From Eggerthellales bacterium (lineage in GTDB: Bacteria > Actinomycetota > Coriobacteriia > Coriobacteriales > Eggerthellaceae): a DNA stretch of 34,395 nucleotides. The stretch's first letter is position 1. Every line of letters begins with the position of its first letter. A program made the translations under genes and the position numbers. Shown piece by piece: positions 1-34,395 of the stretch. The notes under the pieces are model-generated. The model was given only the letters and a program-made list of their open reading frames with translations, had not been told where the DNA came from and searched no databases. The DNA lies in assembly GCA_029006935.1 (NCBI GenBank), contig JAQXGX010000032.1, positions 1 through 34,395 on the forward strand, given 5' to 3'.

Positions 1-1974
1 GAAGCCGTCCTCGGTCTTCTCCATAACCGCCAGGCGCTCCAGCGCCTGGGGCGTCTGGGAGGCGCTTACCAAATATACCAGGGCGGACTTCTTTCCCCTG
101 CCCACGCGTCCCCGCAGCTGATGCAGCTGGGACAGGCCGAAGCGGTCCGCATCCTCAACGATCATGACCGTGGCGTTGGGAACGTCCACCCCCACCTCGA
201 TGACGGTGGTGGAGACCAGCACCTGGACCTTGTTCTGGCGAAACTCCTCCATGACCCGGGCCTTCTCCTGCGCGGACATGCGCCCGTGCATCAGCTCCAC
301 CCGATAGTCCGCAAACACCTTCTCCTGCAGGAAGCGCGCCTCCTTCACCGCGGCCGACACGTTCCCCTCCTCCAGGTCGTCGTCGGACTCGATGCTGATG
401 GCGGCATAGGCGTACTCTTCGTCCCCCTCCGGGGCCGCTCCCGCCTTGGCGTCCCGCTGCCGGCTGTCAAGGCCCACCAGGGGGCAGACCACGTAGACCT
501 GCTCTCCTCGCTCCAGGGCCTGCCGCGCTCCGTCATAGGCAATCCCCTTGTTGCTCCGAGGCACCACCTGGGTGGTGCGCTGGGCCGCATGGGGCTTCTG
601 CACCAGGTAGGAAAGGCTCAGGTTGCCGTAGAGCGCCAGCGCAAGGGAGCGGGGAATGGGCGTTGCGGTCAGGTACAGGGCATCCACCGCCTGCCCCTTG
701 GCCAGCAGCCGGGCGCGCTGATCCACGCCAAAGCGCTGCTGCTCGTCCACTATGACCAGGGAGCAGTCCTTGGGCCGCACGTCGTCTTCCAGCAGCGCGT
801 GAGTGCCGAACAGCACGTCAGTCACCCCCGTTGCCAGGCGCCCCAGGACTCCCTCCCGCTCGTCGGCAGAAGTGGAGCCGGTCAGACAGTCCCAGGTGAT
901 GCCCGCCTGATCGAACAGGGGGCCCAGCCCCTTGGCGTGCTGACGAGCCAGCACCTCCGTGGGCGCCATGAACAGCACCTGGGTGCCGGTCTGGCTTGCG
1001 GCGGCGCAGGCGAAGGCGGCCACCATGGTCTTGCCGGTGCCCACGTCTCCCAGCACCAGGTGGTTTGCGCAGGCTGGGCTGGCCATAAGGGAGAGCACGT
1101 CGTCCTTTGCCCGAGCCTGGTCCTCGGTCAGGGCAAAGGGCACCGCCTCCGCGAAGGCGCGCATGCGCGGACCCTCCACCTCATGGACCCGGGGCTTAAG
1201 CCCCCGGGAGCGACGAGCGCTTTCGTCCGCCAGCTTCAGCTGCAACAGCAGCAGCTCCTCGTAGGCAAGGCGGCGGCGGGCCTGCTGCATTTCCTCCATG
1301 GAAGCGGGAAAGTGGATGGCTTCCCAGGCGCGGCCCCGGCTCATGAGCCGGTACCTGGTGCGCAGCTCAACGGGAAGAGGGTCCTGCTGGCCGCGGACCA
1401 GCAGCAGGGCGTTCTCCACGATGCGCCGCATCCAGGCGGCAGACACCTTTTCACAGGCAGGATGAACCGGGATCACCTTTCCCCCGGAAAGGCCGCCCTC
1501 CCCTTCCTCGGCCTCCAGGAAGGGATTGGTCATGCGCTTGAAGCCGTAGTCGAACTCCACCTTCCCCGCCACCGTGACCCGCATGCCCGGCTTCAGGGAG
1601 TCCATGAGCCAGGGCTGTCGAAAGCAGGTGACCATGAGGGTGCCGGTGCCGTCCACCAAGGTTATCTCAACCAGGGAAAGACGCGGCTTGGGCTTCTTCA
1701 GCTTGATGGCGTGGACCGCTGCCTGGACGGTGCACAGGGAGCCGATGGCGGCCTGCGCCACCGTCTGGCAGGAGGTCAGGTCTATGTAGCGGCGGGGGTA
1801 ATGGCACAGCAGGTCCCGAACGCTGCGAATGCCCAGACCGGCCAGGGCCTTGGCTCGAGCGGGGCTCACCTGCTTCACCTCGGTAACGGGCCTGTCAAGA
1901 AGCAACGTGGCCGACAGGCGATCGGCAGGCTCCCGCTTGCGCGTGGAATCACCTTCCGTTCGCTTGCCGGCCAT
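1..1974 (-). CDS. recG: ATP-dependent DNA helicase RecG (3' end outside window)
   Basis: RecG remodels stalled replication forks and branch-migrates recombination intermediates. The window holds the first 658 codons; the reading frame runs off the left edge, so roughly the last 40-70 residues are missing, judged from the usual family length of about 680-700. Visible are an N-terminal OB-fold wedge region, helicase motif I GDVGTGKT near residue 308, the motif II box DEQQRFGVDQ near 408, the TATPIPRS motif and the C-terminal helicase lobe with STTVIEVGVDVPNA and QLRGRVGRG. Motif II is DEQQ, where many RecG proteins have DEQH. The ATG at 1974 was chosen because an in-frame stop, which is the stop of fakA, lies 33 bases upstream. 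No strong ribosome binding site is seen. It is third in an asp23-fakA-recG operon. Identity is secure. Confidence 0.95.
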   Translation of the reverse strand, partial: MAGKRTEGDSTRKREPADRLSATLLLDRPVTEVKQVSPARAKALAGLGIRSVRDLLCHYPRRYIDLTSCQTVAQAAIGSLCTVQAAVHAIKLKKPKPRLSLVEITLVDGTGTLMVTCFRQPWLMDSLKPGMRVTVAGKVEFDYGFKRMTNPFLEAEEGEGGLSGGKVIPVHPACEKVSAAWMRRIVENALLLVRGQQDPLPVELRTRYRLMSRGRAWEAIHFPASMEEMQQARRRLAYEELLLLQLKLADESARRSRGLKPRVHEVEGPRMRAFAEAVPFALTEDQARAKDDVLSLMASPACANHLVLGDVGTGKTMVAAFACAAASQTGTQVLFMAPTEVLARQHAKGLGPLFDQAGITWDCLTGSTSADEREGVLGRLATGVTDVLFGTHALLEDDVRPKDCSLVIVDEQQRFGVDQRARLLAKGQAVDALYLTATPIPRSLALALYGNLSLSYLVQKPHAAQRTTQVVPRSNKGIAYDGARQALERGEQVYVVCPLVGLDSRQRDAKAGAAPEGDEEYAYAAISIESDDDLEEGNVSAAVKEARFLQEKVFADYRVELMHGRMSAQEKARVMEEFRQNKVQVLVSTTVIEVGVDVPNATVMIVEDADRFGLSQLHQLRGRVGRGKKSALVYLVSASQTPQALERLAVMEKTEDGF

Positions 1975-2007
1975 GGCTTCGCCTAGTAAATTGGGGCAGC
2001 AACGCTG

Positions 2008-3636
2008 CTATTCCACGGACATGACGATGGGATACAGCGGCTGCTCGCCACGATGGGCGTCCACCTCAAGGTCCTCGTACTCCTCCTCGATTCGCTCCAC
2101 CAGGGCATCGAAGCGGTCGTCGTCCATATCCTCTCCTGCAAGCAGGGTCAGGGTGTCGGCGTCCTCCGCCTCCATGACCTCCAGCAGCTGCATGACCACG
2201 TCCTCCACGGTCTGCCCCACGGACTCGATGGAGCCGTTGGCGATGCCGATCACGTCGCCGTTGTGGATGGGGTTGTCGTGGGCGTCCTTGGAGTCCTTGA
2301 TGGCAGTGGTGACCTCGCCGGTGACCACATCGGCGAAGGCGTCCGTCATGGCCTCCACGTTCTCCTCCAGGCTGGCGGATTCGTTGAATCCGAACAGGGC
2401 GCTGAAGGCAGCGGGAACGCTCTTGGTGGGAACCACGCCCACCGGAATCTCGGCAAGCTCAGCGGCACTCTGGGCAGCCATGATGATGTTGGAGTTGTTG
2501 GGGAGGATGATCACGCTTTCGGCGTTGACCTGCTCCACCGCGTCCAGCAGGTCCTTGGTGGAGGGGTTCATGGTCTGTCCGCCGGAAACCACCACGTCCA
2601 CGCCCAGGCTGCGCAGGATCTTGGCGTTGCCCTCGCCCGCGGCAACGGCCACGAAGCCCAGGGGCTTCTTGGGCTGGTCAGCCTGCTCGGCTGCCAGCTT
2701 GTCGTTGCGCTCCTCGGACTGAAGCTTCATGTTGTGGATGAACACCTCGAAGATCTGGCCCCGCTCAAGGAAGTACTCCAGCACCAGGTTGGGGGTGTTG
2801 GAATGCACGTGGACCTTGAACTTGGGAGTGGAGCCCACGCACAGCTCGCAGTCGCCCATGGTCGCCAGGAAGTTCAGCGCTTCCTCGGGATCCAGGGTCT
2901 GGGACTCCACCAGGAACTCGTTGCAGTAGGTGTACTTGGAGCCCTCCCAGTCGTTGATCTGCTCGATCTCCACCTTGGGAGCGGCGGTGTAGGCTGCCGC
3001 CACGTCATCGGCCACGATCTGCTTGCCCGTCAGGGCGGCGACGAAGGCGTCCAGCAGGATGGCCAGGCCAAAGCCGCCGGCATCCACCACGTTGTTCTCC
3101 TTCAGGACGGGCAGGAACTCCGGGGTACGGTGAACGGACTCGTAGGCCTGGGCCACGATGTACTCCATGGCCTCCTCGGTGCCCATCTTCTTCTTACGGG
3201 CGTGCTTCGCGGCCGCGGCGGAGTCCTCCAGCACCGTCAGGATGGTGCCCTTCACCGGCTTGCGCACCGCCTGGAACGCCACGGTCTGGGCGCGGACGAA
3301 GGCATCGGCAATGGTATGGGTGTTCAGCTCGTCGGCGTCCGCTGCGCCCTCGCACAGGCCGCGCAGGATCTGGGAGGTGATCACGCCTGAGTTTCCACGG
3401 GCACCCATGAGCGCGCCAGTGGTGATGGCCTTGCGCCTGGCGGCCCCATCAGCGCCCGCTGGCAGCTTCATGACGGTCTGCACCACGGACTCAAGGGTCA
3501 GGGACATGTTGGTTCCGGTGTCACCGTCGGGGACGGGGAACACGTTGAGCCTGTTCACTTCCTCCTTGCGTTCGGAAAGCACCGCGCTGGCAGCGGCAAT
3601 CGCGTTGATGACGTCGAGCGGAGAGTATTCGGACAT
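2008..3636 (-). CDS. fakA: Fatty acid kinase subunit A-like protein (DAK2/YloV family)
   Basis: 542 residues. FakA phosphorylates fatty acids bound to a FakB carrier so that exogenous fatty acids can enter phospholipid synthesis. The N-terminal DAK2 kinase domain carries the nucleotide/metal motif NVFPVPDGDTGTNM (residues 31-44) and GARGNSG (78-84). The C-terminal half, with SGGQTMNPST and ILPNNSNI, matches the FakA/YloV two-domain layout. The ATG at 3636 is preferred over an in-frame GTG at 3642, because the AAGGA ribosome site lies 7 bases before the ATG and would be only about 1 base from the GTG. The gene starts 12 bases after asp23 and precedes recG, as in the Bacillus yloU-yloV-recG neighbourhood. 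No fakB is present in the window. Substrate is inferred from family membership. Confidence 0.9.
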   Translation of the reverse strand: MSEYSPLDVINAIAAASAVLSERKEEVNRLNVFPVPDGDTGTNMSLTLESVVQTVMKLPAGADGAARRKAITTGALMGARGNSGVITSQILRGLCEGAADADELNTHTIADAFVRAQTVAFQAVRKPVKGTILTVLEDSAAAAKHARKKKMGTEEAMEYIVAQAYESVHRTPEFLPVLKENNVVDAGGFGLAILLDAFVAALTGKQIVADDVAAAYTAAPKVEIEQINDWEGSKYTYCNEFLVESQTLDPEEALNFLATMGDCELCVGSTPKFKVHVHSNTPNLVLEYFLERGQIFEVFIHNMKLQSEERNDKLAAEQADQPKKPLGFVAVAAGEGNAKILRSLGVDVVVSGGQTMNPSTKDLLDAVEQVNAESVIILPNNSNIIMAAQSAAELAEIPVGVVPTKSVPAAFSALFGFNESASLEENVEAMTDAFADVVTGEVTTAIKDSKDAHDNPIHNGDVIGIANGSIESVGQTVEDVVMQLLEVMEAEDADTLTLLAGEDMDDDRFDALVERIEEEYEDLEVDAHRGEQPLYPIVMSVE

Positions 3637-3648
3637 ATTCACTTCCTT

Positions 3649-3993
3649 CTAGCGGACCTTGATGCCCTGGACGTGCACGTCCACGCCGTCTAGGGGTACG
3701 CAGGCATAGTTCTTCAGGGCAAAAGACACCGCATCCACCAGGTTCTGGGACACGGCATTGATATTGGTACCGTATTCGATGACCACGTACAGGTCCACGT
3801 GGACGCCGTTCTCGGTGTTGTTCAGCACAATGCCGCGACGAAGGCGAGAAGCGGGCAGGATCTTGGCGATGCCGTCTGCGGCGGTGGGGGCGGTCATGCC
3901 CACGACGCCGTAGCATTCCAGGGCGGCATTGCCCACCAGATCGGCCAGGACATCATTGGCAACGTGGAGGTTGCCCGGGATGGCGTTGCTCAT
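3649..3993 (-). CDS. Asp23/Gls24 family envelope stress protein (YloU-like)
   Basis: A 114-residue Asp23/Gls24-family protein, typified by the segments NAALECYGVVGM and VVIEYGTNINAVSQNL. Family members are small cytoplasmic or membrane-associated proteins linked to cell-envelope stress and fatty acid metabolism; the molecular function is not settled. The start is placed at ATG 3993, which has an AAGGA site 5 bases upstream. Translation from an upstream in-frame ATG (4026) would add a short non-conserved stretch that contains this ribosome site. It is the first gene of the asp23-fakA-recG operon and diverges from rpmB across 194 bases. The YloU-YloV pairing is conserved in many Gram-positive bacteria, which supports a functional link with FakA. 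Confidence 0.88.
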   Translation of the reverse strand: MSNAIPGNLHVANDVLADLVGNAALECYGVVGMTAPTAADGIAKILPASRLRRGIVLNNTENGVHVDLYVVIEYGTNINAVSQNLVDAVSFALKNYACVPLDGVDVHVQGIKVR

Positions 3994-4043
3994 TTCGTTC
4001 CTTTCCTTGCAGCTTTTTCGGGCCATAATAGCTTGATTTGCAA

Positions 4044-4072
4044 AGTATAGCGTATGATGACCCTTGCGTCAG
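4044..4072 (-). promoter_or_regulatory. Predicted sigma-70-type promoter for asp23-fakA-recG
   Basis: On the minus strand a CTGACG -35 element (4067-4072) is separated by exactly 17 bases from a TATACT -10 element (4044-4049). Both are good matches to consensus. The predicted start leaves a leader of about 45 bases before the asp23 ATG at 3993. Seen in sequence only. Confidence 0.6.
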
Positions 4073-4102
4073 AGTTGGCTGGGCAAAGGTTCTTCTTTTT
4101 CC

Positions 4103-4132
4103 TTGTGCAGTGTAATTCTTATGTGTTATAGT
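4103..4132 (+). promoter_or_regulatory. Predicted promoter for rpmB with extended -10
   Basis: A TATAGT -10 element (4127-4132) is preceded by TG plus one base (4124-4126), forming an extended -10. A weak -35 candidate TTGTGC lies at 4103-4108 with an 18-base spacer. It diverges from the asp23 promoter; the two -35 regions are about 30 bases apart. Confidence 0.5.
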
Positions 4133-4187
4133 GTTAAGGCTTTTTTGAGCCACGTTTGTAATCGATAAGTACATGGAGTTGATAGAG

Positions 4188-4376
4188 ATGTCCAAGGTTT
4201 GCGAAATCTGCGGTAAGCACCCTGTTGCTGGTCGTAACGTCAGCCACTCTCACCGCGTAACCAATCGTGTCTATCGCCCGAACATCCAGAAGATCACCAT
4301 CAATGACAATGGTCATGTTCGCAAGGCGAATGTCTGCACTCAGTGCATGAAGTCCGGCAAGGTCGTCCGCGCTTAA
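4188..4376 (+). CDS. rpmB: 50S ribosomal protein L28 (zinc-binding form)
   Basis: A 62-residue L28 with the typical start SKVCEICGKHPVAGRNVSHS and two cysteine pairs (CEIC at residues 5-8 and CTQC near the C-terminus), so this is the zinc-binding C+ paralogue type. The ATG at 4188 is chosen because GGAG lies 9 bases upstream. An in-frame ATG at 4173 would start inside that ribosome site and add five non-family residues. It is a single-gene unit with its own promoter and a strong terminator. The divergent pairing with asp23-fakA matches the Bacillus arrangement. Confidence 0.96.
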   Translation: MSKVCEICGKHPVAGRNVSHSHRVTNRVYRPNIQKITINDNGHVRKANVCTQCMKSGKVVRA

Positions 4377-4404
4377 TAGCCGCACCTTCCATCTTCGAGT
4401 TGAG

Positions 4405-4427
4405 AGACCCCCGCTGGGGGTCTTTTC
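4405..4427 (+). terminator. Rho-independent terminator of rpmB
   Basis: AGACCCCC (4405-4412) and GGGGGTCT (4416-4423) form an 8-bp GC-rich stem with a 3-base loop, ending in a run of four T. It lies 28 bases after the rpmB stop. Confidence 0.85.
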
Positions 4428-4457
4428 GCATTTGCACACGTTCGATCGGGAGACCAC

Positions 4458-5642
4458 ATGCACCGAAAACTCACCATGGCTGTGGCATGCCTTGTTACAG
4501 CATCCCTGATCACCGCCTCCCTGCCCGTTACCGCCCTGGCCGCGTCCCTGCGCGCCACCGCGGAGACCAGCAGTTTCGACTCTAACTACCGGTCCAGCTC
4601 CGAGCAGGTGAAGGTCACCACCAGCGGGACCACCCTTACGGTTTCCTACCGATCCGCCCTGAGGGGCGTGAAGTACCGGGTAGGTCTGCGTCGGGTGGGC
4701 ACCAGCGCCAGCTGGCAGACCAAGAAGGACCTGGTGGCCTCCAACCAGGGCTTCACCGTGAAGCTGAGCTGCGCCAAGCAGTCCGCCGGCACCTTCTACC
4801 TGGTGATTGCCCGAGCCGCCAACTCTTCCCAAGCCAAGGGCTGGGAGTACATCGGCGGGTCCCACGGCTACGCCTTCATCGGCATTCCCGTCAAGGTGTC
4901 AAAGGGCAGGCCCAAGGTGGTGAAGTATCCCACCATCATCAGCCAGAACAAGGAAAAGCGAGCCGCCTCCGCCAAGAAGGGGACCAAGCGCTACGTTTCC
5001 ACGTCGGCAAAGGCCCTTTCGGACATGACCTGGGTCTTCAACGGATACGACGCCAACCTGCCCTCGGAACCCACCCGCAGGTCCTACTTCAAGGCCGTTT
5101 CCAAGGACGTGGTGGGCAGCACCACCAATCCCTACATGAAGATGCGCAAGATCTACTGCTACGTGGCGGGAAACTTCTACTACGACACCCTGGCCTTTGC
5201 CAACCACTCCCGCCAGCACATCAATCCCTACCTGAACCTGAAGAAGTACCGCGGGAACCTGTCCTCCTCAAACAGCCGGAAGACCTCGGGAAAGCGGGCG
5301 CGGGTGGCCACCACCTGCATCGGATACGCATCCATGCTCATCGCCCTTGCGCGGGCCCAGGGCATCCCGGCAAAGCTGGTCTACGGCCATGCCCTGACCT
5401 CCCCCTGGAACACCTGGTCCACGGAAAGCAGCATCAACACCCAGGATCACTGGTGGGCGGAAGTGTATCTGGACGGACGTTGGATGATCATGGACCCCAC
5501 CCGGGGAACCAACGCCAAGTGGAACCGCAGCACCAACACCTGGGAGAAGAAGGCCGCAGGAACGCTGCTGACCTACAACTACTTCGACCCCGGCCTGACC
5601 TTCTTCAGCAACACCCACCGCATCTTCGGCTACTACAGCTAG
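4458..5642 (+). CDS. Secreted transglutaminase-like cysteine protease/transglutaminase
   Basis: 394 residues with a Sec signal peptide: two basic residues, a hydrophobic stretch, and a likely cleavage after ALA near residue 28. The N-terminal half (about 40-150) is beta-rich and Fn3-like. The C-terminal half is a transglutaminase core with the triad Cys287 (ATTCIGYASM), His331 (QDHWWAEVYLDGRW) and Asp346 (MIMDPTRG). Such domains act as cross-linking enzymes or as peptidases/amidases; which applies here cannot be told. ATG 4458 has GGGAG 5 bases upstream. It follows the rpmB terminator directly and I see no clear promoter of its own in the 30 bases between. There is no LPXTG or membrane anchor at the C-terminus, so the product is probably released or held by non-covalent binding. 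The catalytic residues are all present. Confidence 0.85.
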   Translation: MHRKLTMAVACLVTASLITASLPVTALAASLRATAETSSFDSNYRSSSEQVKVTTSGTTLTVSYRSALRGVKYRVGLRRVGTSASWQTKKDLVASNQGFTVKLSCAKQSAGTFYLVIARAANSSQAKGWEYIGGSHGYAFIGIPVKVSKGRPKVVKYPTIISQNKEKRAASAKKGTKRYVSTSAKALSDMTWVFNGYDANLPSEPTRRSYFKAVSKDVVGSTTNPYMKMRKIYCYVAGNFYYDTLAFANHSRQHINPYLNLKKYRGNLSSSNSRKTSGKRARVATTCIGYASMLIALARAQGIPAKLVYGHALTSPWNTWSTESSINTQDHWWAEVYLDGRWMIMDPTRGTNAKWNRSTNTWEKKAAGTLLTYNYFDPGLTFFSNTHRIFGYYS

Positions 5643-5700
5643 CCCTTGCCAACAGCAGGCAGCTCCCTGGAGCAGCCGCAGCAGCCCCAGAAGCAGCAAC

Positions 5701-5740
5701 GTGCCCCGGGACCTCCCGTTGCAGGGATTTCCCGGGGCAC
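5701..5740. other. Perfect inverted repeat between convergent genes
   Basis: GTGCCCCGGGA (5701-5711) and TCCCGGGGCAC (5730-5740) are perfect 11-base complements around an 18-base loop. The hairpin lies between the 3' ends of two convergent genes, so a two-way terminator is likely, but neither side has a T run. Confidence 0.5.
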
Positions 5741-5769
5741 TGGTCTATATAAGGGAAGGGGCGAAAGGG

Positions 5770-6489
5770 CTACAGGACCACCAGCAGGCGCTTGCAGTGG
5801 GGACACCTTGCCAAGGGCGCCTGGGAGCGAAGCTCCACCATGCGGGAGTCCTGGATGGGCTGGCGGCACACCCCGCAGCGATCCCCGGAAAGCACGCCTA
5901 TGCCCACGCCGGCGTTGGCCTGGGCGGTCTTTCGGAAAAGGGCAAGGAGGTCGGGATCGAGCTGGGCTTGGGTTTCGCCCCGCTCAGCCTCAAGGCGCGC
6001 CATCTGCTGCTGCAGATCCACGCCGTCCTTGCGGAAGGACTCGATAGCCGCCGCCTCCTGCTGGTTGAGCTTCTCGGAAGCCGCTGCGACCTGGCGGGCC
6101 ACCGCCAGCACCTTCTCCAGGGACTGGTTTGCCACCTCAAGGTCCGCCATCAGCTGCTCGCGACGGGCGGACTGCCCCTTCATCTCCTTGGTCTGGGCCT
6201 CCAGGCTGCGGTAGTCCCCCTTACCCTGGTCGATGGACATCTGAAGGGAGGCCAGCTTGGTGCCCAGCCGCTCGTCTTCGTCCTCGATGGCGGCGATCTT
6301 CTTTTCCGCCTGCTCCCTCATGGCCAGCACCTGCTGGGCCTTTGCGGCGATCTGCTCCTTCTTCTGGCGGATCTGCAGGATCTGAGCACGTTGGGGCAGC
6401 TCATCGAAGCGCTTCTTGGCCTGCAGGTACGCAAGGTCGATCTGCTGCAGGGAAAGCAGCAGGTTCAGCTGATCTGATGGTGCATCCAT
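5770..6489 (-). CDS. Coiled-coil protein with C4 zinc ribbon (COG1579 / zf-RING_7)
   Basis: 239 residues. Residues about 10-180 are a charged, heptad-like helical region rich in Glu, Lys and Gln, expected to form a long antiparallel coiled coil. The C-terminus has the four-cysteine ribbon CGVCRQPI...CPHCKRLL. This is the COG1579 family, which may bind nucleic acid; no enzymatic role is established. The ATG at 6489 was chosen because AGGAG lies 5 bases upstream. A longer reading from 6525 would overlap the nif3-like gene. It is last in the operon and starts 23 bases after the nif3-like gene, a pairing that is common in Actinomycetota and suggests a shared but unknown role. Confidence 0.85.
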   Translation of the reverse strand: MDAPSDQLNLLLSLQQIDLAYLQAKKRFDELPQRAQILQIRQKKEQIAAKAQQVLAMREQAEKKIAAIEDEDERLGTKLASLQMSIDQGKGDYRSLEAQTKEMKGQSARREQLMADLEVANQSLEKVLAVARQVAAASEKLNQQEAAAIESFRKDGVDLQQQMARLEAERGETQAQLDPDLLALFRKTAQANAGVGIGVLSGDRCGVCRQPIQDSRMVELRSQAPLARCPHCKRLLVVL

Positions 6490-6512
6490 GTTCGCTCCTG
6501 TTCTTCGATCCT

Positions 6513-7304
6513 CTACGACCAGCACGTCCAGTTGACGCTCTGGTCTACTACCACGATGCGGTCCTTCGGAACCCCCGCCTGCTCCACGGCTACGCGAAGC
6601 AGTTCCACGAAGGGCAGCTCGCTCACGTCATGTCCCAGCTCTACGATGGCCAGGCCCCCGTGAAGCAGGTCCAGGCTCTCATGGTACTTCAATTCTCCGC
6701 AGATGAGGCAGTCCACGCCCGCTTTCAGGCAGTCCCGGGCAACCGATCCCGCAGAGCCGGTGGCGCATGCCACAAAAGACAGGGGCAGATCGGACCTTCC
6801 CCACACCCGAGGCGCCCGGCCGAGCTCCTTTTCGCAGACTCGGGCCAGCTTCTCCAAGGTCATGCCCCGGGGCGCTTGGCACACATGGCCGTAGCCCTTC
6901 TGAGGACGCCCGGGCAGAGGCTGCAGCAGCCCCGTGAGCTCCAGGCCCAGCTTTTCGGGAAGCACCTTCTGGGCAGAAGGGCTCACGTCCAAGGCGGTGT
7001 GGAAGCTCATGAGGGCAACCCCCGAGCGCACCGCCTCCCATACCACCGTTCCCGGGCCAACGGCAAAAGGCGCCGGCTTCACCTTGGAAGGGGGCGAAAT
7101 GTAGGTGGGGTGATGGGTGACCAGCACCGATGCCCCCGCATCTGCCGCCTGGCGCACCGCCTCCGCCGTTTGGTCCAGAGCCACGGCAACCCCCGTGACC
7201 GCAGCGTTCGGATCCCCCACCGTAATGCCGGTGAAGTCCCAGTCTTCCGCATCCTCAGCGGGGAAGCGCTCCAGCAGAAGCCGTTCCAATATGCCCACGT
7301 TCAT
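6513..7304 (-). CDS. Nif3-like dinuclear metal centre protein (YbgI family)
   Basis: 263 residues. The N-terminal signature WDFTGITVG corresponds to the family's WDNxGLxVG. The metal-ligand motif VTHHPT gives His64 and His65, and the C-terminal ELGHDVSE motif supplies the second His/Glu pair. Members bind two metal ions and are often annotated as GTP cyclohydrolase I type 2 homologues; that activity is not certain here. ATG 7304 has GGAGG 8 bases upstream, inside the end of the PHP gene (gap 3 bases), so the two are probably translationally coupled. The last residues (NWTCWS) follow a conserved SVN-like segment. Confidence 0.88.
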   Translation of the reverse strand: MNVGILERLLLERFPAEDAEDWDFTGITVGDPNAAVTGVAVALDQTAEAVRQAADAGASVLVTHHPTYISPPSKVKPAPFAVGPGTVVWEAVRSGVALMSFHTALDVSPSAQKVLPEKLGLELTGLLQPLPGRPQKGYGHVCQAPRGMTLEKLARVCEKELGRAPRVWGRSDLPLSFVACATGSAGSVARDCLKAGVDCLICGELKYHESLDLLHGGLAIVELGHDVSELPFVELLRVAVEQAGVPKDRIVVVDQSVNWTCWS

Positions 7305-7307
7305 GCT

Positions 7308-8123
7308 CTAGCCCTCCAGATCGATTGATCGACGATCGCCCCCCGGCAGGGGAACGCTGACCTGGCGATATCCCGCCTGATACAGGTACGCATAGGCCTG
7401 GGTGATGTGCCGGGCCACGTTTTCGGAGCAGTGGGCGTCGGTGCCCACGGTGCAGGGAACCCCCGCGTGGGCAAACTGAGCCAGCAGCTCGGGAGCGGGG
7501 AACATCTGCTTGCAGGGGTACAGGGTGCCGGAAGTGTTCACCTCTACCATGCGTCCCCCCGCCGCTGCAGCCTCAGCCGCCTGACGGTACAGGGGCTCCA
7601 CGTTGAAGCTGGGATACAGGCCGTGCTTCTTCACCAGGTCCGGGTGGGACATGATGGTATAGGGGCCCTTGCCGGCGGCAGCTTCACACCAAACCTCGAA
7701 GTAGCGGCGCCAGATGGCATCCACCGCCTCCTGGTCCTTCCATGCATCCAGAACCTTCCTGCTGTACATGGGCCAGCCGTCCAGGTAGTGGACCGATCCC
7801 AGCAGATAGTCGAAGGGGGCAAGGTCCTGGTCGGTGATCTGGCGATCTTCCGTCGAGCCCAGGTAGTCCATCTCCATGCCGGCAAGAAGGGTGATCTGGG
7901 GGAACTGCTCCCGGGCCGAGCGAATATCGGCCAGATAGCGCTCCACGTTGCTTTGCAGCATGCCCACCCAGTGGGTGGGGTCGATGGCGTCCGAAAGCCA
8001 GTTGTGCTCGGTAATGCCCAGGGTGGTCAGCCCCGCGTCCACCGCGGCCTGCACCAGTTCCTGGACCGTTCCCCTGCCGTGGGCCACGTAGCCCGTGTGA
8101 CTGTGCAAGTTGACAAGCTCCAC
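7308..8123 (-). CDS. PHP-domain phosphatase, histidinol-phosphatase (HisJ/HisK) type
   Basis: 271 residues. The N-terminal HxH (His7, His9, in LHSHTG), the TEHN motif near residue 40, GMEMDYL and SVHYLDGW are the metal-binding signatures of the PHP superfamily, closest in layout to the histidinol-phosphatase group that makes histidinol from histidinol phosphate. No other his gene is nearby, so the physiological substrate is uncertain. Start is GTG 8123, five bases after the stop of the cysteine desulfurase gene (no overlap), with a weak upstream purine stretch; no better start precedes the HxH motif. Confidence 0.8.
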   Translation of the reverse strand: MELVNLHSHTGYVAHGRGTVQELVQAAVDAGLTTLGITEHNWLSDAIDPTHWVGMLQSNVERYLADIRSAREQFPQITLLAGMEMDYLGSTEDRQITDQDLAPFDYLLGSVHYLDGWPMYSRKVLDAWKDQEAVDAIWRRYFEVWCEAAAGKGPYTIMSHPDLVKKHGLYPSFNVEPLYRQAAEAAAAGGRMVEVNTSGTLYPCKQMFPAPELLAQFAHAGVPCTVGTDAHCSENVARHITQAYAYLYQAGYRQVSVPLPGGDRRSIDLEG

Positions 8124-8127
8124 TTGA

Positions 8128-9348
8128 TCACTTTCCCTTCACGCAACGCTCAAGAGCGTCGCAGAAGGCGCCCAGATCTTGCTCGGTCGTATACTTGCCC
8201 ATGGAAACCCGCAGGGCACCTCGGGCGGCATCCCCGCTCACCCCCATGGAGGTGAGTACGTGACTAGGCTCCAGGGAGCTGGAGGAGCAGGCCGAGCCAC
8301 CCGAAACGCCGAAGCCCCGGGCGTCCAGGCGCAGGATCAGCGTTTCGCTCTCCATGCCCTTCACCAGCACGTGCACGATGTTGGGCAGGTAGTCGGTGCT
8401 TCCCGGCGCAACCTCCACGGTAGGGCGCACGCCGTGAATCTGAGACAGGCGCTGGTACAGATCATCCCGCATCAGACAAAGGCGCGCGCTTTCCGCCTCC
8501 TGGTCCCCTACCGCCATCTGGACCGCGGCGGCAAAGGCCACCATGCCCATGACGTTCTGGGTTCCGCTGCGCAGGCCCGCCTCCTGGCCTCCGCCCAGCA
8601 TGAAGGGGTCGAAAGGGGTGCGAGCCCGCAGGTAGAGGGCCCCTACGCCCTTGGGACCGCAGATCTTGTGCGCGCTGAAGGACGCTGCGTCCACGTCCAG
8701 CTCCTGCAGGTTCACCGGCACCTTCCCCAAGGCCTGGACCGCGTCGGTGTGGAACAGCGCCCCGGCATCGTGGGCAGCCCGACACAGCTGGGCCACAGGC
8801 TGGACGCTGCCCACCTCGCTGTTGGCCATCTGCACCGAAACCAGCACGGTCTGGGGCGTCAGAGCCCGCTCAAGAGCCTCCACGGAAATGAAGCCGCTTC
8901 GGTTTGGGGCAAGGCGCACCACCTCGTATCCCAGCTGCTCCAACCTGCGAGCCGGCTGGAGCACCGCTTCGTGCTCCATCTGGGACACGATGACCCGGGG
9001 AGTGAAATCTCCCGATCCAGCGCGCCTGCGGGCAGTCACCGCTGCCTGGGCAATGCCCAGCAAAGCGGCGTCATCGGCTTCCGTGGCGCCGCTGGTGAAC
9101 ACGATCTCCTGGGCTCTACGAGCGCCCAGCGCACGGCTGATCTGCCTGCGAGCCTGCTCCATGGCGGAAAACGCCGCCCGTCCCGGGGAATGCAGGGAGT
9201 TGGCATTGGCGTTGACCCCCAGGTTCGCCGGCCCTGGAACCAGGTAGTCCGCCATGGCCTCTGCCGCCTCCCGGCACAGGGGCGTGGTGGCCGCATAGTC
9301 CAGGTACACGTAATCGCCGACCTGCTCCTTGTTAAACGCAGGTGCCAC
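8128..9348 (-). CDS. Cysteine desulfurase (NifS/IscS-like, class V aminotransferase fold)
   Basis: 406 residues. It converts cysteine to alanine and passes sulfane sulfur to Fe-S or tRNA-thiolation partners. Evidence: N-terminal YLDYAATTP, the PLP lysine in SAHKICGPKG near residue 228, the AGALFHTDAVQALGK cofactor region, and the active-site cysteine in SGGSACSSSSLEPSHVL near residue 353, on the loop position typical of IscS/NifS. GTG 9348 has GGGAG 6 bases upstream. It follows rpe by 3 bases. No IscU/SufU scaffold or mnmA is next to it, so its sulfur acceptor is not indicated by context. Confidence 0.93.
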   Translation of the reverse strand: MAPAFNKEQVGDYVYLDYAATTPLCREAAEAMADYLVPGPANLGVNANANSLHSPGRAAFSAMEQARRQISRALGARRAQEIVFTSGATEADDAALLGIAQAAVTARRRAGSGDFTPRVIVSQMEHEAVLQPARRLEQLGYEVVRLAPNRSGFISVEALERALTPQTVLVSVQMANSEVGSVQPVAQLCRAAHDAGALFHTDAVQALGKVPVNLQELDVDAASFSAHKICGPKGVGALYLRARTPFDPFMLGGGQEAGLRSGTQNVMGMVAFAAAVQMAVGDQEAESARLCLMRDDLYQRLSQIHGVRPTVEVAPGSTDYLPNIVHVLVKGMESETLILRLDARGFGVSGGSACSSSSLEPSHVLTSMGVSGDAARGALRVSMGKYTTEQDLGAFCDALERCVKGK

Positions 9349-9351
9349 GGG

Positions 9352-10062
9352 CTACTCCCGACCCTGCTTTTGGAGAGCGGCAAGACGGGCCTTATCGGCA
9401 GCTGCGGCAATGTCGGCGATGGCCTGCCTCGGATCCTCCGCGCCGAACACGGCGTTGCCGCACACGATCACGTCAGCTCCTTCGGCCGCCACCAGCGGCG
9501 CCGTTTTCAGCCCCATGCCGCCGTCAACCTGGATAAGGGGGCTCGTCCCCGCAGCTCGAGCCAACTCCACCACGGCACGAACCTTCTGATCCGTTCCCTG
9601 GATGTAGCTCTGACCGGAAAAGCCCGGTTCAACGCTCATGACCAGCACCATGTCCAGCGATGCGATAACCGGAGCCAGCGCCGATACCGGGGTCTTGGGC
9701 TTGATGCTGACGCATGCCTTGGACCCCGCTTCATGAATCATGTCCACGGCCTTCCGAAGATCCCCCTCTGCGGTCAGGGCCTCTGCGTGAACGGTCACCA
9801 TGTCAGGCTTGCAGGCCAGGAACCACGGCAGCTGCACCAACGGATTGGTGATCATAAGGTGAACGTCAATGGGCATGTCCGTGTACTTCCGCAGCTGCTT
9901 GAGCACCGGCACCCCCACAGTCAGGTTGGGGGCAAAGTGGCCATCGATCACGTCGAAGTGGATGTATCCGGCACCGCCTTCCCTAATCATTTCGATGTCC
10001 TGGGCAAAGTGCATAAAATCCGCCGAAAGAATAGACGGGGCAATCTTCACTGGCTGGAACAT
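9352..10062 (-). CDS. rpe: Ribulose-phosphate 3-epimerase
   Basis: 236 residues, close to the family's usual 220. It interconverts ribulose 5-phosphate and xylulose 5-phosphate in the pentose phosphate pathway. Motifs: APSILSADF, the metal/catalytic HFDVIDGHFAPNLT, DVHLMI, MSVEPGFSGQSYI and IQVDGGM. The ATG at 10062 directly precedes the conserved N-terminus and has GGAGG 4 bases upstream; the frame stays open a further 75 codons upstream but that stretch has no family match. It is first in a five-gene operon (rpe, cysteine desulfurase, PHP, Nif3-like, zinc ribbon). Confidence 0.95.
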   Translation of the reverse strand: MFQPVKIAPSILSADFMHFAQDIEMIREGGAGYIHFDVIDGHFAPNLTVGVPVLKQLRKYTDMPIDVHLMITNPLVQLPWFLACKPDMVTVHAEALTAEGDLRKAVDMIHEAGSKACVSIKPKTPVSALAPVIASLDMVLVMSVEPGFSGQSYIQGTDQKVRAVVELARAAGTSPLIQVDGGMGLKTAPLVAAEGADVIVCGNAVFGAEDPRQAIADIAAAADKARLAALQKQGRE

Positions 10063-10105
10063 GGATCCTCCGTTCGCTGCGCTGATGGGGTGCTTGCGTC
10101 CGTCC

Positions 10106-10111
10106 ATTCTA
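10106..10111 (-). promoter_or_regulatory. Possible -10 element for the rpe operon
   Basis: TAGAAT on the minus strand, with context CGTTAGAATGG identical to that before the ABC-F gene at 28.4 kb. It would leave a leader of about 37 bases before the rpe ATG. No good -35 element is seen. Confidence 0.35.
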
Positions 10112-10301
10112 ACGCTCACTACCTCGTCGTGGGCGGCAAATGATCCAGGCGGCGGAGCCCTTGTGCTAGCGGCGAAGCCGTGCGGGCGGGACGGGAGGCA
10201 TGGCCTGCTTTTTCGGGACCGAATAATCGTTTGCACCGCGTGGGTTCCAGTCGGCTTCGCCCCCATCACTTCACTGCGCGAACGCAATCAGGGGACGAAA
10301 A

Positions 10302-10390
10302 TCGTTCGTGTACTGGCCTGCTCTCGATACACGAACGATTTCAGGCTGAAAAGTCGTTCGTGTATCGTTGCCCTTTCAACACACGAACGA
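10302..10390. repeat. Array 1: four 11-bp motifs, alternating orientation, 26-bp period
   Basis: TCGTTCGTGTA at 10302 and 10354 alternates with its reverse complement TACACGAACGA at 10328 and with a one-mismatch copy CACACGAACGA at 10380. Start-to-start distance is exactly 26 bases each time, leaving 15-base spacers of unrelated sequence. The first pair extends to a 14-bp perfect stem (10299-10312 with 10328-10341). Any arm can pair with either neighbour. Confidence 0.9.
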
Positions 10391-10411
10391 GTTTCCTTCC
10401 TCCTGCATGCC

Positions 10412-10456
10412 AAAAAGGGGGCCGAACGGGAACACATCGTCCGTTCGAGCCCTTTT
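10412..10456. terminator. Terminator-like hairpin between the two repeat arrays
   Basis: CGAACGG (10423-10429) pairs with CCGTTCG (10441-10447) around an 11-base loop; past a one-base bulge, further G:C pairs and A:T pairs extend the stem. It ends in TTTT on the + strand and in CCCCCTTTTT on the minus strand, so it could end transcription from either side. Confidence 0.45.
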
Positions 10457-10468
10457 CTGCCACCCGAA

Positions 10469-10557
10469 TCGTTCGTGTACTGGCACACCCCCAATACACG
10501 AACGACTTTCGCACGAATATTCGTTCGTGTATCGCAGCATCGTCAATAAGCGAACGA
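10469..10557. repeat. Array 2: four 11-bp motifs, alternating orientation, 26-bp period
   Basis: A second copy of the array: TCGTTCGTGTA at 10469 and 10521, TACACGAACGA at 10495, and a two-mismatch copy TAAGCGAACGA at 10547, again exactly 26 bases apart. Aligned with array 1, the motif positions and the bases directly beside them match (first unit followed by CTGGC, third by TCG), while most spacer bases differ. Confidence 0.9.
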
Positions 10558-10627
10558 TTATGTTGGCATCGCATGAAGAATTCAGCTCCCTATGCCGATA
10601 AGAAAATAGCGGTGCCGCGCTTTAGCC

Positions 10628-10633
10628 TATAAT
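10628..10633 (+). promoter_or_regulatory. -10 element for the DUF6273-like gene
   Basis: A perfect TATAAT lies 55 bases before the ATG at 10688. The -35 region at the right distance (AATAGC, 10605-10610) is a poor match, so an activator may be needed. The last motif of array 2 ends 47 bases upstream of that -35 position. Confidence 0.55.
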
Positions 10634-10687
10634 GAGTATGGATTCGTCTATGTGCGGGTCCGACACCCTAGGGAAAGGAAGAAGCGC

Positions 10688-11911
10688 ATGAAACGAAGAA
10701 AGCTCTTGCTTGGCCTGCTGGGCGCCGCCTTGGCAGCAAGCCTGGCTCCGGCGGTGGCCATGGCCGCAACGCCTGCCAATCCCACCATCGACCAGGGCTG
10801 CATCACGCTGACCCAGCCCGTATCTGGCAGCTCCATCAAGATCAGCTGGCTGAAGGATACCGCGGCCACCAAGTACGCCGTGCGTTACAGCCGCAGCTCC
10901 ACCATGAAGGGAGCCAAGTACAAGTACGTAAGCTCCAAGTACACCAGCACCACCATCACCGGGCTGAAGGCCGGCTACAACTATTACTTCCAGGTGCGCG
11001 CCTACGGCAAGACCACCAAAACCACCCCGAAGTACAAGTGGTCCACAGCCCGGCACTGCTCCACCGCCTACAAGGGAAAGGTGAACAGCTACAGCTGGAA
11101 GCAGCTTAAGAGCATCTCCAATAAGATCGCCGCCTGTACCTCCAAGTCCCAAGCCCTGAGCGTAGCCCGCAAGTACTCCCTGATCGGCGCCTCCAAGCGC
11201 CTATCCGGCTTCGAGTACAAGAACGTGAAGATCTACGGGGTGACCTTCAAGGCACAGATCGTGGACTTCTGGCGTGACACCCGCACTACCGGCAAGAAGG
11301 CGGGCATCACCTTCATGCTAAAGGAATGCCCCGATTGCGGCGAGCTGGACAAGGCCGGCGGCTCCAAGTGGTCCACCTCTTCTGCTCGCACCTGGTGCAA
11401 CAACGATCTTTACAAGGCCCTTCCCTCTGACCTGCGCAGCTACGTGTGCTCGGTGAAGAAGATCAGCTGGACCCCTGGTCTTGAGACCGAAACCACCTAT
11501 GACAAGATCAGCATTCCCAGCGTTCCCGAGGTCTGGGGCCTTGCCACTGCTTCCAGCGTGGCTAGCGGCTGGGAAGATCGCCAGATTATGGGCGAATACC
11601 AGTACAAGTACTTCGCCGACGTGAACGTAGGGGTTCGGGCCAAGACCACCCGCTGGTTCCTGGAAGACCTGGACGACGGCAACATCCAGCAGTGGGAGCG
11701 CTCCAGCATTTACACTCCCGTGAGCATGAAGCTGGCTTCCGCCTACTATCTTACCGGCAGCTCTTGCAGCTGGTGGACCCGCGACCTCAGCCTGCTCGAG
11801 GACGGGTTCTACGCAGCCAGCCGCGGCGGAAACATGGACTTCAACAACGTCGTGAAGTCCAACACCAGCTCTTCCATTCCGCCGAGCTATCGTCCCGTCT
11901 TCTGCATCTAA
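10688..11911 (+). CDS. Secreted protein with Fn3-like domain and DUF6273-like C-terminal region
   Basis: 407 residues. A signal peptide (KRRK, hydrophobic core, probable cleavage after AMA near residue 26) is followed by a fibronectin type III-like domain (about 29-115, ending TTITGLKAGYNYYFQVRAYG). The rest resembles DUF6273, a domain of secreted bacterial proteins: STSSARTWCNNDLYKALPS, then WWTRDLS, and the closing PPSYRPVFCI, which corresponds to the usual GVRPA-type end. Function is unknown; no catalytic triad is recognised. The ATG at 10688 has AAGGA 8 bases upstream and leads straight into the signal peptide. It is a single-gene unit with its own TATAAT promoter and terminator. Residues 115-180 resemble no family I know. 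Confidence 0.75.
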   Translation: MKRRKLLLGLLGAALAASLAPAVAMAATPANPTIDQGCITLTQPVSGSSIKISWLKDTAATKYAVRYSRSSTMKGAKYKYVSSKYTSTTITGLKAGYNYYFQVRAYGKTTKTTPKYKWSTARHCSTAYKGKVNSYSWKQLKSISNKIAACTSKSQALSVARKYSLIGASKRLSGFEYKNVKIYGVTFKAQIVDFWRDTRTTGKKAGITFMLKECPDCGELDKAGGSKWSTSSARTWCNNDLYKALPSDLRSYVCSVKKISWTPGLETETTYDKISIPSVPEVWGLATASSVASGWEDRQIMGEYQYKYFADVNVGVRAKTTRWFLEDLDDGNIQQWERSSIYTPVSMKLASAYYLTGSSCSWWTRDLSLLEDGFYAASRGGNMDFNNVVKSNTSSSIPPSYRPVFCI

Positions 11912-11953
11912 CGATAAAGACCTTCGGCCACAAGGCTGATCCGAAGCACTACC

Positions 11954-11985
11954 AGAGCCGCCTTCTTCCGAAGGCGGCTCTTTTT
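11954..11985 (+). terminator. Rho-independent terminator of the DUF6273-like gene
   Basis: AGAGCCGCCTTC (11954-11965) and GAAGGCGGCTCT (11970-11981) form a perfect 12-bp stem with a TTCC loop, ending in five T. It lies 42 bases after the stop codon. Confidence 0.9.
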
Positions 11986-12066
11986 CGTCCCACGACATCT
12001 TAGGTGCGAAAGCGATCTCTGATCCCAAACTGTACCCAAAAGAATGTGCAAAACTGTCACTATGAA

Positions 12067-12075
12067 TGGTATAAG
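12067..12075 (+). promoter_or_regulatory. Possible extended -10 promoter for the 55-residue ORF
   Basis: TGGTATAAG gives an extended -10 (TG at 12067-12068, TATAAG at 12070-12075). No clear -35 element. The leader to the ATG at 12143 would be about 60 bases. Confidence 0.4.
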
Positions 12076-12142
12076 TTGAACGATTATCGTACTGCCCTGG
12101 GAAAAGACCCGTACGCACACCGCGCAGAGCAGGGGGAATAGC

Positions 12143-12310
12143 ATGAACCGCATCGGCATTGACGTAGGATCGAAGACCATCAAGCTGGTAGTGCTGGACC
12201 TTCCCTTCGTGCAGGAGGTGGTGGCCACCATCCAGGCGGTCCAAGCTGCCATCCCCAAGGACCGCATCGCCGAAGGGGTGCACCTGCTGCGCAACGCCTG
12301 GTTCGGCTAA
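12143..12310 (+). pseudogene. 55-residue ORF, likely remnant of an ASKHA-type (BadF/acyl-CoA dehydratase activase) gene
   Basis: The first 19 residues (MNRIGIDVGSKTIKLVVLD) match the phosphate-1 loop of the ASKHA ATPases, closest in wording to activators of 2-hydroxyacyl-CoA dehydratases. Those proteins are at least 250 residues long. Here the similarity stops abruptly and residues 20-55 (LPFVQEVVATIQAV onward) lack the following strands and the phosphate-2 motif, so I read it as an internally deleted relic. A purine-rich AGGGGGAAT precedes the ATG and an extended -10 lies upstream, so it may still be expressed. An alternative is a genuine small protein that only resembles the loop. Confidence 0.5.
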
Positions 12311-12321
12311 GAACGCAAAGC

Positions 12322-12372
12322 GCCGTGGCCTTAGCCCCTCCCCAGTCCTGAGGGCGGGACGAAAGCCACGGC
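12322..12372. terminator. Long inverted repeat between the small ORF and gpsA
   Basis: GCCGTGGC (12322-12329) and GCCACGGC (12365-12372) are complementary around a 35-base loop that contains a further CCCTC/GAGGG-type pairing. It lies between the 3' ends of convergent units, which fits a two-way terminator; there is no T run. Confidence 0.4.
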
Positions 12373-12400
12373 AGCACGCTTCGTTCGGAAGCACGGGCTC

Positions 12401-13402
12401 CTACAGTCCGTAGAACTCCTGCTTGAGCTCGCGGTTGAGCAGCAGCTCCGCCGCATCCTCCATTTTCTGGCCCTCCCACACGATGCCGCGAACGATGTTG
12501 GCAATGGGAAGCTCCACGTGGTGGCGCTCCGCTAGGGTCTGGATGGTCTTGCAGGCCAGGGCGCCCTCCACCACCATATGGGTCTGGTCCTTGTACTCGT
12601 CCAGCGTCATGCCGGCGGCCAGCTTCTCACCGAAGGTACGGTTGCGGGAATGACGGCTCATGCAGGTAGCCACCATGTCTCCGGTGCCGGCAAGGCCCAG
12701 GCAGGTCAGGGGGTCTCCGCCCGCGGCGGCGATCAGGCGGCTCATTTCCGCCAGGCCGCGGGTAAGCAGCAGGGAGGCGGTGTTGTCCCCAAAGCCCAGG
12801 CCGTATGCCGCGCCCACGGCAATGGCGATGATGTTCTTATAGGCGCCGCACAGCTGCACGCCCTTCACGTCCTGGCTCACATAGGTGCGCAGGGTGGAGC
12901 AGGCCAGCAGTTCCTGGAACAGCTGGGAGGTATCGGGGCACTCACTGGCAATGACCGTGCCTGCGGGAATACCCTTGATGATCTCCTCGGCATGGTTGGG
13001 GCCAGAAAGCACGGCAAAGCGCTCCGGATTCCCCATCTCCTGGGTAAACACCTGGGTGGAGAGCAGGCCTGTTTCCGCTTCCACGCCCTTGGAGCAGATC
13101 AGCACGGGAAAGCTCTGGTCCACGCAATCAGCCAAGGCGCGGGCAACGCCGCGGACCATGCTGGAGGGGGTGACCACCAAGGCAGCCCGGGCCCTCAGCA
13201 CCGCATCCTGATGGGAAAGGGTGGCTACCACGTTTTCGGAAAGCAACACGTCCGAAAGGTAGCGGGGGTTCACGTGATCGGCATTGATGGACTGCACCAC
13301 GCTGGACCGACGAGCCCAAAGACCCACGTTATGGCCGTTTTCTCCCAGCACATTGGCAAGGGCGGTGCCCCAGGAGCCCGCCCCGATTACTGCAACCTTC
13401 AT
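12401..13402 (-). CDS. gpsA: Glycerol-3-phosphate dehydrogenase [NAD(P)+]
   Basis: 333 residues, the normal GpsA length. It reduces dihydroxyacetone phosphate to sn-glycerol 3-phosphate, the phospholipid backbone. The Rossmann motif GAGSWGTALANVL is at residues 7-19; SKGVE, LSGPNHAEEI, the catalytic-lysine region LCGAYKNIIAIAVG and AGTGDMVATC follow in family order. ATG 13402 has AAGGA about 8 bases upstream. It is the last gene of the long leftward cluster and starts 16 bases after plsY, whose product uses glycerol 3-phosphate, so the two steps are genetically coupled. Confidence 0.96.
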   Translation of the reverse strand: MKVAVIGAGSWGTALANVLGENGHNVGLWARRSSVVQSINADHVNPRYLSDVLLSENVVATLSHQDAVLRARAALVVTPSSMVRGVARALADCVDQSFPVLICSKGVEAETGLLSTQVFTQEMGNPERFAVLSGPNHAEEIIKGIPAGTVIASECPDTSQLFQELLACSTLRTYVSQDVKGVQLCGAYKNIIAIAVGAAYGLGFGDNTASLLLTRGLAEMSRLIAAAGGDPLTCLGLAGTGDMVATCMSRHSRNRTFGEKLAAGMTLDEYKDQTHMVVEGALACKTIQTLAERHHVELPIANIVRGIVWEGQKMEDAAELLLNRELKQEFYGL

Positions 13403-13418
13403 GAGGTCGATCCTTTCG

Positions 13419-14060
13419 CTAGCTCTTCTTGCTTCCCACGCGGTTTTCGGTACCTGCCATCAGCCGCTCGATGTTGGAGCGATGGGCCCACACGATGGTC
13501 AGTGCCGCGGCGGTGACGATGGTAACGCAGTACCATTCGCCCCAGTACAGATAGAATGCCAGAAACGGGCACAGCAGGGCCGCCAAGATGGAGCCCAGGG
13601 AAACGTACCTGCTCACAAGAACCACCACAGCGAACAGGGCCAGCTCTATGACGGAGGGGATCACCCCCATGGTCACGAACAGGCACCCGATGGCCACCGC
13701 AATGCCTTTGCCGCCCCTGAAGCCCAGCCAGGGGCTGAACACGTGGCCCCAAACGCATCCCGCCATGGCAGTGCACACGTACGCATGGAGCACCACGTCT
13801 CCTCCGGCGGTCAGGCCCGCAAGCTGGGATGCCAGGAAGCCCGAGGCCAAGCCCTTGCCAAAGTCCAGCAGGAACACCAGGGAGCCTCCCACCTTGCCCA
13901 TGGCGCGGAAGGCGTTGGTGGTGCCAATGTTGCCGCTGCCCACGTCTCGGATGTCCTTGCGGTAGAGCAGCTTGGAAACGACCAGCCCCCAGGGAATGGA
14001 GCCCAGCAGGAATGCCAGGGCAAAGGAGGCCAGGCCCAGCAAGATCACGATGGCGTCCAC
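13419..14060 (-). CDS. plsY: Acyl-phosphate glycerol-3-phosphate acyltransferase PlsY
   Basis: 213 residues, an integral membrane protein with about five hydrophobic segments. It transfers an acyl group from acyl phosphate to glycerol 3-phosphate, giving lysophosphatidate. The three family motifs are visible: GSIPWGLVVSKLL, DVGSGNIGTTNAFR and FSPWLGFRGGKGIA. The start is GTG 14060, 5 bases after the der stop, with AAGGA in the end of der as the likely ribosome site. It sits between der and gpsA; the der-plsY-gpsA order is common in Gram-positive bacteria. Confidence 0.95.
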   Translation of the reverse strand: MDAIVILLGLASFALAFLLGSIPWGLVVSKLLYRKDIRDVGSGNIGTTNAFRAMGKVGGSLVFLLDFGKGLASGFLASQLAGLTAGGDVVLHAYVCTAMAGCVWGHVFSPWLGFRGGKGIAVAIGCLFVTMGVIPSVIELALFAVVVLVSRYVSLGSILAALLCPFLAFYLYWGEWYCVTIVTAAALTIVWAHRSNIERLMAGTENRVGSKKS

Positions 14061-14065
14061 AACGG

Positions 14066-15385
14066 CTAGTCCTTCTTCTTGAACTTCAGGTACACCGGCG
14101 TGCCCTCCAGGTCGAAGGACTGCCGCAGACGGTTTTCCAGGAAGCGCTCGAAGTTATCGGTGACCAGGTCGGGGCGGTTCACGAAGAAGGTGAAGCGGGG
14201 CGGGCACACCTCGGTCTGGGTCACGTACTTCATCTTCAGCACCCGCTTGCCGTTGGAAACGGTATGGCCGGTCTCTCGGATTTCCGCCAGCCAGGTATTC
14301 AGGCGGTTGGTAGGGATGGTGGAGCTGTAGTTGGCGTAGCAGGTGTCGATCAACGACCAGATGCGGTCCACGTTCTTGCCGGTCAGGGCCGAGATCGCGG
14401 TGACCGGCGCATAACCCACGAACACCAGGCGGTCTTCGATCTGCTGGCGGATGCGGGCCTTTTCCTCCGGTCCGCCCACCACGTCCCATTTGTTCAGGAT
14501 GACGGCGATGGCGCAGCCGCGCTCAGCGGCGTAGCCGGCCACCCGCTGGTCTTCGTTGGTCAGACCCAGAGTGGAGTCCACCACCAGCAGCGCCACGTCG
14601 GCTCGGTCGATGGCCCTCATGGCGCGGACGAAGCCGTAGTACTCCACGTCCTGGTCGATGGCGCTCTTGCGGCGCAGGCCCGCGGTGTCCACGATGGTGT
14701 ACTTCTGCCCGTCGTGCTCCACCACGGTGTCGATGGCGTCACGGGTGGTGCCCGCCACGTTGGACACGATGGAGCGCTGGTTGTTGGTGAGCTGGTTGGT
14801 CAGGCTGGACTTGCCGGCATTGGGGCGGCCGATGATGGCCACGTTGATGGAGTCGTCCTCCTCCTGCTCCTCTTCGTCCAAACCCAGCTCATGGAGGGTA
14901 TGGACCAGCTCGTCCAGCAGGTCGCCGGTTCCGTTGCCGTGAACGGCGCTGATGGGCCAGGGATCCCCCAGGCCCAGCTGATAGAACTCCCACATCTCGT
15001 CCAGGCGATTGGGATGATCCATCTTGTTCACCGCCAGCAGCACCGGCTTGGAGGAGCGGCGCAGGATGCGGGCCACCTCCTCGTCATCGGCGTTGATGCC
15101 GGTCTTTCCGTCCACCACGAACACGATCATGTCGGCTTCGTTGGTGGCCTCGAAGGCCTGGTTGCGAATGGAGCCCTGGAAGGCGTCCTCGTTGCCCATC
15201 TCTATACCGCCGGTATCGATGAGCTTGAAGAACACGCCGTTCCAGTCGGCCTCATGGTAGGAGCGGTCGCGGGTGACGCCGCGCATCTCGTGGACGATGG
15301 CGTCGTCCACTTGGGCGATTCGGTTGACGAACGTGGACTTGCCAACGTTCGGGCGGCCGACCACGGCCACGATGGGTAGTGCCAT
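14066..15385 (-). CDS. der: Ribosome biogenesis GTPase Der (EngA)
   Basis: 439 residues with two tandem GTPase domains and a C-terminal KH-like domain, the layout unique to Der, which acts in 50S assembly. Domain 1: GRPNVGKS (10-17) and NKMD near 118. Domain 2: GRPNAGKSSL near 186 and NKWD near 297. The DTGG and DTAG switch motifs are both present. The KH-like end contains the family segment PPRFTFFVNRPDLV. ATG 15385 follows the DUF512 gene by 18 bases. Confidence 0.97.
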   Translation of the reverse strand: MALPIVAVVGRPNVGKSTFVNRIAQVDDAIVHEMRGVTRDRSYHEADWNGVFFKLIDTGGIEMGNEDAFQGSIRNQAFEATNEADMIVFVVDGKTGINADDEEVARILRRSSKPVLLAVNKMDHPNRLDEMWEFYQLGLGDPWPISAVHGNGTGDLLDELVHTLHELGLDEEEQEEDDSINVAIIGRPNAGKSSLTNQLTNNQRSIVSNVAGTTRDAIDTVVEHDGQKYTIVDTAGLRRKSAIDQDVEYYGFVRAMRAIDRADVALLVVDSTLGLTNEDQRVAGYAAERGCAIAVILNKWDVVGGPEEKARIRQQIEDRLVFVGYAPVTAISALTGKNVDRIWSLIDTCYANYSSTIPTNRLNTWLAEIRETGHTVSNGKRVLKMKYVTQTEVCPPRFTFFVNRPDLVTDNFERFLENRLRQSFDLEGTPVYLKFKKKD

Positions 15386-15403
15386 TGATTGTTTCCTTTT
15401 CGT

Positions 15404-16843
15404 CTATGGTTGAGCGGCAAGAAGGGCGATCTGCCGCATGAAATCAGTTGCGTTACAGGATACCACGTGGACGGTACGGCCGCAGCGGCTGGAAACCTGC
15501 TCCATAGTCATACCATCAAGGAGCAGGCCCTGGTCGTTCACCATCACTTCCATAACAGCGAACAGAAGCTCGGGGGCGCAGGCGGCACCTTTACCCGATG
15601 CCTGGGCCCGCCTCTCCTGCATTTCCGTGCGATTTAGCACCGCCTGGGCCACGTCCTGGCCGGTAAGCAGGCCGGTAACGTCCACGTTTCCTCCGAAGAA
15701 GGCGTTTTCCACGTACAGCGGCTCCAGCACGTCCTCCAGCCCCGCCTCCTGGGTCAGAGCAGAAAGAAAGCCCCGCGTGGCGCATCCCACCACCAGCACC
15801 GCCCGCCGGTTGGCACGGCCCAAAGCCTGGGCAAAGTCCCGTGCAGTCCCGTCTGCCACCGCCTCACGGAAGTCGTCGGCAAAGGAGCGGATGATGCCGA
15901 TGCCGTCCTCGAACATGCTGAAGTCCCCGTACCACGCCGTCGGAGGCAGATGCTCCAGCAGGGATGCGGGATAGGCCCGTGAGTAGAACTCGTCGGCGGC
16001 ATAGACCCACGGGTCGCCCCGGGAAGCCAGGGCCTTCCGTTGGAAGGGCTCTAAGATCCGCAGAACCTCCCGGGCTTCCTCGGGAGCGTCAAAGCTTCGG
16101 GTGAAGCGGTCCTGGAAGCGGGTGAAGCCCAGGGGGACCACTCCAACGCTCAGCACCCCGGGCCGGTCGTATGCCCAGCTCAGCGTTGCGCGCAGCTCAT
16201 CACCGTCGTTTTCCCCGGGCATGAGCACGATCTGGGCATGGACCTGGATGCCCGCTGCAAGCAGCCGCTCCAAGGCAGCCAGGCCATGAGGCGCATGACG
16301 GCCGATGATGCGACGGCGCACCTGCTCCCCCACCGCATGGAGGGAAACCCGCAAAGGGGATATGCGCTGCTCCAGGATGCGCTGCTCGTCTTCTTGGGTC
16401 AGGTTGGTCAGGGTCACGAAGGTGCCGGAGAGAAAGCTCAGGCGGAAGTCATCGTCCCTTAGGGTCAGGCTGGGACGAAGCCCCCGGGGAAGCTGACGCA
16501 TGAAGCAGAAGACGCAGGCGTTGCGGCACAGCTTGATCTGGTCAAAGACCACGCCCTCGAACCGAAGGCCCCAGTCTTGGCCCAGATCCCGCTCAAGGAG
16601 CACGGTACCCTGATCTCCGTCCAGGTCCACGTACCCCAGCTCCACCTGATCCCCTGCGGAAAGCCAGCGCCAGTCGATGATGTCCCGCAAGGGGGCGCCG
16701 TCCACGGACGTAATCAGGCATCCCGGCTCGAACCCGGCGTCGTCGGCGGGGCTGTAGGGCTCCACCCAAACGATGCGGGCGGCGCAAGGAGCGTGTTGAC
16801 CCGCGGCCTGGCGGTCCATGTCGGCATTGGGATACTGGGCCAT
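15404..16843 (-). CDS. DUF512 radical SAM protein with N-terminal PDZ-like domain
   Basis: 479 residues of the COG1625 family. Residues about 22-75 form a PDZ-like domain (PYSPADDAGFEPGCLITSVDG). The radical SAM core has the CX3CX2C cluster motif CRNACVFC near residues 106-113 that would hold a [4Fe-4S] cluster. DUF512 follows to the C-terminus (GFLSAL, DVTGLLTGQD). Function is unknown; the family is typical of anaerobes and usually sits beside der, as here, hinting at a role in ribosome or tRNA maturation (inference). ATG 16843 follows ispH by 8 bases. Confidence 0.9.
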   Translation of the reverse strand: MAQYPNADMDRQAAGQHAPCAARIVWVEPYSPADDAGFEPGCLITSVDGAPLRDIIDWRWLSAGDQVELGYVDLDGDQGTVLLERDLGQDWGLRFEGVVFDQIKLCRNACVFCFMRQLPRGLRPSLTLRDDDFRLSFLSGTFVTLTNLTQEDEQRILEQRISPLRVSLHAVGEQVRRRIIGRHAPHGLAALERLLAAGIQVHAQIVLMPGENDGDELRATLSWAYDRPGVLSVGVVPLGFTRFQDRFTRSFDAPEEAREVLRILEPFQRKALASRGDPWVYAADEFYSRAYPASLLEHLPPTAWYGDFSMFEDGIGIIRSFADDFREAVADGTARDFAQALGRANRRAVLVVGCATRGFLSALTQEAGLEDVLEPLYVENAFFGGNVDVTGLLTGQDVAQAVLNRTEMQERRAQASGKGAACAPELLFAVMEVMVNDQGLLLDGMTMEQVSSRCGRTVHVVSCNATDFMRQIALLAAQP

Positions 16844-16851
16844 GGATGCTC

Positions 16852-17760
16852 CTAGGACCGCGTGAAGGCGGAAGGGTCCTGCTCGGCGGCGTCATCATCC
16901 TGTGCGGGCAGCACGACCTGGCGCCCCATATTCTCCAGGGCGACCTCGACGGCCTGGATATGGCTTTCCGGGGTGGATGCTCCCGCAGTCACCCCCACCA
17001 CCTCCGCGTCGGCGAACCATGCGGGGTCCAGCTCCTCCGGGGACTCGATGTGATAGGTTGCCGGGCAGGACTTCTTGCAGATGTCTGCCAACCGGGTGGT
17101 GTTGGAGGAGTTACGCCCTCCAATCACGACCATGACCTGGGCGCTTCGAGCAACCAGGGCGGCGGCCTCCTGCCGCTCGCGGGTGGCAAAGCAGATGGTG
17201 TTCACCACCTTGGGCTGGATACCCCTGCGCTCGAGCTCCTCCAGCACGGCCTCCAGGGTTTCCCGGGTCTGGGTGGTCTGAACCACCACGCCCACCCGCG
17301 GGCCCAGGTCCAAAGGCAGCTCCGAAACGCTGCCGGCAACGGTCACGGGGCCTCCCTGCTGCAGGGCATAGGCGCGCAGGCCCTCCACCTCCGGATGGCC
17401 GCACTCCCCCACCACCAGCACGTGGTAGCCGTCCTGGGCAAGCCGGGCGGCTGCCTTCTGGGCGCGGGCAACGTAGGGGCAGGTGGCATCCACCATGATC
17501 AGCCCCCGCTGCTGGATCTGCTCCTTGACCTGGGGTACCACCCCGTGGCTGCGGATAATCACCGCCTGGGTCCTGACCTGGTCCACCTCCTTGGCCTCCC
17601 CGATACCCTTGGCCGCAAGGTCGGCCACCACCAGGGGGTTGTGGATGAGGGGACCCAGGGTGGTGGCGGCAATGCCGTCCTCCCGGGTCTTCTGTGCCAG
17701 GTCCAGGGCACGCTGCACGCCGTAGCAGGCACCGGCATTCTTGGCGCGGACGATGCGCAT
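16852..17760 (-). CDS. ispH: 4-hydroxy-3-methylbut-2-enyl diphosphate reductase
   Basis: 302 residues. IspH performs the last step of the MEP pathway, giving IPP and DMAPP. The three [4Fe-4S] cysteines are visible at Cys12 (GACYGV), Cys94 (DATCPYV) and Cys190 (NTICFATRERQ), with His40 (LIHNP), the RSHG motif and the HPEVEG segment. The ATG at 17760 directly precedes the conserved N-terminus; the frame is open upstream but that stretch overlaps plsC and has no family match. The last 20 or so residues are an acidic tail. It starts 4 bases after plsC. Confidence 0.95.
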   Translation of the reverse strand: MRIVRAKNAGACYGVQRALDLAQKTREDGIAATTLGPLIHNPLVVADLAAKGIGEAKEVDQVRTQAVIIRSHGVVPQVKEQIQQRGLIMVDATCPYVARAQKAAARLAQDGYHVLVVGECGHPEVEGLRAYALQQGGPVTVAGSVSELPLDLGPRVGVVVQTTQTRETLEAVLEELERRGIQPKVVNTICFATRERQEAAALVARSAQVMVVIGGRNSSNTTRLADICKKSCPATYHIESPEELDPAWFADAEVVGVTAGASTPESHIQAVEVALENMGRQVVLPAQDDDAAEQDPSAFTRS

Positions 17761-17764
17761 AAGA

Positions 17765-18631
17765 TCACGCGCCCTTCGCCACGTCGCCGGACGACAGTTC
17801 CCCGCTTGCCTGACCCTCCATCTGGGCAAGCACCTGTTCCACCGTATGCTGGGGAAGGGGGTGCTCGGCAAAGAGCTGGGTGAAGTCCCTGCCCGTGGGG
17901 AACAGGGCCACCATGTCCACCTGCTCGCGAGGAACGTTCTGGAAGAGGGCAAAGCTTTCGCGCATCACATACCAGGACGCCGCGTCCAGACGATCCCGCT
18001 TGTCCACGAAGTCGAAGTCGGAAAGAAGCACCGGATCGCCGAAGTCAACGGTGATCTTGGGAAACCTCAGACCCTGGCCCTTCTGCTTCACCTTCTCCGC
18101 GTTGCGCACGGTAGCAGGCAGTATGGGCACCTTGCCCATTCGGGCCACGAAGGCAGCTCCGGCGTGGATCTTGGGCTCCGTGCCGGACTTGCCGCGGCGG
18201 GTTCCCTCCGGCATGATGCCCACGATCTCCCCCCGCTTGAGCATGGCGGCCGCACGCTTGATGGAGGTGCGGTCGGCGGAATCCCGGGCGACCGGAAACG
18301 CCCCCAGGCGGGCGATGAGGTACCCCATCAAGCCCCCGGCGTTGGCGAACAGGGTGTCTCGGGCCATGAAACGGATCCACTGATTGGGACGGATGACCAG
18401 GTACAGCATGACCACATCCAGAAAGGAGGTGTGGTTTGCCGTGACCAGCACTCCCGAGCGGCCCTGGAAGGCACGGATCTTCTGGATGTGCTGGGGTTCC
18501 AGCCTAAACGCGACCCGCGCCACCGCCCCCAGCACCACGGTCACCAGGTTGGAAAACCAATGGGGAACCTGAGGGCCGCCGTCCTTCGCCTGCACGGGCA
18601 GGTCGAAGTACTCTTCGAACTTGTACGCCAC
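17765..18631 (-). CDS. plsC: 1-acyl-sn-glycerol-3-phosphate acyltransferase (PlsC-like)
   Basis: 288 residues. It adds the second acyl chain to give phosphatidate. The HX4D catalytic motif is NHTSFLD near residues 65-71, and the substrate motif PEGTRRGKSG is near 141. The N-terminal 40-55 region is hydrophobic and probably membrane-associated. Start is GTG 18631 with AAGGAG 6 bases upstream, which settles the start. It lies between cmk and ispH, an order seen in other Actinomycetota and Bacillota. Acyl donor is not determinable. Confidence 0.9.
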   Translation of the reverse strand: MAYKFEEYFDLPVQAKDGGPQVPHWFSNLVTVVLGAVARVAFRLEPQHIQKIRAFQGRSGVLVTANHTSFLDVVMLYLVIRPNQWIRFMARDTLFANAGGLMGYLIARLGAFPVARDSADRTSIKRAAAMLKRGEIVGIMPEGTRRGKSGTEPKIHAGAAFVARMGKVPILPATVRNAEKVKQKGQGLRFPKITVDFGDPVLLSDFDFVDKRDRLDAASWYVMRESFALFQNVPREQVDMVALFPTGRDFTQLFAEHPLPQHTVEQVLAQMEGQASGELSSGDVAKGA

Positions 18632-18644
18632 GAACGGCTCCTTG

Positions 18645-19325
18645 CTATTCGGAATCGCGAGCGGCCTGGGCCAGCTGGCAGATCCGGTCGATCACCTGCT
18701 CCACGGAAAACGCCGTGGAGTCAATATGCTCCGCATCCTCCGCCGGGCGCAGGGGCGCGGCAGCGCGGGAGGAGTCCGCCTCATCACGACGGATAATGTC
18801 TGCCAGCACCTCCTCGTAGTCGGTAGATCCCACGCCACGCTCCAGGTTCTGGGCCACGCGGCGACGGGCCCGCTCCTCGTTGGAGGCGGTCAGGAAGACC
18901 TTCACGGCGGCGTTAGGGAAGACCACGGTGCCTATGTCCCTGCCCTCCACCACGTAGTCGCCGGCGTTGCCGATGCGCCGCTGCTGCTCCAGCAGGGCCT
19001 GGCGCACTCCGGGAACGCTGGCAACGGAGGAAACGGCGCGGTCGATCTGGGCGGTGCGGATCTGGGAAGTCACGTCCACGCCCCCCATCAGGACCTTGCG
19101 GGGAGCAGGATCTCCCGGCTCATGCTGGAAGCTGATCTGGTAGTCGCGGGCAATGCTCCCCAGAGCTTCGCCATCCTCCAGGGAAACGCCCAGCTGGTCC
19201 GCCTGCCAGGCCACAGAGCGAAACATTGCGCCGGTATCCAGGCAGGAAAAGCCCAGCTTCTTGGCCACGGCCTTGGCTACCGTGGACTTGCCTGCGCCGC
19301 TGGGGCCGTCGATTGCGATGATCAT
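18645..19325 (-). CDS. cmk: Cytidylate kinase
   Basis: 226 residues. It phosphorylates CMP and dCMP. The Walker A motif GPSGAGKST lies at residues 7-15, then LDTGAMFRSVA, the NMP-binding insert and EGRDIGTVVFP. ATG 19325 overlaps the aroA stop in an ATGA arrangement (4 bases), so it is translationally coupled to aroA. The C-terminus ends 13 bases before plsC. Confidence 0.96.
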   Translation of the reverse strand: MIIAIDGPSGAGKSTVAKAVAKKLGFSCLDTGAMFRSVAWQADQLGVSLEDGEALGSIARDYQISFQHEPGDPAPRKVLMGGVDVTSQIRTAQIDRAVSSVASVPGVRQALLEQQRRIGNAGDYVVEGRDIGTVVFPNAAVKVFLTASNEERARRRVAQNLERGVGSTDYEEVLADIIRRDEADSSRAAAPLRPAEDAEHIDSTAFSVEQVIDRICQLAQAARDSE

Positions 19326-20653
19326 GATGCAAGACTCCTTATATCTTCCAAAAACGTGGGATAACTAATACGTATGGCATCGAAGCGGGCCACCTGCACC
19401 GGGGAGGTGCCGGTCAGGCCCACCAGGGACCAGGTCATGGCCAGGCGGTGGTCGTCCAGGGAATCGAAGACCAATCCCTGCGCGGGCGCCTGGCCCGGCT
19501 GGCCTTCGATGCACAGATCGTCCCCTTCGCCCCAGGCACACACGCCCAGGACCGCAAGGCCGTCGATGACCGCCTGGAAGCGGTCGGTTTCCTTCACCCG
19601 CAGCTCCCCGGCACCGCAGAAGCGCGTTACCCCCCGAGCATGGGAGGCCACCAGGGCAAGGACGGGGATTTCGTCCACCATGCCGGCGATGGAGCAGGGC
19701 TCAACGGTGGCCGCCTGCAGGTCGCTCGAGTAGGCGGCGTGGACCCGGCCTATGACCTCATGGCCGCAGGTTCCGGTCTGCTCCCAGCTGACCTGGGCGT
19801 TCATGGCCTTCAGCACCTGGAGGAAGCCGATGCGACCGCCGTTCAGGCTCACGTTCTCCAACGTGATCCGCGAACCGGGGCGGAGCACCGCAGCGCAGGC
19901 CGGGAAGGCCGCCGAGGAAGGGTCCCCGGGCACGTCCACGTCGCAGGCATGCAGGCTCTGCGGGCCGCTTACCTGGGCCTGGCAGTCGCCGGGGCGTTCC
20001 ACCTCCACGCCGAAGCCAGGCAGAAGCAGCTCCGTGTGGTCTCGGGACGGCGCGGGCTCCCGGACCCAGGTGGTTCCCCGGGCAAAGATTCCCGCCAGCA
20101 AGATGGCGGTCTTGAGCTGGGCGGATGCCACCGGCATCTCATAGCGCAGGGGTGCCAGGCCGGTGGTTCCCCGCAGGGTCAGGGGCAGCGTGGTGCGGTC
20201 CTGGGGAGAAAAGGACGCACCCATCTGGGCAAGGGGACCGGTGATGCGGCCCATGGGGCGACGGCTCAGGGAGTCGTCCCCCACCAAGGTGGCCTCCACG
20301 TCCCAGGGAGCCAGCAGGCCCATGAGAAGGCGGGTGGTGGTGCCGGAGTTTCCGCAGTCAAGGGGAGCTTCGGGCTGACGGGGACCCGCCTGCCCCCACC
20401 CCGTGACGGTGCCGGCCAGGCTGCCGTCAGGCTGCTTCTGCAAGTCGACCTGGGCACCCAGGGCCTCCACCGCGCCCAGGGAAGAGCGCACGTCCGCGGA
20501 GTCCAGCACGCCCCGCAGGTGGCTGGTCCCTTCGGCCATGGCGGCAAAGAGCACGCTGCGATGGCTGATGGACTTGTCGCCGGGAACCCGCATGGTACCC
20601 ACCAGGGGCGCCCCCAGGGGCTCGATGGTGGTAAGGGGAGCGCTAATCAACAT
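19322..20653 (-). CDS. aroA: 3-phosphoshikimate 1-carboxyvinyltransferase (EPSP synthase)
   Basis: 443 residues. It joins PEP to shikimate 3-phosphate in the aromatic pathway. Signatures: VPGDKSISHRSVLFAAMAEG, DCGNSGTTTRLLMGLLA, SLSRRPMGR, the conserved RVKETDRFQAV and DDHRLAM. The ATG at 20653 has AAAGGAG 7 bases upstream, while the next in-frame upstream start lies inside tyrA with no such site. The gene overlaps tyrA by 11 bases, so the pair is probably co-translated. Confidence 0.96.
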   Translation of the reverse strand: MLISAPLTTIEPLGAPLVGTMRVPGDKSISHRSVLFAAMAEGTSHLRGVLDSADVRSSLGAVEALGAQVDLQKQPDGSLAGTVTGWGQAGPRQPEAPLDCGNSGTTTRLLMGLLAPWDVEATLVGDDSLSRRPMGRITGPLAQMGASFSPQDRTTLPLTLRGTTGLAPLRYEMPVASAQLKTAILLAGIFARGTTWVREPAPSRDHTELLLPGFGVEVERPGDCQAQVSGPQSLHACDVDVPGDPSSAAFPACAAVLRPGSRITLENVSLNGGRIGFLQVLKAMNAQVSWEQTGTCGHEVIGRVHAAYSSDLQAATVEPCSIAGMVDEIPVLALVASHARGVTRFCGAGELRVKETDRFQAVIDGLAVLGVCAWGEGDDLCIEGQPGQAPAQGLVFDSLDDHRLAMTWSLVGLTGTSPVQVARFDAIRISYPTFLEDIRSLAS

Positions 20654-21824
20654 GGGAGTGCTCCTTTGCGGACAAGGGGGCAAAGGAAACGGAGAAGCCG
20701 GCCTTGATCAGCTGCAGGCTCAGCTTTCCGATATCGCCTTCGTCGGTCAGGATCATGGACAGCACCGCGGAGTCCTCCGTCACGTGATCGATCTCGATGG
20801 ACTGGATGTTGCAGCCCACGGAGCTGGCAATGGTGGTGGCCTCCGCCAGCACGCCCTTGCGGTCGCGCATGGGAATGCGCACCTCCAGCAGGTCTTCGGT
20901 GGAAGGAACCCAGGCCGCGGGCAGAGCACGGCGGGCGCTGGCAGCCTCCCCCAGCAGCCGGGTTACGGTCTCCCGGTCCCCTTCGGAAATTGCCTGGGAA
21001 AACTGGCCCAGGATCTGGCGCATCTCCTCCAGGCCCTGGGAAAGGGCGGGGGCGTTGTCGAAGGCGATGCCGGTCCACAGCCTGGGGCTGCCCGCGGCAA
21101 TGCGGGTGGAGTCCTTGAAGCCGCCGGCAGCCAGGCGCATGAGGGCGCTCTGGTCGTCGGCGTGACGGGCGGCCATGGTCATGAGGGAGGCCGCGGTGAA
21201 ATGGGGCACGTGGCTGACGATGGCCACCGCGGCGTCGTGGTCCTGACGGGGCAGGCTGATGACCCGCGCCCCCATGCTGGTGATCAGCTCATGCAGCCGG
21301 GTGAAGTGCTCCGCCGGGGTATCCGCGTCCGGGCACAGGATCCAGTGGGCTCCCTGGAACAAGTCGGCTCGGGCACCCTTGATGCCGTTGACCTCGGAGC
21401 CGGCCATGGGATGGCCGGGCAAGTAGTTCTGAGGGTAAGGCAGCAGGTGCTGGGCTTCTTCGCTTATGTGGGCCTTGGTCGAGGCGGTGTCGGTGATGAT
21501 GCCGTCATAGCCCCATTCCGCCAGCAGGCGCAGGTAGTCGCAGACCGTGGGGACCGGGGTGGCGATGACCACCAGGTCGCACTGGTCGCACACCAGCTGC
21601 CGCAGCTGCGGGTCCTGGGGGTCCAGGGCGCGGTCCACCCAGCCGCGAGAAACGGCTTCGGCGCAGGTGGCAGGGTCGGTGTCCGCACCGTAGATCACAG
21701 TGGAGGGATGGGCCTTTTGCAGCGATGCGGCAAGGGAGGCGCCGATCAGCCCCAGCCCCAGTATGCACACCACGTCGAAGTGCCCGTTATGGGACGTGGA
21801 CGTGCCGTTGGATTCTTCTGTCAC
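20643..21824 (-). CDS. tyrA: Prephenate dehydrogenase with C-terminal ACT domain
   Basis: 393 residues. It oxidatively decarboxylates prephenate on the route to tyrosine. The NAD-binding motif GLGLIG is at residues 23-28, then TDTASTKAHI, LPGHPMAGSEVNGI and a helical catalytic domain. The last 75 residues (LEVRIPMRDRKGVLAEATTI...) form an ACT domain, so feedback control by an aromatic amino acid is plausible. The GTG at 21824 is chosen because GGAGG is 8 bases upstream. The longer frame from 21899 would begin inside the predicted -10 element. It starts the tyrA-aroA-cmk part of the cluster. Confidence 0.94.
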   Translation of the reverse strand: MTEESNGTSTSHNGHFDVVCILGLGLIGASLAASLQKAHPSTVIYGADTDPATCAEAVSRGWVDRALDPQDPQLRQLVCDQCDLVVIATPVPTVCDYLRLLAEWGYDGIITDTASTKAHISEEAQHLLPYPQNYLPGHPMAGSEVNGIKGARADLFQGAHWILCPDADTPAEHFTRLHELITSMGARVISLPRQDHDAAVAIVSHVPHFTAASLMTMAARHADDQSALMRLAAGGFKDSTRIAAGSPRLWTGIAFDNAPALSQGLEEMRQILGQFSQAISEGDRETVTRLLGEAASARRALPAAWVPSTEDLLEVRIPMRDRKGVLAEATTIASSVGCNIQSIEIDHVTEDSAVLSMILTDEGDIGKLSLQLIKAGFSVSFAPLSAKEHSHVD

Positions 21825-21897
21825 AGGATTATCCTCCTGTTGCGTAGTCGTGTTCGGCAGATTGGCCTGACGCGGGAAGCGCCTGACGTAGCAGAAC

Positions 21898-21906
21898 ATT
21901 TTACCA
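21898..21906 (-). promoter_or_regulatory. Possible extended -10 promoter for tyrA
   Basis: TGGTAAAAT on the minus strand, an extended -10 with no clear -35. It lies about 75 bases before the tyrA GTG and within the 207-base rluB-tyrA gap, the widest gap in the leftward cluster, so an internal promoter here is sensible. Confidence 0.4.
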
Positions 21907-22031
21907 ATAAACCAACCTTGCGCGCCACGTCATAGGGGCTATGAGGGTTTGAAACAGGCGGGAACCCGGGATTGCCGGGGCCAGGCTCCGCAGGTGCCCG
22001 CCCAGGCGCAGAGGGACCCCAGGCGAACCGG

Positions 22032-22880
22032 TCAGAGCGCTGTCCCGCCTTCCATGCCGGCAACCTGGCGAAGCAGATCCAGCTCCCCTTCGTCCAGCAG
22101 ACGCCACTCCCCTTCCGGCAGATCCCCCAGCTCAAGGGGGCCGAAGGAGCTTCGGTGCAGCGCAAGGCACTCGTGGCCCACCGCATCGCACATGCGCCTG
22201 ACCTGGCGGTTCCTTCCCTCCCGAATGCCTATGCTCAGGGTGGCGTCCGGTCCGCAGTCCAGAAGCTCCACCTCCGCGGGAGCGGTCATACCGTCCTCCA
22301 GCTTGACCCCGGTACGCAGCAGATGGACCTGATGGCGGCTGGGAACGCCTCGGACCTGGGCAAGATAGCGCTTCAGCACGTGATGGCTGGGGTGCAGCAG
22401 CTGGTTGCCCAGGCCGCCGTCGGTGACGAACAGCAGCAGCCCCGTGGTGTCCCGGTCCAGGCGACCCACCGGGTACAGCCCCGGGAAGCGCTCTGCCGGC
22501 ACCAGGTCGGCCACGCAGGCACGGCCCTGGGGATCGCTCATGGTGGTCACGTATCCCGCGGGCTTATGCAGCATAAGGGCAACGTGCTCCTGGGAAACGG
22601 TCACCACCTTCCCGTCCACCTGCACCACGTCGTGATCGGGGTCCACCTTCACGCCCATCTTCTGCACCGGCTGGCCGTTCACCAGCACCCTGCCGGCGGC
22701 TATAAGCTCCTCCGATGCCCTTCGGCTGGCAACGCCGGCCCGGGCAAGGAAGCGCTGCAGGCGCATGGGACCGTCTTGCGCCGGGCCCATGGCGGCAGTG
22801 CGCCCGGCTGCCGGAACCTGCTGGTCGGTGCCGTGACGCCCGGATCGCCGATCCTGGTTCTTCGGGGAACGCCTACTCAT
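22032..22880 (-). CDS. rluB: 23S rRNA pseudouridine synthase (RluB/RsuA family)
   Basis: 282 residues. The first 38 or so are basic, Gly/Arg-rich and probably disordered. An S4 RNA-binding domain (MRLQRFLARAGVASRRASEELI) follows, then the RsuA-type catalytic domain with the active-site Asp in GRLDRDTTGLLLF near residue 140 and GRNRQVRRMCDAVGH. The family pseudouridylates large- or small-subunit rRNA; the assignment to 23S is by synteny with scpAB. The ATG at 22880 overlaps the scpB stop by 8 bases. Confidence 0.9.
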   Translation of the reverse strand: MSRRSPKNQDRRSGRHGTDQQVPAAGRTAAMGPAQDGPMRLQRFLARAGVASRRASEELIAAGRVLVNGQPVQKMGVKVDPDHDVVQVDGKVVTVSQEHVALMLHKPAGYVTTMSDPQGRACVADLVPAERFPGLYPVGRLDRDTTGLLLFVTDGGLGNQLLHPSHHVLKRYLAQVRGVPSRHQVHLLRTGVKLEDGMTAPAEVELLDCGPDATLSIGIREGRNRQVRRMCDAVGHECLALHRSSFGPLELGDLPEGEWRLLDEGELDLLRQVAGMEGGTAL

Positions 22881-23691
22881 CTTCGCCCTCGAACACCAGC
22901 TCGTCGAAGTTGATCTTCTCCACCGCTCCTAGGGCGGATGCCAGCACGTCGGTCATGACGGTGCGAGCGCCCGGGAACTCCGTCACGGACTCGTCCTCGT
23001 CCTCCAGGGTGAACTCCATGGCCTCCAGGGGCGATGCCTCCCCAAGGTCGCGCCCCTCCCGGTCCGCCTGACCTTCGTCCAGGGGAAGCTGGTCCTGGCC
23101 TTCCGTCACGTCCACCCGGGTGGCGCTCAGGCGCTCCCGGATGAGCTGGGCCGTGTCCTGATCAGGGGCGAAATCCGCCAGCGGCGGAAGGTCATCCAAG
23201 GAGCGCAGGCCGAACTTTTCCAGGAAGGTGCGGGACACCGCGTACAGCACCGGGTTTCCCGGGGCGTCCGCCGTGCCCGCCTCCCGCAGCAGACCCTTTT
23301 CCACCAGGGAGTTTATGGAGCTGTCGGAGTTCACGCCGCGCACCGCGGCCACTCCCGCGCGGGTCATGGGCTGGCCGTAGGCCACAATGGCCAGGGTCTC
23401 CAAGGCGGCCTGGGTAAGCTTTCGCGTGTCCCAACTGATCACATAGCGCTCGATCAGCTCATGGAACGCCGGATGGGTGTACAGGCGCCAGCCGCCTGCC
23501 ACCTCCCGCAGCTGGATGCCGCGGTTTTCGTGCTCAAGACGGGTACGCAGGGAGTCCAGCGCCCCCAGCACCTCCCCGGTGTCCACCTCCAGCATCTGCG
23601 CCAGGGTCAGGGCGCCCACGGGCTCGTCGGTTACGAACAGCAGGGCCTCCAGGGCACCTTCCAGCTGATCGGGCTCCAGTCCTTGGAACAT
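22873..23691 (-). CDS. scpB: Segregation and condensation protein B
   Basis: 272 residues. ScpB is the double winged-helix (kite) subunit of the Smc-ScpAB complex. The core motifs EALLFVTDEPVGALTLAQML and LAIVAYGQPMTRAGVAAVRG are clear, with the second winged helix to about 175. The last 90 residues are a long acidic tail beyond the usual ScpB fold, rich in Glu and Asp. ATG 23691 is 3 bases after the scpA stop. Confidence 0.95.
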   Translation of the reverse strand: MFQGLEPDQLEGALEALLFVTDEPVGALTLAQMLEVDTGEVLGALDSLRTRLEHENRGIQLREVAGGWRLYTHPAFHELIERYVISWDTRKLTQAALETLAIVAYGQPMTRAGVAAVRGVNSDSSINSLVEKGLLREAGTADAPGNPVLYAVSRTFLEKFGLRSLDDLPPLADFAPDQDTAQLIRERLSATRVDVTEGQDQLPLDEGQADREGRDLGEASPLEAMEFTLEDEDESVTEFPGARTVMTDVLASALGAVEKINFDELVFEGEDE

Positions 23692-23694
23692 GGG

Positions 23695-24477
23695 CTATTC
23701 CTTCCTCTCAGGGTCGAAGGCGTCCTCTTCCCGGGACCCCTCGATGAAGGCGATGTGGATTTCGCCGAACTGATGGTCCTGGCTCAAGGTCACCAGGGAG
23801 CGCTTGCACAGCTCCAGGACCGCCAGGAAGTTGACCACCACCACCGCAACGGGGGCATCTTCGCCCACCACCTGGGAAAACCGCAGGTTCTTTTCCTCCC
23901 GCACCCGACGAAAGATGCCGCGGGCATAGTCTTCCACCGGCAGGGGCTTGGCGGCAATGTGCTCGCTTTCCAGCAGGAACACCTCGCGGCGGGCATAGGC
24001 CGCCGCCGCAAGGGAGGCCAGGCGGTCCAGGCCCACCCCTGCCAGGTAGTCGGGGGCAAGGCCCTGGAAGCGCTCTTCGGGGCCGCACAGACGCGGGTGC
24101 ATGCGGCCCTCCATGCGCAGGCGTCCCTCCAGGGCCGCGGCGGCGTTCTTGTACTGCTTGTACTCCAGCAGCTTTTCCACCAGCAGGTCGCGCGCCTGGG
24201 CAGGGCTGAGCTCCCCCAGCTCCTGCTCGTCGAAGAGGGTCTGGCGCTCCTGGGGGATCAGGCTTTCCGCCTTGATCTTGAGCAGCGTGGACGCCACCAG
24301 CAGAAAGTCGCTGGCAACGTCCAGGTCCAGGGCCTTCATCCTCTGGACCTCGTCCAGGTACTGGTCCGCGATCTGGGTGATGGAGATTGACCCGATGTGG
24401 ACCTTCTGCCTGCTGACCAGGTAGAGAAGAAGGTCGAAGGGCCCTTCGAAGCTGTCTATGCGCACGCGGTAGGACAT
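23695..24477 (-). CDS. scpA: Segregation and condensation protein A
   Basis: 260 residues. ScpA is the kleisin that bridges the Smc heads. The N-terminus YRVRIDSFEGPFDLLLYLVSRQKVHIGSISIT is highly diagnostic, and LDVASDFLLVASTLLKIKAESL follows. The C-terminal winged helix with AVVVVNFLAVLELCK is present. ATG 24477 is chosen because it begins the conserved N-terminus. It follows the M50 peptidase gene by 12 bases. Confidence 0.96.
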   Translation of the reverse strand: MSYRVRIDSFEGPFDLLLYLVSRQKVHIGSISITQIADQYLDEVQRMKALDLDVASDFLLVASTLLKIKAESLIPQERQTLFDEQELGELSPAQARDLLVEKLLEYKQYKNAAAALEGRLRMEGRMHPRLCGPEERFQGLAPDYLAGVGLDRLASLAAAAYARREVFLLESEHIAAKPLPVEDYARGIFRRVREEKNLRFSQVVGEDAPVAVVVVNFLAVLELCKRSLVTLSQDHQFGEIHIAFIEGSREEDAFDPERKE

Positions 24478-24489
24478 GGGCTGCCTTCC

Positions 24490-25197
24490 CTAGAAGAGCT
24501 CGTGGGGGTACAGCAGGTTGCCCAGGCTGCCTGCGGTCAGATCAAGATACACGCCTATGGGGTTGACGTTGAGAACATAGGGAACCACGATCACCAGCAG
24601 CATGAACACCGGAAGGGCGTACTGCTGGATGCGGTAGTAGGTTCCCAGGTGGCGCTGGGGAATCAGCAGGGCGATGATAGAGGATCCGTCCAGCGGGGGC
24701 ACCGGCAGCAGGTTGAAGAACATCAGGTACAGGTTGATCATGACGTACAGGGGCAGGAAGTACCAGTAGAAGTACTGGAAGGCCATGGTGTTCACCAGCT
24801 GGGCCCCCAGGCCCGTGGCGTTTCCCAAGGTCAGGTCCAGGAAGAAGGCCAGGAAGGACCCCAGCATGGCCTGGAGCAGGTTGGCCAGGGGACCGGCCAT
24901 GCCCACGATGAAGTCATCCCTGCGGGGGTTCTTGAAGTAGCGGGGGTTGTAGGGCACGGGCTTGGCGTAGCCGAACACCGGCATGCTCATGAGCATGAGC
25001 AGCAGCGGCATGATGACCGTGCCGAAGGGGTCCACGTGCGAAAGGGGGTTCAGGGAAAGGCGTCCCTGGCTCTTGGCGGTGGGATCCCCCAGCTTGTAGG
25101 CGGCAAAGCCGTGGCCTACCTCGTGGAGCACGATGGCCGGCACGAAGGCCAGCACCTGGCACACAAGCAGCGGTATGTTCAACGATAGTCCAGTCAT
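24490..25197 (-). CDS. M50-family site-2-type metalloprotease (rhomboid-like membrane enzyme)
   Basis: 235 residues with about five membrane spans. The zinc motif HEVGH is at residues 25-29 and the second metal ligand lies in NLLPVPPLDGSSI, as in small M50 peptidases. The start at 25197 has AAGGA 4 bases upstream and gives MTGLSLNIPLL; the frame open further upstream encodes a Cys/Ser-rich stretch without family match. It is conserved directly upstream of scpA-scpB in many Gram-positive bacteria, but its substrate is unknown. The name S2P-like refers to the fold only; regulated intramembrane proteolysis is inference. Confidence 0.85.
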   Translation of the reverse strand: MTGLSLNIPLLVCQVLAFVPAIVLHEVGHGFAAYKLGDPTAKSQGRLSLNPLSHVDPFGTVIMPLLLMLMSMPVFGYAKPVPYNPRYFKNPRRDDFIVGMAGPLANLLQAMLGSFLAFFLDLTLGNATGLGAQLVNTMAFQYFYWYFLPLYVMINLYLMFFNLLPVPPLDGSSIIALLIPQRHLGTYYRIQQYALPVFMLLVIVVPYVLNVNPIGVYLDLTAGSLGNLLYPHELF

Positions 25198-25225
25198 ACA
25201 GTCCTTCAGTCTAGCGCACGACCCG

Positions 25226-25714
25226 CTACACGAGCCCCGCGAAGCCCCGCTGGCGGAGCACTTCGTACACGGCAATGGCAACGGCGTTGGAAAGGTTCAG
25301 GCTGCGGACATCCTTACGCATGGGAATCCGCACGCAGCGCTGGGGAAAGGCGTCCAGGATCTGCTGGTCCAGGCCACGGCTTTCCCTCCCGAACACCAGG
25401 TAGGTGGGAACAAGGGGATCCTTTGGGTCCCCGGTGACTCCGTAGCTCACCTGGGCGTAGGACGTGGCGGCCTGGCCGGTGAACAGATGCAGGTCGTCCT
25501 GGGCATGGGCCTGGAAGAACTCCCGGGCGCAGGACCAGCGCACGATCTCCACCTGATCCCAGTAGTCGCATCCCGCTCGGGCCAGGTTTCGGGAGGTGGG
25601 GCGAAACCCCATGGGCTCCACCAGGTGCAGCCGAGCCCCCGTGCAGGCGCAGGTGCGGGCTATGTTTCCCGCATTCTGGGGAATCTCGGGCTCCACCAGG
25701 ACCACGTTGATCAC
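25226..25714 (-). CDS. trmL: tRNA (cytidine/uridine-34 2'-O)-methyltransferase TrmL
   Basis: 162 residues, the usual length. It 2'-O-methylates the wobble base of certain tRNA-Leu. SPOUT trefoil-knot signatures: VEPEIPQNAGNIARTCACTG, LVFGRESRGL and IPMRKDVRSLNLSNAVAIAVYE. The start is GTG 25714, 3 bases after the lipoprotein stop, with GAGG 6 bases upstream. It ends 28 bases before the M50 peptidase. Confidence 0.94.
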   Translation of the reverse strand: MINVVLVEPEIPQNAGNIARTCACTGARLHLVEPMGFRPTSRNLARAGCDYWDQVEIVRWSCAREFFQAHAQDDLHLFTGQAATSYAQVSYGVTGDPKDPLVPTYLVFGRESRGLDQQILDAFPQRCVRIPMRKDVRSLNLSNAVAIAVYEVLRQRGFAGLV

Positions 25715-25717
25715 GGC

Positions 25718-26272
25718 CTACCTCATCTCCACCCGGGAAGCAGCCTGGTCGATCTGCTCCTGGGTAACCACGTCGCAGAAGCCGTACACCCACACGCTCA
25801 CGGGATTGCCCTGGGAGTCCTTGCACGAACCCGCCTTGGCGGAGTAGTAGTCGCCCTCAGGTCCCCAGGTGTTGCTGAACACCCCCACGTAGTACAGGGG
25901 CTTGCCGTCCTTTTCCACCGTGGTCAGGCAGCCCATGGCAAGATCGCCGGGCTCGTAGGCTTCGTCCACCGAAGCGGTCAGATCGCGGTCGAAGTAGACG
26001 GTGTAGAAATCGGTGCCCACGGAGTTCCCGTCAGGCACAGGAGCGTCCCCGTCGGTGGGGCCAACGTCCTTGCCCTCAGATGCATCCGCTGCCGGGGACT
26101 GGTCCGCTGCGTCCTGGGAGGACGACCCGGCGGCCTGCTCCTTTTCCTGGGCGGCGCCTGCCTGGCCCGATGCGCTCTGAAGGGAATCCCCCTGACCGCA
26201 GCCTGCCAGGGCAACCAGGCCCAAAGCGGCGGCAAGGGCCAGCGAAAGCACCAGGATGTTATTCTTCTTCAT
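25718..26272 (-). CDS. Putative lipoprotein of unknown function
   Basis: 184 residues. A lipoprotein signal peptide ends in the lipobox ALAGC with the lipidated Cys25. Residues about 26-75 form a low-complexity Ala/Ser/Gln/Asp/Gly linker. A small C-terminal domain (about 80-184) has beta-strand-rich sequence with three cysteines (residues near 116, 151 and 168), so disulfides are possible. I recognise no family. ATG 26272 has GGAG 7 bases upstream. It lies between an ABC-F gene and trmL in the leftward run; its product would face the outside of the membrane. Confidence 0.75.
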   Translation of the reverse strand: MKKNNILVLSLALAAALGLVALAGCGQGDSLQSASGQAGAAQEKEQAAGSSSQDAADQSPAADASEGKDVGPTDGDAPVPDGNSVGTDFYTVYFDRDLTASVDEAYEPGDLAMGCLTTVEKDGKPLYYVGVFSNTWGPEGDYYSAKAGSCKDSQGNPVSVWVYGFCDVVTQEQIDQAASRVEMR

Positions 26273-26344
26273 AGGAACTCTCCTTTCAGGGGGGTCGGTC
26301 CAGCGGTCTTCGTCAAAGGAAGGGCGCGTCCAAGGCGTCAGATC

Positions 26345-28390
26345 CTAGGACTGGGCCATCTGACGGGCCATCTCCTGCTCCAGCTCCTCGGAAAGCAAAA
26401 ACCATTCCTCCTCCGCCTCCGCCAGGCGCTTCTTCAACTTGGCATGCTCGGAGATGGCATCCGAGGAGGCAGCCTCGTTGATGTAGAAGTCCGGATCGGC
26501 CATGAGCGCCAGCAGCTCCTCCATGCGGGCGTTGTCCTTTTCCATCTGGGCATCCAGCTCGGCAATGCGCTTGCGGTGGTGCTTCAGGGCAGCATTGATG
26601 CGGTTGCGGGCCTCGGCCTCCCTGCGCTTCTGCTCCTTGGACTTGGGGGCGCCGCTTCGGACCTTGACGGAAGCATCCTCCTCTGCCGCAGGCTTGGTGC
26701 TTCCCTGCTGCCCGCCCTTGGCCGATGCCTTGTCCCCGGCCTTGCCCACCAGCTCGTCTACCAGGGACTGGTCGGTGGGGGCGGGATTGTCCAGCTGACC
26801 GCTCTTGAACAGGTAGTAGTCGTAGTCGCCGTCGTAGTTGGTCACCGATCCGGGCTTGACCTCGATGATGCGGTTGGCCACGCCGCGGATCAGATGGCGA
26901 TCGTGGGTGATGAACAGCACCGTTCCCTCGAAGGTCTGCAGGGCCTGCTCCAGGATGTCGGCGCTGGCAATGTCCAGGTGATTGGTGGGCTCATCCAGGC
27001 ACAGCAGCGGACGAGGGGCCACCAGCATCTTTGCCAGGGCAAGGCGGCTCTTCTCTCCGCCGGAAAGGACGCTGACCTTCTTGTCCACGTCATCCCCGCG
27101 GAACAAAAACGCTCCCAGCAGGCTGCGAACCTGACTGATGGTCCAGCCCGGAGCCACGCCGTCCAGCTCCTCGAACACGGTGTTGCCCGGATGCAGCTCC
27201 TCCAGCTGGTGCTGGGCGTAGTAGGTCTTGCTCACGTGGACGCCGTACTCGATGGTGCCGGCGTCGGGGGAAAGCACCCCGGCGATCATCTTCAGCAGGG
27301 TCGACTTGCCGGCGCCGTTGGGCCCTACCAGGGCCACCTTGTCCCCGCGGTACAGCGTCAGGTCCTGGCGGTCGTAGACCACCTTGTCGCCGAAGCGCTT
27401 GCTTACACCGCGCACCCGCACCACCTCGTCGCCGGTGCGGGGAGGCTGCTTGAAGTTGAAGTGGACGGTCTTCTTAGCCTCGGGGATCTCCACCAGCTCG
27501 GCCTTGAGCTTTTCCAGGCGCTTTTCGCGCTCCTGGGCCTGGCGGGCCTTGGTGGCCTTGTAGCGGAACTTTTCCACGAAGGCCTCAAGTCGGCGCATCT
27601 CCTCGATCTGCTTGGTGCGCTGCTGGCGCAGGCGCTCCAGGCGCACCTCGCGCTCCTTCAGATACGTGGTGTAGTTGCCCTTGAACAGGTTGACCTTGCC
27701 GTTGTCGATCTCGGCAACCCGGTCCACCATGTTGTCCATGAAGGCGCGATCGTGGGAAACCACGATGACCGTACCGCTGTAGCCCTTCAGGAAGCCTTCC
27801 AGCCACTTGACGGACTCCAGATCCAGGTGGTTGGTGGGCTCGTCCAGAAGCAGCACCTCGGGGTTGCGGATGAGCAGCTTGGCCAGGGCGATGCGCATCT
27901 GCCAGCCGCCGGAAAACTCCGTGGTCAGCCGCTGCATGTCCTGCTCCTTGAAGCCCAGGCCGAACAGGACGCTGCGCACGTTGGACTCCAGCTGGTAGCC
28001 TCCCATGTTCTCATAGGCATCACGGGCGCGACCCGCCTGAGCCAGCTGCTGCTCCGTGGGGTTGGCCCCCAGGGAATGCTCCAGCTCCCTCAGGCGCTTG
28101 GCGGCCTGGAGGATCTCCTCCTGGGAGTTGATGACCTCCTCGAAGATGGGACGCTCCCCCATCTCGATGGCTTCCTGCTCCAGATAGCCCACCCGGGCGC
28201 CCTTGGCCAGCAGCACACGCCCGTCGTCAGCATCTTCACGGTCCGCGATGATGTTCAGAAGCGTGGTCTTGCCGGCACCGTTGGGCCCTACCAGGGCCAA
28301 GCGGTCATATTCTTCCAGCCGCAGGTTGACCTTGCTGAACAAGGTGCGTCCCCCGAAGCTCTTGGTGATGTTTTCCAGTTGAATAATCAT
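26345..28390 (-). CDS. ABC-F family ATPase (ribosome-associated, Uup/EttA-like)
   Basis: 681 residues without membrane spans: two ATP-binding cassettes joined by a charged helical linker. Cassette 1: GPNGAGKTT (35-43), [18 protein letters not shown]. Cassette 2: GPNGAGKST near 355, [25 protein letters not shown]. The last 90 residues are a coiled coil similar to the Uup C-terminal domain, preceded by a basic, Lys/Ser-rich linker. ABC-F proteins act on stalled or initiating ribosomes, or give ribosome-targeting antibiotic protection; which applies cannot be read here. ATG 28390 begins the conserved [14 protein letters not shown]. Confidence 0.93.
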
Positions 28391-28399
28391 AGTCTTGCC

Positions 28400-28405
28400 A
28401 TTCTA
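28400..28405 (-). promoter_or_regulatory. Possible -10 element very close to the ABC-F start
   Basis: TAGAAT on the minus strand (context CGTTAGAATGG) ends 9 bases before the ABC-F ATG. Transcription would begin about 2 bases before the ATG, so the mRNA may be leaderless; no ribosome site is visible. The -35 candidate GGGTCA is weak. Confidence 0.3.
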
Positions 28406-28569
28406 ACGTACCTGGCCACCCCTGACCCCAAAAGGCCCGAAAGCACACAGAAGCCTCCCACAGAAGGGGGGCGAAGCTGCTCGCAGACGCAGGGGCGCGC
28501 CAGGGCGCACGTAACCCCGGTATGCCTTGAGGGACCCTCCTGGGAAGCACAGGCCCCGCAGGCCCCGGA

Positions 28570-29424
28570 CTACGCGTTGGCTCGCAGGCGATGCCCCAGC
28601 ATCACCTGACGCTCTATATCCTGGATGTTCGGCGGCGTCCAGGTGATGGCGTCCGCGCCGGCCTCGATGGTGCGCAGGACGCTTTCGCCATCAGGGCCAC
28701 CGCTTGCCATGATGGGAATGTTGGGGTAGCACTCACGGACCTGGGCCACCACCCGGGGCGTCTTCCTGCCCGCCGCCACGTTGACCACCCGGACGCCGGC
28801 CTCGATAGCCGCGCGGGTATCTTCGTCCAGCACCGCCAGAGTCAGGACCACGGGAATGTCCACGCTGCTGGCCATGCGGCGGATGGTCTCCGGGTCGGTC
28901 ATCATGTTGGCCACCACGCCGGATGCCCCCTGCATTTCGGACTGGATGGCCAGCTCCACGGACCGCAGCCCCTTGGTGATGCCTCCCGCCACCCCGGTGA
29001 ACACCGGGCGCTCGGCTGCCATAAGCACCGCCTGGGTGATGGAGGGCTGGCAGGTGAAGGGATACACCGCCAGCACGGCATCGGCGTCGCAGTTGCGGAT
29101 GATGGCCACGTCCGTGGAAAATACCAGGGACCTGACGATGCGACCGAAGAAGCTGATGCCCCGCGCCTGGGCGATCTCCTCGGGCACGGTAAGCTCCGCC
29201 TTGCGGAAATAGCCCGTCACGGGACGGGGGGAAAGCTGACGGGCAACGCCCTGCTCCACGTGGCGGTTCTCCACGATGATGGAGCCGATGGTTTCGCCCG
29301 CATCATGAACCGTCGGAGCAATCACGTCCCAGGGAGAGCTGACGTCTTTTTCCAGCAGGGACGGAGGCATGGAAGCAAGCTTGTGCTCTTCCGGGGAGCT
29401 GCTCTGATCGCTGCGATGGGTCAT
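28570..29424 (-). CDS. TIM-barrel protein, phosphate-binding type, function unknown
   Basis: 284 residues. After a 35-residue variable N-terminus, the sequence shows repeated strand-helix units ending in the phosphate-binding style motif ASGGPDGESVLRTIEAGADAITWTPP. Other conserved-looking blocks are VFTGVAGGITKGLRSVELA, GASGVVANMMTDPETIRR and RVVNVAAGRKTPRVVAQVRE. This suggests the ThiG/PdxS/KDPG-like barrel group; I cannot assign an enzyme. ATG 29424 has AAAGGAG 8 bases upstream. It reads away from the tRNA and is a single-gene unit. Confidence 0.7.
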   Translation of the reverse strand: MTHRSDQSSSPEEHKLASMPPSLLEKDVSSPWDVIAPTVHDAGETIGSIIVENRHVEQGVARQLSPRPVTGYFRKAELTVPEEIAQARGISFFGRIVRSLVFSTDVAIIRNCDADAVLAVYPFTCQPSITQAVLMAAERPVFTGVAGGITKGLRSVELAIQSEMQGASGVVANMMTDPETIRRMASSVDIPVVLTLAVLDEDTRAAIEAGVRVVNVAAGRKTPRVVAQVRECYPNIPIMASGGPDGESVLRTIEAGADAITWTPPNIQDIERQVMLGHRLRANA

Positions 29425-29541
29425 GAGGGCGGCTCCTTTCGTTTTTCAGGAACGTATGGAAATAGTATGGCACAGCCCACGGGCAAAGGAAGCGGGCCTG
29501 AGGCGACGATTCCTCGAAAGTGTGCAGGCCGCGCGGGTCTG

Positions 29542-29550
29542 TGGTACAAT
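29542..29550 (+). promoter_or_regulatory. Promoter of the tRNA gene
   Basis: TGGTACAAT forms an extended -10 (TACAAT at 29545-29550), 14 bases before the tRNA 5' end. No clear -35. Confidence 0.55.
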
Positions 29551-29564
29551 GCTTCCTTGCAATT

Positions 29565-29639
29565 GGGCCTGTAGCTCAACGGTGGAGCAGGGGACTCATA
29601 ATCCTTTGGTTCTCGGTTCGAATCCGGGTGGGCCCACCA
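29565..29639 (+). tRNA. tRNA with anticodon CAT (elongator Met, or Ile2 read through lysidine)
   Basis: Seventy-five bases that fold as a full cloverleaf: acceptor GGGCCTG with TGGGCCC, D-arm GCTC with GAGC, anticodon stem GGGGA with TCCTT around loop CTCATAA, T-arm CTCGG with CCGGG around TTCGAAT, and an encoded CCA. The anticodon is CAT. G1:C72 pairs and the anticodon stem lacks the three G:C pairs of initiators, so it is not tRNA-fMet. The acceptor C4:G69 and C5:G68 pairs fit what TilS recognises in tRNA-Ile2, so Ile2 is possible; sequence alone does not settle it. Confidence 0.9.
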
Positions 29640-29650
29640 GCTGTTCGCGG

Positions 29651-29682
29651 AAGCGGCCGTCCCTTCGGGGGCGGCCGCTTTT
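29651..29682 (+). terminator. Rho-independent terminator of the tRNA gene
   Basis: AAGCGGCCG (29651-29659) pairs with CGGCCGCTT (29672-29680), extended by a T:G and three C:G pairs, closed by a TTCG tetraloop and followed by T residues. It lies 11 bases after the CCA. Confidence 0.9.
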
Positions 29683-29742
29683 CATTGCTGCGAAGATCTT
29701 GCTTCGGGAAGGCGCCGGTCCTTCCCGACCAGGGAGAATACG

Positions 29743-30792
29743 CTAGTACACCATGCCCATGGCCTCGCGGACCTCTGCCAGGGTCTGCTCGGCGATCTGG
29801 TTGGCGCGGCGGTTGCCTTCATGCAGCACGTCCTTGATGAAGTCAAGGTCCTGCTCGTAGCCGCGGCGGCGCTCACGGATGGGCGCCAGGTACTCGTTCA
29901 CGCTCTGGATCACGTACTTCTTCAGGGCACCGCAGCCGTCGTTGCCGATCTCGGCGGCGATCTCCACCTCATCGCGACCGGTGCACAGGGCGGCGGTGGT
30001 GAGCAGGGCGGAGACGCCGGGGCGGTTTTCCTTGTCGAAGGTGATGAAGCGCTCGGAGTCGGTCTTGGACTTCTTCACCAGCTTCTCGGTTTCCTTTTCC
30101 GTCAGGCACAGGCTGATGGCGTTGCCGTAGGACTTGGACATCTTGCGGCCGTCCAGGCCCGGGATCTCCGGAGCCTCCTGCAGGATGGCCTCAGGCTCGG
30201 GGAACACCTGCCCGTAGCGCTCGTTGAACTTGCGGGCGATGTTGCGGGTCTGCTCGATGTGGGGCAGCTGGTCCTTGCCCACCGGCACGATGTTTCCCTT
30301 GCAGAACAGGATGTCGCAGGCCTGGTGGACCGGGTAGGTCAGCAACAGGCCGGTGAGCTGATGGCCGGATGCTTCCTGCTCGGCCTTGACGGTGGGGTTG
30401 CGCAGCAGCTCCGCTTCCGTGCACAGGGAAAGGAAGGGCAGCATAAGCTGGTTCAGGGCAGGCACGGCGGAATGGGTGAAGATCAGGGTCTTTTCCGGGT
30501 CGATGCCGCAGGCCAGGTAGTCCATGACCATGTTGTAGACGTTGTCCTGGATGTTGGCGGTGGTGTCGCGGTCGGTGATGACCTGGTAGTCGGCGATGAT
30601 GACGTTGGTGTTCACCCCCAGCTCCTGCAAGCGCACCCGCTCGCGGATGGTGCCGAAGTAGTGGCCCATGTGCAGGCGGCCGGTGGGACGGTCTCCGGTA
30701 AGCATGGTGTACTTGCCCGGGTTCACGTCCAAATCAGCGATGATCTGGTCGCTGCGCTTCTTGCTTGCCTCGAAGCTTCCTTCGTTTGCCAT
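29743..30792 (-). CDS. trpS: Tryptophan--tRNA ligase
   Basis: 349 residues, the usual size. The class I signatures are HMGH at residues 41-44 (TGDRPTGRLHMGHYFG) and KMSKS near 217 (GLDGRKMSKSYGN). VHQACDILFCKGNIVPVGKDQLPHIE is the typical TrpRS adenylate/tryptophan pocket region. ATG 30792 precedes a short Lys/Ser-rich extension of about 25 residues. It converges on the tRNA gene and diverges from the polymerase gene. The only ribosome site is a weak GGA about 6 bases upstream. Confidence 0.95.
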   Translation of the reverse strand: MANEGSFEASKKRSDQIIADLDVNPGKYTMLTGDRPTGRLHMGHYFGTIRERVRLQELGVNTNVIIADYQVITDRDTTANIQDNVYNMVMDYLACGIDPEKTLIFTHSAVPALNQLMLPFLSLCTEAELLRNPTVKAEQEASGHQLTGLLLTYPVHQACDILFCKGNIVPVGKDQLPHIEQTRNIARKFNERYGQVFPEPEAILQEAPEIPGLDGRKMSKSYGNAISLCLTEKETEKLVKKSKTDSERFITFDKENRPGVSALLTTAALCTGRDEVEIAAEIGNDGCGALKKYVIQSVNEYLAPIRERRRGYEQDLDFIKDVLHEGNRRANQIAEQTLAEVREAMGMVY

Positions 30793-30812
30793 GTGGATTC
30801 CAATCTGCTCGT

Positions 30813-30829
30813 CACGCCCCCAGGGCGTG
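30813..30829. other. Short hairpin in the trpS leader
   Basis: CACGCCC (30813-30819) and GGGCGTG (30823-30829) form a 7-bp GC-rich stem with a 3-base loop. It lies 20 bases before the trpS start and could affect translation; no T run follows. Confidence 0.35.
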
Positions 30830-30918
30830 GTACTACGCGGTTTCGTGAGTCATAATAATACGTCATTTAGGGTGCTTTACGCAGCAGGGCTTTCGTCAGG
30901 CAGTGAGGAGGGGTGCGC

Positions 30919-32247
30919 GTGGAAGGCAAGGACAGGGTGTACCTGTGCATAGACCTGAAGAGCTTCTACGCCAGCGTGGAATGCGCGGCGCGGGGACTGG
31001 ACCCCTTCACCACCAACCTGGTGGTGGCTGACCCGGATCGCACGGACACCACCATCTGCCTGGCCATCACCCCAGCCATGAAGGCACTGGGGATTCCCAA
31101 CCGCTGCCGGGTGTTCCAGATCCCGCCGGAGGTGGACTACATCATGGCAAAGCCCCGGATGCGACACTATATGCAGGTCTCCGCCCAGATCTACGGCATC
31201 TACCTGCGCTACGTGAGCCCCCAGGACATCTACGCCTACAGCATCGACGAGTGTTTCATCGACGCCACCCCCTACCTGCGCCTGTACCGCAAGAGCCCCC
31301 GGGAGCTGGCGGTCATGCTCATGGACGCGGTGCGGGAGGAAACGGGGATCTGCGCCACCGCGGGCATTGGCACCAACCTGTTCCTGGCAAAGGTGGCCCT
31401 GGACATTACCGCCAAGCACGTAAGGGACAACATAGGGTTTTTGGACGAGCAGGGGTTCAGGCAGACCATCTGGACCCACCGGCCCCTGACCGACATCTGG
31501 AACATTGGGCCGGGGATTGCCCGGAGGCTGGCCAAGTACCGGGTCTACGACCTGAAGGGGGTCACGGAGCTGGACCCGGAAACCCTGTACGCGGAGTTCG
31601 GGGCGAACGCGGAGTACCTGATCGACCACGCCTGGGGGCTTGAGCCCTGCACCATCGCCCAGATCCAGGCCTACCAGCCCCAGTCCAACAGCATCAGCAA
31701 CGGCCAGGTCCTGAGCTGTGACTACACCTTTGACGAAGCGCGCATGGTCCTGCGGGAGATGGTAGAGGACAGCGCTCTTGACCTGGTGAAGCGCAACCTG
31801 GTCACCGACCGCATACAGCTTTCGCTTGGATACTCGTTCGACACCAGCGCCCCGCCCTCCCGCGAGCCCGTGTTCGTGGGAGAGCACGGCGTGCGCTCTG
31901 CCAGCCGCTTTGCCGGGCACACGGGCGGGTCCCGGAAGCTGCCCGAGCGGACGAACTCGGCAAAAGCGCTGCTGGGATACTTCCTGGACCTGTACGACCA
32001 GACCACCCGCACCGATCGGCCGGTTCGCAGGATCAGCTTGGGAATGGGCGACCTGGTAGACCAGGACCTGGCCACGGTGGACCTGTTCACCAACGTGGAG
32101 GAGCGGGAAAGGGAGCGCAAGCTGGCCCAGGCCATGCTGGCGGTGAAGGATCGGTTCGGGAAGAACGCCATGATCAAGGCAACCAGCCTGCAGGAAAAGG
32201 CCACCGCCCGCGAGAGAAACGAGATGGTGGGAGGACACCATGGATAG
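30919..32247 (+). CDS. Y-family DNA polymerase (UmuC/UvrX-like)
   Basis: 442 residues. An error-prone polymerase for translesion synthesis. Catalytic acidic residues appear in YLCIDLKSFYASVE and YSIDECFID; GIGTNLFLAKVALDITAK and the helix-hairpin-helix region IWNIGPGIARRL follow, and the little-finger domain covers the last third. The GTG at 30919 is chosen because GGAGG lies 7 bases upstream; an earlier GTG at 30913 is only 1 base from that site. Its stop overlaps the next gene by 8 bases. The pairing with a YolD-like gene resembles UvrX-YolD pairs in Bacillus. I see no LexA-type box upstream. Confidence 0.9.
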   Translation: MEGKDRVYLCIDLKSFYASVECAARGLDPFTTNLVVADPDRTDTTICLAITPAMKALGIPNRCRVFQIPPEVDYIMAKPRMRHYMQVSAQIYGIYLRYVSPQDIYAYSIDECFIDATPYLRLYRKSPRELAVMLMDAVREETGICATAGIGTNLFLAKVALDITAKHVRDNIGFLDEQGFRQTIWTHRPLTDIWNIGPGIARRLAKYRVYDLKGVTELDPETLYAEFGANAEYLIDHAWGLEPCTIAQIQAYQPQSNSISNGQVLSCDYTFDEARMVLREMVEDSALDLVKRNLVTDRIQLSLGYSFDTSAPPSREPVFVGEHGVRSASRFAGHTGGSRKLPERTNSAKALLGYFLDLYDQTTRTDRPVRRISLGMGDLVDQDLATVDLFTNVEERERERKLAQAMLAVKDRFGKNAMIKATSLQEKATARERNEMVGGHHG

Positions 32248-32737
32248 CAGCCGGATCGGCCGCGCAGCGTGGCAGGGCGAAGGCGGCGGTCGGGATAGGA
32301 CCGCAGCCGGAAGCGGGCGGGAGGCGGCTTTTCAGGCGTCACCGTCAAGGAAGCCCGAGGAGCTGGGACACGGCATGTTTCGCCATCCTGCGCCGGGACA
32401 GGACCCCCGTCACGTGGTGGGCAAGCCCCATGACAGCAGGGCACGGCAGTTCGTGCCCTTCATGGCGCTGAAGGGCTACCATCAGCTGGTGCGCCAACAG
32501 GAAGCGCAGCCCGAGCCCCGCATGCCCCGATCGGACGAGGACCTGCATCGGCTTTCCCAGCAGCTGGCCCAGCTGGAGCGAGGCCAGCTGGTACGGGTGA
32601 CCCGCTACGTGCAGGACCACTACGCCCCCGTGTGCGACCGGGTGCGCCAGGTTGACGTGGACTTGCGGATCCTGCGTTTGGAGAATCACGCCGTGCCCTT
32701 CGACCAGATCGACCAGATCCTGACCGACCGGGACTGA
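32240..32737 (+). CDS. YolD-like protein, partner of the Y-family polymerase
   Basis: 165 residues. The first 60 or so are Gly/Arg-rich and low complexity. The rest follows the YolD-like pattern: RQFVPFMALKGYHQLVRQQE, an acidic helix, then VTRYVQDHYAPVCDRVRQVD, LRILRLENHAVPFDQIDQI. YolD-like proteins are thought to act as an UmuD-like partner of UvrX-type polymerases; there is no direct proof here. ATG 32240 lies in the last codons of the polymerase gene, so translation is likely coupled. An internal ATG at 32373 is a possible alternative start, which would drop most of the low-complexity part. Confidence 0.72.
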   Translation: MDSSRIGRAAWQGEGGGRDRTAAGSGREAAFQASPSRKPEELGHGMFRHPAPGQDPRHVVGKPHDSRARQFVPFMALKGYHQLVRQQEAQPEPRMPRSDEDLHRLSQQLAQLERGQLVRVTRYVQDHYAPVCDRVRQVDVDLRILRLENHAVPFDQIDQILTDRD

Positions 32738-32783
32738 CAGGGACTGACCACAGGCGAGCAGCGCGTAACAGGAGCGGTTCGAG

Positions 32784-32809
32784 TAGAATAGGGCCATACG
32801 TATACGGCC
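32784..32809 (+). promoter_or_regulatory. -10 element and overlapping palindromes before the deacetylase gene
   Basis: TAGAAT (32784-32789) is a -10 candidate. The expected start point falls in a nested palindrome: ATACGTAT (32796-32803) and CGTATACG (32799-32806) overlap, flanked by GGCC on both sides. This could be an operator; no -35 element is clear. Confidence 0.3.
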
Positions 32810-32830
32810 TTCGCGAAACGGACCCTAATC

Positions 32831-34395
32831 ATGAATACGAACGGCACGAACGAGCTGGACGCCTATGCCAGAGCACCTGAGGGCGCTTCGCCCCACCATG
32901 TTGAACCGACCCTGGAGCAAGACGAGGAGCTGACGCTTTCCTCCCCCTCCCTTGCAGACGATACCGACCTGGAGGCCTGGGAGCCCAGCGCCGCCGCGTT
33001 CGGAGAAGGGTATGCGCAGGTGACGGCAGCCAAGGCCATCCATCGCCCCACCGGCAAGGCGGCCAAAGAGGCCAAGCGCCGGGCAGCGCAGCGAAAGGCC
33101 GCCGACGAGGAGCGCAAGGCGGCGTTCCAGCGCACCCGTTCCCAGGACCTGCACCCCCAGGACGACCCGCAGGACGGACCGGAGGATGCGACTCCCCTTT
33201 CGCCCCTGGTTCCCAACGCTTCTGCTCACTTGGACCTTGACGGGACCGTGGAGTCGTTGGGTCGCGAAGGCAGCAGCGCAGCCGGGGAGGAGACGGGCTC
33301 CCCGGCTTCCGGACCTGCACCCGCTGCTGCTCCCAGGAAGCGCGCAGGCAGGAAACTGGCGGCGGCGGCCGGCATTGGCGCGTTGTGCCTGGTGGCGGCC
33401 GGAGCAGTCCTTGGCGTGAACTGGTACCGTACCCATCCCGTAAGCATCGTCCTTGACGGGCAGGCCGTAACCGTAGAGGGATCCCAGCGCACCATACAGG
33501 GCCTGCTGGACGACGGGACTATCGAGCTTTCCGCAGGAGACTACCTGGCCATTGACGGGTCGGTGCTGAAGAAGCGGGGCGGGAAGGACGACCAACTGCA
33601 GCTGAACGGCACTGCGGTGGAGGCTTCCGCATACGACCAGCTTTTGAACGAAGGAGACGAGCTGGAGGTGAACCGCGGGGAGGACGTGACCGAGGAGTTC
33701 ACCGTGGAAAGCCAGGTGCGAATCCCCCATACCACCACCGTGACTGGCTGGGGCGCCATCCACTGGTACGCCCAGGGAAACGGACGCGACGGCAGCAAGG
33801 GCGTGACCACCGGCAAGGAATCCGGCGTGGTCATTGACGACGTGATCGAAAAGCCTCGGAACGTGAAGGTGGTGCAGTACAGCGCCAACACCCGCGGGAA
33901 GAAGGTGATCGCCCTGACCTTCGACGACGGACCCTGGCCCACCACCACCGAGGCGGTCCTGGACGTGCTGAAGAAGAACAAGGCCAAGGCCACCTTCTTC
34001 ACCCTGGGCAACCAGATTAGCGGCCGCGAGCACTTGATCAAGCGCATGTATGAGGAAGGGCATCAGATCTGCACCCATTCCTATGACCATGCTGCAGGAT
34101 CCGGCCAAGGCGTGAACATTACGTACATGTCACGCAAGGAGCAGCGAAGTGAGATCATCCGGGGCATGGAGGCCATTTCCGCGGTTACGGGCGAAGACGC
34201 CAGCACCGTGGTCCGCCTGCCCGGCGGCAACGTGAACAAGCGCACCATGGACATTCTTTCCGACCTGGTCACCGCGGAGATCAACTGGGACGTAGACACC
34301 CTCGACTGGAGCCGACCCGGCGTCAAGGCCATCTACCAGTCCATCATGAGCGCCCGCGGGGGCGACATCGTGCTGCTCCACGACGGCGGCGGCGA
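32831..34395 (+). CDS. Membrane-anchored polysaccharide deacetylase (3' end outside window)
   Basis: The first 521 residues of a longer protein. Residues 1-170 are charged and low complexity with a basic stretch (AAKEAKRRAAQRKAADEERK), predicted to be cytoplasmic. A membrane span lies near 174-194. An extracellular ubiquitin-like domain of the DUF348 type (SIVLDGQAVTVEGSQRTIQG) follows, then a NodB deacetylase domain from about 355: TFDDGPWP (Asp365, Asp366), HSYDH (His416, His420), RLPGG near 462 and LLHDG near 517. All five NodB motifs are seen, so the enzyme should be active on peptidoglycan or another N-acetylated polymer. The window ends just after the last motif. ATG 32831 has GGA about 8 bases upstream. 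Confidence 0.88.
   Translation, partial: MNTNGTNELDAYARAPEGASPHHVEPTLEQDEELTLSSPSLADDTDLEAWEPSAAAFGEGYAQVTAAKAIHRPTGKAAKEAKRRAAQRKAADEERKAAFQRTRSQDLHPQDDPQDGPEDATPLSPLVPNASAHLDLDGTVESLGREGSSAAGEETGSPASGPAPAAAPRKRAGRKLAAAAGIGALCLVAAGAVLGVNWYRTHPVSIVLDGQAVTVEGSQRTIQGLLDDGTIELSAGDYLAIDGSVLKKRGGKDDQLQLNGTAVEASAYDQLLNEGDELEVNRGEDVTEEFTVESQVRIPHTTTVTGWGAIHWYAQGNGRDGSKGVTTGKESGVVIDDVIEKPRNVKVVQYSANTRGKKVIALTFDDGPWPTTTEAVLDVLKKNKAKATFFTLGNQISGREHLIKRMYEEGHQICTHSYDHAAGSGQGVNITYMSRKEQRSEIIRGMEAISAVTGEDASTVVRLPGGNVNKRTMDILSDLVTAEINWDVDTLDWSRPGVKAIYQSIMSARGGDIVLLHDGGG

Follow-up and report, generated by a model that had tools for sequence, protein, structure and literature searches.

Two groups of four short sites, alternating in orientation at a constant step, lie between two divergent genes in the window, that is, the 34,395-nucleotide stretch of an Eggerthellales bacterium (Eggerthellaceae) that was analyzed here. 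The question raised by this locus is what such an arrangement is for: a reading of the sequence alone had proposed a cooperative operator for a DNA-binding protein, a mosaic element resembling BIMEs, or RNA hairpins able to pair in two registers.

The locus and its neighboring genes

The eight 11-bp sites are located, to the base, where the sequence-only reading had placed them. Array 1 (10302..10390, plus strand) comprises sites at 10302-10312 (+), 10328-10338 (-), 10354-10364 (+), and 10380-10390 (-), and array 2 (10469..10557, plus strand) comprises sites beginning at 10469 (+), 10495 (-), 10521 (+), and 10547 (-). The 26-bp step and the alternation are exact throughout both arrays, and the final site of each is indeed degenerate, with one mismatch at 10380 and two at 10547. 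At up to two mismatches, the window contains 14 matches to the motif versus 3.1 expected, and 14 or more were reached in 0 of 100 shuffles. Since the spacers of the two arrays have largely diverged, the arrays are not recent duplicates of one another. The 78-bp linker between them (10391..10468) holds a diverged form of the core described below, as well as a different inverted repeat (10408..10462; 22-nt arms, 77% complementary, 11 nt apart).

To the left, rpe, encoding ribulose-phosphate 3-epimerase (9352..10062, minus strand; Pfam PF00834, E = 1e-64), starts 240 bp from the first array. To the right, a gene for a predicted secreted protein containing fn3 and DUF6273 domains (10688..11911, plus strand; PF00041, PF19789) starts 131 bp from the second array, and the arrays are thus flanked by divergent genes. 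The hexamer TATAAT at 10628..10633 (plus strand), 70 bp past the last site, is a tentative candidate for the -10 element of this gene; no full sigma-70 match was found for it. The fn3/DUF6273 protein shares 60% amino acid identity with its copy in the sister species, versus 85-97% for the other genes compared, and a second predicted secreted protein, transglutaminase-like, is encoded at 4458-5642.

Dispersal, constraint, and modular order in the genome

The draft genome of this gut-type actinobacterium (1,786,285 bases in 197 contigs, 98.8% complete) contains 31 exact copies of the 11-bp motif, TCGTTCGTGTA, versus 1 for a reversed pattern control, and 76 matches at one mismatch (mostly YCGTTCGYGTA) versus 28 for the control; the motif is therefore dispersed rather than a local oddity. 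Nearly all copies belong to intergenic, four-site alternating arrays with the exact 26-bp step, termed B arrays here, and the usual B locus has two arrays on either side of a linker of ~90 bp. Arrays occur at about ten places besides the window, all of them intergenic: two four-site arrays are present at seven loci (C32, which is the window, C71, C85, C95, C105, C151, and C183), a single array at C98, C118, and C182, and fragments at C2, C110, and C130. Step and alternation are retained at every other main locus. These counts, together with the shuffling result and the conserved step, refute a chance or decayed simple repeat, which could appeal only to the two degenerate last sites and has a negligible probability.

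Sixteen four-site B arrays were aligned over 89 columns with zero gaps or indels. Mean pairwise identity among them is 92% in the motif columns, compared to 52% in the spacers (minimum, 29%), and 84% is the highest identity between any two spacers. Because the spacers are so divergent on average and even at best, the B arrays are evidently not fresh copies, yet their motif and spacing are intact; with zero indels and the difference between motif and spacer identity, both motif sequence and spacing look selected. It had been proposed that the motif was either under selection or recently copied: the first alternative is favored by the contrast between motif and spacers, and the second is opposed by the limited identity of even the closest spacers.

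The conserved unit is longer than 11 bp. It is a half-site, YCGTTCGYGTAYYG, in which C or T occupies position 8, pyrimidines predominate at positions 12 and 13, and position 14 is G in 62 of 64 cases; CGAAAR is often found 5′ of sites 1 and 2. The unit is this half-site, and a palindrome forms at the B arrays only where two sites are separated by the 26-bp step. The degenerate positions are pyrimidines on the own strand of each site, and at position 13 of facing sites the plus site mostly has C and the minus site T, which would give a recurring C.A mismatch if the pair were folded. No excess of pairing covariation over shuffling was detected in the B arrays in either possible register. Together, these features favor the half-sites being read as duplex DNA by a putative protein, rather than as a stem.

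The same features bear on the proposal that the arrays act at the RNA level, with hairpins formed by inverted pairs ending or attenuating transcripts or stabilizing mRNA ends. The 281-nt region is predicted to fold very strongly (z = -8.7), an outcome that is inevitable for repeats of this kind. Against this stand the conserved C.A mismatch and the missing covariation, which leave hairpins pairing in two registers without support in this species, as well as the location of about a third of the loci, including the window, between divergent genes; moreover, no terminator-like site was found at the arrays and no Rfam match over them. Even allowing for the covarying arms of an analogous system described below, an RNA-level element is unlikely.

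Same-orientation B sites are 52 bp apart. At the seven loci with two arrays, the array-to-array distances are 167 (window), 177, 178, 178, 178, 179, and 188 bp, which, with 10.5 bp per turn, corresponds to 15.9, 16.9-17.05, and 17.9 turns, and the linkers measure 78 (window), 88-90, and 99 bp; the larger changes in linker length therefore amount to about one helical turn. This phasing reflects few independent indel events, since there are only seven full two-array loci and their shared ancestry means that they are not independent. A linker core, GGGGTTTTCGGGCGAAACGGCCC, is present in C85, C95, and C151.

Two further families of arrays share the genome. The motif of family B′, TCGTTCGCACAAYG, has 99 matches at up to two mismatches versus 17, and its canonical layout is + 26 - 26 + 48 - 26 + 26 - (loci C58, C102, C110, C118, C127, C130, C146, C169, C182, and C183). 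Relative to B, the distal half of the motif is changed while the 26-bp step and the core are retained, the core ACRGGGGTTTTCGGGCGAAACGGCCCYGGACCTGCGT between half-arrays being common to both. The motif of family A, TGTCAATTYGGGTGCCGARAGC, has 75 matches versus 0 and forms six-site elements, with plus sites at 0, 52, and 104 and minus sites at 128, 159, and 211, around a near-palindromic center, GCCGARAGCATAATCTCGGC. Its 15 copies show hardly any length change, with steps mainly of 52 bp (loci C16, C43, C85, C98, C118, C144, C151, C152, C153, C156, C169, C183, C188, and C196). A third module, C, consists of GGTTCTGTACGATTCC sites about 60 bp apart. The order of modules is often fixed, as A, 69 bp, B (or B′), and C, in complete or partial copies. 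One A site lies at a contig end (L164:26-48), ~1 kb from an ORF (1014-2039) resembling a phage-type tyrosine recombinase.

The genes next to the arrays are unrelated and mostly of housekeeping function (carB, yeiH, nagA/nanE, a lysR, rplS, aroE, and others). Among gaps with both neighbors visible, an ORF heuristic classified about 7 as divergent, 6 as convergent, and 9 as co-directional, and the arrays are often located at gene ends. This is not the distribution of a transcription factor regulon, with sites upstream of functionally related genes. Of the operator array suggested by the sequence-only reading, cooperative protein binding is consistent with the unvarying motif and the constant step, while an operator for a single pathway does not fit such neighbors. 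The location of the window arrays, with divergent genes on either side and a possible TATAAT downstream, would suit a local operator of rpe and/or the adjacent secreted-protein gene; the presence of the same arrays beside unrelated genes, often at their ends, and the retention of both genes without arrays in the sister species make this very improbable.

Sister species and parallel arrays

Judged by rpe, the nearest named relative of the genome is Coriobacteriia bacterium S22M_St_35 (89% protein identity), followed at 60-69% by records mostly from Eggerthellaceae and other Coriobacteriia. A, B, and B′ are all missing from the same-genus sister: neither the B pair nor an A site was detected in its genome, and no array in a scan of 317 kb of it. 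Three syntenic intergenic gaps inspected in the sister all lack arrays: the rpe/fn3-DUF6273 gap is about 210 bp long versus 626 bp here, with both genes kept, the carB/EamA gap is 197 bp versus about 1.6 kb here, and the third is the yeiH/C39 gap. The B pair is absent from 59 relatives, and its exact pattern had no match among 84,980 other species, a set from which own or very near records were possibly excluded. Single copies lacking the 26-bp step everywhere else, combined with no conservation of the array in close relatives, had been named as the signs of a chance or decayed repeat; the outcome is split, as the step is kept across the genome and the sister has no arrays. Exact insertion points in these array-free gaps are unreadable, since the intergenic flanks of the sister do not align. 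At four-fold sites the two genomes have an identity of 0.51-0.70, close to the value among array spacers (0.52) and uninformative for dating; the arrays may date back roughly to the split from the sister. The sister genome has its own frequent hairpin motif of the GGGCGAAAGCGCC type, mostly in single copies and terminator-like.

A scan of rpe neighborhoods revealed + - + - arrays of an unrelated motif, TCGCCCTARNCCGTAAA, in a more distant relative, Coriobacteriaceae bacterium SIG38. They occur at no fewer than 8 loci with steps near 51/85/51 bp, the middle one being enlarged by 10 bp in one case; the array-to-array distance is 135-136 bp (146 at one locus), and the arrays enclose an asymmetric core, CAAAACCCCAGGTCGCGA. 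In this system covariation of the arms is present (21 double-change cells versus 11.9 by shuffling, 0/500), A6/T6 tracts surround a GC stem in the manner of a bidirectional terminator, and the arrays lie 3′ of a gene end in 8 of 8 cases. These properties, which count in favor of an RNA-level element, make an RNA or terminator role plausible for the SIG38 system or a shared ancestor. In another family member, a third alternating array, TTGCCACATCCTC, has a period of 71, and regularly spaced inverted repeats with GTGGCGGAAATAG units at 61-62 bp are also present (the loci of these arrays are L198:1928-2127 and L201:13223-13442). The SIG38 and TTGCCACATCCTC arrays suggest that the architecture may be more general than its sequence. 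The word AACCCCAGGTC, found in repeat elements of the genome studied here (L037:4785, L039:925, and L163:1215, C module) and in SIG38 cores, occurs singly in the sister (L056:2843 and L059:65), and is possibly a core word shared across species.

Comparison with known repeats and the proposed element

The B arrays resemble the REP/BIME repeats of Enterobacteria, Pseudomonas, and Stenotrophomonas in being dispersed, extragenic, and lineage specific, with regularly spaced, alternating units in mosaic combinations. They differ in that spacing within arrays shows no length variation and modules have a fixed order with a core between arrays; furthermore, the unit is a nonpalindromic half-site rather than an imperfect palindrome with a GTAG/GTGG head, and compensatory palindrome changes are found in SIG38 but not in B. 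A search of the genome, which is 98.8% complete, for the RAYT/IS200-like Y1 transposase (PF01797) gave 0 matches, with 5 of 14 controls positive, so B is not a RAYT-driven REP family. The earlier suggestion of a BIME-like mosaic thus holds for the form of the element (interspersed, extragenic, alternating, and modular) and lacks the hallmark transposase. The array set belongs with the bacterial interspersed repeats, as a variant.

Other systems share individual features with it. The BOX elements of Streptococcus pneumoniae (boxA-boxB-boxC) are modular composite intergenic repeats with modules missing in some copies, much like the A-B-C element, in which, however, each module is a phased array of short inverted sites; the sequences are unrelated as far as known. 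Multisite recombination, partition, and looping complexes (the lambda att core with its arm sites, parC iterons, and looped operators) likewise place a core between helically phased arrays of short sites, although here the binding protein is putative and dozens of copies per genome lie at unrelated loci. MITEs and ERIC-type repeats are small, mobile, multicopy, noncoding intergenic repeats with much inverted symmetry (PMC10969869, PMC2229807). The B arrays are also multicopy, noncoding, intergenic, and inverted; terminal inverted repeats and target duplications were not identified on flanks that do not align, and constraint, in contrast, is concentrated on short sites and their spacing. CRISPR arrays and TIGR-like guide arrays were both rejected, as the sites alternate in orientation and the spacers share a consensus between loci. 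A pattern scan of viral contigs for the exact pair and a distant BLAST search of plasmid and phage records, with a full A-B-C element as query, gave no match, and repeats of this kind were nowhere described for Coriobacteriia in the literature searched.

The main rival is a nonautonomous mobile repeat of the MITE or BIME kind, which would spread as array units recognized in trans by a putative transposase or recombinase, crossover or cleavage taking place in the core while the arrays serve as accessory sites. The multicopy intergenic distribution, the A-B-C order with partial copies, the common core of the subfamilies B and B′, and the empty syntenic gaps of the sister would all be explained in this way, and lineage specificity is typical of REP-type families as well (PMC2817692). 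Indeed, the absence from the sister and the cluster-wide site changes between subfamilies are equally expected of a mobile or gene-converting repeat. Nevertheless, the genome has no Y1/RAYT transposase, terminal repeats and target duplications cannot be defined on flanks that do not align, near-identical recent copies are missing, and motifs are fixed on apparently old copies, contrary to neutral decay after insertion. A mobile repeat is accordingly a real but minority possibility.

The preferred reading, which has about an even chance of being correct, is a BIME-like, RAYT-less modular family of helically phased arrays that would be bound by protein. The element, of which the window contains one copy, is dispersed and intergenic, with a rigid scaffold composed of one or two alternating arrays of half-sites 26 bp apart, center to center, that often flank an asymmetric core, with same-orientation sites near whole helical turns apart. 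From the constraint on motif and spacing, we infer that each double-stranded half-site binds one subunit of a sequence-specific protein; facing pairs and successive pairs would then assemble a cooperative multisubunit complex, and the core would be clamped or looped between the two arrays, which keep helical register over the linker. Because the neighbors are unrelated and the gaps of every orientation, such a complex would most likely act on the chromosome itself, through architecture, insulation, or attachment and partition-like anchoring, instead of on one regulon. The arm covariation in SIG38 is a counterpoint to duplex reading, as it fits a paired strand in that species.

The usual explanations for interspersed bacterial repeats are hairpins or transposition by RAYT. 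In the present genome, no fewer than three families (A, B, and B′) obey one geometric rule: steps are fixed at 26 or 52 bp, indels are almost absent, and the sites hardly vary while the spacers drift. A relative, SIG38, follows a comparable rule with a different motif. The shared geometry, the missing REP-type transposase, and the rule in the relative make the case, in a concrete and testable form, that intergenic repeats of bacteria can have a nucleoprotein function, with a DNA-binding protein evolving alongside them. They also advise caution before arrays of this kind are taken for RNA hairpins or for operators of single genes. A more far-reaching and doubtful proposal, about as probable as the mobile repeat, is a new class of Coriobacteriia chromosomal element, present in at least two lineages, in which species-specific phased half-site arrays around a core are looped or clamped by a fast-evolving protein. 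If true, it would constitute an architectural or anchoring system at many intergenic places, in which motif and protein co-diverge between species and whole systems are gained or lost between sisters.
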